Positions 1-64,000 of a stretch of 64,000 nucleotides of DNA are shown here, piece after piece. The notes beneath the pieces are model-generated. The model did no database searches. It was given only the letters and a program-made list of their open reading frames with translations, and was not told where the DNA came from. Position 1 is the first letter of the stretch, and each line of letters opens with the position of its first letter. This DNA is from an uncultured Pelagibacteraceae bacterium (GTDB lineage Bacteria; Pseudomonadota; Alphaproteobacteria; Pelagibacterales; Pelagibacteraceae), in assembly GCA_902592265.1 (NCBI GenBank), contig CACJDV010000003.1, positions 1 through 64,000 on the forward strand, given 5' to 3'. The position numbers were made by a program, and so were the translations under genes.

Positions 1-1
1 T

Positions 2-97
2 AGGGCCCCAAAAAATATTGTTGAACAAGAAAAAACTAACTATAGTAACTTAAAAAATGATATCAAAAAAATATCTATAACAATTGAAAGTTTATAA
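2..97 (+). CDS. valS: Valyl-tRNA synthetase, C-terminal end (partial)
   Basis: An open frame enters from the window edge and gives 31 residues before a TAA. The segment begins [11 protein letters not shown] and is otherwise a charged helix. ValS proteins end in a C-terminal coiled coil that starts with (R/K)AP-x-x-V-V-x-x-E, which this matches closely. The tail packs on the tRNA in ValS. The stop overlaps the ilvD start (TAATG), so the two genes are probably translationally coupled. Only the tail is visible, so the call rests on that motif and the length of the helix. Confidence 0.68.
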
Positions 98-1815
98 TGC
101 GGAAATTTAATAAGAAAAAATTACCAAGTAGACATACATCTTTAGGACCCGATAGAGCTCCTCATAGATCTTTTTATTATGCAATGGGAGAAACAGAAAA
201 AGATGTTGCTAAACCTTTTGTTGGGGTTGTATCAACATGGAACGAGGCAGCTCCTTGTAATATAGCCTTAATGAGACAAGCCCAGTCTGTTAAAAAGGGT
301 GTAAGAGCATCAGGTGGAACACCAAGAGAGTTTTGTACAATTACCGTAACAGACGGTATTGCTATGGGTCATGAGGGAATGAAATCCTCATTAATATCAA
401 GAGAAGTTATTGCTGATAGTGCTGAATTAACTGTTAGAGGACACTGTTATGATGCTTTAGTAGGTATTGCAGGTTGTGATAAGTCTTTACCAGGTTTGAT
501 GATGTCGATGGTTAGATTAAACGTTCCAAGTGTATTTATATATGGTGGTTCAATACTGCCAGGTAAATACAAAGGTAAAGATGTGACTGTCGTAGATGTT
601 TTTGAAGCGGTTGGAAAACATTCATCAGGACAAATGTCTGCAAAAGAATTAAGAAAACTAGAATTAGTTGCATGTCCAACAGCAGGAGCTTGTGGAGGAC
701 AATTTACTGCTAACACTATGGCCTGTGTATCAGAAGCTATTGGTTTAGCACTACCTTATTCAGCTGGAACACCAGCACCATACGAAGAAAGAGATAAATA
801 TGCAAAAGCAAGTGGGCGAATGGTTATGGAATTGTTAGCTAAAAAAATTAAACCAAGAGATATAGTTACAAGAAAAGCTTTAGAAAATGCTGCAACAATT
901 GTTGCCGCAACAGGTGGATCAACCAATGCAGGCTTACATCTACCGGCAATAGCAAATGAAGCAGGTATTAAATTTGATTTAATGGATGTTGCAAAAATAT
1001 TTAAAAGAACTCCATATCTTGCCGACTTAAAACCAGGTGGAAAATATGTTGCAAAAGATATGTGGTTAGCAGGTGGAGTACCAATGCTTTTAAAAACTCT
1101 TTATGAAGGTGGTTATATTCATGGAGATTGTATGACTGTTACAGGTAAAACAATGAAAGAAAATTTAAAGGGAATTAAATTTAATCCAAAACAAAAAGTA
1201 ATGAGATCATTTAAAGATCCATTATCTCCGACAGGTGGTGTTGTTGGTTTAAAAGGTAATTTAGCTCCTGAAGGAGGAATTGTTAAAATTGCTGGACTTA
1301 AAAAATTACAATTTACTGGAAGAGCAAGATGTTTTGATAATGAAGAAAGTGCAATGAAAGCAGTACAAAGTAGAAAATATAAAGATGGTGATGTAATTAT
1401 TATTAGATATGAAGGACCAGTTGGTGGACCAGGTATGAGAGAAATGCTTTCAACAACAGGTGCAATTTATGGACAAGGTAAAGGAGAAAAAGTTGCTTTA
1501 ATAACTGATGGAAGATTCTCTGGAGCAACTCGTGGATTTTGTGTAGGCCATGTAGGACCTGAGGCTGCATTAGGTGGACCGATCGCTCTGTTACGGAATG
1601 GAGATATTATTGATATTGACGCTAAGAAGGGAACAATTAATGTTCGATTAACTAGAGCACAATTAGCTTCAAGAAGAAGAAAATGGAAGGCTAGAAAATC
1701 TGATTTTGGATCAGGAACTCTTTGGAAATATGCACAAACTGTTGGACCTGCGTATTTAGGAGCACCAACACATCCAGGTAAGAAAAACGAAGTTAAGGAT
1801 TACTCAAAAATTTGA
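97..1815 (+). CDS. ilvD: Dihydroxy-acid dehydratase
   Basis: Removes water from 2,3-dihydroxy-isovalerate and 2,3-dihydroxy-3-methylvalerate, the third common step of valine and isoleucine synthesis and a precursor step for leucine and pantothenate. The 572 residues cover the whole IlvD/Edd family fold. Cluster-ligand segments are seen as AGCDKSLPG and [18 protein letters not shown], and the C-terminal active-site region as [20 protein letters not shown]. It is shorter than the roughly 615-residue enterobacterial form and matches the shorter alphaproteobacterial type. The ATG overlaps the stop of the upstream valS end, and its TGA overlaps the next ATG. Confidence 0.97.
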
Positions 1816-3005
1816 TGAAAATTCGCCCTGTTATTTTATGTGGTGGCGCTGGAACAAGACTTTGGCCTAAAGCTAAAAAACATCAAGCAAAACAATTTAT
1901 AGATTTCGGTAATTGGACTTTGTTGGGTAAAACTTTAGAAAGAGTTAAAGCATCGATATATGATGCTCCAATTATTAGTACTAATGCAAAATATTTAAAA
2001 CAAGTAAAGCAACACTTAAAGAAACACAAAATAAGAAAATTCAAGATAGTTTTGGAACCAGCTAAAAGAAATACCGCACCAGCTATTTTAAGTACGGCAT
2101 TAATAAAGGATATACCTAGCGAACAACCTTTAATGTTCTTGGCTGCTGATCATTTGATAGAGAAGGTTGCTTTATTTAATAAAGCTATAAAAAAAAACCG
2201 AAAGAAACTTACTCATAATAATATCTTTATCTTTGGAATTAAGCCCACAATGCCTTCAAGTGAGTTTGGCTATTTTTTAACAAAAAATACTAAAGTAACT
2301 AGATTTATAGAAAAACCAAAAGAGGCTAAAGCTAAACAAATAATTAGTAAAAAAGGTTATTGGAATTCTGGAATGTTTTATTTGAGAAAAGATTCAATAA
2401 TTAATAATTTCAAGAAATACCAACCAAATATTTACCGAAATTGTAATAAAGCTGTAACAAAAGCAAAATATAAAAGTAATGTGTATTATTTAAACAAACA
2501 AGCATTCACCAAAGCAACAGCTAAGTCCTTTGACTATGCAATATTAGAAAAAACTAAAGATATAAATGCGATCAAATTAGATATTCTATGGTCTGATTTA
2601 GGTTCTTGGAAAGAAATCTGTAAGATGTATGGAAGAAATAAAAGACATTATTATAAAAAGAAGAATGTATTTCATAGACCTTGGGGTAGTTATGTAAATC
2701 TATTTAATGGTAAGAAATTCCTAATTAAAGAATTATATGTAAAACCAAAAGGTATATTAAGTCTTCAAAAACATAATCATAGAGCTGAGCATTGGGTCGT
2801 TACTCATGGTAAACCTAAAATTACATTAAATAAGAAATATTTTACTATGAAACCTGATGAAACAATTTTTATTCCATTAGGTGCAATCCATAGAATAGAA
2901 AACCCTTATAAAAAACCAGTGAAAATTATTGAAGCACAATTAGGCTCAATTTTAAAAGAAACAGATATTGTTCGATATCAGGATATTTATGGCCGTGTTA
3001 AATAA
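1815..3005 (+). CDS. manC: Mannose-1-phosphate guanylyltransferase / mannose-6-phosphate isomerase
   Basis: Makes GDP-mannose, a sugar donor for surface glycans; the C-terminal cupin of type II enzymes also interconverts mannose-6-P and fructose-6-P. The N-terminal nucleotidyltransferase signature ILCGGAGTRLWP is at residues 7-18, the sugar-phosphate motif RFIEKP follows mid-protein, and the cupin half carries RPWGSY, a His-rich KHNHRAEHW segment and PLGAIHRIENP. At 396 residues it is shorter than the usual 460-480. An in-frame TTG one codon earlier is possible, but the ATG at 1815 overlaps the ilvD TGA (TGATG) and is preferred. It probably supplies glycosyltransferases such as those at 48-54 kb. 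Confidence 0.9.
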   Translation: MKIRPVILCGGAGTRLWPKAKKHQAKQFIDFGNWTLLGKTLERVKASIYDAPIISTNAKYLKQVKQHLKKHKIRKFKIVLEPAKRNTAPAILSTALIKDIPSEQPLMFLAADHLIEKVALFNKAIKKNRKKLTHNNIFIFGIKPTMPSSEFGYFLTKNTKVTRFIEKPKEAKAKQIISKKGYWNSGMFYLRKDSIINNFKKYQPNIYRNCNKAVTKAKYKSNVYYLNKQAFTKATAKSFDYAILEKTKDINAIKLDILWSDLGSWKEICKMYGRNKRHYYKKKNVFHRPWGSYVNLFNGKKFLIKELYVKPKGILSLQKHNHRAEHWVVTHGKPKITLNKKYFTMKPDETIFIPLGAIHRIENPYKKPVKIIEAQLGSILKETDIVRYQDIYGRVK

Positions 3006-3028
3006 TTAACACAACCACAAAAATATAT

Positions 3029-3994
3029 TTAAAACCAATCGTTTGGTATTATTACATAATGTATTGCAAGTACTATACCTACTGAAACAGTTAAGCCGAA
3101 TACCATTTTTAGGAAATCTTTTCCAATTAATGGAAAGACGTAACCTAACTTATATTCTTTGTTCATGGTAGCTATAGCAAGTTCTCTTCCACATAATAAA
3201 CCAACAAAAACCCATGTCGTAGACATAGGTAAATCGTTTAGTTCTTTGAAGTAGAATAAGACACCAGCATATATTACGTTAATAATTGTCGCTGATCTTG
3301 CATATCTAGTTCCTGTTTTTTCAAGAACAACTTTTTGAATTGGTCCACCTTGAATGTAGAAAATATAGAATAACAGAGCTGTAAAGTAACCCATTACTAT
3401 TAAAAGTAATGTTAAATCCAATTGTCTAGGTAGATACACGGCAATATTAGCCACGTCGTGAGACAACCACACCCACCATAACCAACCAGAAGAAATCCAA
3501 ACACTATTTCTCCAGAAGCCTACCCATTTTTCATCTACTTCATCAAATTTTTCATTAATGAATTTAGAAACAGCTATCCAAGCAATATAAGCAACCATTG
3601 CTGCTAAACCATAACCAACGACGCTTTTCATAAGCATTTTTTCAAGCACAACCGTTGAGGCAAATGCTGAAAGAACTAAAAAGGTAGTTGAAACTGGTAT
3701 TCCAATTCTTGTTAATAATAACAGTATTGCAGGCGCTACTGCGTGATACCATTGAATTTCTTGATAAGGTATTCTAGTTAATCTTCCATAAGAAATATCA
3801 CCATCATACGAATACCATCCCCATGCTAACGCAATAATCATAACAGCTGATGCAGATCCTGCAAGAGTATACCATTTAAACCACTTCTTTTTTGAAGCTA
3901 TAAATGTACCTAGTGTTTGAATTGAGTCGTTAGCGATAACGCTATAACCGGCAAGGGCAAACCCTATAACCGTGTAAATTAAAGTCATATCCAT
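3029..3994 (-). CDS. PiT-like inorganic anion permease
   Basis: Polytopic membrane protein of 321 residues with about nine hydrophobic segments. Two half-repeats carry PiT-family-like signatures: ANDSIQTLGTF near residue 21 and SHDVANIAVYL near 179, each followed by a PxSTT segment (PVSTTF near 100, LPMSTTW near 255). In PiT (PHO4) phosphate permeases the equivalents are GANDxANAxGT and PVSTTH. I therefore infer a phosphate or related oxyanion carrier, but the signatures are diverged and the substrate is not established. A strong AAGGAG site precedes the ATG. It stands alone, convergent with manC and upstream of the arsenate-resistance genes. Confidence 0.6.
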   Translation of the reverse strand: MDMTLIYTVIGFALAGYSVIANDSIQTLGTFIASKKKWFKWYTLAGSASAVMIIALAWGWYSYDGDISYGRLTRIPYQEIQWYHAVAPAILLLLTRIGIPVSTTFLVLSAFASTVVLEKMLMKSVVGYGLAAMVAYIAWIAVSKFINEKFDEVDEKWVGFWRNSVWISSGWLWWVWLSHDVANIAVYLPRQLDLTLLLIVMGYFTALLFYIFYIQGGPIQKVVLEKTGTRYARSATIINVIYAGVLFYFKELNDLPMSTTWVFVGLLCGRELAIATMNKEYKLGYVFPLIGKDFLKMVFGLTVSVGIVLAIHYVIIPNDWF

Positions 3995-4185
3995 TTTTAT
4001 CTCCTTTATATTATTGTTTTCGGTTCCTATCGATTCATGACTTAAGACTTATGTAATGTGATAATAAAAATAATTCTATAAAAGAATGAAATAATATGAG
4101 AATCAGGAGGGGGATTCATCAACTAGTAAACTATTAAATATTGATGTCTACTTTTAAATATTTTTATTTCTCAATAAAGTTGTAT
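3995..4185. other. Intergenic leader with an 8-base-loop hairpin
   Basis: No coding frame is supported. On the minus strand this is the leader of the PiT-like gene, ending in an AAGGAG ribosome site. A short inverted repeat, GAATC (4100-4104) and GATTC (4113-4117), encloses a purine-rich loop AGGAGGGG, an unusually GC-rich patch for this window. Role unknown; it could be a small attenuator hairpin or a terminator remnant. Confidence 0.35.
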
Positions 4186-4836
4186 TTATTTAATTAATTT
4201 CTTAATAAAATATACAGCAATAAGAGCTCCCAAAAATTCAGCTAAAATATATGTAGGCGTATTTAAATAATTAATTCCTGTAAAAGAATCAGTAAAAGTT
4301 CTAGCTATTGCAACAGCTGGATTTGCAAAAGATGTTGACGATGTGAACCAATAACCAGCCATAATATATGTTGCTACACTTGCAGCAATTGTTATTTTGC
4401 CATCTTTTTGGGTAGCAAAAATAATAAAAATTAAACCAAAAGTAGCAATTATTTCAGATAAGAAAATATGAAAGCCATCTCTATTTTTTGTCGATAACTC
4501 AAGAATATCGTGTTCAAAAAAAACATTAGCCAACATAACACCTAGCAAACAACCAAGTATTTGTGCAGAAATATATATAATGAGAAGTTTTCCATTGATT
4601 TTTTTTCTTAAAAACATCGCTAAACTCACAAAGGGATTAAAATGTGCACCTGAAATATTTGCAAAAGCAGTTATTAAAACAAATAGACCAGCTCCAGTTG
4701 CGAGTGTATTAGCTGTTAATCTCAAAGCATTATCATTTGTGAGATTTTCAGCCATTATTCCAGACCCAACAATAACCATTACTAAAAAGCTACTTCCAAT
4801 AAATTCACCTAAAAATATTTTGTTAGTATTTTTCAT
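4186..4836 (-). CDS. aqpS: Aquaglyceroporin (MIP family), probable arsenite channel
   Basis: Six-helix channel of 216 residues. The two pore motifs are seen as N67-P68-F69 (in SGAHFNPF) and N172-P173-A174, so the first is NPF rather than NPA. The residue after the second NPA, normally the selectivity-filter arginine, is valine. The start lies 14 bases inside the end of arsC, so both are surely co-transcribed. Rhizobial arsenic operons pair the aquaporin AqpS with ArsC: arsenate is reduced to arsenite, which leaves down its gradient through the channel. By that precedent I infer arsenite efflux; another small uncharged solute is possible. Confidence 0.78.
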   Translation of the reverse strand: MKNTNKIFLGEFIGSSFLVMVIVGSGIMAENLTNDNALRLTANTLATGAGLFVLITAFANISGAHFNPFVSLAMFLRKKINGKLLIIYISAQILGCLLGVMLANVFFEHDILELSTKNRDGFHIFLSEIIATFGLIFIIFATQKDGKITIAASVATYIMAGYWFTSSTSFANPAVAIARTFTDSFTGINYLNTPTYILAEFLGALIAVYFIKKLIK

Positions 4837-5257
4837 TTAGAATCCAATTTTTAATTCTTTTATCAATATTATTAAAAGTATCAGTAATTATCTTAAATTT
4901 TTTATCCTCACTAGCGTCATTTAGTTTTATTACTGGATCTTCAATATCCCAGTGTATGATTTGATTTTCCTTAGGCCAAATAGGACATACTTCATTATTT
5001 GCATTATTACATACAGTAATAACATGATCAATTTTGATTTCTCCATTAACAAAAACATTAAAATTTTTGGATGAGTAATTTTGAAGATTGAAACCTTTAT
5101 TATTTAAAAAATGTTTTATATCTTTGTTAATTTCTCCAGAAGGATTACTACCAGCACTGTAGGCTTTGAATTTATCATTATATCTATTATTAACTAAAGA
5201 CTCAGCTATGATACTTCTTGCAGAGTTTCCTGTACAAACAAATAATATATTTTTCAC
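4823..5257 (-). CDS. arsC: Arsenate reductase, low-molecular-weight phosphatase family
   Basis: Cytoplasmic enzyme reducing arsenate to arsenite with cysteine relay chemistry. The N-terminal P-loop is C8-T-G-N-S-A-R14-S, and the relay cysteines C83 and C91 lie in TVCNNANNEVCPIW. HWDIEDP further on is the loop carrying the general-acid Asp. Length 144 matches the family. The start is GTG, overlapping the TAG of the upstream small membrane protein (TAGTG). Paired with the aquaporin channel downstream. Marine phosphate-poor water makes arsenate entry through phosphate uptake a credible selective pressure; that is inference. Confidence 0.9.
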   Translation of the reverse strand: MKNILFVCTGNSARSIIAESLVNNRYNDKFKAYSAGSNPSGEINKDIKHFLNNKGFNLQNYSSKNFNVFVNGEIKIDHVITVCNNANNEVCPIWPKENQIIHWDIEDPVIKLNDASEDKKFKIITDTFNNIDKRIKNWILNEKY

Positions 5258-5478
5258 TAAATAATAATCTTATAAATTCCTATTAAGAATAATGGTATTT
5301 GTAATCCAAAGTTAGTTAGTATTGCTTTATCTTTACTAATAAATCCAGCGACAGTCCATCCAACAACTCCTAATCCATGAAAATATATATTTAAAGGATA
5401 TATATTTAAGTTTGTAAGAAGTATTCCTACTAAAACTAAAAAAGTACTGATCCACTTTAGATATTTTTTTATAAACAT
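5257..5478 (-). CDS. Small membrane protein of the arsenic cluster
   Basis: 73 residues with a short basic N-terminus and two to three hydrophobic helices separated by a loop with SKDK. It resembles small uncharacterised membrane proteins of marine bacteria (possibly DUF6552-like), but I cannot assign a function. A good ribosome site (GAAGGAG, 6 bases before ATG) supports it as real. It is the first gene of a three-gene unit with arsC and the aquaporin, and its stop overlaps the arsC start, so a membrane role linked to arsenic or redox partner supply is possible but unproven. Confidence 0.65.
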   Translation of the reverse strand: MFIKKYLKWISTFLVLVGILLTNLNIYPLNIYFHGLGVVGWTVAGFISKDKAILTNFGLQIPLFLIGIYKIII

Positions 5479-5538
5479 ATTTTCTCCTTCTTATTAATTA
5501 TTACATTAATGTTACAAATTTATTAAGATGTAACAGTA

Positions 5539-5877
5539 TTAGAGAAAATTAGTTATATATTTATGAATAAAAAAACCAACAACTATAAATCCTAAGCCTG
5601 TCCCATAAATTAGGAAGAAATTCATGTTAAATGATTTCGCAAAAAAGAAGGGTAAAAAAAATAAATAACTCACAGGTACCGCTACTAGTATGCTCTTAGT
5701 AAAAAGAATTGTTTTTTCTATATCATTATGTTCATAGTAGGAAAAAGCTATAGCTATGAGTGATACAAGAGGCAAAGCAATAATAAAACCTGCAAGCTTT
5801 GGATTTTGTCCTGAAAGCCAACTGGCGAATGCTATTATTATTGCTGCAAGTAAAATCTTTAAGGTAAAAAATATCAT
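5539..5877 (-). CDS. Small four-helix membrane protein (GlpM/DUF3147-like)
   Basis: 112 residues with four predicted transmembrane helices, including WLSGQNPKLAGFIIALP early on and a YEHNDIEK cytoplasmic or periplasmic loop. The length and helix pattern resemble GlpM/DUF3147 proteins, whose function is poorly known. It follows zur by 13 bases on the same strand and is probably the last gene of the znuCB-zur transcript. A role in metal homeostasis is only suggested by location. Confidence 0.6.
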   Translation of the reverse strand: MIFFTLKILLAAIIIAFASWLSGQNPKLAGFIIALPLVSLIAIAFSYYEHNDIEKTILFTKSILVAVPVSYLFFLPFFFAKSFNMNFFLIYGTGLGFIVVGFFIHKYITNFL

Positions 5878-5890
5878 TAATAATTCAAAT

Positions 5891-6280
5891 TTATTTGGTT
5901 ATACATTTTTTGCATAAACCAAAAAATTCAAGATTATATTTACTATATTTCATACCAGCTTTGTCTTTAAAATTTGATAGATATTTTGAAAGACTAGAAT
6001 TATTAATTTCTGTTACTTTTTCACAACTTTCACATATAGAAAAAGCAGTAGCTTTTGACACCTGACAACTTGAATTTTGACATGCAATAAAAGCGTTTCT
6101 ACTTTCAATTTTATGAATTTTTCCAATTTCAACTAACTTATCTAATGCTCTATAAACTTGAAGAGGAGCTTTAATCCCTTTTTTTTGAACATTGAAAAGA
6201 ATTGAATAGGCTTTCATTGGTTCACGTGATTTATCAATTATATCAAAAATAATTTGCTGATTTTTTGAAAGAGTATGCAT
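5891..6280 (-). CDS. zur: Fur-family regulator, probable zinc uptake regulator
   Basis: 129 residues: an N-terminal winged helix (about 1-62, with VYRALDKLVEIGKIHKIE as the wing region) and a dimerisation domain. Structural zinc ligands are present as C83-x2-C86 and C123-x2-C126. Members of this family repress znu genes when zinc is bound. The assignment as Zur follows from its position behind znuC-znuB and from the Zur-type operators at 7875-7909. Oddly, the metal-sensing segment (ACQNSSCQVSKATAFSIC) has no histidines, and the whole protein has only two (H2, H56), whereas canonical Zur uses several His ligands. Confidence 0.85.
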   Translation of the reverse strand: MHTLSKNQQIIFDIIDKSREPMKAYSILFNVQKKGIKAPLQVYRALDKLVEIGKIHKIESRNAFIACQNSSCQVSKATAFSICESCEKVTEINNSSLSKYLSNFKDKAGMKYSKYNLEFFGLCKKCITK

Positions 6281-6304
6281 TTTGTTTAGTTTACCGATTC
6301 CTCA

Positions 6305-7108
6305 TTAATTTTTCAATTTAATCGACTGTTTAATGTTTAATAATGATAAAATAAATAACAATAAAGATGCTGCTATAATTGAAGGTCCAGATGCAGTATT
6401 AAATTCTAGTGAAGAAAATAATCCTAAAATTACTGACAACAAACCACCTATAATTGAATACATTACCATTTTCTGAGGGCTTGAAGAGATATTTCTAGCC
6501 ATCGCAGCTGGTATGATCAACATTCCTGTAATTAATAATAAACCAACCATCTTTATTGAAATAGCAATAATCGCTGCCATCAGAATAGTAAAAATAGCTT
6601 TTGCACGATCAGGATTTAAACCTTCTGCTTCAGCCAATTCATAATTAACCGTTGATGCAAACAAAGGTTTCCAAATTAATTTTAGAACTAAGAGGATTAA
6701 TGCTCCTCCAATCCATATTATCAATAGATCATTAACTGTAACAGCTAATATATCTCCAAATAATAATCCCATAATATCAAATCTAATAAATGATAAAAAA
6801 CCAATGACCACAAGACCTATTGCGAGTGATGAGTGAGCTAAAAGACCAAGCAAAGCATCACCTGGAAGATTAGTCCTTTTTTGAAGTTGTATTAAAGTTA
6901 AAGCTATTAATGACGAAATAATAAATACTGAGAATGCTATATTGAATTCCATTGAGTAAGCCAGTGTTACTCCAAGTAATGCAGAGTGGGCTAAAGTATC
7001 TCCAAAATAGGATAATCTTCTCCAGACAACGAAACATCCAAGAGGTCCAGTAACTATGGCAACCCCAACACCTGCTATTAAAGCTCTAATAAAAAAATCA
7101 TCTAGCAT
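6305..7108 (-). CDS. znuB: Zinc ABC transporter permease
   Basis: 267-residue inner-membrane permease of the ABC-3 family with about eight hydrophobic helices. Recognisable family segments are GPLGCFVVWRRLSYFGDTLAHSA near the start (DTLAHSALLGVTL) and GMLIIPAAMARN in the C-terminal half. It forms the channel for zinc delivered by ZnuA and powered by ZnuC. The ATG directly follows the znuC stop with no gap, and zur follows 24 bases downstream, consistent with one znuC-znuB-zur operon under Zur control. Confidence 0.92.
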   Translation of the reverse strand: MLDDFFIRALIAGVGVAIVTGPLGCFVVWRRLSYFGDTLAHSALLGVTLAYSMEFNIAFSVFIISSLIALTLIQLQKRTNLPGDALLGLLAHSSLAIGLVVIGFLSFIRFDIMGLLFGDILAVTVNDLLIIWIGGALILLVLKLIWKPLFASTVNYELAEAEGLNPDRAKAIFTILMAAIIAISIKMVGLLLITGMLIIPAAMARNISSSPQKMVMYSIIGGLLSVILGLFSSLEFNTASGPSIIAASLLLFILSLLNIKQSIKLKN

Positions 7109-7855
7109 TTAATTTTTCTTTATTTCACCTTCACTTGTATGAACATGATCATGTCTATGCTCATATCTAGATAAAATTTGAGAAGCCTGTTCACCAAACA
7201 AAGCTTTGTATTCATTATTTTTCGCTACATCCATTGGTGATCCTGAACAACATACATGACCATTCAAACAAACAACATGATCTGTAGCACTCATTACCGT
7301 ATGTAAGTCATGAGAAATTAATAAAATTCCACAATTTAATTCATCAGAAATTTTTTTAATTAATTCGTATAAAGCAATCTCACCAGTAAAATCTACACCT
7401 TGGACTGGTTCATCGAGTACTAATAACTCAGGTTTCTTCGAAATGGCTCTTGCAAGTAATACTCTTTGAAACTCTCCACCTGATAAATCGCCTAAATTTT
7501 TATCTTTTAGATGAATAACACCGGTTAAAGACAAAGCTTCATCAATTAATTCATTACTAATATTTTCAGTTAATATCATGAAATCATTTACTCTTAGTGG
7601 TAGTGTCCAATCAATTGAGATTTTTTGCGGTACGTATCCAACTTTACTAGTGTATTTTTCTACAGAACCATCAATCTTTTTATAAATACCTAGCGCAATT
7701 TTAGCTGTAGTACTTTTGCCAGATCCATTAGGACCAATTAGAGTAACTATTTTACCTTTTTCAACTTGTAGTGATACTCCTTTGACAAGCCATTTATTAT
7801 TTAAACTAAAACCAGCTCCATTTAACTTCACAAGTATATTCTGACTTGAGCTCAT
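7109..7855 (-). CDS. znuC: Zinc ABC transporter ATP-binding protein
   Basis: 248 residues. Walker A GPNGSGKST is near residue 41, the ABC signature LSGGEFQRVLLARA near 123, Walker B LLVLDEP near 145, and the H-loop SHDLHTV near 180. The tail has a His cluster, HRHDHVHTSEGE, seen in ZnuC-type ATPases and possibly metal binding. First gene of the minus-strand zinc operon, transcribed divergently from znuA out of a 70-base shared promoter holding two Zur-type boxes. Confidence 0.93.
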   Translation of the reverse strand: MSSSQNILVKLNGAGFSLNNKWLVKGVSLQVEKGKIVTLIGPNGSGKSTTAKIALGIYKKIDGSVEKYTSKVGYVPQKISIDWTLPLRVNDFMILTENISNELIDEALSLTGVIHLKDKNLGDLSGGEFQRVLLARAISKKPELLVLDEPVQGVDFTGEIALYELIKKISDELNCGILLISHDLHTVMSATDHVVCLNGHVCCSGSPMDVAKNNEYKALFGEQASQILSRYEHRHDHVHTSEGEIKKN

Positions 7856-7874
7856 ATTATTCCTTGACTTATAA

Positions 7875-7891
7875 ATGTTATATTATTACAT
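7875..7891. promoter_or_regulatory. Zur-type operator, box 1
   Basis: A near-palindrome, TGTTATA-T-TATTACA (7876-7890, one mismatch), that fits the known proteobacterial Zur consensus ATGTTATA-N-TATAACAT. It lies in the 70-base gap between the divergent starts of znuC and znuA, nearer znuC, where binding of zinc-loaded Zur would block both promoters. Confidence 0.7.
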
Positions 7892-7892
7892 A

Positions 7893-7909
7893 GTGTTATA
7901 TTATAACAT
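7893..7909. promoter_or_regulatory. Zur-type operator, box 2
   Basis: A perfect inverted repeat, TGTTATA-T-TATAACA (7894-7908), with the same spacing and half-sites as the Zur consensus. Its centre is 18 bases from that of box 1, slightly under two helical turns, so two dimers could bind side by side. It is 17 bases upstream of the znuA ATG. Confidence 0.78.
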
Positions 7910-7925
7910 TTAAATTATACAACAT

Positions 7926-8978
7926 ATGAAAAACATAAAAAAATTACCATTTATCTTATCGATATTATCATTCTTAACTATTTTTGTACCTGCAAACGCA
8001 GAAATTAAAGTAGTTACATCAATTAAACCAATACATTCTCTAGCTAGTTATCTAATGGATGGGGTGGCAAAACCAGATTTAATAGTGGACGGTTATGCTT
8101 CTCCTCATGGATTTGCACTTAAGCCAACTCATGCAAAAATGTTGCAAGAAGCTGATTTGGTTTTTTGGGTTGGTGAGGACTTGGAAAATTTTTTAGAAAA
8201 ACCATTAAAATCGATTGCTAAAAAGGCTGAAAAAATTGAATTAATGGAAATCAAAGGGTTAACAAAACTTAAATTTAGAGAGAGAAATATTTTCGAGGAA
8301 CACGACCATGGTCATAAAGAACATGATCAAGATGATCATGCAAAGAAAGAGGACGATCATGATGATCACGATCATGACAAAAAAGATAAAGAACATGGTC
8401 ATGATGAGCACGGACATGACGATGAGCATAAAGAAGATGGTCACGATGAGCATGGTCATGAAGGACATGCACATGGTGAACATGATCCCCATATTTGGTT
8501 AGATCCAATGAATGCAAAAGTAATTTTAAGTGAAATGGCAGAGCATTTAATTGAGAATGACTCAAAAAATGAGGCTAAATATAAAGAAAATTTAAAAAAA
8601 GCACATAAAGATTTAGATAAGTTAACTAAGAAAGTAAAATCTGAATTAAATAAAGATTTTAAATCAATAGTATTCCATGATGCGTATCAATATTTTGAAG
8701 AGAGATTTGGTGTTAATATTTTAGGCGCATTTACAGTAAATACAGATGTTATGCCCGGTGCTGAGCAATTGGCTGAAATTAGAGAAGTAATTGAGCATGA
8801 TAAAGTAAGCTGTATATTTTCAGAGCCACAGTTTAACCCTGATATTATTAAGGCTGTAGCAAAAGATACTAACGTTGCAACAGGCGTAATTGATCCATTA
8901 GGGGCAACACTTAACCCTGGCAAAGATCTATACTTCGATTTAATTGGCAATATGTCTAAATCTTTTAAAGGCTGTTAA
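7926..8978 (+). CDS. znuA: Zinc ABC transporter substrate-binding protein
   Basis: Periplasmic zinc receptor, 350 residues. A signal peptide ends at ANA-E (residues 25/26). Metal-site regions are SPHGFALKP (H61), DPHIWLDP (H189) and VFHDAYQYF. Between about residues 126 and 187 lies an insertion very rich in His, Asp and Glu (about 19 His in 60 residues); such loops in ZnuA act as a zinc-capture or shuttling arm. The DNA of the loop is imperfectly repetitive (variants of CATGATGAGCAC), consistent with growth by slippage. Divergent from znuC, sharing the Zur operators. Confidence 0.95.
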   Translation: MKNIKKLPFILSILSFLTIFVPANAEIKVVTSIKPIHSLASYLMDGVAKPDLIVDGYASPHGFALKPTHAKMLQEADLVFWVGEDLENFLEKPLKSIAKKAEKIELMEIKGLTKLKFRERNIFEEHDHGHKEHDQDDHAKKEDDHDDHDHDKKDKEHGHDEHGHDDEHKEDGHDEHGHEGHAHGEHDPHIWLDPMNAKVILSEMAEHLIENDSKNEAKYKENLKKAHKDLDKLTKKVKSELNKDFKSIVFHDAYQYFEERFGVNILGAFTVNTDVMPGAEQLAEIREVIEHDKVSCIFSEPQFNPDIIKAVAKDTNVATGVIDPLGATLNPGKDLYFDLIGNMSKSFKGC

Positions 8979-9020
8979 ATAAAAATTGATCTTTAACCAT
9001 TAATAATATCTAATATTGGG

Positions 9021-10019
9021 ATGAGTACCGTTTCCCTCTCATTAGATGAAATTTTTGATTTAGCTAAAAAGACTTTACTAGCTAATGGCTGTGATGATGA
9101 AACAGCATCTATTCTCTCTGATTTAATAAGAAATGCTGAAAGAGATGGATCTTTATCACATGGTTTGTTTAGGTTGCCTGCATATGTGAGTGGTTTAAAA
9201 AGTGGAAAAATTAATGGTAAAGGAAAACCTGAGGTAAAAAAAATTTCAGCATCAGTAATAAAAGTTCAAGGGAATAATTGTTTAGCCCCTGTAGTTTTAA
9301 ACAAAGGATTACCTGAATTAGCAAAAGCTGCAAAAGAAAATGGAGTGGCCGTACTTGCTATAAATAATTCTCATCATATGGCTGCGATGTGGCCTGAAAC
9401 AGAAAAATTAGCAGAGGAAGGTTTAGTTGCCTTTGCTTGCACATCCTACAAGCCTGCTGTAGCACCCGCTGGAGCTATCAAACCCTTGTTTGGAACAAAT
9501 CCAATTTCTTTTGCATGGCCACGACCAGGAAAAACTCCAGTCGTTTACGATATGGCAACTGCATCAATGGCAATGGGTGAAGTTCAAGTTGCTAAAAGAG
9601 AAGGGCATAAAGTTCCACTTGGAACTGGTTTAACTAAGGATGGTAAAGAAACAACTGACCCAGGAGCAATAGCGGATGGAGGTGTATTACTTCCTTTTGG
9701 GGGATATAAAGGTTCTGCCATAGCAATGATGGTAGAATTAATGGCTGGCTCATTAGTTGGTGATAATTTTAGTTTTGAGACAGCTGCAAAAGATAATAAT
9801 GACGGCGGACCTCCTAGTGGCGGAGAATTTATTCTCGCAATCTCACCTGATAAAACCTCTGGGATTGATTGGCAGAAACATGCTGATGAATTTTTTAATA
9901 AAATGAAATCGTTCGAGGGAGTTAGACTTCCAGGAGAGAGAAGACATAAAAATAGATTAAATAAGGGCCCTCGAAATATTAACGAAGAGCTGGTTAATAA
10001 AATAAAATCTTTAAGCTAA
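9021..10019 (+). CDS. Ldh-family NAD(P)H-dependent reductase (piperideine/pyrroline-2-carboxylate reductase-like)
   Basis: 332 residues of the malate/L-lactate/ureidoglycolate dehydrogenase (Ldh_2) fold, which is unrelated to classical Rossmann LDH. Seen: early SHGLFRLPAYV, the catalytic region INNSHHMAAMWPETEKLAEEG, nucleotide-site KPLFGTNPISFAWPRP and LPFGGYKGSAIAMM. The WPE-x-E-x-LAEEG segment is like Delta1-piperideine-2-carboxylate reductase (DpkA), which acts in D-lysine and D-proline breakdown, so a cyclic imino-acid substrate is my favoured guess; malate or ureidoglycolate is not excluded. It overlaps the convergent xth by 9 bases. Confidence 0.8.
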   Translation: MSTVSLSLDEIFDLAKKTLLANGCDDETASILSDLIRNAERDGSLSHGLFRLPAYVSGLKSGKINGKGKPEVKKISASVIKVQGNNCLAPVVLNKGLPELAKAAKENGVAVLAINNSHHMAAMWPETEKLAEEGLVAFACTSYKPAVAPAGAIKPLFGTNPISFAWPRPGKTPVVYDMATASMAMGEVQVAKREGHKVPLGTGLTKDGKETTDPGAIADGGVLLPFGGYKGSAIAMMVELMAGSLVGDNFSFETAAKDNNDGGPPSGGEFILAISPDKTSGIDWQKHADEFFNKMKSFEGVRLPGERRHKNRLNKGPRNINEELVNKIKSLS

Positions 10020-10787
10020 AGTAATTTCTATTGGGGTATGGTCTGAAGGTTTTTCACGGCCTCTTGGATCTTTATTAATATTAATGCTTACAACTTGGTC
10101 TATTAAAGAATTTGAAACTAAAAAGTGATCAATTCTCATTCCATTGTTTTTTTGCCATGCACCTCTCATATAATCCCAAAAAGTATATCCTTCTTTAGTT
10201 TCATTAAAATGTCTATAAACATCATTAAATCCTAGATTAATCATTTCTCTTAATTTTTTTCTTATTTCTAATCTAAATAGAGCATCATCTTCAAAGCTTT
10301 TTGGATTATAGACATCCTCAGCTGCAGGAATAATATTAAAATCACCACCAAGAATTATATTTTGATTTTTTTTGGTTAAAGCTTTTAATTGTTTAATTAA
10401 ATCATCAAGCCATTTTTTTTTGTAATCATATTTTTCAGTATCAACAGGATTACCATTTGGTGTATAGATATTGATTAATTGAATATTTTTCTTTTTGTGT
10501 TCAAGTTCAGCTGAGATTATTCTTGATTGTTTTAGCTTATCTTTGATTAAGTCTGTCTTAACATTTTTTAATTTTCCTTTTGAAATAATAGCAACACCAT
10601 TGTAACTTTTTTGACCAAATACATGACTTTCATAGTCCATTGAGGAAAAATCATCATAGGGAAAGTTTACATCTTCAGTTTTAATTTCTTGCATCATCAC
10701 AACATCAGGTTTGTATTTTAGTAGATAACTTTTGATATTTTCAATACGTGCTCGCACAGAATTTACATTCCACGAGGAAATAATCAT
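10011..10787 (-). CDS. xth: Exodeoxyribonuclease III / AP endonuclease
   Basis: Base-excision repair nuclease of the endonuclease-exonuclease-phosphatase fold. Starting at the ATG at 10787, the protein begins MIISSWNVNSVRAR as in Xth, with the metal ligand E34 in MMQEIK, the catalytic GGDFNIIP in the middle and SDHTPI near the end; 258 residues is normal. The frame stays open a further 10 codons upstream, but those lie inside erpA, while the chosen ATG overlaps the erpA TAA (TAATG), as in coupled genes here. Confidence 0.93.
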   Translation of the reverse strand: MIISSWNVNSVRARIENIKSYLLKYKPDVVMMQEIKTEDVNFPYDDFSSMDYESHVFGQKSYNGVAIISKGKLKNVKTDLIKDKLKQSRIISAELEHKKKNIQLINIYTPNGNPVDTEKYDYKKKWLDDLIKQLKALTKKNQNIILGGDFNIIPAAEDVYNPKSFEDDALFRLEIRKKLREMINLGFNDVYRHFNETKEGYTFWDYMRGAWQKNNGMRIDHFLVSNSLIDQVVSININKDPRGREKPSDHTPIEITLA

Positions 10788-11104
10788 TAAAGAGAAAACG
10801 AAACACCACAACCACAAGAAGATTTGGTTTGCGGATTAGTTATTTTGAATTGTTCACCAATTAATTCAGAAACATAGTCTATTTCTGATCCTTTTAATAA
10901 ATCTGCAGAGGTTTTATCTATCAATATATTTTCATAATTTAAATCATCAGCTGCTTTTTCTTTGTCAAAAGAAAATTCATATTGGAAGCCTGAGCAACCA
11001 CCACCTTTGATAGCGATTCTAAAAAACGACCCTTTGTCTTTTTTAGACAGCAAAACATTGATCTGTTTTAGAGCCTTATCAGTAAATTTAATTTCTTTAA
11101 TCAT
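10787..11104 (-). CDS. erpA: Iron-sulfur cluster insertion protein (A-type carrier)
   Basis: 105 residues of the HesB/IscA family. The three cluster-ligand cysteines are C37 (GGGCSGFQYEF), C97 and C99 (SCGCGVSF). A-type carriers pass [4Fe-4S] or [2Fe-2S] clusters to enzymes such as dehydratases; IlvD in this window is a possible client. GGGCSGFQY and the length favour ErpA over SufA/IscA, though the subtypes are close. In alphaproteobacteria this gene commonly sits between xth and a divergent dGTPase, as here. Confidence 0.88.
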   Translation of the reverse strand: MIKEIKFTDKALKQINVLLSKKDKGSFFRIAIKGGGCSGFQYEFSFDKEKAADDLNYENILIDKTSADLLKGSEIDYVSELIGEQFKITNPQTKSSCGCGVSFSL

Positions 11105-11154
11105 TATTGATCACTGGTATTACTAATATAATACTTAAATTTTAATTTTAAAGG

Positions 11155-12273
11155 ATGAAAAAATACTCAAAGATTGCTCTTACTAAAAGCAAAGGAAGAA
11201 TATTCAAAGAATCTGTATCAAAATATAGATCGCCATTTCAAAGAGATAGAGATCGAATAGTTCACAGCGCCTCATTTCGAAGGCTCAAACACAAGACACA
11301 AGTGTTTGTTAACACAGAAGGTGATCATTACAGAACAAGATTAACCCATTCAATGGAAGTTGCTCAAATTGCACGATCTATTGCAAGATATCTTGAATTG
11401 AATGAAGATCTAGCTGAAACTTTAAGTTTGGCACATGATTTGGGCCACCCACCTTTTGGTCATGCTGGCGAGGACTCTCTTAATGAATGTATGGAAGATT
11501 ATGGAGGCTTTGATCATAATTTACAAACTCTTCGTGTGGTTATGTTTTTGGAGAATAAATATCTTAAATATAGTGGATTAAATCTTTCAATTGAAACCTT
11601 AGAGGGATTGCTTAAGCATAATGGTCCAGTTTATGAATTGGATTTAGTTGATAGTCTTATTGGTGTAAAAAAATTCAATCATAAGATTAATTTTGAGACT
11701 TATCCATCATTAGAGGCTCAAGTTTCAGCTATTTCAGATGATATAGCCTATAACAATCATGATATTCAAGATGGTATAAATGCAAATTTATTTAAATTAG
11801 AGGAGTTAATTGAAATTAACTTTTTTAAAGATATTTATAAAAGATATAAAAAAAAGATAAACAAACAAAACTATAAAATTGTAACATATCAGATTATAAG
11901 AGATTCTATTGATCAAATGATAAGAGATCTAATTAAAAATACCAAAACTAATTTGAAGATTAACAAAATAAAAAATTATAAAGATATTACTAAAGCAAAT
12001 TTAACAATGGTAGATTTTTCTGAAAAAATCAGAGATTCTATAAATGAAATAAGATTTTTTTTAAAAACAAAGATGTATAATAATAAAGCAGTTCTGAAAA
12101 AAAACGATAACGGCAAATTAATAATTAAAAAACTGTTTAACAAAATACAAAAAAACCCCAAAAAATTTATTTCAAAAAATCATCTCTCAAAGAATAAACA
12201 CAGAGCAATTTCAGATTTTATATCAGGAATGACAGATAGATATGCAATTAACCTTCATAAAAATTTTAAATGA
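11155..12273 (+). CDS. dgt: Deoxyguanosinetriphosphate triphosphohydrolase-like protein
   Basis: HD-domain dNTPase, 372 residues. Metal-binding motif seen as THSMEVAQIAR and the HD pair AHDLGHPPFGHAGED; the N-terminal region YRSPFQRDRDRIVHSASFRRL is the family signature. It hydrolyses dNTPs to nucleosides and tripolyphosphate, trimming nucleotide pools. The C-terminal third is Lys/Asn-rich and weakly conserved. First gene of the long plus-strand run; its stop overlaps the argS ATG (ATGA). Confidence 0.9.
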   Translation: MKKYSKIALTKSKGRIFKESVSKYRSPFQRDRDRIVHSASFRRLKHKTQVFVNTEGDHYRTRLTHSMEVAQIARSIARYLELNEDLAETLSLAHDLGHPPFGHAGEDSLNECMEDYGGFDHNLQTLRVVMFLENKYLKYSGLNLSIETLEGLLKHNGPVYELDLVDSLIGVKKFNHKINFETYPSLEAQVSAISDDIAYNNHDIQDGINANLFKLEELIEINFFKDIYKRYKKKINKQNYKIVTYQIIRDSIDQMIRDLIKNTKTNLKINKIKNYKDITKANLTMVDFSEKIRDSINEIRFFLKTKMYNNKAVLKKNDNGKLIIKKLFNKIQKNPKKFISKNHLSKNKHRAISDFISGMTDRYAINLHKNFK

Positions 12274-14000
12274 ATATTTTCGAACAATATTTAGATAGAA
12301 TAAAAGAAATCCTTTCAACACTCTCTTCGAACGGAGATTTAATTCTTCCAGACTCACTAAATGGGGTAACTGCAGAAATCCCACCTTCAAAATTTGATAG
12401 TGATATTTCTACTAACGTAGCTATGGTCCTTTCTAAGATTAATAATAAATCTCCATCAGATCTAGCTTCAATTTTGGCAGAAAAAATCAAAAATGAGGAT
12501 AAGTTTATTGAAAACATATCAGTTGTAAAACCTGGTTTTATCAACATTAAATTTAAACCTATTTTTTGGACAAATTTTATTAAAGAGGTGATTAAAAATT
12601 CTAAATCTTTTGGAACAAATAAAAATATTAAAAGAAATTACCTAATAGAATTTGTATCTGCTAATCCAACAGGTCCTTTACATGTTGGTCATTGCAGAGG
12701 AGCAATATTAGGCGATGTGATGGCCAATCTTTTATTATTTAATAATAATAAAGTTACAAAAGAGTATTATATAAACGATTATGGAAATCAGATTATAAAT
12801 TTTACAAAGTCTGTTTATTATAGAATAAGAGAGATTTCTTTTAATGAACCTTTTCCAATAGATAATGAGGATTTATATCCTGGAGACTATCTAATTGACT
12901 TTGCTCAAAACATTTTAAACTCAAATAAAAATATTGATTTTAATAATTTTGACAAAATATCTCAAGAATTGACTTCTTTAGCTATCAACGAGGCATTAAA
13001 GTTAATCAAAAGTAATCTTAAAAGTCTTGGCATTAATCATGATAACTTTGTCAGTGAAAAGAAATTAGTTGAAAATCAAGAAGTGGAAAAAGTTGTTGAG
13101 TTTCTTCAAAAAAACAAATTTGTTTATAAAGGAAAAATAAAGGCGCCGGCAGGTGAAGATGATAGTAATTGGGTTGAGCGTGAGCAGTTGCTTTTTCGAT
13201 CGACTGATTTTGGAGATGACAAAGATAGAGCATTACAAAAATCTGATGGTGCTTGGACTTATTTTGCAAGTGATGTTGCATACCACAAAAATAAATTAGA
13301 CAGAAAATTTGATAGGCTTATTAATATTTTAGGCGCAGATCATGCTGGTTACATAAAAAGAATTTCATCATCTGTTGAAGCTTTATCAAACTCTAAAGAT
13401 ACATTAATTTGTAAAGTTAGCCAACTTGTTAAACTTATTAAAGAAAAAAAACCCTTTAAAATGTCAAAAAGAAAAGGGGACTATATAACTATAGATGATT
13501 TAATTAATGAGGTAGGAAAAGATGCAACAAGATTCATAATGCTAAATCGAAGTAGTGATGTTGAACTCGATTTTGATTTTGATAACGTTATAGAAAAATC
13601 CAAAGATAACCCCCTTTATTACGTTCAATACTGTTATGCGAGAATATGTTCAGTATATAGACATCTTGATAAAGATTTAAAATCAGACCTAGATATTACT
13701 AAGTACGATTTTGAGTATTCCAAAGATGAAATTAAAATCTTAAAAAAACTATCTGAATGGCCTAAGTGTATTGATGTATCTTGTAATAAGCTTGAGCCGC
13801 ATAGAATACCAACTTATTTATACGAACTAGCTTCTTTATTTCATTCATATTGGAATTTAGGTAAGGAAAATCCAGACAAAAGATTTATTAATGATCAAAA
13901 AAAGATAACAGATGATAAATTGATTTTTCTTAAGGCTATTTCCAATGTAGTAAAATCTGGGATGAATATAGTTGGAGTTTCTACGCCAGATAAAATGTGA
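12270..14000 (+). CDS. argS: Arginyl-tRNA synthetase
   Basis: Class I aminoacyl-tRNA synthetase charging tRNA-Arg, 576 residues. An N-terminal Add-1 domain (about 1-105) recognises the tRNA D-loop; the HIGH motif appears as HVGH in NPTGPLHVGHCRGA, and the KMSKS loop as KMSKRKG. The C-terminal anticodon-binding DALR domain is marked by YYVQYCYARI. Followed with a 1-base overlap by a small membrane protein, in the arrangement typical of alphaproteobacteria (argS, SPOR protein, nagZ, scpA, scpB). Confidence 0.97.
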   Translation: MNIFEQYLDRIKEILSTLSSNGDLILPDSLNGVTAEIPPSKFDSDISTNVAMVLSKINNKSPSDLASILAEKIKNEDKFIENISVVKPGFINIKFKPIFWTNFIKEVIKNSKSFGTNKNIKRNYLIEFVSANPTGPLHVGHCRGAILGDVMANLLLFNNNKVTKEYYINDYGNQIINFTKSVYYRIREISFNEPFPIDNEDLYPGDYLIDFAQNILNSNKNIDFNNFDKISQELTSLAINEALKLIKSNLKSLGINHDNFVSEKKLVENQEVEKVVEFLQKNKFVYKGKIKAPAGEDDSNWVEREQLLFRSTDFGDDKDRALQKSDGAWTYFASDVAYHKNKLDRKFDRLINILGADHAGYIKRISSSVEALSNSKDTLICKVSQLVKLIKEKKPFKMSKRKGDYITIDDLINEVGKDATRFIMLNRSSDVELDFDFDNVIEKSKDNPLYYVQYCYARICSVYRHLDKDLKSDLDITKYDFEYSKDEIKILKKLSEWPKCIDVSCNKLEPHRIPTYLYELASLFHSYWNLGKENPDKRFINDQKKITDDKLIFLKAISNVVKSGMNIVGVSTPDKM

Positions 14001-14254
14001 TGCTAAAAGAGATTAAATATTTAATATTTTTGTTATTTATAAGTTTTTTTATATTTTTTACTGGTAAATATTATTTTTCAGATGATAACAAAAAAAATTC
14101 TTTTAGATCTTTGAGTAATATTGACAAAAAAATTGATATTTATTCTGAAAAATTGCCAGTTTTAGAAAATGATACTAAAGACATTATTCAATATGTAGAA
14201 AAATCTAATAAAGAAAAAAAGAAAAAATTTAATTTTTGGAAACTTCTTGATTAA
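14000..14254 (+). CDS. Small membrane-anchored protein at the SPOR-protein locus
   Basis: 84 residues: a single N-terminal transmembrane helix (about 6-24), then a hydrophilic, Lys-rich tail ending in KKKKFNFWKLLD. No known domain is visible. In many alphaproteobacteria the gene between argS and nagZ encodes a much longer membrane-anchored SPOR-domain protein that binds septal peptidoglycan; this one has the anchor but no room for a SPOR domain. I infer a shortened relic or replacement of that protein. The ATG overlaps the argS TGA; an in-frame GTG one codon earlier is possible. The stop overlaps the nagZ ATG. Confidence 0.65.
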   Translation: MLKEIKYLIFLLFISFFIFFTGKYYFSDDNKKNSFRSLSNIDKKIDIYSEKLPVLENDTKDIIQYVEKSNKEKKKKFNFWKLLD

Positions 14255-15201
14255 TGAATAATCGAAGATCTTTTATTATTGGCATTAAATCGACAAAACT
14301 TAACCTTAGAGAAAAGAATTTTATAAGAAAATATAAGCCATGGGGAGTAATTTTATTTACTAGAAACATAAAAGATATTAAACAGGCAAAACAATTAACT
14401 ACGTCTATACGCAAGATCTTTAATGACGATAAATATCCAATCTTAATTGATCAAGAAGGTGGTAGAGTAAACCGACTTAAAAATATTATATCTTTTGAAA
14501 ATTTAACCTCTGAATTTTTTGGCAAAAAGTTTATAAAAAAACCTAAGGAATTTAATTTTTTCTATAAACTATTTATTGATAAAATTTCATATTTATTAAA
14601 ATTGATAGGTGTTAATATTAATACTTGTCCTGTTTTAGATCTTAGAAAAAAAGGTTCATCATCAATTATTGGAGACAGATCTTTCTCTAGTAATCCCAAA
14701 ATAGTTTCTAAAATTGGCGATTATTGTATCAACTATCACCATAATAATGGCTTAGGAACTGTTATTAAACATATACCTGGACATGGTTTAGCAAAAGTTG
14801 ATAGCCATCATTTTACACCCTTAATTAATAAAAAATTAGATTACTTGTTAAAAAATGATTTTCTTCCTTTCAAAAGAAAAAATTCTTTTTTTGCAATGAC
14901 AGCCCACATCATATTCAAAAAGATCGATTTAAAAAATACAGTAACGCATTCTAAAAAAATGATAAAATTGATAAGAAATAAAATAGGTTTTAAGAATATT
15001 CTGATTTCTGACGATATATCAATGAAAAGTTTAAAAGGTAAAATTAAAGATAATACAATCAATGCGTTTAATGCTGGTTGTGATCTTGTTTTACATTGTA
15101 ATGCCAAAGAAAATGAGATGAAGATTGTTGCTGAAAATTCACCTTTCATAAGCAAATTTGTAATAAAAAAAACATCACAATTTTATAAGATAATAAGCTA
15201 G
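14254..15201 (+). CDS. nagZ: Beta-N-acetylhexosaminidase
   Basis: Glycoside hydrolase family 3 enzyme of 315 residues, removing N-acetylglucosamine from anhydromuropeptides during peptidoglycan recycling in the cytoplasm. Family signatures: DQEGGRVNRL near residue 66, the catalytic loop KHIPGHGLAKVDSHH near 171, and the nucleophile region ISDDISMKSL near 251. The D-x-H dyad that assists catalysis in NagZ is present in the second motif. Embedded between the membrane protein and scpA with minimal spacing. Confidence 0.92.
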   Translation: MNNRRSFIIGIKSTKLNLREKNFIRKYKPWGVILFTRNIKDIKQAKQLTTSIRKIFNDDKYPILIDQEGGRVNRLKNIISFENLTSEFFGKKFIKKPKEFNFFYKLFIDKISYLLKLIGVNINTCPVLDLRKKGSSSIIGDRSFSSNPKIVSKIGDYCINYHHNNGLGTVIKHIPGHGLAKVDSHHFTPLINKKLDYLLKNDFLPFKRKNSFFAMTAHIIFKKIDLKNTVTHSKKMIKLIRNKIGFKNILISDDISMKSLKGKIKDNTINAFNAGCDLVLHCNAKENEMKIVAENSPFISKFVIKKTSQFYKIIS

Positions 15202-15210
15202 TATTCATTT

Positions 15211-15948
15211 ATGACAGAAAACGATTCCTCACTTTTTAGTGTTGATATTGAAAATTATAACGGCCCATTAGATATTTTGTTAGACCTTGCAAAATCTCAA
15301 AAGGTGAATTTAGAAAATATTTCTATTACAAAACTAGCAGATCAATTTCATGATTTTATAACAAACCAAAAAAATCTAAATCTAGAGTCCGCCTCTGAGT
15401 ATTTACTTATGGCTACATGGCTTGCTTATTTGAAATCTAAACTTCTTTTACCAGGAACTCCTGAGGAAGAGTTTAAAGTCCAAGAAGTAGCAGAAAAATT
15501 AAAACTCCAACTTAAAAAATTAGAACTAATAAGATTATTATCTGAACAAATGTTAAAACGTAAAAGATTAGGCCGTGAAATAAGAACAAGAGGTGTAAGG
15601 GCAGGCATTAGACCCATCTATAACAGTGAAGTTAAAGTAAATTTATTTGAATTACTAAAAACGTATTCAACAATTATTATGACTAAAGATTTTCAAAGAA
15701 TAAATATTCCTAAACTCCCTGTTTTTACAACTGAAGAGGGGATTAAGACAATTAGAGATTTTTTTGGAAAATTAACTGATTGGAAAAAATTAGAGGACTT
15801 GATACCTAAAAATTTTAAGAGTGTTACAAAGTACAAAAAAACTGGTACAGCAGGTATATTTGCAGGGTCACTTGAACTTGTTAAAGAAGGTAATTTAAAG
15901 ATCAAACAAGAAAATTTATTTGATGATATTTTTATTAAAGAAAAATAA
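15211..15948 (+). CDS. scpA: Segregation and condensation protein A (kleisin)
   Basis: 245-residue kleisin that bridges SMC heads and binds ScpB during chromosome condensation. The N-terminal signature is YNGPLDILLDLAKSQKVNLE (residues 14-33); ATWLAYLKSKLLLP follows near residue 70, and there is a C-terminal winged-helix-like region. Its stop overlaps the scpB start (TAATG), matching the universal scpA-scpB pairing. Confidence 0.93.
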   Translation: MTENDSSLFSVDIENYNGPLDILLDLAKSQKVNLENISITKLADQFHDFITNQKNLNLESASEYLLMATWLAYLKSKLLLPGTPEEEFKVQEVAEKLKLQLKKLELIRLLSEQMLKRKRLGREIRTRGVRAGIRPIYNSEVKVNLFELLKTYSTIIMTKDFQRINIPKLPVFTTEEGIKTIRDFFGKLTDWKKLEDLIPKNFKSVTKYKKTGTAGIFAGSLELVKEGNLKIKQENLFDDIFIKEK

Positions 15949-16655
15949 TGAATAAAAAAATTACAAAAAAAGATAATGTTATTGATTTTCCTAATAGATT
16001 ATCCTCAATTGAAAAAGAAATTGAAGCAATAGTTTTTGCAGCTGCTGAGCCTCTTGATATTGAAACTATAGAAAATAAGATTTCAAAAAAAACTAATGTC
16101 GAAAAAATTTTATTAAAATTACAAAACGAATATTCTAATCGAGGTATTAATTTAGTGTGTATTTCAAAAAAATGGTCATTTAGAACATCTCCAAATCTTT
16201 CTGAAATTATGAAACAAGAAAAAACCGTTGAAAAAAAATTATCAAGAGCTGCAATTGAAACACTTGCCATCATTGTTTATCATCAACCAGTGACGCGTGC
16301 TGAAATTGAAGAAATTAGAGGTGTTGCATTTGGTACAAATACTCTTGAAATTTTGATGGAGCTAAACTGGGTAAAACCAGGTGGTAGAAAAGATGTCCCT
16401 GGAAAACCAATTCAATATGTTACAACTGACGATTTTTTAAGTCATTTTAATCTTCAAAAGTTATCTGATTTACCAACTGTTGATGAATTGGGTGCCGCTG
16501 GTCTCATCGATAGTACAAATATTGATAATGCTATTTTTGGAACTGGTAAATTTTATAAAGAGAAACAAGATGGTAAAAAAGAGGATATTTATTCGAATAT
16601 TGATGAAATGCTAAGCAGCACATTAGACTCTGAGGAGAAAAATAAGAATTCATAA
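15948..16655 (+). CDS. scpB: Segregation and condensation protein B
   Basis: 235 residues with two winged helices. Family signatures are EAIVFAAAEPL, the AAIETLAIIVYHQPVTRAEIEEIRGV region (AAIETLAIIVYHQP, then RAEIEEIRGV) and WVKPGGRKDVPGKPIQYVTT. ScpB dimers bind ScpA and stabilise the SMC complex. The last 50 residues are a charged, low-complexity tail. Translationally coupled to scpA; 55 non-coding bases follow before tatA. Confidence 0.93.
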   Translation: MNKKITKKDNVIDFPNRLSSIEKEIEAIVFAAAEPLDIETIENKISKKTNVEKILLKLQNEYSNRGINLVCISKKWSFRTSPNLSEIMKQEKTVEKKLSRAAIETLAIIVYHQPVTRAEIEEIRGVAFGTNTLEILMELNWVKPGGRKDVPGKPIQYVTTDDFLSHFNLQKLSDLPTVDELGAAGLIDSTNIDNAIFGTGKFYKEKQDGKKEDIYSNIDEMLSSTLDSEEKNKNS

Positions 16656-16710
16656 CTTAGGTTAAAAAAAGTCACTTTAAAATCGAGAGTAAAAGATATA
16701 TAACTTTTCT

Positions 16711-16911
16711 ATGAGCATAGGAATTTGGCAGATAGCAATTGTTGTTATACTTGTAGTGTTACTTTTTGGAAGAGGTAAGATTTCAAGTTTGATGGGAGAT
16801 GTTGCTAAAGGAATTAAGAGCTTCAAAAAAGGTATGGCATCAGATGTTACTGATGATAACGAACCTAAAAATATTTCCGAAGATAATCAAGATAATAACA
16901 AAAAAGATTAA
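16711..16911 (+). CDS. tatA: Sec-independent (Tat) translocase component TatA
   Basis: 66 residues: a transmembrane helix (about 3-20) beginning [18 protein letters not shown], then the [22 protein letters not shown] amphipathic helix ([14 protein letters not shown] onward), then an acidic tail. FGRGK after the membrane helix is the TatA hallmark. TatA oligomers form the conduit for folded proteins carrying twin-arginine signals, such as the M48 protein at 30.9 kb in this window. Confidence 0.93.
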
Positions 16912-16916
16912 ATCAC

Positions 16917-17132
16917 ATGCCTACTATTGGTTGGTTTGAGATTTTAATTATCGTAGCAATAGCTATTGTTGTTCTTGGACCAAAAGATTTTCCAATAATG
17001 TTAAAAAAAGTTGGCTCATGGATTGGTACAATTAAGAATTATATCAATAACGTCCAAAATGAAGTTTCAAATATTGATATTGAAAATGACAAAATAGAAA
17101 AAAAAGAAGAAAAAAAACATGAGTCAGAATGA
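16917..17132 (+). CDS. tatB: Tat translocase component TatB
   Basis: 71 residues. The hallmark Glu in the membrane helix is present (GWFEILIIVAIAIVVLGPKD), followed by an amphipathic helix and a Lys/Glu-rich tail. It is short compared with the usual 130-180 residues, losing most of the C-terminal region, as is common in reduced genomes. TatB and TatC together form the signal-peptide receptor. The 3' end overlaps tatC by 14 bases. Confidence 0.9.
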   Translation: MPTIGWFEILIIVAIAIVVLGPKDFPIMLKKVGSWIGTIKNYINNVQNEVSNIDIENDKIEKKEEKKHESE

Positions 17133-17889
17133 TAAAGAAGGTGGTTTTGTAAGCCATTTAGCTGAACTAAGAAAAAGACTTATACATAGTTTTATTTTTC
17201 TAATTGTTTTTTTTATTGGATGTTATTTTTTTGCAGAACATTTATATGGTTTTTTAGTAGATCCTTTTGCCCAAGCTGTTAAAAACGATGGAACTGACAG
17301 AAGATTAATATTTACCGCTCTCCAGGAAACTTTTTTAACATATCTAAAGATTTCTTTCTTTACAGCATTCTTTGTGACTTGCCCGTTTATACTGATGCAA
17401 ATTTGGAAATTTATAGCGCCTGGTTTATATAAGCATGAAAAGCATGCAATATTACCTTATTTAATATTAACCCCAGTGCTTTTTTTTCTTGGAGGAATGT
17501 TAGTTTATTATTTGATAATGCCTTTAGCGATAAAGTTTTTTTTATCGTTTGAAAGCACAGGATTATCTACAAGTTTACCAATTCAATTAGAAGCTAAGGT
17601 AAATGAATATTTATCATTAGTCATGAAACTTATTTTTGCTTTTGGTATAAGTTTTCAATTACCTGTTGTCTTAAGTTTATTAGCCAGAATAGGTATTGTT
17701 GATTCTGATTTTTTAAAGAAAAGAAGAAAATATGTTGTAGTTATAATTTTTGCTGCAGCAGCATTATTAACACCACCAGATCCTATAACCCAAATTGGTT
17801 TGGCAATTCCATTATTAATTTTATATGAATTATCAATTTTTTCTGTAAAGTTTATAGAAGATAAGAAATTTAAAGATTCTAATGCATAA
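17119..17889 (+). CDS. tatC: Tat translocase component TatC
   Basis: 256-residue, six-helix membrane protein that recognises the twin-arginine signal peptide. Family signatures are SHLAELRKRL at residues 11-20, the PFILMQIWKFIAPGLYKHEK region (PFILMQIWKFIAPGL) and FGISFQLPVV. AAALLTPPDP near the end marks the last loops. Overlaps tatB upstream and serS by 8 bases downstream. Confidence 0.96.
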   Translation: MSQNDKEGGFVSHLAELRKRLIHSFIFLIVFFIGCYFFAEHLYGFLVDPFAQAVKNDGTDRRLIFTALQETFLTYLKISFFTAFFVTCPFILMQIWKFIAPGLYKHEKHAILPYLILTPVLFFLGGMLVYYLIMPLAIKFFLSFESTGLSTSLPIQLEAKVNEYLSLVMKLIFAFGISFQLPVVLSLLARIGIVDSDFLKKRRKYVVVIIFAAAALLTPPDPITQIGLAIPLLILYELSIFSVKFIEDKKFKDSNA

Positions 17890-19141
17890 CTTAAAGGAAA
17901 TAAGAAAAAATTTTGATAATTTTAAAGATTCTCTGAAGGGTAGATTTCTTAAGATAGATTTTAATCAACTTAAAGATTTAGATATCAAAAATAGAAATTT
18001 TATTCAAAAAAAAGAGTCATTAGAAAATGAAAAAAAAGAAATTTCAAAGTCTAAAGATGAAAAATTATTTAAAAAATCAAAAGAAATTTCTAATGAAATA
18101 GACGAAATTTCTAAAGAACAAAAAATAATAAAAGACCAACTTGATAAGATTTTATCATTTATTCCAAATATTCCTCATAAAGATGTTCCAAGTGGTAAAG
18201 ATGAAAATGATAACGTAGAAATAATGAAATCAGGCCAAATACCAAAGTTTGATTTTAACCCTTTGTCACATTATGAATTAGGTGAAAAACTTGGAATGCT
18301 TGATTTTGATTTAGCAACAAAAACTACAGGTTCACGATTTGTATTTGTCAAAAATAAACTTGCATTACTTGAAAGAGCCATTTCAAATTTTATGTTAGAT
18401 ACGCACATATTAAAAAATGGTTATGAGGAAATTTCACCACCTTTATTTGCTTCTGAGAATACAATGTTTGGTACAGGTCAACTCCCTAAATTTGAAAATG
18501 ATCAATTTGAAATTAAACTTGAGGATAACGGTGAAAGAAAGTTTTTAATTCCTACCGCAGAGGTAATCTTAACTAATATTGTTAAAGATAAGATTATTAA
18601 TCAAAAAGATTTACCAATGAGATTCGTTGCATCAACACCTTGCTTTAGAAAAGAGGCGGGTAGTTATGGTAAAGATACAAAGGGAATGATTAGACAACAT
18701 CAGTTTTATAAAGTTGAAATGGTAAGTATTGTTGAGCAAGAAAAATGTTTAGAAGAGCTTGAGAGAATGACGAAATGTGCAACATCAATTTTAGATCTAT
18801 TGGAATTACCTTACAGAAAAATGATCCTATGCAGTGGTGATATGGGTTTTAGTGCTGAGAAAACCTATGACATTGAAGTTTGGCTACCCTCAGAGAAAAA
18901 ATACAGAGAAATTTCCTCTTGTTCATCTTGTTCAACTTTTCAAGCTGTGAGAATGAAAGCAAGATATAAGAATCAGAAAAAAGAGACACTTTATGTTGGT
19001 ACATTAAACGGCAGTGGTCTAGCAGTCGGTAGAACTTTGATAGCAATTTTAGAAAATTATCAAAAAAAAGATGGTTCGATAATAATTCCAAAAGTTTTAA
19101 GACCGTATATGGACAATTTGGAAAAAATTTCCGTCAAATAA
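17882..19141 (+). CDS. serS: Seryl-tRNA synthetase
   Basis: Class II synthetase, 419 residues: N-terminal antiparallel coiled-coil arm (about 30-100, Lys/Glu/Ile-rich) that touches the long variable arm of tRNA-Ser, then the catalytic core with motif 2 TPCFRKEAGSYGKDTKGMIR (split as FRKEAGSYG) and motif 3 NGSGLAVGRTLIAILENYQ (GLAVGRTLIAILEN). A cognate tRNA-Ser(TGA) lies at 34.8 kb. In many alphaproteobacteria surE and pcm follow serS; here yajC follows directly. Confidence 0.97.
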   Translation: MHNLKEIRKNFDNFKDSLKGRFLKIDFNQLKDLDIKNRNFIQKKESLENEKKEISKSKDEKLFKKSKEISNEIDEISKEQKIIKDQLDKILSFIPNIPHKDVPSGKDENDNVEIMKSGQIPKFDFNPLSHYELGEKLGMLDFDLATKTTGSRFVFVKNKLALLERAISNFMLDTHILKNGYEEISPPLFASENTMFGTGQLPKFENDQFEIKLEDNGERKFLIPTAEVILTNIVKDKIINQKDLPMRFVASTPCFRKEAGSYGKDTKGMIRQHQFYKVEMVSIVEQEKCLEELERMTKCATSILDLLELPYRKMILCSGDMGFSAEKTYDIEVWLPSEKKYREISSCSSCSTFQAVRMKARYKNQKKETLYVGTLNGSGLAVGRTLIAILENYQKKDGSIIIPKVLRPYMDNLEKISVK

Positions 19142-19195
19142 AGTTGTTTTAATCTTTTAGATAGTATAAATAGTCAATTTTAATTAAGGAGTTTT

Positions 19196-19483
19196 ATGGA
19201 TAGTGCAGGAATAGGTCAATTTATACCGTTAATTTTAATTTTTGTTATTTTTTATTTTTTCTTAATAAGACCTCAGCAAAAGAAAGTTAAAGAACATAAA
19301 GCTATGGTTGAGAGTTTGAAAAAAGGTGACAAGATTGTAACTTCTGGTGGTATCACTGGTACAATTTCAAGAGTTATCGATAATGATAAAATTGAAGTAG
19401 AAATTGCTGACAATGTAACAGTTGAAGTAATTAGAGGGACTGGCGTTCAAAGTCTAATGAATTCCCAAGAAGTTAAAAAATAA
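19196..19483 (+). CDS. yajC: Preprotein translocase accessory subunit YajC
   Basis: 95 residues: one membrane helix (about 8-26, LILIFVIFYFFLIRPQQKK) and a cytoplasmic domain with the conserved LKKGDKIVTSGGITGTI segment. It associates with SecD and SecF. A good AAGGAG ribosome site precedes the ATG. Followed after 16 bases by secD. Confidence 0.94.
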   Translation: MDSAGIGQFIPLILIFVIFYFFLIRPQQKKVKEHKAMVESLKKGDKIVTSGGITGTISRVIDNDKIEVEIADNVTVEVIRGTGVQSLMNSQEVKK

Positions 19484-19499
19484 TTTTTGTTAATATAAA

Positions 19500-21053
19500 G
19501 TGTTATATTTTTCAAAACTAAAAATTATTTTCATTACATTAATTTCTTTATTTTTTATATTAATTGCCTCATCAAATCTTTTTAAATTTGATAATGAAAT
19601 ATTAAATAAAAAAATTAACTTAGGTTTAGATTTACAAGGTGGATCTTATCTTTTGCTTGAAATTGATAATGATCCAGTAATTGAACAAAAACTTCAAAAT
19701 TTAACAGCTACAATAAGAAATTATTTTAAAGAGAAAAATATTAAAACTACAAATTTTAAACTTTTAAATCAAACCTTATTATTTACGTCTGATGAAAATT
19801 CTAGACAGATTATTTTGGATGAATTCGAGTCAGAAGAAAGTAAATTAAATCCTTATTATCAAAGATTTAAATCTCATCAATTAGATATAGTTGAGGAAAA
19901 TAATTTTTTTAAAGTTTCTTTCTCTAAGCAAGGAATTATTAATTTAAAAACATCATCTCAAGATCAAGCACTAGAAATAGTCAGAAGAAGGATAGATGAA
20001 ATCGGTACAAATGAACCCAATATTTTAAAAAGAGGTAATGACAGAATATTAGTTGAGTTACCGGGTTTAGATGATCCAATGAGAATAAAATCCTTACTAG
20101 GAAAGACAGCGAATTTAACTTTTAGATTCGTTACAAATGATAATGAAGACTCATTCGGAGCAGAAAAATTAACATTCGAGGATGGTTCTGAAGAAGCAAT
20201 AGTTAGTAAGAGAATTATACTCAGTGGTGATAATCTATTAGATGCTCAACCAAGAATGGATACTGGAAATAATGAGACTGTTGTGACCTTTTCTTTGGAT
20301 AGAGTAGGAGCAAAAAGATTTGGAAAAGCTACATCTACTGGTATCGGTAAAAGATTAGCTATTGTTTTAGATGGTAAAATAATTAGTGCTCCGGTGGTTA
20401 GAGATACAATTGCAACTGGATCCGGACAAATTACTGGTGGATTTACATTTCAATCAGCGACAGATCTTGCTCTACTTTTAAGATCTGGAGCATTGCCAGC
20501 ACCTCTTAATATAATTGAAGAAAGAACTGTCGGCCCTGATTTAGGTCAAGACTCTATAAATGCAGGTATGATTGCATTATTAATCGGTTTTATATTGGTT
20601 ATACTTTTTATATTTGTTAAATATAAAATTTTTGGGATCATCACAAATATTGCTTTAATATTAAATCTTTTTATATTAGTTGGAATATTAACTTTATTTG
20701 AAGCAACTCTAACTTTACCTGGCATAGCAGGAATAATTCTTACTGTAGGTATGGCTGTTGATGCAAATGTTCTAATTTTTGAAAGAATTAAAGAAGAGAT
20801 TAAGAATGAAAAAAATAATTTAATTGCATTTGACAGTGGTTATACAAAATCAAGAACCGCTATATTGGATGCTAATATAACAACTTTATTAGCAGCAATT
20901 ATATTATTTTTTATGGGATCGGGTCCAATTAAAGGTTTCTCTTTAACATTAGGTGTTGGGATATTCACGACATTATTTACAGTTTATTTTGTAGCAAGAT
21001 TATTAACTGTTTTATATGTATCAAAAAATAAAGAAAAAGAGGGATTAATTTAG
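19500..21053 (+). CDS. secD: Protein translocase subunit SecD
   Basis: 517 residues of the RND-like SecDF family that uses the proton gradient to pull secreted proteins across the inner membrane. Seen: an N-terminal helix, the D1 motif LGLDLQGGSYLLLEI, the large periplasmic domain, and the C-terminal six-helix block with VGMAVDANVLIFERIKEEI (GMAVDANVLIFERI). The start is GTG, the first possible start after an in-frame TAA, giving the expected N-terminus. secF begins one base after the stop. Confidence 0.95.
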   Translation: MLYFSKLKIIFITLISLFFILIASSNLFKFDNEILNKKINLGLDLQGGSYLLLEIDNDPVIEQKLQNLTATIRNYFKEKNIKTTNFKLLNQTLLFTSDENSRQIILDEFESEESKLNPYYQRFKSHQLDIVEENNFFKVSFSKQGIINLKTSSQDQALEIVRRRIDEIGTNEPNILKRGNDRILVELPGLDDPMRIKSLLGKTANLTFRFVTNDNEDSFGAEKLTFEDGSEEAIVSKRIILSGDNLLDAQPRMDTGNNETVVTFSLDRVGAKRFGKATSTGIGKRLAIVLDGKIISAPVVRDTIATGSGQITGGFTFQSATDLALLLRSGALPAPLNIIEERTVGPDLGQDSINAGMIALLIGFILVILFIFVKYKIFGIITNIALILNLFILVGILTLFEATLTLPGIAGIILTVGMAVDANVLIFERIKEEIKNEKNNLIAFDSGYTKSRTAILDANITTLLAAIILFFMGSGPIKGFSLTLGVGIFTTLFTVYFVARLLTVLYVSKNKEKEGLI

Positions 21054-21938
21054 ATGATCGCTTTTAATAAATATTACAATAAATTTAATATTCTTTCAGT
21101 ATCCTTGATAGTTATTTCCTTATTGTTACTTATTTTTAAAGGATTAAATTTTGGAATTGATTTTAAAGGTGGAACTTTAATTGAATTAAGATCTACAGAT
21201 ACGAAAATCAACGTTTCTTCACTTAGAGATAATTTAAATCAAATGAATTTGGGTGATGTGTCAGTTAAAAATTTTGGCAATGAGACTGATTTTTTAATTA
21301 AATTTGAAAACAATGAAAATAAAAATGTAATTGAAGAGATTAAACAGAATTTAGATAAATCATTTGGAAATAATTTCAATTTTAGAAGAGTAGAAAATGT
21401 TGGTCCTAAAGTAAGTGCTGAATTATTAAGATCAGGTGTAATTGCAATATCTGTGGCCTTATTTTTAATGCTCGTATATATTTGGATAAGATTTGAATGG
21501 CAATTCAGTTTAGGTGCTATTGTAGCTCTATTTCATGATGTAATTGTTACACTTGGTGTCTTTTCTTTATTGGGTCTAGAGATCAATCTTTCAATTATCG
21601 CTGCTGTATTAACTATAGTTGGATATTCAATGAATGATACAGTCGTTATCTTTGACAGAGTTAGAGAGAATTTAAAAAAATATTCAGATATTAAAATTTT
21701 CGAATTAACTAATATCTCTATTAATGAAACTTTATCTAGAACTTTAATAACATCCGTCACAACTTTATTAGCTTTACTCTCCATTTTCTTTTTTGGTGGT
21801 GAAGTTTTGAAAGGTTTTTCTTTGGCTATGATTTTTGGAGTAATTTTTGGTACGTATTCATCAATTTATATTGCAAATACAGTATTAGTAAGACTTAACG
21901 TATCTCAAAAGACAGTTCTTAAAGAAGATAAAAATTAA
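21054..21938 (+). CDS. secF: Protein translocase subunit SecF
   Basis: 294 residues with six membrane helices. Family motifs: GIDFKGGTLIELR in the first periplasmic region, and GYSMNDTVVIFDRVREN carrying the Asp used in proton coupling. Works with SecD and YajC, encoded immediately upstream. Convergent with the PuuD-like gene: the two TAA stops share the palindrome TTAA, so no terminator lies between them. Confidence 0.95.
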   Translation: MIAFNKYYNKFNILSVSLIVISLLLLIFKGLNFGIDFKGGTLIELRSTDTKINVSSLRDNLNQMNLGDVSVKNFGNETDFLIKFENNENKNVIEEIKQNLDKSFGNNFNFRRVENVGPKVSAELLRSGVIAISVALFLMLVYIWIRFEWQFSLGAIVALFHDVIVTLGVFSLLGLEINLSIIAAVLTIVGYSMNDTVVIFDRVRENLKKYSDIKIFELTNISINETLSRTLITSVTTLLALLSIFFFGGEVLKGFSLAMIFGVIFGTYSSIYIANTVLVRLNVSQKTVLKEDKN

Positions 21939-22537
21939 TATAAATTTTGAGCAGCCACCATTGAAAGTAGCATTGGTAAAGATAACAAAGTATTAGTTCT
22001 TGAAAACAGCATTGCTGTTTTAGCTGATTTTGCTTTTACTTCAGGTTCACATTCAACTATACCTAAAGCTCTTTTTTGATTTGGCCAAATTACAAACCAT
22101 ACATTAAAAGCCATAATTACTCCTAACCACATTCCGATACCAATAGCAGTATGTTTTGGAACTCCTGAGCCTATACTTAAAGTCATGGAGTCGTGAAGAT
22201 ATCCATTTAACCATGCTAGTACTAATCCTGATAAAATTGTTAATGCTGCTGCCCATCTAAAATAAAAAAGAGCTGCTGGGGCAATAACCTTACCAATAGC
22301 TGGTTTTTGTTCATCAGGAATTTTACCCATATTAGGAATTTGGACAAAATTAAAATACCACAATAACCCAATCCACATTATAGCAACTACAACATGAAAA
22401 AATCTTGTTAGCCATGCCCAAAAAAGTCTGTCGAAACTAAACCCATCGTTTTGATAAAACAGTCCAATAAAAACAATTACAGCCAATGCTAATGAAGTAT
22501 GTATAGTTCTTGGCAATGAAGATAATAATTTATCCAT
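21935..22537 (-). CDS. PuuD-like membrane protein (urate oxidase N-terminal domain)
   Basis: 200 residues with about five to six membrane helices and many conserved His/Trp in the hydrophobic parts (RFFHVVVAIMWIGLLWYFNF, FNVWFVIWPNQKRALGI). This matches the membrane domain found at the N-terminus of PuuD, a membrane-bound urate-oxidising protein with a C-terminal cytochrome c. Here the cytochrome domain (no CxxCH) is missing. Membrane-only versions are widespread in marine alphaproteobacteria, and their substrate is unclear, so I do not assert urate oxidation. Next to, but not co-transcribed with, uvrA. Confidence 0.72.
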   Translation of the reverse strand: MDKLLSSLPRTIHTSLALAVIVFIGLFYQNDGFSFDRLFWAWLTRFFHVVVAIMWIGLLWYFNFVQIPNMGKIPDEQKPAIGKVIAPAALFYFRWAAALTILSGLVLAWLNGYLHDSMTLSIGSGVPKHTAIGIGMWLGVIMAFNVWFVIWPNQKRALGIVECEPEVKAKSAKTAMLFSRTNTLLSLPMLLSMVAAQNLY

Positions 22538-22581
22538 TTCTAAATATACTAATTTTGATTAAGTTTAACAATGATTTTCTT

Positions 22582-25437
22582 TTAATTTAAAAGTTGTTTT
22601 AAAAATTTTCCAGTATAACTTTCATTAATCTTACAAATTTCCTCTGGTTTACCCTCTGCGATAATTTTTCCACCTTTGACGCCGCCCTCAGGACCCATAT
22701 CAACAATATAGTCAGCTGTTTTAATTACATCTAAATTGTGTTCAATTACAATAACTGTATTCCCTAAAGCTACAAATGTATGAAGTATTTCAAGTAATTT
22801 TTTTATATCATGTTGATGTAAACCTGTGGTTGGCTCATCGAGTATATATACAGTTCTTCCTGTAGATCTTTTAGATAATTCCTTAGCTAATTTAATTCTT
22901 TGAGCTTCACCGCCTGATAAAGTCGTAGCTTGTTGACCAATTTTAATATATCCCAAACCAACTTTCTTAAGGGTAAGTAATTTTGTTTTAATATTAGATA
23001 TATTTTCAAAGTATTCACATCCCTCGTCAACTGTCATATTTAAAACATCAGCAATACTTTTGTCTTTAAATTTGATTTCTAGAGTTTCCCTGTTGTATCT
23101 GGTGCCCTTACACTCATCACATTGAATATAGACATCAGGTAGAAAGTGCATTTCATAAGTAATCACTCCATCTCCTTCACATGCTTCACATCTACCACCC
23201 TTTACATTAAATGAAAATCTACCAGGCTTATAACCTCTAGACTTTGACTCAGGTAAACCCGTGAACCAGTCTCTTATAGGGCCAAAGGCACCTGTATAAG
23301 TTGCTGGATTAGATCTTGGAGTTCTTCCAATAGGGGATTGATCAATATCTATAATTTTATCGACCAACTCTGTTCCTTTGAATCCTTTAAATGGTTTTGG
23401 AATTTTTCTAGATTTATTATTGTTTAATGTAAGATTTAAAGCATTAAATAAAGTTTGTAATACAAGAGTAGACTTACCGCTTCCAGATACTCCTGTTACA
23501 CAAGTTAAACTTCCTAATGGAATTTTTAGATTAACGTTGTTAAGATTATTTCCTGATGCGCCTGTAATTTCCAAAAATCTTCCATTCTTAGCTAATCTTC
23601 TTTTTGAGGGCACATTTATTTTGAATTTATTAGATAAATATTTTCCAGTAATGCTGTTTTGATTTTGGCTTATTTCTTTTATTGAGCCTTGAGCAATAAC
23701 CTCACCACCTTTATTACCAGCTTGTGGCCCAAGATCAATTATATGATCCGCGTTTTCCATTGTTTCTGTATCGTGTTCAACTACAATAACTGTATTACCC
23801 AAATCTCTTAACCTTTTTAAAGCATTGATAAGTTTTACATTATCTTTTTGATGAAGGCCTATTGATGGTTCATCTAGGACATATAAAACACCTGTTAGAC
23901 CAGAACCGATTTGAGAAGCTAATCTTATTCTTTGGGCCTCACCACCAGATAAAGTTCCAGACTCTCTTGAAAGGGTCAAATAATCAAGACCAACATTGAG
24001 TAAAAAATTTAATCTTTCATTAATTTCTTTTAATATATGTTCTGCAATTTTTACCTGTCTTTTATCTAAATTATCTTTTAAATTTTCAAACCATACAGCA
24101 GCATCTGAAATCGATTTTTCAGTAACCTCGCTTATATGAAGACCATCTATCTTAACACATAAAGCTTCATCTTTTAATCTATGACCATTGCATCTTTCAC
24201 ATTTTGTGTCGGATTGATATTGAGCAATTTCTTCTCTTTTCCAATCACTATCTGTTTCTAGGTATCTCCTTTCTAGATTATTTATTACACCTTCAAAAGT
24301 TTTTTTATGTGAATATTTTTCATAACCATCATCATATGTAAATTTTATTTCCTCGTCGTCAGATCCATAAAGAATAATATCTTTTATCTTTTTTGGTAAT
24401 TTTGACCATTTTTCCTCGAGCGAAAATCCATAATGTTTAGCAAGAGAACTCAGTGTTTGAGCGTAATATAATGTTGTTGTTTTTGCCCATGGCTCTATAG
24501 CACCATCAATTATACTTTTTTTTTCATTTGGTATAACTAAATTTGGGTCAACATTTAGCTTTATTCCAATACCTTCACATTCCTCACAAGCACCAAAGGG
24601 GCTATTAAAAGAAAATAATCTTGGTTCTATTTCTTCAATAGTAAATCCACTTTCAGGACATGCAAACTTTGTTGAAAAAATCAATTTTTCTAATTTTCTA
24701 AATTTTTTTGGTAAAGTTTCATCCTCATATTCAACAAATAAAAGACCATTAGCTAGTTGTATTGAGCTTTCTATGCCTTCTGCGAGTCGATTTCCTAGTA
24801 ATGAGTTTAAGACTATTCTGTCCACAAGTATGGATATATCGTGTTTAATTTTTTTATTAAGTTCAGGAACTTTATCTATATCGTATAAAACATCATCAAT
24901 TTTGATTTTCCTAAAACCTCTTTTTTTATAATTTAAAATCTCTTTTTTATATTCACCCTTTCTCCCTCTGACTACAGGAGCATAAAGATAAATAGTTGAT
25001 TTTTTTGGTAATTTCTTAATTTTATCTACTATTTGACTTACAGTTTGAGACTCGATTGGTTTTCCAGTAAAAGGTGAATATGGAATTCCAGCTCTAGCAT
25101 ACAATACTCTCATATAATCATAAATTTCAGTAACAGTTGCTACTGTAGATCTAGGATTTTTTGATGTATTCTTTTGTTCTATTGATATCGCAGGGCTTAA
25201 ACCTTCTATAAGATCAACATTTGGTTTTTTCATCTTATCTAAAAATTGTCTCGCATACGCAGATAAACTCTCGACATATCTTCTTTGACCTTCTGCGTAG
25301 ATTGTATCAAAAGCTAATGAGGATTTTCCTGACCCAGACAGTCCAGTAATTACAATAAATTTATCTTTTGGAATTTCTAAAGATATATTTTTTAAATTAT
25401 GTTCTTTTGCACCCTTTATAACTATCTTTTTAATCAT
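22582..25437 (-). CDS. uvrA: Excinuclease ABC subunit A
   Basis: DNA-damage recognition ATPase of nucleotide-excision repair, 951 residues. Two ABC modules with Walker [12 protein letters not shown] (residues 33-43) and [11 protein letters not shown], signature [12 protein letters not shown] and [12 protein letters not shown], and Walker [11 protein letters not shown] and [10 protein letters not shown]. The C-terminal zinc module is intact (CEACEGDG and CDECKGT). The first zinc finger has CPES in place of CxxC, a substitution usual in alphaproteobacterial UvrA. Divergent from ssb, as is common in bacteria. Confidence 0.98.
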
Positions 25438-25527
25438 AATTTTTGTTGCTTTGGTCTAATAAAATTAATATTCAGAGTAAAATTGTGATATAAATTAAAT
25501 AACTATTAAAATAAATATTAAAATATT

Positions 25528-25983
25528 ATGGCTGGAAGTTTAAATAAAGTACTTTTAATTGGTCGTTTAGGCGCAGATCCAGAAATCAAGCAAATGGTTA
25601 ATGGAAAGAGCGTTGCAAGACTAAGCTTAGCAACAAGCCAATCTTGGAAAGATAAAAATACAGGTGAAAAAAAAGAGAAAACTGAATGGCACCGTGTAGT
25701 TGTATTTAATGAGGGTTTAGTAAATGTTGTTCAACAATATTTAAAAAAAGGTGCTCAAGTTTATGTTGAGGGCCAAATTACCACAAGAAAATGGAAAGAT
25801 GAACAATCTGGACAAGACAAATATTCAACTGAAGTAGTTATACAAGGTTATAATTCTTCTCTAACTATGCTTGGAGGAGGAAATTCTAGTGGTGGTATAG
25901 CTAATGACAATTCGCAAGTATCAAATAATACTGAGGATTTATCTCAAGTACAAAATGATATGGACGACGATATTCCATTTTAA
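25528..25983 (+). CDS. ssb: Single-stranded DNA-binding protein
   Basis: 151 residues: an OB fold (about 1-112, starting [20 protein letters not shown] with GRLGADPE), a short Asn/Ser/Gly linker, and the acidic tip DMDDDIPF that binds partner proteins. Protects ssDNA in replication and repair. Divergently paired with uvrA across 90 AT-rich bases; gyrA follows in 5 bases. Confidence 0.97.
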
Positions 25984-25988
25984 TCATT

Positions 25989-28568
25989 ATGGAAAAAAAC
26001 GAAGTTTCTAAAGATAGAAATATAAAATTAATATCAATGCATGATGAGATGAGTTCATCTTATCTATCATATGCAATGAGTGTAATTGTTAGCAGAGCTC
26101 TTCCAGATGTTAGAGATGGCTTAAAACCTGTTCACAGAAGAATATTATATGCAATGTATAAAGGTGGTTATGATTGGTCAAAACAATTTAGAAAATCTGC
26201 AAGAATAGTTGGAGATGTTATTGGTAAATATCACCCACATGGTGACCAATCTGTTTATGATGCCCTTGTTCGTATGGTTCAAGACTTTTCAATGAGCTTA
26301 CCTCTCGTAGATGGTCAAGGGAATTTTGGATCTATAGATGGTGATCCAGCAGCTGCTATGAGATACACAGAAACTAGATTATCAAAAGTCTCACAATTCT
26401 TAATCGATGATATCGAAAAAAATACAATTGATTTTAAAAGTAATTACGATGAAACAGAAAAAGAGCCGTCTGTATTGCCTGCGCAGTTTCCAAATTTATT
26501 AGTAAATGGAGCGGGGGGTATCGCAGTTGGTATGGCAACAAGTATTCCACCCCATAACTTAGGAGAGATTATTAATGGCACATTAGCTTTAATTGATAAC
26601 AAAGATATAAAAATTAAAGATTTAATGAAACATATACCTGGGCCTGATTTTCCTACAGGTGGTGTAATTATTGGTAAAGATATTATTAAACAGGGTTACA
26701 ACAAAGGTAGAGGTTCTTTTAAAATTAGAGGTGAAATATCAAATGAAACTCTTAAAAATGGTAGAGATAGATTAGTTATAAATTCTATTCCTTATCAAGT
26801 TAATAAATCTGTGTTGAATGAAAGAATAGCTCAATTAGTTAGAGAAAAAAAAATAGAAGGTATTAGAGATATACGAGATGAGTCCAATAGAGAAGGTATC
26901 AGAGTTTCAATAGATTTAAGAACAGGCGTAGAACCTGAAACTGTTAAAAGGCAATTATACAAGAACACTCAAATAGAAAGTTCGTTTGGATTTAATACTC
27001 TTGCAATTGTAGATGGTAAGCCAAAGACTTGTAATCTTAAAGAATTTTTAGAGAATTTTTTAGAATTTAGAGAAGATGTTGTACTGAAGAAAACAAAATT
27101 TGATTTAAGCAAAGCAGAAGATAGAGCGCATATCTTAATTGGTCTATCTGTATCTGTTGAGAATTTAGATAAAGTTATAAAAATTATAAGAGGTTCAAAA
27201 ACTCCAGATGACGCAAAAAAATCTTTATTAAATACAAAATGGAAAATAAATAAATCAAAAAAAATGGTTTCATTGATAGAGAGCAAAAATTCAAAAGGTT
27301 TATATAATTTATCAGTCGTACAAGTTGAAGCTATATTAGAATTAAGATTACAAAAATTAACAGCACTCGGTATTAATGAAATAGAATTTGAAATAAAAAA
27401 ACTATCTGAGTTAATTTCTTCATTAAAAAAAATTATATCTTCAAAAAAAGAATTATTAAAAGTAATCAGCAATGAACTTAAAGAAATAAAAGAAAAATAT
27501 GCAACACCAAGAAGAACAAAAATTATTGATGCAGTCCTTAATTATGACATTGAGGAAACAATACAAAAAGAAACTGTTCTTATAACTATTACCTTACAAG
27601 GCTATATAAAAAGAGGATCACTTAAAACTGTAAAGATTCAAAAAAGAGGAGGTAAGGGTAAAACCGGTATCACAACTAGAAATGAGGATTCTGTAGTTCA
27701 AACTCTATCAGTTAATACTCATACCTCTGTTCTATTTTTTTCTACTGAAGGTCTTGTTTATAAAGTAAAAGCATGGAAAATACCTGAAGGTTCAGCATCA
27801 TCAAAAGGCAAATCTTTATTCAATATTTTGCCACTTAAAAATCATCAATCAATAAGTTCAATCATGCCATTTCCTGAGAGTGATGAAGATCCAATTAAAT
27901 ATCAGATAGTTTTTGCAACTTCTCAAGGCAAAGTTAGAAAAAATAGTTTAGAGGATTTCGCTTCAATTAATACATCTGGAAAAATAGCAATGAAACTAGA
28001 TACTAATGATAAAATAATTGGTGTTAAGATTTGCAAAGAAGACCAAGACATAATCTTAAGTACAAAATTTGGAAAATGTATTAGATTTGAGTCAAAAAAG
28101 TTAAGAATATTTAAGGGCAGATCATCAAAAGGTATAAAGGGGATAGAATTGACATCTAACGATGAAATAGTCTCTTTATCAATAATTGATAATAATAAGT
28201 TAAAGAAAAATGGAAAAAATACAAAAGATGATAAGTCTGAATTAGCAGCAAAACAAAAATTTATTTTATCTATTAGTGAAAATGGATTTGGCAAAAAAAC
28301 CTCGCATTATGACTACAGAACAACAAATAGAGGTGGTAAAGGAATCATTGGAATTATTAATTCACCTAGAAATGGGAATATTGCATCATCGTTTCCTGTA
28401 TATGAGGGAGACGAAATTATGATATCTACAAACAAGGGTAGAGTGATAAGGTTAGCAGTTAAAGAAATCAGAACAGCTGGGAGAAACACACAAGGAGTAA
28501 GAATAATCAAGTTATCTGGTGATGAAAAAGTTGTTTCAGCAATTAAAATTGATGATAATTTAATATAA
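25989..28568 (+). CDS. gyrA: DNA gyrase subunit A
   Basis: 859 residues. The active-site tyrosine is Y126 in [25 protein letters not shown] and the quinolone-pocket region are conserved. The C-terminal beta-pinwheel carries the GyrA box as [10 protein letters not shown], which separates gyrase from topoisomerase IV ParC. Introduces negative supercoils with GyrB. The Lys-rich insert around residues 735-755 is typical of AT-driven expansion. The TAATG overlap couples it to coaD. Confidence 0.96.
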
Positions 28569-29062
28569 TGTCTAAGACAGCTATCTATCCAGGTACTTTT
28601 GATCCAATTACTTTTGGTCATATTGATGTAATAAAAAAGGCATTAAAATTATTTGATAAAATTGTTGTAGCCGTATCAGATGGTGAAAATAAAGATTATC
28701 TTTTTGATGCTGAGGAAAGATTAGAAATTGTAAGAAATGCTCTTTTTAAAGATCTTAAAATGAATAAAAAAAAAATAACTTTAATTTCATTTAAATCATT
28801 AACAACTAGCCTTTGTAAAAAATACAAATCAAATATTATATTGAGAGGTTTAAGAGCAGTATCAGATTTTGAATATGAGTTTCAACTAGCTGGTATGAAT
28901 AGAAAATTGAATAATAATATTGAAACTTTATTTTTAATGTCAGATGTTGAAAACCAAATTATTTCTTCAAAATTTGTTAAAGAAATCATTAAACTTAACG
29001 GAGATATTAAAAAATTTACAACTAAGAGTACTATTAAAGCTTTGAAAGATAAATATGAGTAA
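28568..29062 (+). CDS. coaD: Phosphopantetheine adenylyltransferase
   Basis: 164 residues of the nucleotidyltransferase fold, making dephospho-CoA from ATP and 4'-phosphopantetheine. The T/HxGH motif is TFGH at residues 15-18 in YPGTFDPITFGHID. The later signature LRGLRAVSDFEYEFQLAGMN contacts pantetheine; the end of the protein binds ATP. Start overlaps the gyrA stop; the stop lies 8 bases inside the next gene. Confidence 0.95.
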   Translation: MSKTAIYPGTFDPITFGHIDVIKKALKLFDKIVVAVSDGENKDYLFDAEERLEIVRNALFKDLKMNKKKITLISFKSLTTSLCKKYKSNIILRGLRAVSDFEYEFQLAGMNRKLNNNIETLFLMSDVENQIISSKFVKEIIKLNGDIKKFTTKSTIKALKDKYE

Positions 29063-29615
29063 ACTTTTAATTAAGATATTAATTATTTTTTTATTTACAA
29101 TTAATCAATCGTTAACAGAGGAGAATATAATGATTTTAAAATTAAAAGATGGTGATGTGAAGATAGAATTATTTTCAGATACAGCACCCAATCATGTCAA
29201 AAGAATTAAAGAATTGGCTGATGCTGGTAAGTATGACAATGTGGTATTTCATAGAGTTATTGATGGCTTTATGGCACAAACAGGCGATGTTAAATTCGGT
29301 AACTCAAATTCAGATGATTTTGACTTAAGGAGAGCTGGAATGGGTGGATCAGATTTACCCGACCTTAAACAAGAATTTAGTAATCTTCCTCATGATAGAG
29401 GTACATTGTCAATGGCTAGATCATCGGATCCTAATAGTGCGAATAGTCAATTTTTTATATGTTTTAAACCAGCACCATTTCTTGATAATCAATATACTGT
29501 TTTTGGAAAAGTTATGGAAGGAATGGAATTTGTTGATAAGATCAAAAGAGGTGATGAAAATAATAATGGTGCAGTAACTGATCCTGATAAAATTATTAGT
29601 TTTAAATCTTTATAA
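29055..29615 (+). CDS. Cyclophilin-type peptidyl-prolyl isomerase, possible dual start
   Basis: Cyclophilin fold of 161 residues preceded by a 25-residue signal-like leader (hydrophobic LLIKILIIFLFTI). Active-site segments: VVFHRVIDGFMAQTGD and SQFFICF. Two starts are plausible. The ATG at 29055 gives a secreted form; the ATG at 29130 has a much better ribosome site (AGAGGAG, 29117-29123, 6 bases before) and gives a cytoplasmic PpiB-like form. The operon position after coaD and before tgt is typical for alphaproteobacteria, which often have a secreted and a cytoplasmic copy in tandem; here one gene may serve both. Confidence 0.9.
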   Translation: MSKLLIKILIIFLFTINQSLTEENIMILKLKDGDVKIELFSDTAPNHVKRIKELADAGKYDNVVFHRVIDGFMAQTGDVKFGNSNSDDFDLRRAGMGGSDLPDLKQEFSNLPHDRGTLSMARSSDPNSANSQFFICFKPAPFLDNQYTVFGKVMEGMEFVDKIKRGDENNNGAVTDPDKIISFKSL

Positions 29616-29629
29616 TATTCTTATTTCAG

Positions 29630-30736
29630 TTGAAAAAATTTGAATTTAAAGTTTTAAAAAAAAATAAATTTGCTAGACGTGGTTTAATTAAAACTCACAG
29701 AGGTAAAATTGAAACACCAGTTTTTATGCCTGTGGGAACTCAAGCTACAGTAAAAGCATGTACAATAGATGACATAAAAAAAACTGGTTCTCAAATTATT
29801 CTTTCAAATACTTATCATTTAATGATACGACCAGGTGTTAAAAGAATTGAAAATGCAGGTGGACTTCACAAATTTATGAATTGTGATTTACCAATTCTTA
29901 CAGACTCTGGTGGTTTTCAAGTTATGTCTTTATCAAAATTGAACAAAATAGATAAAGAAAAAGGTGCAATTTTTAATTCTCATATTGATGGAAAAAAATT
30001 TTATCTTAGTCCAGAGGAAAGTATAAAAATTCAATTAGGACTTAATTCAGATATTGTAATGGTTATGGATGAGTGTCCAAAAAAAACAAATGACTATCAA
30101 ACTATAAATAAATCTATGAATTTGTCTTTGTATTGGGCAGAAAGATCTAAGAAAGCTTTTGGTCGTAATCCTCACAAAGCTTTATTTGGTATTATACAAG
30201 GAGGTTTATTTAAAGATTTGAGACAAAAATCCTTAAAAGGACTTTTGAAAATTGGATTTGATGGTTATGCATTAGGTGGTCTTGCTGTAGGTGAAACTCA
30301 AGATGAAATGTTCACAGTTTTAGATGACATTAAAGAACATTTGCCCCACGATAAACCTCACTATTTGATGGGTGTTGGTACCCCAAATGATATCTTGGGT
30401 GCTGTCAAAAGAGGTGTTGATATGTTCGATTGTGTTCTTCCAACTAGATCAGGTAGAACTGGACTTGCTTTTACTTGGCAGGGCAGAATAAATATTAAAA
30501 ATAATAAATATCAAAATGATAATACTCCTCTAGATCCAGAGTGCAAAAATCTAAATTTAAATAAATATTCAAAAAATTATCTAAATCACTTGTTTAATAC
30601 AAATGAGATTCTTGGATCAATGTTGTTGACTTTACATAATATAAATTTCTATCAAGAATTAATGAGAGCGATTAGAGAAAATATCCAAAATGACACATTT
30701 GATACTTTTCATGATAAATACATAGATAAGTTGTAA
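29630..30736 (+). CDS. tgt: Queuine tRNA-ribosyltransferase
   Basis: Exchanges guanine-34 for the queuine precursor in tRNAs with GUN anticodons; 368-residue TIM barrel. Active-site Asp regions LTDSGGFQVMSL and GVDMFDCVLPTRSGRTG are intact, and GGLAVGE forms the base pocket. The zinc site is not: the usual C-x-C-x2-C...H becomes C305-K-N-L-N-L310...H336, so two of four ligands are replaced by Asn307 and Leu310. The surrounding sequence aligns without gaps, so this is substitution, not frameshift. The start is TTG at 29630, giving the correct N-terminus MKKFEFKVL. Confidence 0.95.
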   Translation: MKKFEFKVLKKNKFARRGLIKTHRGKIETPVFMPVGTQATVKACTIDDIKKTGSQIILSNTYHLMIRPGVKRIENAGGLHKFMNCDLPILTDSGGFQVMSLSKLNKIDKEKGAIFNSHIDGKKFYLSPEESIKIQLGLNSDIVMVMDECPKKTNDYQTINKSMNLSLYWAERSKKAFGRNPHKALFGIIQGGLFKDLRQKSLKGLLKIGFDGYALGGLAVGETQDEMFTVLDDIKEHLPHDKPHYLMGVGTPNDILGAVKRGVDMFDCVLPTRSGRTGLAFTWQGRINIKNNKYQNDNTPLDPECKNLNLNKYSKNYLNHLFNTNEILGSMLLTLHNINFYQELMRAIRENIQNDTFDTFHDKYIDKL

Positions 30737-30815
30737 ATAGTTCAATTATTTTTTTAAATTCGTGTTTGAAATATTTAGATTATTCTATATATAGATTTCA
30801 TCCTGAAGTGAATAT

Positions 30816-30891
<76 letters not shown>

Positions 30892-30895
30892 TATT

Positions 30896-31729
30896 TTATG
30901 CAATTGGTGGGTATTTAATAATTATCTCGTTTAACCAAGATCGTATATTTCTGATCCTACTATCAGATGAAGGATGAGTACTCATAAACTGAGGGGGTTC
31001 TTTGCCTTTATTTGCCTCTTTCATCCTCTCCCATATTTTTTCTGTTTCTCTAATATTATAACCAGATAAAGAGGAAAAAATCATACCTAGATAATCAGCT
31101 TCACTTTCCTGTTTTCTATTGAATGGATTCATTATACCAATTGAAGAAATAAGACCGACAGTATCCATACCAGTTGACCTATTAATTTGACTTAAAGCAC
31201 CTCCACTAAAAATATCAATAAGAGTAGTACCTGTTTGTACTAGAACACCACGACTTGCTCTTTCAACGGAGTGTTTTGCAACAGCGTGAGCAATCTCATG
31301 ACCCATAACAGCTGCTAATCCATTTGTATTTTTTGTAATTTTAAGCATACCACTATAAACAGCAATTTTACCTCCTGGCATGCACCAAGCATTTTTGACC
31401 TTATCATTATCGATTAAAATGTATTCCCATTTAAAATTGGCAGTTGGATCTGGAAGATTTGATTTATCAAAATAGATTGATATTGCATCTTCCATTTTTT
31501 TTCCAATTTCTTTTATTTCTTTAATTGATTGCGTATCTTTGATTAATTTTTCTTTTTCTTTTACTTTTTCGTATATTTGGGCAGCCTGAGCATTTAATTT
31601 TGCTTCTGGAATCAGCTTTAACTGTTTTCTATCTGTAATGGGAGCTGATGTACATGAGTTAATTACAAAACCACAACAACCGCAGCCTACATAAGTTAAA
31701 AATTTTCTTCTATTCATTTTGTAAGACAT
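30896..31729 (-). CDS. M48-family metalloprotease, probable Tat-exported lipoprotein
   Basis: 277 residues. The zinc protease motif is H144-E-I-A-H148, with the third ligand in ESEADYLG. This resembles periplasmic quality-control proteases (LoiP/BepA type). The N-terminus has a twin-arginine motif, NRRKFL (R7-R8), a hydrophobic stretch with several cysteines, and a lipobox-like INSC (C26), so export by the Tat system encoded at 16.7 kb followed by lipidation is likely. A start at the fourth codon downstream (31717), giving MNRRKFL, is equally possible. Its end is 4 bases from tRNA-Lys. Confidence 0.87.
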   Translation of the reverse strand: MSYKMNRRKFLTYVGCGCCGFVINSCTSAPITDRKQLKLIPEAKLNAQAAQIYEKVKEKEKLIKDTQSIKEIKEIGKKMEDAISIYFDKSNLPDPTANFKWEYILIDNDKVKNAWCMPGGKIAVYSGMLKITKNTNGLAAVMGHEIAHAVAKHSVERASRGVLVQTGTTLIDIFSGGALSQINRSTGMDTVGLISSIGIMNPFNRKQESEADYLGMIFSSLSGYNIRETEKIWERMKEANKGKEPPQFMSTHPSSDSRIRNIRSWLNEIIIKYPPIA

Positions 31730-31746
31730 TGATATTATATAATATA

Positions 31747-31824
31747 ATGAATCTAAATAATAAAATATTATTAATATTATTCATAATAGCAATAGCTTTT
31801 GTGATATTTTCGAGTTTTAGATAA
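31747..31824 (+). CDS. Possible 25-residue membrane peptide upstream of DUF502 gene
   Basis: A short frame, MNLNNKILLILFIIAIAFVI followed by FSSFR, gives a single hydrophobic helix with a basic end. Its TAA overlaps the ATG of the DUF502 gene (TAATG), the same coupling seen between real genes throughout this window, and it lies in the divergent gap behind the M48 gene. No strong ribosome site is seen. It could be a true small membrane protein, a leader peptide or a chance frame in AT-rich DNA. Confidence 0.35.
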   Translation: MNLNNKILLILFIIAIAFVIFSSFR

Positions 31825-32444
31825 TGGCTAAACAGAGAAAAAAAAAATCGATTAGTTTAATTCTAAGAAATTATTTTATTACCGGTGTAGTGGTTTTAAT
31901 ACCTATTGGTTTCACTTTATATTTAAGTAAAATTTTAATTGGAATTTCATCTAAAGTAATTCCAGAAAATATAAATCCTAATAGCTATCTACCATTTGAA
32001 ATTCCTGGATTAGAAATTATAATTTCAGTAATTTTTATTACCATCGTTGGTGGTTTATCTCTATCTTTTTTGGGTAAGCGGATTCTTAAACTTATCGATG
32101 ATTTATTCAAAAGAATTCCAGTTCTAAGAACAATTTACTCTGCAATAGTTCAAATGACAGAGACATTCTCCAACAAAGATCAAAATGATAAAAAAAGTGT
32201 TGTTCTTGTTGAGTATCCTAGAAAAGGTGTTTGGGCAGTTGGTTTTGCAACAAAAGAAAACAAAGGTGAGATGGCTGAAAAAACTAATAAGAAGTTAATT
32301 AACGTTTTTGTTCCAACAACACCAAACCCCACAAGCGGTTTCTTACTTATGTTCCCAATCGAGGAGGTTATATATCTTAATATGACTTTTGAAGAAGCTT
32401 CTAAATTTATTGTCTCTGCTGGAACATCTACTGGTAAGAATTAA
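31824..32444 (+). CDS. DUF502 family membrane protein
   Basis: 206 residues with a basic start, two membrane helices (about 16-36 and 59-80) and a cytoplasmic or periplasmic domain. Family segments are YFITGVVVLIPIGFTLYL, IPVLRTIYSAIVQMTETF and VFVPTTPNPTSGFLLMFP. DUF502 proteins are widespread in proteobacteria and plants without a settled biochemical role. The stop overlaps the convergent recG stop in the palindrome TTAA. Confidence 0.87.
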   Translation: MAKQRKKKSISLILRNYFITGVVVLIPIGFTLYLSKILIGISSKVIPENINPNSYLPFEIPGLEIIISVIFITIVGGLSLSFLGKRILKLIDDLFKRIPVLRTIYSAIVQMTETFSNKDQNDKKSVVLVEYPRKGVWAVGFATKENKGEMAEKTNKKLINVFVPTTPNPTSGFLLMFPIEEVIYLNMTFEEASKFIVSAGTSTGKN

Positions 32445-34486
32445 GCAATATCATTAATTATATCAGCTCTATCATATAATTTAATTAAAGGTTTGAATTT
32501 ACTTATATTCTCATTATTATTTTCAATTCTTTTAATCTCTTTTTCAGCTAAAATAAAAAGATCATGATTATGAACTGGATCAGCTAACTTAAAATTTTTT
32601 ATTCCACTTTGTTTAAAACCTAAAATGTCTCCATAACCTCTCAATTTCATATCTTCCTCTGATATCTTAAAACCATCATTAGAGTCTTTAAGTATATTAA
32701 TTCTTTTTTTTGCATTATCGCTTAAATTTGACTTAAACATTAAAATGCATGAAGATTCTTTACTACCTCTTCCCACTCTGCCTCTCAGCTGATGCAGCTG
32801 AGATAAACCAAATTTATTAGCATTTTCAATAATTATTACATTTGCATTTGGAAAATCTATACCAACTTCAATTATAGTAGTCGAAACCAAAATCTTAAAT
32901 TCATTTTTTAAGAATTTGTTTAAAATTATTTCTTTTTGCTCAGGTGTGGTTTTTCCGTGAAGGAGAAAAACTTGTTTAGGAAATAACTTATTTAAGTATT
33001 CTGATTTTTTAACTGCAGAAGAATGATCAAGTTTTTTAGACTCTTCAATTAAAGGGCACACCCAAAATATTTGATTACCTAGTTTGATTTCTTTTTTTAT
33101 AAATTTTATTACATCATCAATCTTATTTTCAGGTTTGCTATAGGTTTTTACGGGTTTACGAATGTTCGGTTTTTCACGAATAATTGAAAGATCCATATCG
33201 CCATATATTGTCATTGTTAAGGTACGTGGAATTGGTGTAGCAGTCATTAAAAGAACATCGCAATCTTTTCCAGCTTTATCAGATAACCTCTTCCTTTGAT
33301 TTACCCCAAATTTATGTTGTTCATCTATTATTATTAATCCAAGTTTTTTAAATTCCACTTTTTTTTGAAAAAGCGCATGTGTTCCAAAAATTATATCAAT
33401 TTGTTTACTGGATAATCTATTGAGGATTATCTTCTTATCTTTATAAGAAGATTTTCCTGAAATTAATTCAATCTTAATATTTTTGGAAAATAGTTTTTTA
33501 GCTAAAAGAAAATGCTGTCTAGCTAGAATTTCAGTCGGTGCCATTACTGCTACCTGAAAGCCTGAATTAATTGTATTAAATGCAGAAAGCAAAGATACTA
33601 TTGTTTTTCCACTTCCTACATCACCCTGAAGTAACCTAAACATTTTATTTTCAGAACATAAATCTTTATTTATTTCACTTAATGTATTATTTTGGTCTTT
33701 TGTTAATGAAAAATTTAGCTTAGATATAATTTCATTTTGTTTATTAATATTAAAATTTTTTTTTGTTTTTTTTATCCTTTTTATTTTTTTTCTTATTTCT
33801 GAGTTTACCAAAAATGTGGAGAAAATTTCATCATAAGCAAGTCTTTGGTAAAAATTTTCTTTAAATTTACCAATATTTTCTGGTTTATGTAATTTTTTGA
33901 TAGAGTCATTCCATCCAATATTTTTAAATTTTTTCAATATATCTTTTGAATGCCATTCTTCAATTTCAGGTAGATTATTTATTATTTGTAAAATTATCTT
34001 ATTATAAACTTTTTCACTGATACCCTCAGTTAATGAATAACTATTGTGCTTTTGTTTAATTATTGAAGAGTCCTCTGAAATATATTTTGGATTTGTTAAT
34101 TGATATTTATTTCTAAAATATTTAATTTTTCCACTAACAGTAACCTCTTTGCCAATAGGTAATATTTTTTTGATATATCCCTCATAACTGTTAAAAAAAA
34201 CACAATCTATCTCACCAGTATCATCTTTGCATAAAACTCTATTGGGTAAGTTTCTAACTCTTGGGAATGAGTACTTGAGAGGAATTATAGTTATTGTCTG
34301 TATTTCATCTATTTTTAAATCTATTATTTTAGATGATAAACTTCTATCAGTAAAAGATTTTGGTAATTTCCATAATAAATCAAAAATAGTATTGACCTTT
34401 TTTTTCTTTAATAAATTTGAAGTTTTGGTTCCTACACCTTTTAGCAAACTGAGATCAGACAATAAGTATTCATAATTTCTTTTCAT
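32441..34486 (-). CDS. recG: ATP-dependent DNA helicase RecG
   Basis: 681 residues. A wedge (OB-fold) domain in the first 150-200 residues begins LSLLKGVGTKTSNLLKKK; helicase motifs follow: Walker A QGDVGSGKT, DEQH box (IIDEQHKFG), MTATPIPRTLTM, and the C-terminal QLHQLRGRVGRG. Reverses stalled forks and branch-migrates recombination intermediates. In alphaproteobacteria recG is divergent from sdhE, as here, with only a 28-base gap. Confidence 0.96.
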   Translation of the reverse strand: MKRNYEYLLSDLSLLKGVGTKTSNLLKKKKVNTIFDLLWKLPKSFTDRSLSSKIIDLKIDEIQTITIIPLKYSFPRVRNLPNRVLCKDDTGEIDCVFFNSYEGYIKKILPIGKEVTVSGKIKYFRNKYQLTNPKYISEDSSIIKQKHNSYSLTEGISEKVYNKIILQIINNLPEIEEWHSKDILKKFKNIGWNDSIKKLHKPENIGKFKENFYQRLAYDEIFSTFLVNSEIRKKIKRIKKTKKNFNINKQNEIISKLNFSLTKDQNNTLSEINKDLCSENKMFRLLQGDVGSGKTIVSLLSAFNTINSGFQVAVMAPTEILARQHFLLAKKLFSKNIKIELISGKSSYKDKKIILNRLSSKQIDIIFGTHALFQKKVEFKKLGLIIIDEQHKFGVNQRKRLSDKAGKDCDVLLMTATPIPRTLTMTIYGDMDLSIIREKPNIRKPVKTYSKPENKIDDVIKFIKKEIKLGNQIFWVCPLIEESKKLDHSSAVKKSEYLNKLFPKQVFLLHGKTTPEQKEIILNKFLKNEFKILVSTTIIEVGIDFPNANVIIIENANKFGLSQLHQLRGRVGRGSKESSCILMFKSNLSDNAKKRINILKDSNDGFKISEEDMKLRGYGDILGFKQSGIKNFKLADPVHNHDLFILAEKEIKRIENNNENISKFKPLIKLYDRADIINDIA

Positions 34487-34514
34487 ATCTGTAAACTGAT
34501 ATTATATTCATATT

Positions 34515-34772
34515 ATGACTGCTGATATAGAACAAATTAAAAAAAAAATTATTTATAGATCAAATTATCGTGGCACAAAAGAAATGGATAAACTTCTAGG
34601 TGCATTCACAAGAAAATATTTAGATCAATTAAACGGGGAAGATCTTAATCAATTAATAAAACTTTTAGAGATTGATGATAATAATCTTTATAATTTCTAC
34701 AATGGCTTAAGCACAGATATACAATTTGAAGATAATAAAATTAATAATCTATTTAAAAATTTTAAATATTGA
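34515..34772 (+). CDS. sdhE: Succinate dehydrogenase assembly factor SdhE (DUF339)
   Basis: 85-residue five-helix protein that promotes covalent FAD attachment to SdhA. The diagnostic RGTKEMDKLLGAF motif is at residues 19-31; the Arg-Gly pair before the TKEMD segment contacts the flavoprotein. Divergent pairing with recG supports the call. A tRNA-Ser on the opposite strand follows 9 bases downstream. Confidence 0.92.
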   Translation: MTADIEQIKKKIIYRSNYRGTKEMDKLLGAFTRKYLDQLNGEDLNQLIKLLEIDDNNLYNFYNGLSTDIQFEDNKINNLFKNFKY

Positions 34773-34781
34773 AACTTTTAA

Positions 34782-34871
34782 TGGCGGAGAGACTGGGATT
34801 CGAACCCAGGAAAGAGTTGCCCCTTTGCCGGTTTTCAAGACCGGTGCTTTCAACCGCTCAGCCATCTCTCC
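34782..34871 (-). tRNA. tRNA-Ser (anticodon TGA)
   Basis: Class II tRNA with a long variable arm. On the minus strand: acceptor GGAGAGA pairs with TCTCTCC, D arm TGGCTGAGCGGTTGAAAGC, anticodon stem ACCGG/CCGGC-type around loop CTTGAAA (anticodon TGA), variable arm around GGCAACTC, T arm GGTTCGAATCC and an encoded CCA. Decodes UCA and, by wobble, other UCN codons. Confidence 0.96.
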
Positions 34872-34953
34872 GTGAGCAAGGTTTTATAATTATAATTATT
34901 TAATTCAACCATAAAATAGTCTATTAAACGTTTATTATCTATTTCATTATTTT

Positions 34954-35832
34954 ATGAACCAGCATTTTAATAAAGGATTAATACTTACATCTTTGGGATC
35001 CTTTTGGTGGGGCTTTATTGGTGTTATATATTTTGAATATGTTGCCTTTATAGGACATGTTGAGTTAGTTGTTCACAGATGTTTATGGACTGCTGTTATG
35101 TTAGTCATGACGACTCTCTTTTTAAAAAAATGGAAACTTTTTATTAAAAGTATTTCAAATAAAAAAAATCTTTTTTATCTTTTTATCTCAGGTTCATTAA
35201 TATTTATTAATTGGGCTATTTGGATTTACGCTGTAGCTACAGAAAGAATAATAGATGCTAGTTTTGGTTACTTTATTATGCCAATTATAAGTGTTTTATT
35301 GGGGTATATTTTTTTTAAGGAAAAATTGAATAAAAAAAGAATTTTTTCAATTTTATTAGTAATCATATCTATTTTGATTATGATTTTTCTTAATATAAAA
35401 ACACTTCCATGGGTTGGTATAATCGTAGCTTTGAGTTGGGCATTTTACAATCTAGTAAGAAAAAAAATTGATATAGAAACTGATATAGGACTTTTAATAG
35501 AGAGTTTATATATTTTTCCTTTTGCTCTTATCGTCTTTTACTTTATTTTTGATAAGGGGTTAAATGACTTTAGTTTGTCTAACCCAGGTCTGAGTATGTT
35601 TCTATTATTAGCGGGACCAATGACTGTGATTCCTTTATTTTTATACGTAAGAGGTGTTGAATTAATCGGTCTTGGAGCTACAGGGATGATTTTTTATATT
35701 ACGCCTACGTTACAGTTTATTTTAGGCTACTTTTATTACAATGAGGATTTTTCACTAATTAAATTAGTGAGTTTTATTATTATCTGGATTGCTGTAATTA
35801 TATATCTTAAAGATCTTTATGAAACTAATTAG
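34954..35832 (+). CDS. rarD: RarD-type EamA transporter
   Basis: 292 residues with ten predicted membrane helices in two EamA repeats. RarD-type segments include HRCLWTAVMLVMTTLF, NWAIWIYAVATERIIDASFGYF (INWAIWIYAVA and DASFGYFIMP) and GLGATGMIFYITPTLQF. Drug/metabolite transporter superfamily; the natural substrate of RarD is not known. First gene of the run that continues into mltB; its TAG is 27 bases before the mltB ATG and in the same frame. Confidence 0.87.
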   Translation: MNQHFNKGLILTSLGSFWWGFIGVIYFEYVAFIGHVELVVHRCLWTAVMLVMTTLFLKKWKLFIKSISNKKNLFYLFISGSLIFINWAIWIYAVATERIIDASFGYFIMPIISVLLGYIFFKEKLNKKRIFSILLVIISILIMIFLNIKTLPWVGIIVALSWAFYNLVRKKIDIETDIGLLIESLYIFPFALIVFYFIFDKGLNDFSLSNPGLSMFLLLAGPMTVIPLFLYVRGVELIGLGATGMIFYITPTLQFILGYFYYNEDFSLIKLVSFIIIWIAVIIYLKDLYETN

Positions 35833-35859
35833 CCAAATATTTTTTTATTTTTACTAACA

Positions 35860-36819
35860 ATGTTGAATTGTTATTCTAGTGAAAATATTAATTTCAATGA
35901 ATGGAAAAAGAATTTCAAAAAAGTGGCATTAGCAAATGATATTTCAGAACAGACTTTTGATACAGCAATGCAAAATGTAAGATTTTTACCTAAAGTTATT
36001 GAATACGATAGATTTCAACCAGAGTTTTATGAGGACACAAAAACATATATTGGCAAACGTACCTCAACTAAAAAATTAAAAAAGGGTGTAGATTTTTATG
36101 AAAATAATTCAAATCTTATAAATTTAGTTGAAAAAAATTTTGGAGTAGAAAAAGAATTACTTTTATCTTTAATGGGTATCGAGACTAACTTTGGCACTTA
36201 TGTTGGAAAAATGGATATAATATCATCATTAGCAACATTAAGTTATGATAAAAGAAGATCAGAGTTTTTTTCAAATGAACTCTTAACTTTATTGAAATTA
36301 ATTGATGATAATCAAATAGATTATAAAACATTGTATGGTTCATGGGCAGGTGCATTTGGTTTTTTTCAATTTATGCCATCAACAATAAAGAATTATGCTT
36401 TTGACTACAATAAGGATGATTTTATTGATTTGAAAAATTCAGAAGATGCATATGCATCTGCTGCTAATTATTTAAATAAGATCGGGTGGAAAAAAAATGA
36501 TCTTTGTTTTAAGAAAATTGAATTAGATAAAAATATTCCAAATAAATTTTTGAACGTATCAGCTAGAAAATTGCATAGTAAAAAGAAAATTAAATCTTTT
36601 AAAAAATATATTAAAAATTATTCTGAATTAAACATAAAAAATGAAAACCAGAAAATAGCAATTATAACACCGGACAAAGATATTATACCTGATGCACAAA
36701 CTTTAAATCCTGCTTATATGGTTTTTGAAAATTACGAAATAATTTTACAATGGAATAGATCTTTAAGATTTGCACTTGCTGTGTGTACTTTAAAGGATAA
36801 ATTTAAAAATGAAATTTAA
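35860..36819 (+). CDS. Lytic murein transglycosylase, MltB family
   Basis: 319 residues; cleaves peptidoglycan glycan strands in the periplasm. The catalytic Glu lies in LSLMGIETNFGTYVGKMDII (GIETNFG), and YGSWAGAFGFFQFMPSTI (GSWAGAFGFFQFMPS) is the lysozyme-like core. The usual C-terminal peptidoglycan-binding domain is absent. The ATG gives only MLNC before the charged part, yet the in-frame codons just upstream (35833-35859) spell the hydrophobic IFLFLLT leading into a lipobox-like MLNC. No ATG, GTG or TTG precedes them, so the true start may be the ATT at 35839 or another unusual codon. Confidence 0.9.
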   Translation: MLNCYSSENINFNEWKKNFKKVALANDISEQTFDTAMQNVRFLPKVIEYDRFQPEFYEDTKTYIGKRTSTKKLKKGVDFYENNSNLINLVEKNFGVEKELLLSLMGIETNFGTYVGKMDIISSLATLSYDKRRSEFFSNELLTLLKLIDDNQIDYKTLYGSWAGAFGFFQFMPSTIKNYAFDYNKDDFIDLKNSEDAYASAANYLNKIGWKKNDLCFKKIELDKNIPNKFLNVSARKLHSKKKIKSFKKYIKNYSELNIKNENQKIAIITPDKDIIPDAQTLNPAYMVFENYEIILQWNRSLRFALAVCTLKDKFKNEI

Positions 36820-37561
36820 TTTTTTTATTATTTTCAGTACCTTATTTTTGTTATTAAGTTGTGATCAAACTACTATTAATCAAAGTAAGAAATTAGATAT
36901 TACATTTGACAAAAAATATAAAAATAGCGGATTTTCTCTTATTTATAATGACGATTTAAAAATTAAAAAAATTGATCAAAGATCATTAACAATATTTCAT
37001 AAAAATCTTAAAAGAAAATCAAATGTGAAAATTACTAATCCTTTAAATGGAAAATCACTTATCGCAGTAGTAAAATCAAACAGAGTAAAATTTTCACCAT
37101 TTTATAATTCAATTATCACTCAAAGAATTGCTGAGGAGTTAGAACTTGATTTAAAAGAGCCTTATATAGATATAGTCCTGATTTCAAAAAGTTCTACATA
37201 TATCGCTAAAAAGACCAAAACTTTTGAGGAAGAAAAAAAAGTTGCTGAAAAAGCACCTATAGATGGTATTAAAATTAGTAATCTAAACTCATCCAATAAA
37301 ACTAAAAAAAAATTACAAAAAAATAATAAATTTTCTTATTATATTAAGGTAGCTGATTTTTATTATAAAAAATCTGCTAAAAATATGAGTAATAAAATTA
37401 AAAGTGAAGTTAAATTGGAAAATATTAAAATCATTGAACTTACTAAAACTAATTATAGGTTATTATTGGGACCATTTAATGATATACAGTCACTTAAGGA
37501 CTCATTTGAAAAAATGAATTCTTTGTATTTTGAAAATCTGGAAATAATTAAAGATGCTTAA
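36809..37561 (+). CDS. Degenerate RlpA-like lipoprotein with SPOR-like C-terminus
   Basis: 250 residues. Lipoprotein signal with lipobox LLSC (C18). A diverged double-psi beta-barrel is visible: KITNPLNGKSLIAVVKSNRV then ITQRIAEELELD matches RlpA, but the RlpA catalytic NDRGPF segment is replaced (KSNRVKF). The C-terminal 75 residues (YYIKVADFYYKKSAKNM ... YRLLLGPFND) look like a SPOR fold, which binds denuded septal glycan. Its place between mltB and dacA is the standard alphaproteobacterial rlpA position. I infer an RlpA descendant that may bind but not cleave peptidoglycan. Confidence 0.7.
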   Translation: MKFNFFIIFSTLFLLLSCDQTTINQSKKLDITFDKKYKNSGFSLIYNDDLKIKKIDQRSLTIFHKNLKRKSNVKITNPLNGKSLIAVVKSNRVKFSPFYNSIITQRIAEELELDLKEPYIDIVLISKSSTYIAKKTKTFEEEKKVAEKAPIDGIKISNLNSSNKTKKKLQKNNKFSYYIKVADFYYKKSAKNMSNKIKSEVKLENIKIIELTKTNYRLLLGPFNDIQSLKDSFEKMNSLYFENLEIIKDA

Positions 37562-38705
37562 AAAAATTTTTATCATTATCCCATTATATTTATCTCTAAT
37601 TTTTTCTGTTAATGCGAATATTGAAATAAAAGTTAGAACAGCAATATTACAAGATTTCTTATCTGGAGAAATTTTGTATGAAAAAGATCCAGATAGATCA
37701 ATTTATCCAGCTTCAATGACTAAAATAATGACTTCAATAATTGCTTTTGATTTAATAAAATCAGGTGATCTATCTTTAGATGATAAGTTTATAATTTCTG
37801 AAAAAGCATGGAGATTATCAACCGCAGGTTATTCATCTATGTTTATTATGGTTGGTGATGAAGTTTCTGTAGAGGATTTACTATTAGGTATAATTGTTGC
37901 ATCTGGTAATGACGCATGTATTGCACTTGCGGAAGGAATAGCTGGTACTGAGGAAGAATTTGCAATCTTAATGACATCTAAAGCAAAAGAATTAGGAATG
38001 GAAAATACAAACTTTGCGAACTCATCTGGTATTAATGATCCTGACAATTATTCAACGGTTAGAGATATCTTAATCATGTCTAATTATCTAATTAAGAAAC
38101 ATCCAAAATATTATGAGTGGTTTGCAGAAAAAGAATTTACGTGGAATAGAACAGGAGGTGATCCAATTACACAAGGTAACAGAAATCCTCTTCTTTACAA
38201 AAATATTGGTGCCGATGGTATTAAAACAGGTTACTTGGCTGTTGAAAAATATTCTTTAGCATCGTCAATTAATAGAAAGGGTAGAAGATTAATTGCTGTA
38301 GGAAGCGGATTTGAAACCAAAAGTTCAAGATCAAGAGAAAGTTCAAGATTATTAACCTACGGATTAACAAATTTTGATTTAGTTGAGATAAATAAAGCTA
38401 ATAAACCTATTGATAAAGTAGAAGTATGGCTTGGTAAACAAAGCTATGTTGATGTGCATGTTGATACTGATATTTACAAAACAATTAAAAAGGCAAAAAA
38501 AAGATTATTAAAGATATCCTTGAAATATGACGGACCAGTAGAAGCGCCGATTAAAAAAAATCAAAAAATTGGAACCTACAGGGTGGTATATGATCAAGAA
38601 TTGATAGGTGAATATGATCTATTAGCGTCTAACGATGTTCAAAAAGTAAATATTTTTACTAGATTAATTAAATCGTTGAATTATTTAATCTGGGGCGATG
38701 TCTAG
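37554..38705 (+). CDS. dacA: D-alanyl-D-alanine carboxypeptidase (PBP5/6 family)
   Basis: 383 residues; trims the terminal D-Ala from peptidoglycan stem peptides. Signal peptide about 1-21 (ending VNA-N). Serine-protease-like penicillin-binding motifs: S54-M-T-K57, S118-G-N120 and K225-T-G227. A C-terminal beta domain and a final amphipathic segment follow. The start overlaps the end of the RlpA-like gene by 8 bases; the end overlaps tmk. Confidence 0.94.
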   Translation: MLKKIFIIIPLYLSLIFSVNANIEIKVRTAILQDFLSGEILYEKDPDRSIYPASMTKIMTSIIAFDLIKSGDLSLDDKFIISEKAWRLSTAGYSSMFIMVGDEVSVEDLLLGIIVASGNDACIALAEGIAGTEEEFAILMTSKAKELGMENTNFANSSGINDPDNYSTVRDILIMSNYLIKKHPKYYEWFAEKEFTWNRTGGDPITQGNRNPLLYKNIGADGIKTGYLAVEKYSLASSINRKGRRLIAVGSGFETKSSRSRESSRLLTYGLTNFDLVEINKANKPIDKVEVWLGKQSYVDVHVDTDIYKTIKKAKKRLLKISLKYDGPVEAPIKKNQKIGTYRVVYDQELIGEYDLLASNDVQKVNIFTRLIKSLNYLIWGDV

Positions 38706-39312
38706 AAAACCTGTTATTGTTTTTGAGGGCATTGAAGGAAGTGGGAAGACACATCATTTAAATAAAATTTCAAAATATCTTAAAAAAAGAAAACTTTCTT
38801 TTATAAAGATCAGAGAACCAGGAGGAAGTTTAAATTCAGAAAAAATAAGAAAATTGATACTTAATAAAAAATCCAACTTTAATAAAAATACAGATTTGCT
38901 GCTTTATTTAGCCTCTAGAAGTGAAAATATCAATCTACTAAGAAAATATTACAAAAAAAAAATTATATTAATAGATAGATTTGTTGATTCAACTATTGCG
39001 TATCAACACTATGGTATGGGTGTAAATTTAGATTTAATAAATATTATTAACAAACATATTTTATCAAATTTTAAAGCCTCTTTTACTTTTTTAAACCTAG
39101 TAAATCATAAAAATATGGTAAAGCGACTTAAATTAAGAAAATCTAATAACAGATATGATAATTTCAAAAAAAATTTTTACAATAAAGTTCAAAAAGGTTT
39201 TGTAAAAATATCAAATAAGAATAAAAGAAAATATCAAATAATTGACTCAAATTTAGATATTAAGTTGAATGAAAAATTGGTTTTAAAGAAAATTGAAAAA
39301 TTGATAAAATGA
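38698..39312 (+). CDS. tmk: Thymidylate kinase
   Basis: Phosphorylates dTMP to dTDP. 204 residues; the P-loop FEGIEGSGKTHH is at residues 9-20, the DR motif is DRFVDSTIAYQHYG near 92, and IREPGGS near 38 is the dTMP-site loop (REPGG). Lys-rich but complete. Overlaps dacA by 8 bases and holB by 4, in the conserved tmk-holB-metG order. Confidence 0.94.
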   Translation: MSRKPVIVFEGIEGSGKTHHLNKISKYLKKRKLSFIKIREPGGSLNSEKIRKLILNKKSNFNKNTDLLLYLASRSENINLLRKYYKKKIILIDRFVDSTIAYQHYGMGVNLDLINIINKHILSNFKASFTFLNLVNHKNMVKRLKLRKSNNRYDNFKKNFYNKVQKGFVKISNKNKRKYQIIDSNLDIKLNEKLVLKKIEKLIK

Positions 39313-40238
39313 GCCTTAGTCCAATAAATCAAACTAATTTGTTTTCACTCGATAACTATCTATGGGAATTTACAGAACTTTATAAGAAAAAAAGATTACC
39401 TACAAAAATTTTACTTAGTGGTGACAAAGGTTTGGGTAAGTCAACTTTAGCATTTCATTTAGTAAATTTTATATTGTCCATTAACGAAGAATATCCCTAT
39501 ATTATTAAAGAATCTAAAATTAATCCTGAAAATAAATCTTATAAACTTGCAATAAATGGATCGAATCCCAACTTATTATTAGTTGATACCTTAAGTGAAA
39601 AAAAAAATATTGACATAAATCAAATTAGAGAATTGATTAATAATTTGAATAAATCATCTTTTAATAACAAAGAAAGATTTATAATTATAGATAATATCGA
39701 AACATTAAATATTTCCTCTATTAATGCACTTTTAAAAGTTTTAGAGGAACCACCATTAAACACTTATTTTATATTGATAAATAACGATAGATTTATTTTA
39801 CCTACTTTAAAATCGAGATGTATCAATTTTAGAATATCTTTAGATCACAAAACTTCGATTTCAGTTATTAATAAGATTTTAGATAATGATATTTTGAAAT
39901 TTATTAATAAAGATTTGATAAACTATTATTTAACTCCTGGGCAATTATATCATTTAATTGAATTTTTTAAAATACAGAAACATGATTTAAAGGATTATGA
40001 TTTAAAAAGTTTTCTAAAACTTGTTATTAAAAATAATTTGTATAAAAAAGATGCTTTAATTAAAGATATAATATTTAATTATTTTGAGTTTTATTTTTTA
40101 ACAAAAGCAAAATTAGCAAAATCAAGAACTTTTGAATATTATGATTATTTTTTAAAGAGAATAAATGACACTAAAAAATTTAACTTAGATGAAGAGTCTT
40201 TATTTATGGAATTTGAGTATAAAATTTTAAATGGATAA
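39309..40238 (+). CDS. holB: DNA polymerase III delta' subunit
   Basis: Clamp-loader subunit, 309 residues. AAA+ P-loop LLSGDKGLGKSTLA near residue 37, the sensor region INALLKVLEEPPLNTYFILI (NALLKVLEEPP), and LKSRC as the SRC motif. The zinc-finger cysteines found in gammaproteobacterial delta' are absent, as in relatives. Highly Lys/Asn/Ile-rich. Embedded in an overlapping gene chain between tmk and metG. Confidence 0.93.
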   Translation: MSLSPINQTNLFSLDNYLWEFTELYKKKRLPTKILLSGDKGLGKSTLAFHLVNFILSINEEYPYIIKESKINPENKSYKLAINGSNPNLLLVDTLSEKKNIDINQIRELINNLNKSSFNNKERFIIIDNIETLNISSINALLKVLEEPPLNTYFILINNDRFILPTLKSRCINFRISLDHKTSISVINKILDNDILKFINKDLINYYLTPGQLYHLIEFFKIQKHDLKDYDLKSFLKLVIKNNLYKKDALIKDIIFNYFEFYFLTKAKLAKSRTFEYYDYFLKRINDTKKFNLDEESLFMEFEYKILNG

Positions 40239-41772
40239 AAATTTTTATATTACTACTCCAATATATTACCCATCTGGAAAACCTCATATGGGGCATGCAT
40301 ATTCGAGTATTATAGCTGATTTTTTTGCGCGATTTAAATCAATTGATGATTATAAAGTTCATTTTTTAACTGGTACAGATGAGCATGGTTTAAAGATACA
40401 AAGATCAGCTGAAAAAGTTGGTAAGAAGCCTAAGGAATTCTGCGATCAAATTAGTCAAACATTTAAAAATCTTTCAAAAACATTAAATTTATCTAATACA
40501 GATTTTATAAGAACTACTGAGGATAGACATAAAAAAACAGTTCAGCATCTCTGGTCTCTTCTTGAAAAAAATGATGACATTTATTTATCAAATTATTCTG
40601 GATGGTATTCAGTCTCAGATGAAGCTTTTTACAATGAAGATGAAATAGAGGAAATAGATGGAAAAAAAATTGCAAAATCGTCAAAATCTAACGTTGAATG
40701 GATAGAGGAGGAGTCTTATTTTTTTCGACTTTCTAAATGGCAAAAACCTCTATTAGAATTTTATGAAAATAATCCAGATTTTATATTACCTGAGTCTAGA
40801 AAAAACGAGGTAATTAGTTTTGTAAAAAGTGGTCTTAAAGATCTTTCTGTAAGTCGTAAAACTTTTACATGGGGAATTCCAGTTCCTAGTAACGATAAAC
40901 ATATTATTTATGTATGGCTCGATGCATTAACAAATTATTTAAGTGCTTTAAATTATCCAGATACAAATGATGAACTTTTTAAAAAATTTTGGCCAGCATC
41001 TGTCCATTTGATTGGTAAAGATATCTTAAGATTTCATGCAGTTTATTGGCCTGCTTTCCTTTTAGCTGCTAAAATTGAATTACCAAAAAAAGTCTATGGT
41101 CATGGTTGGATATTATCTGGTGAAGAAAAAATGTCAAAATCTAAGGGAAACATTTTAGATCCATTAAAAATTATTGAAGAATACGGTTTAGACCCTTTAA
41201 GATATTATTTGATTAAGGAAGTTTCATTTGGAAGCGATGGTAATATTTCTCAAGAAAGACTTGAGGATTGTATAAATAGCGATCTAGCAAATAATTATGG
41301 TAATTTATGTCAAAGAGTTACTGCTTTTGCGATGAAAAATTGTAATGGGAAAATCCCTACAAAAATTGATTTTCAACCCGATGATTTAAAAATATTGAAT
41401 AAATTTCAAGAAAATTTAGATACTATAAGGGCTAAAATAAATGAACAAAATATAAATTTTTATATAAATTTCATTGTTAATTCTCTATTTGACGCAAACA
41501 AATACTTTAATGATCAAGAGCCATGGAAAAAAAAGGATGATTTAATTAGGTTAAATACTATAGTTTATACAACATTAGAAATAGTCAGGAAAATTAGCTT
41601 TTTACTTTATCCAATTATTCCCGAAACATCATTGAAAGCATTAAAAATTTTTAATTTATCGGAAAAAGATATCAAATTAGAAACTATATCTAATAATGAA
41701 TTTATTATTAAAGGTAATATGATAAATAAGATAGATATATTAATTAAGAAAATAGAAAAAGAAAATGATTGA
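40231..41772 (+). CDS. metG: Methionyl-tRNA synthetase
   Basis: 513 residues. HIGH motif as HMGH in YPSGKPHMGHAYSSI, KMSKS loop as KMSKSKGN. The connecting peptide is the cysteine-free type (GWYSVSDEAFYNEDEIEE), so no zinc knuckle is used. The C-terminal helical anticodon-binding domain is present; the EMAP/Trbp111-like extension of long MetG is not. Overlaps tatD by 8 bases. Confidence 0.96.
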   Translation: MDKNFYITTPIYYPSGKPHMGHAYSSIIADFFARFKSIDDYKVHFLTGTDEHGLKIQRSAEKVGKKPKEFCDQISQTFKNLSKTLNLSNTDFIRTTEDRHKKTVQHLWSLLEKNDDIYLSNYSGWYSVSDEAFYNEDEIEEIDGKKIAKSSKSNVEWIEEESYFFRLSKWQKPLLEFYENNPDFILPESRKNEVISFVKSGLKDLSVSRKTFTWGIPVPSNDKHIIYVWLDALTNYLSALNYPDTNDELFKKFWPASVHLIGKDILRFHAVYWPAFLLAAKIELPKKVYGHGWILSGEEKMSKSKGNILDPLKIIEEYGLDPLRYYLIKEVSFGSDGNISQERLEDCINSDLANNYGNLCQRVTAFAMKNCNGKIPTKIDFQPDDLKILNKFQENLDTIRAKINEQNINFYINFIVNSLFDANKYFNDQEPWKKKDDLIRLNTIVYTTLEIVRKISFLLYPIIPETSLKALKIFNLSEKDIKLETISNNEFIIKGNMINKIDILIKKIEKEND

Positions 41773-42526
41773 CTCACATTGCCATCTAGATCATGAACCA
41801 CTACTTAGTGATCTTTCAAATGTGCTTAAAAGATCCAAAGATGTTGGTATTAAAAAGTTGTTAACTATATCTACATCTTTTGAGAGTTTTTCTAGAATTA
41901 AAGATATAGTCAATAAAGATGAAATCATATATGGAACAGTAGGTATACATCCACATGAAAGTGACACTAATACAATAACTAAGAATGAAATAGTTAAAAG
42001 TCTTAAAGAAAATCCTAAAATAATTGGAATAGGAGAAACGGGATTAGATTATTACTATAATAACAGTGATAAAGAGAGACAAATAACTAGTTTTAAAACA
42101 CATATTGAAGCAGCAATAGAGTGTGACGTTCCTATTATCGTACATTCAAGAGATGCAGAAGATGATACCTTCAATATACTCAATGAGTATAAAGGACAGA
42201 ACCCAAGAATTTTGATGCACTGTTTCACTGGATCAAAAAAATTTTCAGAAAAACTTCTTAAATTGAATTCTTATTTTTCAGCAAGTGGAATTATAACTTT
42301 TAAAAACTCGACAGATTTACAAGAAACTTTCAGATCATTACCTTTAGATAGAGTCTTAATAGAAACCGATAGTCCGTATCTTGCACCCGTTCCTAATCGA
42401 GGTAAAAAAAATGAACCATCCTTTATTGATTTTACAGCAGAAAAATTAGCACAAATTAAAGATGTATCCAAATCAGATCTTATAGATTTCACCTCGAACA
42501 ACTTTAATAGATTATTCTTTAATTAA
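41765..42526 (+). CDS. tatD: TatD family metal-dependent hydrolase
   Basis: 253 residues of the amidohydrolase TIM barrel. Metal ligands: DSHCHLDH at residues 3-10, GETGLDYYY near 92, PIIVHSRDAEDD, MHCFTGS and IETDSPYLAP. TatD proteins are 3'-5' DNases and tRNA-editing-like hydrolases, despite the name not part of Tat export. Usual neighbour of metG. Confidence 0.94.
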   Translation: MIDSHCHLDHEPLLSDLSNVLKRSKDVGIKKLLTISTSFESFSRIKDIVNKDEIIYGTVGIHPHESDTNTITKNEIVKSLKENPKIIGIGETGLDYYYNNSDKERQITSFKTHIEAAIECDVPIIVHSRDAEDDTFNILNEYKGQNPRILMHCFTGSKKFSEKLLKLNSYFSASGIITFKNSTDLQETFRSLPLDRVLIETDSPYLAPVPNRGKKNEPSFIDFTAEKLAQIKDVSKSDLIDFTSNNFNRLFFN

Positions 42527-42532
42527 AACATT

Positions 42533-43303
42533 ATGAAATTTATCATATTAGGATGTGGTAGTTCAATGGGTGTGCCAAGACCAGATGGTTTCTTTGGAAA
42601 TTGTGATCCTAAAAACAAAAAAAATTATCGAACAAGGTGCTCCGGTTTTATAAAGACCTCTAACGAAAATATTCTTATTGATACATCCCCAGATTTAAGA
42701 CATCAATTATTAAGGCATAAAATAAAAAGAATAGATAAAGTTTTATATTCACATATGCATGGTGATCAAACACACGGTATTAATGATTTAAGGACATTTT
42801 ATATTAATACAAAAAAACAATTAAATGTATATGCTGATAAAGATACCTCTAATTATTTAAAAAAGACTTTTTCATATATTTTCAAAAGTTATTCAAGAGA
42901 GTATCCAGCTACTTTAAAATTACATAGACTAAAAAATAGTTTATCAGTTAGAAATAATAATAAGATCATGAAGATAAGATCAATCAAAGTTGATCATGGA
43001 AAAGTCAAATCTAATTGTTTTATTATAGATAAAAAAATTGCCTATATAAGTGATGTAAGTAAAATTTATAACAAAGATTACAAATATTTTAAAAGTCTTA
43101 AATACTTGATAATTGATTGTTTATGGTACAAGCCACATCCATCTCATTTCAATTTAGAAACATCTTTATCTATAATAAAAAAATTTAAACCCAAGAAAGC
43201 AATATTAACGAACTTGTCTCCTGTGCTAGACTATAATGAGCTTAAAAAGGTTTTACCAAAGAATGTTATTCCTGCTCATGATGGATTAATGATTAATTTA
43301 TAA
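42533..43303 (+). CDS. MBL-fold metal-dependent hydrolase (PhnP-like)
   Basis: 256 residues of the metallo-beta-lactamase fold. The metal site is SHMHGDQTHGINDLR, where Gln replaces the His of HxHxDH, as is usual for alphaproteobacterial members behind tatD. Other ligands: KVDHGKVKSNCF and CLWYKPHPSHFNL. PhnP proteins are cyclic phosphodiesterases; RNA or cyclic phosphates are plausible substrates but not shown. Its TAA and the stop of the convergent glutathione peroxidase gene form TTATAA. Confidence 0.87.
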   Translation: MKFIILGCGSSMGVPRPDGFFGNCDPKNKKNYRTRCSGFIKTSNENILIDTSPDLRHQLLRHKIKRIDKVLYSHMHGDQTHGINDLRTFYINTKKQLNVYADKDTSNYLKKTFSYIFKSYSREYPATLKLHRLKNSLSVRNNNKIMKIRSIKVDHGKVKSNCFIIDKKIAYISDVSKIYNKDYKYFKSLKYLIIDCLWYKPHPSHFNLETSLSIIKKFKPKKAILTNLSPVLDYNELKKVLPKNVIPAHDGLMINL

Positions 43304-43843
43304 GATTTTTTCAATTATATTTGTTATTTTCTTAGACATTGGATTTGTAAATGATGAAAAGGTATTTTCAATTTTTCCTTGTCGATTAATTAAAATTTTA
43401 TAAAAATTCCATTTTGGAATTGCTGATTTTCCATAATTTTCTTTTGCCCACTTATATATTTCATGAGCATTTGCACCTTTTACATCGGTAATTGATGTTA
43501 ATGGAAAATCTATATCAAAATTTACTTCACAAAATTCTTTAATTTCGGAATTTGAATTTTTTTCTTGGTTAAAGGAATTAGATGGAATACCTAAAACAAT
43601 AAGACCTTTAGATTTATATTTATCCCAAAGTGTTTGCAACTCAGCATATTGCTTTGTAAAACCACAATAACTGGCAGTATTTACAATCAAAACAACTTTA
43701 TTTTTATAGTCATTCAAATCAATAATTTCTCCCGAGATACTATCTACCTTAAAGTCAAAAAAAATCTTATCATAATTAGCAGTTGCTGAATTTTTAAAAA
43801 AAAACATTATTATAGTTAATCCTATGATTGTAATTTTTTTCAT
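43298..43843 (-). CDS. Glutathione peroxidase family protein, secreted
   Basis: 181 residues with an N-terminal signal peptide (about 1-22, ending ATA-N), so probably periplasmic. The thioredoxin-fold tetrad is present: C60 (NTASYCGFTKQY), Q93 (PSNSFNQE), W145-N146 (IPKWNFYK). A Cys (not selenocysteine) enzyme reducing peroxides, more likely with thioredoxin-like donors than glutathione in this family type. Ten bases separate it from nhaA upstream on the same strand. Confidence 0.9.
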   Translation of the reverse strand: MKKITIIGLTIIMFFFKNSATANYDKIFFDFKVDSISGEIIDLNDYKNKVVLIVNTASYCGFTKQYAELQTLWDKYKSKGLIVLGIPSNSFNQEKNSNSEIKEFCEVNFDIDFPLTSITDVKGANAHEIYKWAKENYGKSAIPKWNFYKILINRQGKIENTFSSFTNPMSKKITNIIEKIL

Positions 43844-43852
43844 TATTATAAA

Positions 43853-45025
43853 TTACTTATTTGGGGTGAGTAATATCAAAAAGTAGCCAAATAAAGTTGA
43901 TAATAATGACCCAGTTAATACTCCGATTTTAACACCATCCATATATTGCATATTGTCAACAAAAGCTAAATTTCCCACAAAAAGACTCATCGTGAAGCCA
44001 ATACCAGTTAATACACCTACACCATAAAAATTATACCAACTTGTATTATTTGGCATTTGGGCAATTTTTGTTTTTATGGCAACGTATGAAAAAACAAATA
44101 CACCTAATTGCTTTCCCAAAAATAACCCTAAAACTATTCCTAATGGTACTTTATCGAGTAAAGATCCAAGAGATAAACCTTCTAAAGAAACACCGGCATT
44201 TGCAAATGCAAATAAAGGCATAATACCAAAAGCAACATAAGGGCTTATTGCATGTTCAATCTTGATTAATAAAGAAAAATCTTTTTCTTTTTTTCTATGA
44301 GGTATTGTCATCGCTAACAAAACACCTGCAATTGTTGCATGTATTCCAGAATTATGAGTAAAATCCCAAAGGAAAATACCAATAATTAAATAAGGTAAGA
44401 ATTTTTTAATGTTAAATTTATTTATTACTAGCAATATTAAAAATGCTAACAACATAAGACTCAAATATTTAATACTTAAGTCTCCTGAATAAAATAAAGC
44501 TATAATTACTATAGCACCTAAATCATCAATAATTGCTAGAGCTGTTAAAAATACTTTTAATGATAAAGGTACCCTTTTTCCTAATAAAGATAATACTCCA
44601 AGTGAAAAAGCGATATCTGTAGCAGAGGGTATTGCCCATCCATTCATTGTTTCGCTATCTCCAAAATTTATAAATACGTAAAATAATGCAGGCACTAACA
44701 TTCCTCCAACTGCTGCTATTATTGGAAGTAGTGCTTGTTTTATATTAGAAAGTTCACCTTGTAAAAATTCTCTTTTTATTTCTAAAGTGACAAAAAAAAA
44801 GAATATTGCCATTAAAGCATCATTTATCCAATGAAGAACTGATAATTTTAATCCAAAATTGTTTATGCCAATGAATAAATATTGATTTAAAGATGAAAAA
44901 TATAATTCTGATAAACCTGAGTTACTTATTATTAAAGCAATAATTGCTGCGAATAATAAAACTAAGCCACTAGCTGCTTCAAGTTTAAAAAACCAAATAA
45001 AGGGTTTCGATAAATAATTAATCAT
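43853..45025 (-). CDS. nhaA: Na+/H+ antiporter NhaA
   Basis: 390 residues, about 12 membrane helices. Diagnostic segments: INDALMAIFFFFVTLEIKRE (LMAIFFFFVTLEIKRE), ATDIAFSLGVLSLLGKRVP, the ion-site pair of aspartates in LAIIDDLGAIVIIALFYS, and FWD-like HNSGIHATIAGVLLA. Exports sodium in exchange for protons, expected in a marine cell. Its ATG abuts the stop of the zinc-ribbon gene. Confidence 0.95.
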   Translation of the reverse strand: MINYLSKPFIWFFKLEAASGLVLLFAAIIALIISNSGLSELYFSSLNQYLFIGINNFGLKLSVLHWINDALMAIFFFFVTLEIKREFLQGELSNIKQALLPIIAAVGGMLVPALFYVFINFGDSETMNGWAIPSATDIAFSLGVLSLLGKRVPLSLKVFLTALAIIDDLGAIVIIALFYSGDLSIKYLSLMLLAFLILLVINKFNIKKFLPYLIIGIFLWDFTHNSGIHATIAGVLLAMTIPHRKKEKDFSLLIKIEHAISPYVAFGIMPLFAFANAGVSLEGLSLGSLLDKVPLGIVLGLFLGKQLGVFVFSYVAIKTKIAQMPNNTSWYNFYGVGVLTGIGFTMSLFVGNLAFVDNMQYMDGVKIGVLTGSLLSTLFGYFLILLTPNK

Positions 45026-45472
45026 TTAATTTAGATCTTTAGCAAAAAGTATTAAATCTCTCAAGGTTTCAAATAAATTATATAATACAAGTTCTAAATT
45101 CGGAAAAATATTACTAAATGGATCCTTAAATGTGTCTAATACAATTATGATTGCGACAAAAGTTATTATAGAAACAATTATATAACTTAAAAATTTTCCA
45201 AAGGTGAAAGTGTATTTTGGTTTATATTTAACTAATTCTGATCCTGGTTTTATAGGTGCTTTTGATACTGAATTATCAATATTTTCATCTTTATATAAAA
45301 TCTTTTTTTGTTTAGCAGGCTTATCAATTAATGGTTCTGTTGGTTCGCTAACATTTTTATTAAAGAACCAGGTTTGATCACATGATCCACATTTTAATAA
45401 TCTACCTTTATCAGGAATTAAGTTTTCATCTACTTCGAATTTTTTTTCACAACGAGGACAAGCTATTATCAT
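45026..45472 (-). CDS. Zinc-ribbon (MJ0042-type) membrane protein
   Basis: 148 residues. An N-terminal zinc ribbon with C5-x2-C8 and C28-x2-C31 (ACPRCEKKF ... KCGSCDQTWFF) matches the MJ0042 family; a hydrophilic middle and one membrane helix (about 97-117) follow. The function is not known; such proteins are common in alphaproteobacteria. Same strand as nhaA with no spacing, so co-transcribed. Confidence 0.85.
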   Translation of the reverse strand: MIIACPRCEKKFEVDENLIPDKGRLLKCGSCDQTWFFNKNVSEPTEPLIDKPAKQKKILYKDENIDNSVSKAPIKPGSELVKYKPKYTFTFGKFLSYIIVSIITFVAIIIVLDTFKDPFSNIFPNLELVLYNLFETLRDLILFAKDLN

Positions 45473-45565
45473 TAGCTCTATATAACAGATTCTGATTAAA
45501 AATCCCTTGTTTTACACATCTTTATACATTGAAAAAATAAATAAGTACTGTATTAGTACTTGTTC

Positions 45566-45642
<77 letters not shown>

Positions 45643-45648
45643 TCAATT

Positions 45649-45930
45649 ATGAAAAAAGCTAAAATATATAAACCTAACAAAACAGCGATGCAATCTGGTC
45701 TTGGCAAAACTAGTAAATGGATATTAGAGTTTGAAGTTGATGATCCTACAAAAAATCCATTGATGGGGTGGGAAAGTTCTGCAGATACTTACTCCGAATT
45801 AAAATTAGAATTTTCAACTAAAGATTTGGCAATAGAATATGCAAAAAAGAAAAAAATTGATTTTGAGTTAATTGAACCAAAAAAGAGGAAAATTGTTAAA
45901 AAATCTTATACAGATAATTTTTTAAACTAA
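45649..45930 (+). CDS. NADH dehydrogenase accessory subunit, NDUFS4-like
   Basis: 93 residues. KIYKPNKTAMQSGLGKTSKW, NPLMGWESSADT and the ending YTDNFLN are diagnostic of the ETC complex I subunit (NDUFS4, 18 kDa) family, which in bacteria is confined largely to alphaproteobacteria and in mitochondria stabilises the NADH module. The nuo operon is not in this window. Directly behind tRNA-Pro, so probably expressed from the same promoter region. Confidence 0.9.
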   Translation: MKKAKIYKPNKTAMQSGLGKTSKWILEFEVDDPTKNPLMGWESSADTYSELKLEFSTKDLAIEYAKKKKIDFELIEPKKRKIVKKSYTDNFLN

Positions 45931-45934
45931 TACA

Positions 45935-46933
45935 ATGTTTAAATTTTTCACAGATAAAAGATGGCATTTATGGAGTATTGGTGGAACAATTCTTATTCTT
46001 GCAGCAACTTGGTATCAAGTTCAATTAGATGTTAAAATAAATGAATGGTTTGGTGAATTTTATGATACTTTACAAAAAGCTTTAGCTGAGCCTGGGGCTG
46101 TTACAGAGAAAGAATTTATAGCTTATCTTTTTACTTTCGCCAAAATTGCTGCTGTTTATATATTGGTTGTTATATTTAGTGATTATTTCACAAGTCATTG
46201 GACATTTAGATGGAGAACAGCTATGGCAGATTTCTATCATGATAAATGGGATTTTGCCTCATCAATTGAAGGAGCCTCACAAAGAGTACAAGAAGATACA
46301 CTAAAGTTTGCAAGAATTATGGAAGGTTTAGGAGCTGAACTCCTTAGAAGTATTATGACATTAATTGCATTCACACCAATTTTATGGGGATTGTCTAAAA
46401 GTATTACGGTTCTACCATGGATAGGTGAAGTGAATCATGCTTTAGTTTGGGTAGCAATCATTTCAGCTTTAGGGGGTACATTTATTTTAGCTGCTGTAGG
46501 AATAAAATTACCCGGTATAGAATACGACATCCAAAAAGAAGAGGCTGCTTACAGAAAAGAATTAGTTTTAGGAGAGGATTTTAAAGAAAATGCTCAACCG
46601 GCTAGAATCGATGATTTATATGGTGGAGTAAGAAAGATACATTATAAAATGTATTTTCATTATTTATATTTTAATGCAGTTAAATGGAGTTATTTACAAG
46701 GAATGGTTATTGTTCCCTATTTAGCTTTAGCGCCAACAATTGTCACTGGGGCAATAACATTAGAATTTGTTCAACAGATTATCAGAGCTTTTGGTAGAGT
46801 AGAAACATCATTACAATATTTGGTAAGAAGTTGGCCAATAATAGTTGAATTAATTTCTGTTTGGAAAAGATTAAATGAATTTGAAAACAAACTTAAATAT
46901 AATACTGAAAAAATCTCAAGAGAAAAAGTTTAG
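45935..46933 (+). CDS. SbmA/BacA-like peptide transporter
   Basis: 332 residues with an ABC-exporter-like membrane domain but no ATPase domain. SbmA/BacA segments: HWTFRWRTAMADFYHDKW and SQRVQEDTLKFARIMEGLGA. Homologues import microcin- or defensin-type peptides using the proton gradient, and BacA also affects lipid A in symbionts. About 70 residues shorter than E. coli SbmA (406). The natural role in a free-living marine cell is unknown. The stop overlaps the glpX GTG (TAGTG). Confidence 0.83.
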   Translation: MFKFFTDKRWHLWSIGGTILILAATWYQVQLDVKINEWFGEFYDTLQKALAEPGAVTEKEFIAYLFTFAKIAAVYILVVIFSDYFTSHWTFRWRTAMADFYHDKWDFASSIEGASQRVQEDTLKFARIMEGLGAELLRSIMTLIAFTPILWGLSKSITVLPWIGEVNHALVWVAIISALGGTFILAAVGIKLPGIEYDIQKEEAAYRKELVLGEDFKENAQPARIDDLYGGVRKIHYKMYFHYLYFNAVKWSYLQGMVIVPYLALAPTIVTGAITLEFVQQIIRAFGRVETSLQYLVRSWPIIVELISVWKRLNEFENKLKYNTEKISREKV

Positions 46934-47883
46934 TGTCTTTAAAAAAAGAATTAGTTGATGAAATTGTAAAAGTAACCTCTATGGCAGCTATATCTTGTCA
47001 TAAATTTATTGGTAAAAATGATAAAATTAATGCTGACAAAGCAGCAACTGATACAATGAGAAATGAAATAAATAAATTAAAATTCAATGGTGAAGTCGTA
47101 ATTGGAGAAGGTGAGTTAGATGAAGCTCCAATGTTATACATTGGTGAAAAGTTAGGTTCTGGTGGACTCTTAAATATTGATATTGCAGTAGATCCTGTTG
47201 AAGGTACAAATTTCGTAGCAAAAAATCTGCCTGGTGCACTCTCAGTTATATCAATTGCTGAAAAAGGAAATCTTTTCAATGCTCCTGAAACTTATATGAA
47301 TAAACTTGCAGTTACTAATAAAGTACCTTTTGATGCAACAGATCTAGATTTCCCCTTAGAAAAAAATATTAAAAATGTAGCAGATGCTTTAAATAAAGAT
47401 ATTACAGATATAACTGTTTGTTTACTAGACAGACCCAGACATAAAGAAATTATCGATAAACTTAATGAGATGAATGTTAAAATGAAATTAATTACTGACG
47501 GCGATGTGTCTGGAGCATTAATGATAACTAATGAAAAGTATAATGTGGATATATTTTTAGGTATTGGTGGTGGTCCTGAGGGCGTTTTAGCAGCGTCAGC
47601 CATTGATGCGTATGAATGCAAATTCCAAGGAAGATTCTTATTTGATAACGATAAAGATATCATAAGAGCAAAAAAAATGGGCATCAAAGATTTAAAAAAA
47701 AAATATGATTTAAGTGAAATTATTAAAGGTGACTCGATATTTTGTGCTACAGGAATAACTTCAGGAGATTTAGTTAAAGGTATTAATGTTCAAGATAATA
47801 GATATATAACCGAAACACTAGTTACTCACAAAAGCTCAAAAATGTGTAAAATTTTCATAAGAGAAGACATTATAAAAACTTGA
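46933..47883 (+). CDS. glpX: Fructose-1,6-bisphosphatase class II
   Basis: Gluconeogenic phosphatase, 316 residues, related to inositol-phosphatase/cyanobacterial FBPase-SBPase enzymes. Metal and substrate motifs: VIGEGELDEAPM, VDPVEGTNFVAK and GIGGGPEGVLAASA. The start is GTG, coupled to the upstream stop. It fits a genome that depends on gluconeogenesis from small organic acids. tRNA-Glu follows 35 bases downstream. Confidence 0.93.
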   Translation: MSLKKELVDEIVKVTSMAAISCHKFIGKNDKINADKAATDTMRNEINKLKFNGEVVIGEGELDEAPMLYIGEKLGSGGLLNIDIAVDPVEGTNFVAKNLPGALSVISIAEKGNLFNAPETYMNKLAVTNKVPFDATDLDFPLEKNIKNVADALNKDITDITVCLLDRPRHKEIIDKLNEMNVKMKLITDGDVSGALMITNEKYNVDIFLGIGGGPEGVLAASAIDAYECKFQGRFLFDNDKDIIRAKKMGIKDLKKKYDLSEIIKGDSIFCATGITSGDLVKGINVQDNRYITETLVTHKSSKMCKIFIREDIIKT

Positions 47884-47918
47884 TAAATATAATATTTTAC
47901 AATAAAAGATCCAAATTT

Positions 47919-47993
47919 GGTCCCTTCGTCTATCGGTTAGGACACGTGGTTTTCATCCTCGAAAGAGGGGTTCGATTCCCCTAGGGACCGCCA
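47919..47993 (+). tRNA. tRNA-Glu (anticodon TTC)
   Basis: Acceptor GGTCCCT pairs with AGGGACC, D arm CGTCTATCGGTTAGGACACG, anticodon loop TTTTCAT (anticodon TTC) flanked by pairing CGTGG-type and CCTCG-type strands, T arm GGGGTTCGATTCCCC, discriminator G and encoded CCA. It marks the left edge of the glycosyltransferase-integrase region, a position often used as an integration site. Confidence 0.96.
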
Positions 47994-47996
47994 TAA

Positions 47997-48248
47997 ATGT
48001 CTTATTTTGTATATTTAATTGTATCTAACCTTAAAAAAAACAAAAAATTTTCATACGTTGGTTACACTAGTAACCTCGAAAAAAGAATTAGTTTACATAA
48101 TACAGGTAAAGGAGCAAAGTTTACTAGGGGAAAAAAATGGAAGTTAGTTTACTATAAGAGATATGATTCGAAATCACAGGCCATGAAGTATGAATATGCA
48201 TTAAAAAAAAATTATAAATTAAGGAGAGAGATACTCAAAAAAAGATGA
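47997..48248 (+). CDS. GIY-YIG domain protein (UPF0213-like)
   Basis: 83 residues covering one GIY-YIG nuclease-like domain: YFVYLIVSN, SYVGYTSNLEKRISLHNTGK (YVGYTSNLEKRI), GAKFTRGKKWKLVYY. Stand-alone proteins of this size are common and mostly uncharacterised; a DNA nick or repair role is suggested only by fold. The ATG is 4 bases past the tRNA-Glu CCA, and its stop overlaps the next ATG (ATGA). Such small genes next to a tRNA and an integrase-bearing island can be mobile. Confidence 0.85.
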   Translation: MSYFVYLIVSNLKKNKKFSYVGYTSNLEKRISLHNTGKGAKFTRGKKWKLVYYKRYDSKSQAMKYEYALKKNYKLRREILKKR

Positions 48249-50374
48249 AAATCTCAATATTATTACCATTAAAAGAAAATTTTTCGCCTTCATATGCTGG
48301 GGCCGTATCTTTATTTATCAATGATACATTACAATATAGTAAATTTAAAAAAAAAATAACGGTATTTGGCCAAACTGAATTTAAAAAAAAATTTGATAAG
48401 AAATACTTTAATATCAATATAAAAAAATCCTTTTTTCAAAGTCAAAACAAAGATTATGTAAAACAATTTATAAAAAAAGAGAAAGAATTAGACTCAGATA
48501 TTATTGAATTACATAATAGACCAATTTATCTGAAATATTTAGTTAATGATTTGAATAATAGAAATTATATTTTATATTTTCATAATGATCCTCTAACGAT
48601 GTCAGGATCAAAGAGTATTAGTGAAAGATCCTTTCTATTAAATAATTGTTATAGAATAGTATTTAATAGTAACTGGTCAAAAAAAAGATTTCTGCAAAAT
48701 ATGAAGTCAGACGCAATCAACAGTGAAAAATTGATTGTTATAAACCAGTCAGCCTCAAAAAACAAAATTAATTTTAAAAATAAAAAAAATATAATCACTT
48801 TTGTAGGAAAACTTAATAGATCAAAAGGTTATGACCTTTTTGGTAATGCGGTCATTAAGATTTTAAAAAAATACAAGAACTGGACAGCATTAGTTATAGG
48901 CGATGAACCTAGAGATAAATTATATTTTAAACATGAAAGACTCAAAAACTTTGGTTTTAGAGAACATAAAGAAGTAATAAAAATTTATAAGAAAACTAGT
49001 ATAGCGGTAGTTTGTTCCAGGTGGGACGAACCTTTTGGAAGAACTAGTTTAGAAGCTGCTGCAAATGGATGCGCTGTTATAATTAGTAATAGAGGTGGTC
49101 TCCCAGAAACAATTACTAATGGAAGAATATTAAAGAATTTAACTATAAAGGATATTTACAAAAATATAGAAGATTTAATAATAAATACTAAAACAAGAAA
49201 AAAATATCAAAAATTATCTTTTAAAAATTTTTATCTATCCCATCAATATGTTTCACGTCAAATCGATAATATACGATTTAATTTTTTTAAAATTAATAAA
49301 CCATATATTTCAAAATTAAAATCAAATTTAAGAATTTTACATATAACTAATTTCAATGAAAGACATAATGGTAGATTATTCTTTAATACTGGAAGAAGAT
49401 TAAATAATGGTTTTATAAGATTGGGCCATAGTGTTTTAGAATTTAGCGATAGAGATATTGTAAGTAGAGGAAAATCTATAAAAGATTTTTCAGGGTCTAG
49501 TGCTCTTAATGATAAATTATTAAAAACTTGTAATCATTTTAAACCTGACATGATTGTTTTAGGTCATGCGGATATGGTATCGAAAGATATTTTATATAAT
49601 TTAAAAAAAGATTATTCTAATTTAAAAATAGCCCAATGGTTTCTTGATCCTTTAAATAAAAATGGACCTGATTATTTAAAAAATAAAAATAGAATACTTG
49701 ATAAATCTGATGTTTTAGATGCAAATTTTCTAACTACATCTCCTGAAGCTGTTAATTTGTTATCTAAAAAAGTTAAGAACTACTTTATTCCAAATCCATC
49801 TGATAGTTCCATGGAAACATTGGACAATTATAAAAAAGATTGCTCTAATGATGTTTTCTTTGCGTTAAGCCATGGTGTTCATAGGGGTCAATTAAAAAGT
49901 AGATCATCTGATGATAGAGAAAAGTTTATTAAGGATTTAGTATCGAAATGTAAAAATATTAAATTCGATTTATTTGGTATGAATAATGTTCAGCCTATAT
50001 GGGCAGACCAGTATTTTAAAAACATATCAAATTCAAAAATGGGTCTCAATCTAAGTAGAGGAACACCGATTAAATACTATAGTAGTGATAGAATTACTCA
50101 AATTATAGGAAATGGTTTAGTTACTCTAATTGACGAAAAAACATGTTATAATGACTTTTTTGATAATTCCGAAATGGTTTTCTACAAAAATATTACAGAT
50201 TTATCTGAAAAAATTGAAAAAATTTCTGAAGATGAAAAATTACGAAAATCGATAGGTCGAAGAGGTAAAGCCAAATATATGAAATATTTTAATTCAAACT
50301 TAGTTGCTGATTTCATAATAAAAAAAACTTTGGGTTTAAAAGATAATAAAAAATATTTATGGCACAAACCATAA
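48245..50374 (+). CDS. Bimodular glycosyltransferase (GT4-like + CgeB-like)
   Basis: 709 residues with two GT-B modules. Module 1 (about 1-345): ITFVGKLNRSKGYDLF nucleotide-domain start and CSRWDEPFGRTSLEAAANG, the E-x7-E sugar-nucleotide motif. Module 2 (about 358-700): ILHITNFNERHNGRLF, an IAQWFLDP segment, and SHGVHRGQLKSR, as in CgeB/DUF3880 glycosyltransferases. Probably builds a surface polysaccharide; donor and acceptor sugars cannot be told. First and largest gene of the glycan cassette. Confidence 0.83.
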   Translation: MKISILLPLKENFSPSYAGAVSLFINDTLQYSKFKKKITVFGQTEFKKKFDKKYFNINIKKSFFQSQNKDYVKQFIKKEKELDSDIIELHNRPIYLKYLVNDLNNRNYILYFHNDPLTMSGSKSISERSFLLNNCYRIVFNSNWSKKRFLQNMKSDAINSEKLIVINQSASKNKINFKNKKNIITFVGKLNRSKGYDLFGNAVIKILKKYKNWTALVIGDEPRDKLYFKHERLKNFGFREHKEVIKIYKKTSIAVVCSRWDEPFGRTSLEAAANGCAVIISNRGGLPETITNGRILKNLTIKDIYKNIEDLIINTKTRKKYQKLSFKNFYLSHQYVSRQIDNIRFNFFKINKPYISKLKSNLRILHITNFNERHNGRLFFNTGRRLNNGFIRLGHSVLEFSDRDIVSRGKSIKDFSGSSALNDKLLKTCNHFKPDMIVLGHADMVSKDILYNLKKDYSNLKIAQWFLDPLNKNGPDYLKNKNRILDKSDVLDANFLTTSPEAVNLLSKKVKNYFIPNPSDSSMETLDNYKKDCSNDVFFALSHGVHRGQLKSRSSDDREKFIKDLVSKCKNIKFDLFGMNNVQPIWADQYFKNISNSKMGLNLSRGTPIKYYSSDRITQIIGNGLVTLIDEKTCYNDFFDNSEMVFYKNITDLSEKIEKISEDEKLRKSIGRRGKAKYMKYFNSNLVADFIIKKTLGLKDNKKYLWHKP

Positions 50375-50375
50375 G

Positions 50376-50420
50376 ATGATTTCAATAACAATTTGTATTC
50401 AGAATAAAAATGAAAATTGA
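50376..50420 (+). pseudogene. Possible 5' remnant of a GT2 gene
   Basis: A 14-codon frame, MISITICIQNKNEN, ends in TGA inside the start of the FkbM gene. The sequence resembles the first strand and loop of family-2 glycosyltransferases (compare MISIIIPTYNN at 51156). It may be what is left of a replaced glycosyltransferase gene at a cassette junction, but so short a match can arise by chance. Confidence 0.2.
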
Positions 50421-51159
50421 GGAAAAATTAAAAAAAAGATATCTATATACAGAAAAAAAAAACTTGCCCAAATTACTATATTTTTTTTTTCAATTCCTAA
50501 AATTAAAATTTAAACCTAGGTTATTATATTCAAACTGGGGTGTTGACTTAATAATTAAGGATATTCTAAAAAAAAACAAAAAAAAGGGTATTTATATAGA
50601 TGTAGGATGTCATCATCCATTAATAAACAATAATACTTACATGCTTTATATAAATGGCTGGAAAGGTATCAATGTTGATTTAGATTTTAATTCTATCGAT
50701 ATGTTCAACTATTTTAGACCCAAAGACGATAATATTATGTCAGCTTTATCAAATAGGAAAGGTCAAGGTGATCTTTATTTTTTTCATAATCGTGCTCCAA
50801 AAAACACAATTTCGAAATCAAGAGGAAAGGGGGCAAAGTTAATCAAGAAAATTCAAATTAATACTTTAAATAATATTATTAAAAATTCAAAATTTAATAG
50901 CAAGAATATTGATTTTTTATCAATTGATGTTGAGGGAAATGAATTGAATGTTTTAAAAGGGCTTAATTTTAATAAATATAGGCCAAAAATAATATCAATT
51001 GAGTTTATTAAACCTAATGTTAATGAATTCTATCAGCACAATATTCAAAACATTGAAAAATCTAATATTTACAAGTTTATGATAAGTAAAAAGTACAAAT
51101 TAATCAATTGGATACATGATGATTTAGTTTTTATTTCTAAAACATCTAATTTACTATGA
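50410..51159 (+). CDS. FkbM family methyltransferase
   Basis: 249 residues. SAM-binding motif I is GIYIDVGCHHPLINNN, followed by the family's GWKGINVDLD, then the typical DFLSIDVEGNELNVLKGL. FkbM enzymes O-methylate sugars or other hydroxyl groups; within a glycosyltransferase cassette a glycan-capping role is likely. The N-terminal 40 residues are a Lys-rich extension. Overlaps the next GT2 gene by 4 bases. Confidence 0.88.
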   Translation: MKIEEKLKKRYLYTEKKNLPKLLYFFFQFLKLKFKPRLLYSNWGVDLIIKDILKKNKKKGIYIDVGCHHPLINNNTYMLYINGWKGINVDLDFNSIDMFNYFRPKDDNIMSALSNRKGQGDLYFFHNRAPKNTISKSRGKGAKLIKKIQINTLNNIIKNSKFNSKNIDFLSIDVEGNELNVLKGLNFNKYRPKIISIEFIKPNVNEFYQHNIQNIEKSNIYKFMISKKYKLINWIHDDLVFISKTSNLL

Positions 51160-52037
51160 TCTCAATTATTATCCCTACTTATAATAATTTATTATATTTG
51201 AAAAAGTGTATAGAAAGTATAAATAAAAATTCCTTTTATAAAAACGAGATTTTAGTTCATATAAATCAAGGAAGTGATGGAACAATAGAATATATAAAGG
51301 ACTCAAATATAAAATTTACATATTCAAGTACTAATATTGGCTTATGTATAGCATGTAATAAAATTTCAAAAAAAAGTAAATTTGATCTTATTCTTTATTC
51401 GCACGATGACATGTATTTTTTACCAAATTGGGATAAAATCCTAATAGAAAAGGTTAAAGAACTAAAAACTAAAAAATTTTATTTATCTAGTATCATGATA
51501 AATGGAGATCCAAGACTAAATGGACATTTAAATTTAAATGCTGGCGATACAATTGATAATTTTGACGAAAAATATCTTTTAGAAAATTATAAAAAACTAA
51601 AACATCCTGATTTTGATGGTTCTACTTGGGCTCCACATCTAATTCATAAGGATTTATGGGAAAAAGTTGGTGGTTTTAGTGAGGAATTTTCACCTGGAGC
51701 TGGTTCAGATCCAGATTTAAATTTAAAGTTATGGAATAAAGGTGTTCGAATTTTTAAATGTCTTAATCAATCAAGAGTTTATCATTTTGGATCAGTAACT
51801 ATAAGAAAAAAGAAAAATAGTGAATTTAAAAAAAATCAAGGATCAAGAGCAAATAAAATTTTTTTATTAAAGTGGGGATTTTCTATAAGATTTTTTAAAA
51901 AACATTATCTTAAATCACATTATATTCATAATGAAAATTTATCTGATCCAAAGAAAGATATTATTTTTTATTTTGATCTTTTGAAGGATAAAATAGCTTT
52001 TTATTATTATAGGATTATTTCAAAGGATACAAAATGA
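51156..52037 (+). CDS. Glycosyltransferase family 2
   Basis: 293 residues of GT-A fold. MISIIIPTYNNLLYLKKCIE is the N-terminal signature, the DxD metal motif appears as SHDDMYFLPNW, and DLWEKVGGFSEEFSPGAGSD is the acceptor-side loop (GGFSEEFSPGAGSDPDL). Adds a sugar to a growing glycan. Overlapping ends with both neighbours. Confidence 0.88.
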   Translation: MISIIIPTYNNLLYLKKCIESINKNSFYKNEILVHINQGSDGTIEYIKDSNIKFTYSSTNIGLCIACNKISKKSKFDLILYSHDDMYFLPNWDKILIEKVKELKTKKFYLSSIMINGDPRLNGHLNLNAGDTIDNFDEKYLLENYKKLKHPDFDGSTWAPHLIHKDLWEKVGGFSEEFSPGAGSDPDLNLKLWNKGVRIFKCLNQSRVYHFGSVTIRKKKNSEFKKNQGSRANKIFLLKWGFSIRFFKKHYLKSHYIHNENLSDPKKDIIFYFDLLKDKIAFYYYRIISKDTK

Positions 52038-53041
52038 ATATCTTATTTTATTGTCCCTTCAAATTTAGTTTGGAATCAAAAAATATAAGATCATTAGGAG
52101 GAATAGAAAGTTTGAATTTAGAATTAACCCAATATTTAGCTAATTCTAAAAATAAAATATATCTAGCTTCATTCTGCAATAAGGAATTCAAGAAAAAAAA
52201 TTTAATAAATCTTCCAATATCTAAATTAAAAAAAGATAGTCATAATTATAATTTCGATTATATAGTAAGCTCAAATGATCCAAATATTTTTAATTTGTTT
52301 AGAAATTCAAAAAAAATATTATGGATACATAATACTTTAGCTATTGAAAAAGCTTTTAGAAAAAAGAAATTATTATCAATTCTAAAAAATAAGATAACCG
52401 CCGTTTTTGTCAGTAAATATCTTGAAAGCAAAACTTCAAATTTATATTTTTTTAACAAAAAAATTATAATTCCGAATTTTTTGTCAAAAAAATTCATTAT
52501 CAACAAATGCAATTATAAAAGAAAAGATAATTTTATATGGTCTGTACAGAGAGAAAAAGGTCTAAAAGAGACTTTAAATATGTGGGTAAATTATATCTAT
52601 CCAAAGAATGAAAAGACGAAATTATTTATTTTTGGCATTGATAAAAGTAAATTTAGAAAATTAAAAAATTATTACAAAAAATATAATATAATTTTTCTAG
52701 GTAGAGTTAAAAAAGAGGAATTAAAAAAAGCATATAAAACATCTTTGGGTATGATATGTCTTGGATACGATGAAACTTTTTGTCTTAATGCAATTGAGGC
52801 AAATGCTTGTGGGTTACCTGTTATAACTTTTGGCAAAACTGCATTAAAGGATATGATCAAAAACAATTATAACGGTTTAATTGTAAAGGATTATAGGTCT
52901 TTATCACTTAAAATTTTAGAATTATTAAATAAAGATCAGCTAATTAAAAAAAAATACATTGATAATTCAATTAGAAGTTCACAAAAATATCATTTTAATA
53001 AGATAGAAAAGAAATGGTTTAATCTATTTAATAATAAATGA
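52034..53041 (+). CDS. Glycosyltransferase family 4-like
   Basis: 335 residues of GT-B fold. The N-terminal part has GGIESLNLELTQYL; the C-terminal half has IFLGRVKKEELKKAY and YDETFCLNAIEANACGLPVI with the E-x7-E motif. Unusually rich in Lys, Asn and Phe. A retaining transferase of surface glycan assembly; substrate unknown. Confidence 0.86.
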   Translation: MNILFYCPFKFSLESKNIRSLGGIESLNLELTQYLANSKNKIYLASFCNKEFKKKNLINLPISKLKKDSHNYNFDYIVSSNDPNIFNLFRNSKKILWIHNTLAIEKAFRKKKLLSILKNKITAVFVSKYLESKTSNLYFFNKKIIIPNFLSKKFIINKCNYKRKDNFIWSVQREKGLKETLNMWVNYIYPKNEKTKLFIFGIDKSKFRKLKNYYKKYNIIFLGRVKKEELKKAYKTSLGMICLGYDETFCLNAIEANACGLPVITFGKTALKDMIKNNYNGLIVKDYRSLSLKILELLNKDQLIKKKYIDNSIRSSQKYHFNKIEKKWFNLFNNK

Positions 53042-53919
53042 ATTTTTATAACGATATAACACTTATAATAGTTTGTTTTAATAGTTACAAACTAATCGAA
53101 AAAAATTTATTTGAAATAAGTAAGTTTAAAACAATTATTGTTGATAACTCAAAATCTGACGAAATTCGTTTGCTAGTGAAGGGAGTTAAAAACATAAAGT
53201 ATATAAAAACAAAAAAGAATTTAGGATATGGTAAGGGCAATAATTTAGGTGTATCAGAAAGTAAAACGCCTTTTATTCTTATTTTAAATCCAGATATTTT
53301 AGTTGATAGCGAGTCTATTGAAATTTTGTATAAGTCTTATTTTAATTATGAGAATGTAGGTATTTTAGCTCCTGCTTTATATGATAATAGAAATAATAGA
53401 AGAAATAATGGCAACATTTCTTATTTAAATAGAGAAAAGATAAGTAAGAAAAATATTTTGAATAATCAAAAAGCTGAGGGTAATACTTGCTACCAATTTG
53501 CAGTCGGTTGTGCTTTTTTAATTAAAAAAGATTTTTTTGATCGAATAGGTGGTTTTGATAAAGATCTATTTATGTATTTCGAGGATAATGATATATGTGA
53601 CAGAACTATAGAAAAAAATAAGTCAATTATAGAAATACCTGGGTCAAAAATGATACATTTACAAGGCCTATCTTCAGATAACTCTTTCTTACAAAATTGT
53701 AAATTGTCAATAATTCATAAAGTTTCTGAATATATATATTATAAAAAAAAAACTCATTTTTTGAATTTATATAAAAAAATACTTATTAATTTTTTTGATT
53801 ATTTTCAAAGATTTCTAGTAAATTTATTATTACTAAGATTTAAAAAATCTTTTAAAAATTTTTTAAGAATTATTTCAATATTTTTATATTTATCGCATAC
53901 ATATAAACTTATGTATTAA
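53038..53919 (+). CDS. Glycosyltransferase family 2 (rhamnosyltransferase-like)
   Basis: 293 residues. Begins DITLIIVCFNSYKLIEKNLF; NLGYGKGNNLGVS and LNPDILVDSESIE carry the nucleotide and DxD regions; GCAFLIKKDFFDRIGGFDKD and FMYFEDNDICDR are typical of rhamnosyltransferase-like GT2. Residues 240-290 are a hydrophobic and basic tail. Last gene of the cassette; it ends two bases short of the oppositely oriented integrase gene. Confidence 0.87.
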   Translation: MNFYNDITLIIVCFNSYKLIEKNLFEISKFKTIIVDNSKSDEIRLLVKGVKNIKYIKTKKNLGYGKGNNLGVSESKTPFILILNPDILVDSESIEILYKSYFNYENVGILAPALYDNRNNRRNNGNISYLNREKISKKNILNNQKAEGNTCYQFAVGCAFLIKKDFFDRIGGFDKDLFMYFEDNDICDRTIEKNKSIIEIPGSKMIHLQGLSSDNSFLQNCKLSIIHKVSEYIYYKKKTHFLNLYKKILINFFDYFQRFLVNLLLLRFKKSFKNFLRIISIFLYLSHTYKLMY

Positions 53920-53920
53920 C

Positions 53921-54874
53921 TTATATTTTAACTTTATTTAAAGCATTGTTTTTAAAAATATTTGCTTCTCTTATATATCTCCTAACCATTTGAGATGTTT
54001 TATGACCTGTCATTGCCATAATACTACGTTCGTCAGCACCGGACTCTGCGGCAACAGTTGCAAAACCTGATCTTAAACTATGTCCTGCAAAATTTTTATT
54101 TTCTATTCCTGCTGAATTTAAATACTCTTTCATTAATAATACTACTGATTGGTCAGTTAATCTTTTATCTGTTAAAGTAGAGCCTTTAGAAAATCTTCTA
54201 AAAATGGGTCCAGATTTAATTTTAGAAATTTCTAACCATTTTTTTAGATTAACAATTGGGCAATAGGTTTCATTAGTGAAATAGGGTAGTCCTTTAATCA
54301 TTCCTTCACCAAATTGATCGGTTTTTGATCTTTTGATAGTGATTTTAAGCCCTTCAGGTACAAATTCTAAATCTTCATGATCAATTGAAATAAGTTCTGT
54401 TCGTCTAAAGCCACCTCCAAATCCAATTAAGATTATTGACTTATCTCTAAGCTTTTTAATATTTTCAATTTTTTGTTCATTTATTACATTAATTATAGAT
54501 TTTAAATGATTGATTAATATAGGTTTTTTACCTTTTTGAATACTTCCTTTCATCCTTCTTATTCCCATTAAGTTTTCGATAATGATCGGATGTTTTGTAT
54601 CTAGATAATGCCCTTTTAGTTTATGAACCATGCTAATTGATACTAGCCGTCTTCTTATAGTGCTTATTTTGCAATTTTTAGAAAGATGCGTGAGGTATAA
54701 AGAAACTATTTTAGGCTCTGAAGGTAAAGATATCAAACCATGTTTCACACAAAAAGCTCCAAAATCTCTAAAGTCTGATTTATATGCTCTTAAAGTGTTA
54801 TTAGCTTTAGAGCTTTTAAGATTATTTAAAGTTGCTTCATATAATGATTTTAGGTCTGTTGTTAATTCATTCAT
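53921..54874 (-). CDS. Tyrosine recombinase / integrase
   Basis: 317 residues: an N-terminal SAM-like core-binding domain (about 1-110) and the catalytic domain. Catalytic residues are visible: R158 (FRRTEL), K184 (KRSKTDQ), H265-x2-R268 (HSLRSGF), H291 (TGHKTS) and Y300 (VRRYIR), so it looks active. It is not XerC/XerD-like in its N-terminus, and it sits at the right end of a tRNA-flanked glycan cassette. Probably a mobile-island integrase. Confidence 0.92.
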   Translation of the reverse strand: MNELTTDLKSLYEATLNNLKSSKANNTLRAYKSDFRDFGAFCVKHGLISLPSEPKIVSLYLTHLSKNCKISTIRRRLVSISMVHKLKGHYLDTKHPIIIENLMGIRRMKGSIQKGKKPILINHLKSIINVINEQKIENIKKLRDKSIILIGFGGGFRRTELISIDHEDLEFVPEGLKITIKRSKTDQFGEGMIKGLPYFTNETYCPIVNLKKWLEISKIKSGPIFRRFSKGSTLTDKRLTDQSVVLLMKEYLNSAGIENKNFAGHSLRSGFATVAAESGADERSIMAMTGHKTSQMVRRYIREANIFKNNALNKVKI

Positions 54875-54954
54875 ATATTACTATTGATAACAATTAATTA
54901 TCGTTAGTAATATATCAAGTGATTTATAATGTCAATAGTTTAAATTATAAATTT

Positions 54955-55131
54955 ATGGGTTCTATTGATGGTGAAATTCCAGCTATATGGTTTTTGATAA
55001 GCTCAATTGGTTTTATTATTTTGAGTTTAATTCAATATAAAAATACTGGCAAAAGCATTAATACAATTTTTTTAAGCATAATGGCTATATTGTTTTTATT
55101 AAGCTATTTTATATTGCTTTTTAAAACTTGA
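54955..55131 (+). CDS. Small two-helix membrane protein
   Basis: 58 residues from the ATG at 54955 (a GTG at 54919 would add 12). Two hydrophobic helices, IWFLISSIGFIILSLI and IFLSIMAILFLLSYFILLF, are joined by a YKNTGKS loop. No relatives recognised. It lies between the integrase and the GC-rich structured block. No clear ribosome site, so it may be a chance frame, though the two well-formed helices argue for a gene. Confidence 0.4.
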   Translation: MGSIDGEIPAIWFLISSIGFIILSLIQYKNTGKSINTIFLSIMAILFLLSYFILLFKT

Positions 55132-55172
55132 TTTATCCCCACTATTCACAATGAAATAAGAAAAAATTAAGA

Positions 55173-55189
55173 ATCACCTAAAAAGTGAT
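55173..55189. repeat. Inverted repeat ATCAC-N7-GTGAT near integrase
   Basis: Perfect 5-base arms around the 7-base spacer CTAAAAA. Tyrosine recombinases often act at short inverted arms flanking a 6-8 base crossover, so this could be a core attachment site. Such short repeats are also expected by chance in AT-rich DNA. Confidence 0.25.
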
Positions 55190-55226
55190 ACATTTAATAA
55201 ATACTATTTGTTAAGTTATTGATGAA

Positions 55227-55391
55227 TTAAGAGGCAACTCTTAACTGGCCAATTGGAGAAAAGCCGAGAGGTACAATTCCAGGGGGCAGAAAGCTTCACA
55301 GAGCATCGCTGAACATGTGAAGCGGGAGGCATGGCGGTAGCGCATCAACGACGTGCCAAAACAACTGTTCTTTGCACCCTTAAAAGTGCAA
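55227..55391 (+). ncRNA. Candidate structured RNA (or folded DNA site), GC-rich
   Basis: In a window of roughly 30% GC, the 150 bases from 55231 are about 53% GC without a supported coding frame. Strong hairpins follow one another: TTAAGAG-GCAA-CTCTTAA (55227-55244, GNRA tetraloop), GCTTCACA...TGTGAAGC (8 pairs, 55293-55323), GGCATG...CGTGCC (55328-55357 region, with one G-U) and TTGCAC...GTGCAA (55372-55391). The block ends 22 bases before the ogt ATG. It does not match tmRNA, RNase P, SRP or 6S RNA by eye. It could be a cis-regulatory leader of ogt, an independent RNA, or a hairpin recombination site for the adjacent integrase. Confidence 0.5.
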
Positions 55392-55412
55392 GGAAACAGG
55401 GGTTTTTCTCTA

Positions 55413-55688
55413 ATGATACTCAAAGGAACTAAATTTCAATTAAAAGTTTGGAAATATCTCAAGACCATCCCTAAAGGTAAGGTAAAAACCTACAAACAAG
55501 TAGCTATTAGCATAAAAAGCCCTAAATCAGCTCGTGCTGTTGCTAACGCTTGTGCTAAAAACCCATATGCCCCAAAAATACCCTGTCATAGAGTGATTAG
55601 ATCAGATGGAGCTCTTGGGGGATACTCTGGAAGAGGTGGAATAAAGAAAAAGCTTAAATTACTTAGATCCGAAAAAGCAGCCATTTAG
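55413..55688 (+). CDS. ogt: Short methylated-DNA-protein cysteine methyltransferase
   Basis: 91 residues, only the C-terminal DNA-binding and active-site domain of O6-alkylguanine alkyltransferases. The acceptor cysteine is C58 in PCHRVI, the helix-turn-helix arginine is R41 in ARAVANACAKNP, and GGYSGRGG follows. Because the Cys is present it should be active (alkyltransferase-like ATL proteins lack it). The frame stays open upstream to a GTG at 55353, but that part falls in the GC-rich structured block, and the ATG at 55413 gives the expected N-terminus. Confidence 0.87.
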   Translation: MILKGTKFQLKVWKYLKTIPKGKVKTYKQVAISIKSPKSARAVANACAKNPYAPKIPCHRVIRSDGALGGYSGRGGIKKKLKLLRSEKAAI

Positions 55689-56138
55689 GCTAATTTTAAG
55701 GATTTTTTATGTTAAAAAACCCAGTAAAATCAACATTTTTTGATCTTTTTTCTTAATTTTCTCTCAAATATCATAATTCACCCTTTAGTTGTACCATGGA
55801 TAAGCCTACGCTTAAAATAGACCCCTATTTGGCCGTTTAAATGCTATATTCAATTAGTGCATCGCTCTACTATCTAACTACATCAACGCTTTTTTGACAC
55901 CTCATTTTTTCAAGATTTCCTTTTTTCTTATGTTCAAAAAGTCCCTATTTCTAACGATAATCTAATATTTTTAAGATTTAGTTGAAAATTTAAGTACTGA
56001 AGCTTAGGTTAAATGTGTTTCAGATTTATAATATCTATATACAACAAATTCTTAATTTTATAAAAATGTAATAATTACAATAGTTTACAGTGTATAATAA
56101 ATGTAATACTTTATATATTAGTAAATAAATAATACCTA
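55689..56138. other. Long non-coding stretch at the right end of the accessory region
   Basis: About 450 bases without a supported gene, the longest such gap in the window. A weak terminator-like element follows ogt (ATCAA...TTGAT, 55729-55744, then a T-run). A hairpin AAATAG-ACCC-CTATTT lies at 55815-55830 within a slightly GC-richer patch (55795-55880). The rest is AT-rich with no repeats that I can see. It may be decayed island DNA or the promoter-distal flank of the EamA gene. Confidence 0.5.
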
Positions 56139-56990
56139 TTATTTAATTTTTTTAACTATATTCTCTCTTCTAGAAATATAGATACCGCTTAATACAATAA
56201 TAAATAATCCTAAAAAAGTCCAATTATCTGGAAAATCACTAAAGAAATAATAACCTATAATTATGTTAGTAATGATCTCAAAGTAACTAAATGGAGCTAA
56301 TTTAGATGCATCAGCGTATTTTAGAGATAAAATCAGAAATAGATGCCCAATACATGCAAAAATCCCAATGGCAGCCATCATAGACCACTGATTTAAAGTA
56401 GGGTTAACCCATACAAATGGCATTACTGTAGAAACTATTATGGCCCCTACTACACCAGTTAATAAAAGAGTTAATAAGGGATTATCTGAAGTACTTAATT
56501 TACGAGTAATAATTAAATAAAACCCATACATTATTCCAGTTCCAAGAGCCGCTATGCTTGCTAAGTTTATTTCTACAAACCCAGGTCTTATAACCACTAA
56601 TGAACCTATAAATCCAATAATTACAGCAGACCATCTTCTAAAACCAACCTTTTCTCCTAAAAAAATTGGAGAAAAAGCTGTAACAATCAAAGGTGCAACA
56701 AAAGCTAAAGTTAATGCTTTTGCTAATGAAATTACTGAGATCGCATAAAAAAAACAGATATTAGCTGTTAAAAGAATTATACCTCTTATAAATTGTAATT
56801 TAGGTTTATCTGTCCAGACAAGATTTTCTCTAAAAAAGAAAAACATAATCGGAAGAGTAAATGCAACTGTAAAAAAATACCTTGCCCATGTAATTTGTAA
56901 AACAGGAAGGTCTGCACTTAAATACTTTGCAAATCCGTCCATAATTGGAAGCATTACCCACGCTAAAAGATTAAAAGTTATAGCCTTCAT
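56139..56990 (-). CDS. EamA-family transporter (DMT superfamily)
   Basis: 283 residues, ten helices in two EamA repeats. Segments such as LQITWARYFFTVAFTLP, AISVISLAKALTLAFVAPL and FLGEKVGFRRWSAVIIGFIGSLVVIRPG (split as GEKVGFRRWSAV and VIRPG) are typical. Probably exports or imports a small metabolite; the amino-acid neighbours (hom, argC) hint at amino acids, but this is weak. Same strand as the AEC gene, 18 bases after it. Confidence 0.86.
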   Translation of the reverse strand: MKAITFNLLAWVMLPIMDGFAKYLSADLPVLQITWARYFFTVAFTLPIMFFFFRENLVWTDKPKLQFIRGIILLTANICFFYAISVISLAKALTLAFVAPLIVTAFSPIFLGEKVGFRRWSAVIIGFIGSLVVIRPGFVEINLASIAALGTGIMYGFYLIITRKLSTSDNPLLTLLLTGVVGAIIVSTVMPFVWVNPTLNQWSMMAAIGIFACIGHLFLILSLKYADASKLAPFSYFEIITNIIIGYYFFSDFPDNWTFLGLFIIVLSGIYISRRENIVKKIK

Positions 56991-57008
56991 GAACTTAAAG
57001 GATATAGA

Positions 57009-57905
57009 TTAATTAAAGTATTTTAAAGCAAAGAATACAACAATTGGAATTGTTATAAAAGACATCAAAGTTGAAACAACTATTGTACTAGCAACACTAT
57101 CAACAATTTTTTTTGGTGAATACATGCTGCCAACTAAATAATTCAATATAGCACTGGGCATTGCGCTTTGTATAAGTAAAACACCTGCAGCCAATCCAGA
57201 CAAATCGAAATTATAAATCACAGCAAATGCTATTGAAGGTCCTATTATTACCCTACATAAGGATAAAATAATTGAGTTTTTTAATGAAAATTTGAATTTA
57301 GTAAGAGCAATACCTAATGACATTAAAACTAAGAAAATTGTTGCGTATGTTAAAAGAAATGTTGTGTTCTCAAGGAATAAAGGTGTGTCAATTTCAAAAT
57401 ATAAAAAGAAAACAGATATAATAATAGCGTACACAGGTGGACTTTTGATTAAAATATCAAAAGAAAAACTTTTTTTTGCTAAAAAAACACCTAGCGTAAA
57501 ATGGAACAAAATTATTACAGAAGCTACAGCAGAAGCAACACCAAGACCTTGAGTACCATATGCAAAAAGGCAAATTGGAACACCCATATTACCGGTATTT
57601 GGTAGAATTAATGGAGGAAGCTCCATGCTTAAATCCTTTTTAAGAAAAAAAAGAAGCAAAAGTCCAACAATTGCAAAACCTGCAATCATTATTATAGCAT
57701 AAATAAAATAATGAATAAAAATATCTAAAGTAATTCCAGTTGTTGTTACAGTATAAAAAATCATTGCTGGTGTACCAATGTTACCAGCAAAATTTGTTAT
57801 GAAATTAGTATCGAATTTAGGGTTTTTCTTACCGAGATAATAACCAACGCCAATAACAAAAAAAACAGGAAAAATAACTTCAAAAATTTTAATATAAATT
57901 TCCAT
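57009..57905 (-). CDS. AEC-family (auxin efflux carrier-like) transporter
   Basis: 298 residues with ten predicted helices. Recognisable features are FFVIGVGYYLGKKNPKFD at the start, LPNTGNMGVPICLFAYG mid-protein and QSAMPSAILNYLVGSMY near the end. Bacterial AEC proteins carry malate, malonate and other organic acids. The ATG overlaps the hom stop (TAATG), so it is translated from the same transcript. Confidence 0.87.
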   Translation of the reverse strand: MEIYIKIFEVIFPVFFVIGVGYYLGKKNPKFDTNFITNFAGNIGTPAMIFYTVTTTGITLDIFIHYFIYAIIMIAGFAIVGLLLLFFLKKDLSMELPPLILPNTGNMGVPICLFAYGTQGLGVASAVASVIILFHFTLGVFLAKKSFSFDILIKSPPVYAIIISVFFLYFEIDTPLFLENTTFLLTYATIFLVLMSLGIALTKFKFSLKNSIILSLCRVIIGPSIAFAVIYNFDLSGLAAGVLLIQSAMPSAILNYLVGSMYSPKKIVDSVASTIVVSTLMSFITIPIVVFFALKYFN

Positions 57906-59197
57906 TAATTATATAGTCTAATTAATGTTGGAAATTTTAAAATATTTCTGTTCTTTCTAAATATTGATAAACAATTTCTAGCGTTTTTTTCTGATGTTTT
58001 ATGGGTAATTATGACAATAGTAGCTGAATTTCTTTTTTTATCAGGTGTTTGTATAATTCTTTTTACAGACATTTTATATTTAGCCAATCGATTAGTTATA
58101 GAAGATAAAACACCTTGCTTATCTTTAACTTCAAATCTCAAATACAGAGAATTTGAGTAGTCATCATTATTAAAAGCCTTTACAGCTTTTCTTTTATTTG
58201 AGGAAATTCCAAAAGGATATTTTATATTTCCTCTAAGAATAGACAATAAGTCAGATAATAAAGAGGATGAAGTAGGTCCTGGGCCTGCACCCTCACCTTG
58301 AAGTATACTTTCACCAACGGGCTTCCCCTCTGTGATAACAGCGTTCATAACACCATTTACATTACCTATATATGTGTCTTTACCAACTAAACACGGATGA
58401 ACAGTCTCAAATAAACGATTATTTATCATTTCGCATATACCAAGTAACTTAATTCTAAGATTTAATTGATTTGCAATTTTGATATCTTTTAAATCAATAT
58501 TTTCTATACCTTCCATAATACATTTGTGATGGGAAATTTGATTATTGAATGCAAGAGCTGATAAAATCCTAACTTTTGCAAAAGCATCAAACCCATTCAA
58601 ATCTAATTTAGGATTACCTGGTTCAGCATAACCAAGTTCTTGAGCTTTTTTTAAGACTTTATCAAAAGTCTCATTTGAATTTTCCATCTCTGTTAAAATA
58701 TAATTAGTTGTTCCATTTAAAATTCCGTAAACTTTTTTTATTTTGTTAGTAGCCAAACCCTCTTTAATTGTTCTAAGTATTGGAATTCCTCCAGCAACGG
58801 AGGCTTCAAATTCTAAATTTACATTATTCTTCTCTGCTAATTTGGCTAATTCATTTCCATGTTTTGAAATCAAAGCTTTATTTGGTGTTATAACATTAAT
58901 CTTATTCTTTAACGCCATCACAACAATTTTTTTTGAAATTCCATCGGATTGACCAATAGACTCGAATAAGATGTCTATTTTTTTTTCTTTTAGAATTTTA
59001 AGAGGATTTGTATAAAAAATTTTTTTGTTAATATTATATTTCCTCTTTTTATTTTTATTTTTTGCAGAAATTGCAACAATATTTATCTTTTTTCCTGTTT
59101 TAATTTCTATTTCTTTTTTTTTTAATCTTAATTCATTGTAAAGATAAATGCCTACTTGACCCAAACCAACAATTGCAATGTTTACTATTTTATTCAT
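57905..59197 (-). CDS. hom: Homoserine dehydrogenase
   Basis: 430 residues, NAD(P)-dependent reduction of aspartate semialdehyde to homoserine, the branch to threonine and methionine. N-terminal nucleotide fold VNIAIVGLGQVGIYLYNEL; catalytic segment GILNGTTNYILTEME and the GYAEPGNPKLDLNGFDAFAK region (GYAEPGNPKLDLNG). A C-terminal ACT domain (about 350-430, LRFEVKDKQGVLSSI) suggests allosteric control by an amino acid. Homoserine made here feeds the MetY reaction at 61.5 kb. Confidence 0.95.
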   Translation of the reverse strand: MNKIVNIAIVGLGQVGIYLYNELRLKKKEIEIKTGKKINIVAISAKNKNKKRKYNINKKIFYTNPLKILKEKKIDILFESIGQSDGISKKIVVMALKNKINVITPNKALISKHGNELAKLAEKNNVNLEFEASVAGGIPILRTIKEGLATNKIKKVYGILNGTTNYILTEMENSNETFDKVLKKAQELGYAEPGNPKLDLNGFDAFAKVRILSALAFNNQISHHKCIMEGIENIDLKDIKIANQLNLRIKLLGICEMINNRLFETVHPCLVGKDTYIGNVNGVMNAVITEGKPVGESILQGEGAGPGPTSSSLLSDLLSILRGNIKYPFGISSNKRKAVKAFNNDDYSNSLYLRFEVKDKQGVLSSITNRLAKYKMSVKRIIQTPDKKRNSATIVIITHKTSEKNARNCLSIFRKNRNILKFPTLIRLYN

Positions 59198-59351
59198 CTA
59201 TATTTGGATAATCACTGTTATCTACGTAAACTTTTAAATTTGACTTAAATTCTTCAAAAGTTAGATCTTTTGAAAAATCAATTTTTTTCTCAGTTTGAAC
59301 AGGGGCACAAGAAATAACTAGAAAGAAAATTAATGATGATAATTTTTTCAT
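59190..59351 (-). CDS. Small lipoprotein between argC and hom
   Basis: 53 residues, too short for standard gene lists. A clear lipoprotein signal: KKLSSLIFFLVISC with lipobox VISC (C15), then APVQTEKKIDF and an acidic C-terminus ending NSDYPNIDE. Its ATG overlaps the argC stop (ATGA), and its TAA lies 8 bases inside the hom start, the same coupling as certain genes here. I recognise no family. Probably a real outer- or inner-membrane lipoprotein of the argC-hom operon. Confidence 0.72.
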   Translation of the reverse strand: MKKLSSLIFFLVISCAPVQTEKKIDFSKDLTFEEFKSNLKVYVDNSDYPNIDE

Positions 59352-60370
59352 GATAATCCCTCATTATTTTTAAAACCAAATTTCAAATTCATATTTTGAA
59401 CTGCTTGACCTGCTCCTCCTTTGATAAGATTATCAATGACCGATAAAATTATTATTTTATCCTTAAATTTAGTTTTACAGACAGAGATAAAGCAATAATT
59501 AGTATTCATAACGTCATTTGTGCTCAAAAAAGAGTTAACACTCTTTATCTTTACAAATTTATTCTTTTTATGAAATATTTTCAAAATATTTTGTACTTTA
59601 TTTAAAGTAGTACCTGGTTTTAGATCCAAATAAATTGTACTTAATATGCCTCTAAACATTGGAATAATATGGGGTGTAAAAGTAAAATTGATTTTTGAGG
59701 AAGAGTTATTTTTTAGTTCTTGATCAATTTCTGAATTATGTCTGTGAAAACCTACACCATATGCACTAAGAGATTCGTATAAATTTTTGTTTTTGAATTT
59801 TTTGTGCACTCCTCTACCCGCTCCAGAGTATCCAGATTTAGAGTCTATAATTATATTCTTTAAGTTAATCGATTTTTTTTTAACTAATGGAATAAGTGGT
59901 AAAAGTATTGATGTAGGGTAACAACCCGGACATCCAATAATACTAAATTTTTTAACTAATTTTCCTGTTATCTCAGGTAAAGCGTAAATGCTATTTTTAA
60001 TATTACTTAACGCTTTATGTTTTTGATTATACCATTTTAAATAATCAGAACCTTTTTCTAGTCTGAAATCTGCAGCTAAATCAATCAAAGTATTTTTTTT
60101 TGATAAATCTTTTGAAATTAATTGGGCTTCACCATTTGGCAGTGCAGTAAATACAATATCAACATTATTTAAGTATTTCTTATTGTATTTTATAATTTTA
60201 GGTAATTTTTTTGACTTTAAAGAATTATCATAAGATGAGATTTTTTTTCCAACAGATGAATTACCACATAGATATTTAATATTAACATTTTTATGTTTAA
60301 TTAATAATTTGATTAATTGGACACCGATGTATCCAGTTGATCCAGCAATTAATACATTAAGCTTGGGCAT
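59348..60370 (-). CDS. argC: N-acetyl-gamma-glutamyl-phosphate reductase
   Basis: 340 residues, third step of arginine synthesis. N-terminal nucleotide fold LIAGSTGYIGVQLIKLL; the catalytic cysteine is C150 in GCPGCYPTSILLPL; SGYSGAGRG and YGVGFHRHNSEI match the family. It follows rpsI on the same strand, as in many alphaproteobacteria (rplM-rpsI-argC). Its stop overlaps the small lipoprotein start. Confidence 0.95.
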   Translation of the reverse strand: MPKLNVLIAGSTGYIGVQLIKLLIKHKNVNIKYLCGNSSVGKKISSYDNSLKSKKLPKIIKYNKKYLNNVDIVFTALPNGEAQLISKDLSKKNTLIDLAADFRLEKGSDYLKWYNQKHKALSNIKNSIYALPEITGKLVKKFSIIGCPGCYPTSILLPLIPLVKKKSINLKNIIIDSKSGYSGAGRGVHKKFKNKNLYESLSAYGVGFHRHNSEIDQELKNNSSSKINFTFTPHIIPMFRGILSTIYLDLKPGTTLNKVQNILKIFHKKNKFVKIKSVNSFLSTNDVMNTNYCFISVCKTKFKDKIIILSVIDNLIKGGAGQAVQNMNLKFGFKNNEGLS

Positions 60371-60403
60371 TTAATATTATAACAGTTAAAAGTTAAAAAA
60401 GAA

Positions 60404-60841
60404 TTATCTTTTAGAAAATTGAAAGCTTCTTCTAGCTTTTTTACGTCCAGGTTTTTTTCTTTCAACTGATCTGGAGTCTCTAGTGGTTAATTTTTCGGTT
60501 TTAAGTGTAGATTTCAATTTTTCATCAAATAAAACTAAAGCTTTAGAAATTCCATGAACCATTGCTCCTGCTTGTCCTGTTGGACCTCCACCTTTTACAC
60601 TACACTTTACATCAAATTCTGTTGCTTGATTTATAAGTTCAAAGGGTCTTACTATTTGCATTTTATGATTATCACTTGAGAAATAATCACTAAAAAGTTT
60701 ACCATTTACATAAATCTTACCCGAACCTTTTTTTAACCAAACTTTAGCAATAGAGGTTTTTCTTCTTCCAGTTGCATACTTGCTATCTTTGAAGTCCAGT
60801 TTTATTTTTGGAGCTTTAGTTGATGTTTGAGTATTTTCCAT
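60404..60841 (-). CDS. rpsI: 30S ribosomal protein S9
   Basis: 145 residues with an N-terminal extension, then YATGRRKTSIAKVWLKKG, VKGGGPTGQAGAMVHGISKAL (GGGPTGQAGA) and the invariant basic tail ending RRSFQFSKR, whose C-terminal Arg reaches the ribosomal P site. An upstream in-frame TTG (60856) would add five residues inside rplM; the ATG directly after the rplM stop is preferred. Confidence 0.97.
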   Translation of the reverse strand: MENTQTSTKAPKIKLDFKDSKYATGRRKTSIAKVWLKKGSGKIYVNGKLFSDYFSSDNHKMQIVRPFELINQATEFDVKCSVKGGGPTGQAGAMVHGISKALVLFDEKLKSTLKTEKLTTRDSRSVERKKPGRKKARRSFQFSKR

Positions 60842-60842
60842 T

Positions 60843-61301
60843 TTAATTTCGTGCAATATTTTTAGAGTTTAATTTATCCAACTGTATAACTTGAGGATTT
60901 TGAGCTGAATGAGGATGATCATTTCCTACGTATATTTTTAACTTAGTAAGTTGTTTTTTTCCCAATACTCCTCCAGGGAGCATTCTTTTAACCGCAAGCT
61001 TTAAAGCTTCTCCAGGTTTTTTTTCTGACAGTTTTTCTGGTGTAGTTTCTTTTATTCCACCTGGATGACCTGTGTGCCGATAATATTTTTTATTTTGAAA
61101 TTTATTTCCAGTAAATTTGATTTGTTCGATATTTTTAACAACTACAAAATCTCCGTCATCCATATGTGGTGTAAAAGTTGTTTTATTTTTACCTCTAATA
61201 ATTTTTGATATAACAGTAGCTAGTCTGCCTACTACAGCATTTTTAGCATCTATTTCATACCAATTAGACGATAATTGATCTTTTTTAAGGAATTTTGTCA
61301 T
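60843..61301 (-). CDS. rplM: 50S ribosomal protein L13
   Basis: 152 residues. Core signatures are WYEIDAKNAVVGRLATVISK, GDFVVVKNIEQIKFTGNK, YYRHTGHPGG and VKRMLPGGVLGKKQLTKLKI (RMLPGGVLG). Forms the start of the rplM-rpsI-argC operon. Divergent from metY across 200 bases, so the rplM promoter lies close upstream of the riboswitch leader on the other strand. Confidence 0.97.
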   Translation of the reverse strand: MTKFLKKDQLSSNWYEIDAKNAVVGRLATVISKIIRGKNKTTFTPHMDDGDFVVVKNIEQIKFTGNKFQNKKYYRHTGHPGGIKETTPEKLSEKKPGEALKLAVKRMLPGGVLGKKQLTKLKIYVGNDHPHSAQNPQVIQLDKLNSKNIARN

Positions 61302-61381
61302 TGTGCCAGGATTAATACTATTAATAAGATCAAAGTCAAATTGATATTTATATTGTTTTAAGCCTTTTTTTTGTTATATTG

Positions 61382-61427
61382 ATATAGCCGATTTGTTCCT
61401 ATTGCGGGCTTACAGCTAAAAAGGAAA
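61382..61427 (+). promoter_or_regulatory. SAM-II riboswitch-like aptamer
   Basis: The architecture matches SAM-II: stem P1 AGCC (61386-61389) with GGCT (61407-61410), loop bases TTCCT (61396-61400) pairing with AGGAA (61422-61426) as a pseudoknot, and the conserved ATTGC and GCTAAAAAGG core. SAM-II elements lie upstream of methionine-synthesis genes in alphaproteobacteria. Here it precedes a SAM-V-like element and metY, so high SAM should lower metY expression. Identified by eye. Confidence 0.78.
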
Positions 61428-61445
61428 TCTTTTACAAACTCGGTA

Positions 61446-61499
61446 GGCATTTGAACTATATTGTGCGCCTTGCATAAAGCTAAAGCACTAAAAAAGGAG
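61446..61499 (+). promoter_or_regulatory. SAM-V riboswitch-like aptamer overlapping the metY ribosome site
   Basis: GGC (61446-61448) pairs with GCC (61467-61469), GTGC (61463-61466) with GCAC (61485-61488), and the core GCTAAAGCACT is as in SAM-V, which shares its binding pocket with SAM-II. The 3' part runs into AAGGAG (61494-61499), the metY ribosome site, so SAM binding could hide it and block translation. SAM-V is known mainly from marine bacteria, including Pelagibacter upstream of metY. Confidence 0.85.
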
Positions 61500-61503
61500 T
61501 AAT

Positions 61504-62832
61504 ATGAGTAAAAAAAGAAATAATCCTGAAACCATTGCCATACATGGTGGTGATTATAGAAGTGATCCAGCAACTAATGCTGTTGCTGTTCCAATATATA
61601 GAACAACATCATATCAATTTCAAAATACTGAGCATGCTGCAAACTTATTCGCGTTAAAAGAATTTGGTAATATTTATACTAGGATCATGAATCCTACAAA
61701 TGATGTTTTAGAAAAAAGAGTAGCAGCATTAGAAGGTGGATTATCTTGTGTAACAGTTTCATCTGGACAAACAGCATCAAGTTTTGCAGTTCTAAATGTT
61801 GCTCAATCAGGTGATAATATTGTAAGTTCTACAGATCTTTACGGTGGAACAGTTTCATTATTTACACATACGTTGAGTAAACTTGGAATTGAAATAAGAT
61901 ATGCCGATCCAGGTGATCCTAAAAACTTTGAAAAGGCAATAGATAATAAAACCAGAGCTTTTTATGGTGAAACATTACCTAATCCATATTTAAGAGTATT
62001 CCCTATCAAGGAAGTTTCTGATATTGGAAGAAAGTATAATATTCCACTGATAATGGATAATACAGCTGCCCCAGTAATATGTAAACCAATAGAACATGGA
62101 GCAGCTGTTGTAATACATTCATTAACAAAATATATTGGTGGACACGGAACTGCTGTTGCAGGAAGTATAGTTGATAGTGGTAACTTTGACTGGACCGCAG
62201 ATCCTAAGAGACAACCTTTATTTAATGAGCCTGATGCAAGTTATGGAGGTGTAGTTTGGGGAAAAGCTGTACCAGAATTAACAGGAGCTAATGTACCTTT
62301 TGCAGTCAGAGCAAGAGTTTGTTTACTCAGAGATTTAGGTTCAGCGTTAGCACCAGATAATGCTTTTGCAATAATTCAAGGTCTTGAAACAGTAGCTTTA
62401 AGAATGAAGCAACATTGTGAAAATGCTGAAAAAGTAGTTAATTTCTTAAAGAAACACAAAGAGGTTACCAAAGTTATATATTCAACAGAACATGAAAAGA
62501 AGATTGCTGATCGAGCTAAACAATATCTAAAAGGTGGAAATGGACCAATGATTGGTATTGAACTCAAAGGTGGCATTGAGGCTGGGAAAAAATTTATTGA
62601 GTCTTTAAAAATGTTCTATCATGTAGCTAATATTGGTGATGCAAGAAGTTTAGCTATACATCCTGCTAGCACTACTCATAGTCAATTAAATGAAAAAGAG
62701 TTGGCAGCATCAGGTGTTACCCAAAGTTATGTTAGACTTTGTATAGGTATCGAACACATTGATGATATTATTGATGATTTAGATCAAGCTTTAAACAAAT
62801 CCTCAAAAGGAAATTTAAAAGCTGTCAGTTAA
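61504..62832 (+). CDS. metY: O-acetylhomoserine sulfhydrylase (MetY)
   Basis: PLP enzyme joining sulfide to O-acetylhomoserine to give homocysteine; 442 residues of the Cys/Met metabolism family. N-terminal TIAIHGGDYRSDPATNAVAV, YTRIMNPTNDVLEKRVAALE, and the PLP lysine K209 in HSLTKYIGGHG. The extended C-terminal half with GDARSLAIHPASTTHSQL is MetY-like rather than MetB/MetC-like. Preceded by AAGGAG inside a SAM-V aptamer, with a SAM-II aptamer further upstream. Convergent with ctaA, overlapping by 8 bases. Confidence 0.93.
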   Translation: MSKKRNNPETIAIHGGDYRSDPATNAVAVPIYRTTSYQFQNTEHAANLFALKEFGNIYTRIMNPTNDVLEKRVAALEGGLSCVTVSSGQTASSFAVLNVAQSGDNIVSSTDLYGGTVSLFTHTLSKLGIEIRYADPGDPKNFEKAIDNKTRAFYGETLPNPYLRVFPIKEVSDIGRKYNIPLIMDNTAAPVICKPIEHGAAVVIHSLTKYIGGHGTAVAGSIVDSGNFDWTADPKRQPLFNEPDASYGGVVWGKAVPELTGANVPFAVRARVCLLRDLGSALAPDNAFAIIQGLETVALRMKQHCENAEKVVNFLKKHKEVTKVIYSTEHEKKIADRAKQYLKGGNGPMIGIELKGGIEAGKKFIESLKMFYHVANIGDARSLAIHPASTTHSQLNEKELAASGVTQSYVRLCIGIEHIDDIIDDLDQALNKSSKGNLKAVS

Positions 62833-63841
62833 ATTTTGTATTTAAATAAAAAAAATAAATACTTGAACTAACTAAAAAAATCGAACTTATTTGGTGCATA
62901 GATGCAATATAAATCTGTGCACCATATAATACAGTAAAAATACCTAATATAATTTGAAGAACTATGAATATTCCTAAATAGTTAACAGATTTATATAAAT
63001 CATACATCTTGTTTCTATAAACCTTATATAAGATCAAGACATAAAAAATTCCAATCAAATAAGCTAAATTACGATGTATGAATTGTACTAAGGATGGATC
63101 ACTCAAAGCATTAACTTCAAAAAGATTATTTAAATTATTATCATCAGGGAAATATGAGTTATCCATCAAAGGCCAAGAATTATAGATTTTTCCAGCATCC
63201 ATACCCGAAACAAAGGCACCAATTGAAATTTGTAAAAAAATTAAGATTAAAAACAATAAGGGAATAGACATATTTAGTTTGTTTGTAATGTTTCTTGAAA
63301 TCTTAATCTTAAGATAATTCCAATAAATTAAAGATAAAATCAAAAAAGCGATAAGTAAATGTGCAGATAATCTAAAATGACTTACGTCTACCCTATCAAT
63401 TAATCCACTACTAACCATATACCAACCAATGAAACCTTGAAAACATATCAGAAAAAAAATAAAATAAAGATTTAATAATCTAGTAAACTTTATCTTAAAA
63501 GAAAAATAAATTAGCGGTATTAAATATATAAGACCGATCAATCTACCAAGAAATCTATGGGCCCACTCCCACCAAAAAATAACTTTAAATTCATTTAGAG
63601 TCATATTGTAATTTTGTAATTTAAATTCAGGAATTTGTTTATAAAGATTAAAATAAACAACCCAATCATTTTGGTTTAAAGGTGGAAATAAACCAGAAAA
63701 TAATTCCCATTCAGTTATGGAGAGACCTGAGTCTGTAAGTCTTGTTAAACCACCAACAATTATCATAACTGAAATAATCCAAAACATCGTTATTAACCAA
63801 ATCGATAATTGATTACTGATTTTAGGATTTATTGTATACAT
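62825..63841 (-). CDS. ctaA: Heme A synthase (COX15/CtaA)
   Basis: 338 residues from the ATG at 63841, eight helices; oxidises heme O to heme A for cytochrome aa3 oxidase. Heme-ligand and core segments: GGLTRLTDSGLSITEWE, WWEWAHRFLGRLIG, SHFRLSAHLLIAF, QISIGAFVSGMDAGKIYNSWP (GAFVSGMDAGKIYNSWP) and QFIHRNLAY. The frame extends 39 codons further upstream to 63958, but that part overlaps the divergent chorismate-mutase gene and is not conserved in kind; the shorter start is preferred. Confidence 0.93.
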   Translation of the reverse strand: MYTINPKISNQLSIWLITMFWIISVMIIVGGLTRLTDSGLSITEWELFSGLFPPLNQNDWVVYFNLYKQIPEFKLQNYNMTLNEFKVIFWWEWAHRFLGRLIGLIYLIPLIYFSFKIKFTRLLNLYFIFFLICFQGFIGWYMVSSGLIDRVDVSHFRLSAHLLIAFLILSLIYWNYLKIKISRNITNKLNMSIPLLFLILIFLQISIGAFVSGMDAGKIYNSWPLMDNSYFPDDNNLNNLFEVNALSDPSLVQFIHRNLAYLIGIFYVLILYKVYRNKMYDLYKSVNYLGIFIVLQIILGIFTVLYGAQIYIASMHQISSIFLVSSSIYFFYLNTKFN

Positions 63842-63884
63842 GGGAGGATAAATATAATAATTTTTATATAATCCAAATATATAA

Positions 63885-64000
63885 ATGTCGCCTTTAAAAA
63901 GAAAAAAACTCGGTAAAATAAGATCAGAACTAGACAAATTAGATAATTCACTAATCAAAATTATTAAAAAAAGAACTAATCTTGTAAATGAAGTCTTAAA
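63885..64000 (+). CDS. Chorismate-mutase-domain protein, N-terminus (partial)
   Basis: A frame begins at the ATG at 63885 and runs off the window after 38 codons. It reads as a charged helix with KIRSELDKLDNSLIKIIKKR then TNLVNEV, the pattern of the first helix of AroQ chorismate mutases (LRxEIDxIDxxILxLLxxRxxLV). It could be a mono-functional mutase or the start of PheA (mutase-prephenate dehydratase). Divergent from ctaA. Confidence 0.72.
   Translation, partial: MSPLKRKKLGKIRSELDKLDNSLIKIIKKRTNLVNEVL

Follow-up and report, generated by a model that had tools for sequence, protein, structure and literature searches.

We found that the metY leader of a SAR11 bacterium carries two unlike riboswitch aptamers in a row, a compact SAM-II-type pseudoknot predicted to bind SAM (element 1) and a SAM-V pseudoknot, which may be coupled through a strand-exchange helix that we named P0. 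The window, i.e., the whole 64-kb stretch of DNA analyzed, comes from a 1.02-Mb SAR11 (Pelagibacteraceae) genome. Judging from the sequence, we are highly confident of the anatomy of this leader, namely the two aptamer folds, the strand shared between element 1 and P0, the lack of a terminator, and the fixed placement of P0 relative to SAM-V. The best reading of this arrangement is that the metY mRNA is the target of both SAM aptamers, as opposed to a split in which one controls termination and the other translation. The metY gene is divergent from rplM, and the features of its leader are as follows.

61353..61358, + strand: predicted −35 box TTGTTT, 16 nt from the −10 box; 101 relatives conserve TTGNAA in this position
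61375..61380, + strand: predicted −10 box TATATT, with the start site expected at 61386-61387; (TG)NTANAA is conserved in 101 relatives
61386..61426, + strand: element 1, compact SAM-II-type aptamer; 61.3 bits with model R1, helices kept in 34 relatives, core equal to the bhmT SAM-II core
61387..61394, + strand: P0 5' strand GCCGAUUU, used in element 1 by both P1 and the third strand
61427..61436, + strand: G-poor linker with AUCUUUU only and no terminator
61436..61502, + strand: SAM-V aptamer; RF01826, 85.4 bits, pairs kept with compensatory changes
61437..61444, + strand: P0 3' strand AACUCGGU, flush with SAM-V P1; AAAUCGGU in most relatives
61496..61499, + strand: GGAG, predicted from the sequence as the Shine-Dalgarno, in the 3' end of SAM-V
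61504..62832, + strand: metY, O-acetylhomoserine sulfhydrylase; TIGR01326, 572.9 bits, above the cut-off

The initial annotation had proposed a SAM-II-type and SAM-V tandem at metY, with a gap of about 20 bases and with the second aptamer overlapping the ribosome site. Both elements are indeed present at this place, 19 nt separate the end of element 1 from SAM-V P1, and GGAG lies inside the SAM-V match. It had also remarked that the type was already described in marine alphaproteobacteria, which is right for the tandem as such (PMC9481103).

The second aptamer was matched by RF01826 over its full length (61436-61502, + strand), with 85.4 bits against a gathering score of 41 (E 1e-12). Its pairs are P1 (61445-61448/61467-61470), P2 (61461-61466/61485-61488 plus 61490-61491), and P3 (61472-61473/61479-61480), all of which are 100% paired in 34 relatives, with both-sided changes. 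The Rfam score, the pseudoknot covariation, and the place beside the metY start codon together identify it as SAM-V, and its position over the ribosome site predicts control of metY at that site. We took as 'Ca. Pelagibacter ubique' HTCC1062 the genome (G026, same genus as the window) whose SAM-V positions match the published intergenic coordinates of that strain. The window aptamer is the same as the HTCC1062 metY SAM-V (PMC6061858, PDB 6FZ0), at the orthologous locus (L033).

Element 1 has the H-type P1/P2 layout and the ligand core of a SAM-II pseudoknot. P1 is short, with 3-4 bp formed by GCC/GGC (61387-61389/61407-61409) plus A61386-U61410; the third strand AUUU (61391-61394) lies within GAUUUG; P2a is UCC/GGA (61397-61399/61423-61425); and P2b is UUGC/GC[U]AA (61402-61405/61415-61416 plus 61418-61419), with a bulged U at 61417. 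The core GCCGATTTGNTCCTATTGC occurs once in the 64 kb at 0 mismatches, while 0.03 occurrences are expected with up to 3. The ligand-core blocks (the U's of the third strand, UUGC, the bulged U, and AAA) are the same as in the HTCC1062 bhmT SAM-II, from which element 1 differs by its 3-4 bp P1 and its short L3. The metX SAM-II (PDB 2QWY) likewise has the core GAUUU...UUGC...GC[U]AAAAAGG and a short P2a. The two differ in placement, in that the metX SAM-II is reported to act on its own Shine-Dalgarno (PMC5352136) and element 1 is about 70 nt upstream of that of metY. By sequence, element 1 is thus a compact SAM-II-type pseudoknot, for which we infer SAM binding.

The helices of both pseudoknots were kept in 99.9% of cells in 34 relatives, and compensatory changes occurred in both elements, in element 1 from G-C to A-U in P1 and from U-A to A-U in P2a. 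The conservation of the pairs in close relatives, on which the initial annotation had made its proposal depend, therefore holds. Compact elements of g3/g6 have another P2a sequence, e.g., UAUCA/UGAUA, which is still complementary. Relatives gathered via SAM-V show no variation in the core that contacts SAM, in P2b, or at the bulged U.

The check with Rfam models that had been suggested succeeded for SAM-V and failed for SAM-II, since RF00521 gave no match to element 1 (61386-61426) at E<=10. The same search of the HTCC1062 bhmT SAM-II (L011), which binds SAM with a KD of 1.2 µM according to PMC5069961, where the value is cited, also reported nothing. Because the model misses this validated aptamer as well, we did not count its silence against a SAM-II identity of element 1. 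Our covariance model R1 scored element 1 at 61.3 bits (E 4e-14), a score that is not independent, as the window copy is among the 21 training rows. Trained on compact elements only, R1 also detects, at other loci, elements that pass the gathering score of RF00521 (L193, L194, L335, and L338). RF00521 itself scores canonical SAR11 SAM-II copies (L011, L030, L036, and L063) below the cut-off or not at all; surveys based on it therefore undercount them, and Rfam can be said to miss SAR11 SAM-II elements. Matches to TUG1_1, snR93, and SNORD89 over the leader were far below their cut-offs, and we took them as chance.

We collected 188 distinct compact leaders, 154 of metY and 34 of mmuM, including both HTCC1062 genes. 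As the pattern used for this set fixes part of the core, we claim core conservation from the SAM-V-anchored set only. When SAM-V loci were gathered regardless of element 1, almost every metY and mmuM leader of the genus had the element upstream, and of the 201 genomes of the genus that were searched with R1, 82 had copies. The named genomes among the matches listed for the exact core all belong to Pelagibacteraceae or Pelagibacterales, and a search for the exact core pattern on viral contigs found none. SAM-V accompanied 193 compact elements and was not recognizable beside 4; conversely, five metY leaders of the genus that lack SAM-V have no element 1.

A second compact SAM-II-type and SAM-V tandem is present in the genome of the window, outside the window itself, before mmuM (L002; G000:C13:21455-21575), with a weaker P0-like pairing. 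Other arrangements also occur within the genus. In L040 (G180:C3), a canonical SAM-II with a terminator replaces the compact element before metY, and there is no P0 word; in L045 and L046 (G093 and G164), the SAM-V of the metY leader is divergent and is not preceded by a SAM-II-type element.

The linker was found to end in a strand complementary to the first 7-8 bases of element 1 (GCCGAUU / AAUCGG(U/C)), which defines P0. In the window, this duplex reaches −10.4 kcal/mol (p 0.003). P0 was significant (p<0.05) in 84 of 86 metY leaders, with a mean of −10.1 kcal/mol vs −2.9 kcal/mol for shuffled linkers, and in none of the controls (0 of 35 canonical tandems; 0 of 68 SAM-V leaders without a compact element). 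Because the leaders are related, we also counted sequence clusters, 13 of 15 of which were positive vs 5% by chance. The partner words vary by lineage (AAUCGGU, AAUUGGC, and UUCGGC) and stay complementary; pair 1 is A-U rather than G-U/G-C in L034 and L169, pair 3 is U-A rather than C-G in L168, and pair 4 is A-U in L069. RNAalifold and column-based pair counts on a MAFFT alignment detected no P0 covariation, which is limited by the fact that the 5' strand is also a nearly invariant aptamer core. In many mmuM leaders it is the third strand that is paired, more weakly (AUCAAUC with GAUUUGAU), and several of these are not significant alone.

P0 takes up both the 5' strand of P1 and the SAM-contacting third strand, and so P0 and the SAM-bound fold are mutually exclusive, while P2 of element 1 is compatible with either. 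In the nested ensemble P0 dominates, with a median probability of 1.00. In 139 of 143 metY leaders, its 3' strand stops exactly 1 nt short of the SAM-V GG, whereas anything from 10 to 20 nt separates this strand from element 1, which indicates that P0 is anchored to SAM-V. At base −1 of SAM-V, U is common in relatives and can extend P0 onto the first P1 base; the window has A.

We then considered how P0 might connect the two aptamers. Our tentative reading, somewhat short of an even chance, is strand exchange, with element 1 coupled to SAM-V through P0. With SAM, P1 and the SAM-binding triplex would lock up the 5' strand of element 1 (GCC and the AUUU third strand); when SAM is absent, this strand would pair with AAUCGGU at the linker end, and the P2 stem may stay nested inside. 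Since P0 ends exactly where SAM-V P1 begins, element 1 would most likely tune how SAM-V, the aptamer over the Shine-Dalgarno, folds. As to direction, our guess is that P0 hinders the OFF state of SAM-V and that SAM-bound element 1 permits it, so that the response to one ligand would be steeper. Against this direction, P0 stacked flush on SAM-V P1 could just as well aid SAM-V folding. Against coupling as such stand three mmuM leaders, L171 (−), L281:1772 (+), and L314 (−), which keep the compact element where SAM-V is decayed or unrecognizable. The L314 leader also retains an 8-base complement to the third strand, GAUCAAAU. The fuller model, a cooperative switch in which a SAM-II-type aptamer gates an unlike SAM-V aptamer for one ligand through a shared strand-exchange helix and with no terminator, seems to us possible and on balance doubtful.

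Two more direct routes to the ribosome site were rejected. Shine-Dalgarno exposure in nested folds was the same with P0 formed as with element 1 locked (0.53 vs 0.55); no effect of P0 on the ribosome site is thus visible, and the idea that P0 opens or closes the Shine-Dalgarno was dropped. The linker is not enriched as an anti-Shine-Dalgarno at metY (−2.4 vs −2.6 kcal/mol for shuffled sequences), and little so at mmuM.

Element 1 may instead set the amount of mRNA and leave SAM-V alone, a reading that we consider rather unlikely; here the P0 formed at low SAM (8-9 bp) would shield the 5' end from decay, or the SAM-bound state would favor Rho or pausing. The promoter lends it some weight. A −35/−10 pair 16 nt apart is common to relatives, and as 6 nt lead from the end of the conserved −10 to the G of GCC (101 relatives), the metY mRNA probably starts at the first base of element 1. 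The −35 box is a weak match to the consensus, and a generic promoter scan of the window gave no consensus match. Such a start makes a role in 5'-end stability possible, in line with the rise of metY and mmuM mRNA by 7.1-fold and 6.1-fold in sulfur-limited HTCC1062, which PMC5069961 reports while assigning both genes a translational SAM-V only. However, mRNA levels can also fall when SAM-V alone represses translation, the linker is on the short side for a Rho site, and the fixed distance between the P0 3' strand and SAM-V is left unexplained.

Nor does the leader fit well the known bi-mechanism tandem, in which the first aptamer acts on transcription, as the initial annotation had suggested for metY. 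In the Pelagibacter ubique bhmT tandem (PMC11508383, PMC9481103), as at the window metY and in the same organism group, a SAM-II-type aptamer lies 5' of a SAM-V over the ribosome site of a methionine gene. The bhmT SAM-II, however, has a P1 of 5-6 bp and is followed by a terminator hairpin with a U tract, whereas the window metY has a P1 of 3-4 bp, a short linker without a terminator, and a P0 abutting SAM-V. According to the review PMC9481103, a terminator stem follows SAM-II in every one of the original 120 tandems. Canonical tandems of the family and the compact ones of g3/g6 likewise have a GC-rich hairpin and then a long U tract between the aptamers. In the window leader, a terminator scan found 0 terminators, in agreement with the earlier remark that only ATCTTTT follows the first aptamer, and single-sequence folding energy was no better than that of shuffles (z 0.82). 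Linkers in the genus are 17-28 nt long with 1% G, and the longest T run in short-linker compact leaders is 1-6, mostly 1-4, unlike the runs of 9-10 in the terminator-bearing g3/g6 compact leaders. Thus, SAM-II-type directly upstream of SAM-V is found at the window metY, and the intrinsic terminator stem between them, a defining part of the bi-mechanism model, is not; transcriptional action of the first aptamer is not borne out. A weak, unrecognized terminator, e.g., the SAM-stabilized P2 stem plus AUCUUUU, would restore the mechanism by which the known tandems work (PMC9481103), and U makes up 62-83% of positions 4-6 after P2a; with C and A interrupting the linker, and given the scan and the T runs, we find this improbable. 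We consider it very unlikely that the leader serves to form P0 and that element 1 is a SAM-II remnant, which lost its terminator and is kept as a 5' stem insulating SAM-V. Such a stem would have no need for an invariant P2b, bulged U, and SAM-contacting core, even though P0 dominates the nested ensemble and linker-mediated SAM-II inactivation has been reported for the bhmT tandem (PMC11508383).

Canonical tandems (L011, L028-L030, L049, and others) showed a complementarity of their own, in which the 5' arm of the terminator, CGCUUUAG, pairs without mismatch as the reverse complement of CUAAAGCG within the SAM-II P2 strand. Judged by sequence, this would make a ready antiterminator and possibly the cause of the linker-mediated SAM-II inactivation reported in PMC11508383. 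Pairing of the terminator arm with the linker end in these tandems was also tried and rejected (0 of 35, not above chance).

The SAM-II/SAM-V tandem itself is already known, and what we provisionally regard as new is the compact SAM-II-type element at metY and mmuM. In HTCC1062, it precedes SAM-V at both metY (L033) and mmuM (L034). The available parts of PMC2704228 and PMC5069961 assign these genes SAM-V only, assign SAM-II to bhmT and metX, and do not mention the compact elements, within a comparison that excludes Poiata et al. 2009. On this basis, a second putative SAM sensor is added to two HTCC1062 genes that those parts describe as under translational SAM-V only, and the compact element offers a testable reason for the 6-7 fold changes of their mRNA. 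The leader also provides a natural case for mutual influence between two unlike aptamers of the same ligand, a question left by the bhmT tandem (PMC11508383). The glycine riboswitch, a tandem with one expression platform (PMC9481103), similarly joins two aptamers, one ligand, and one leader with possible coupling; its aptamers are alike, whereas those of the window metY are of different classes and their coupling is predicted. If true, strand exchange through P0 would make a cooperative switch of unlike aptamers that has so far been overlooked in abundant ocean bacteria.

Elsewhere in the window, we noticed a further structured RNA, of the IMES-2 family (RF02035), at 55220-55359 on the + strand (144.3 bits). 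It lies between an integrase-like ORF (53921-54874, − strand) and an ORF resembling a methylated-DNA cysteine methyltransferase; the GTG listed as the start of the latter overlaps the 3' end of IMES-2.
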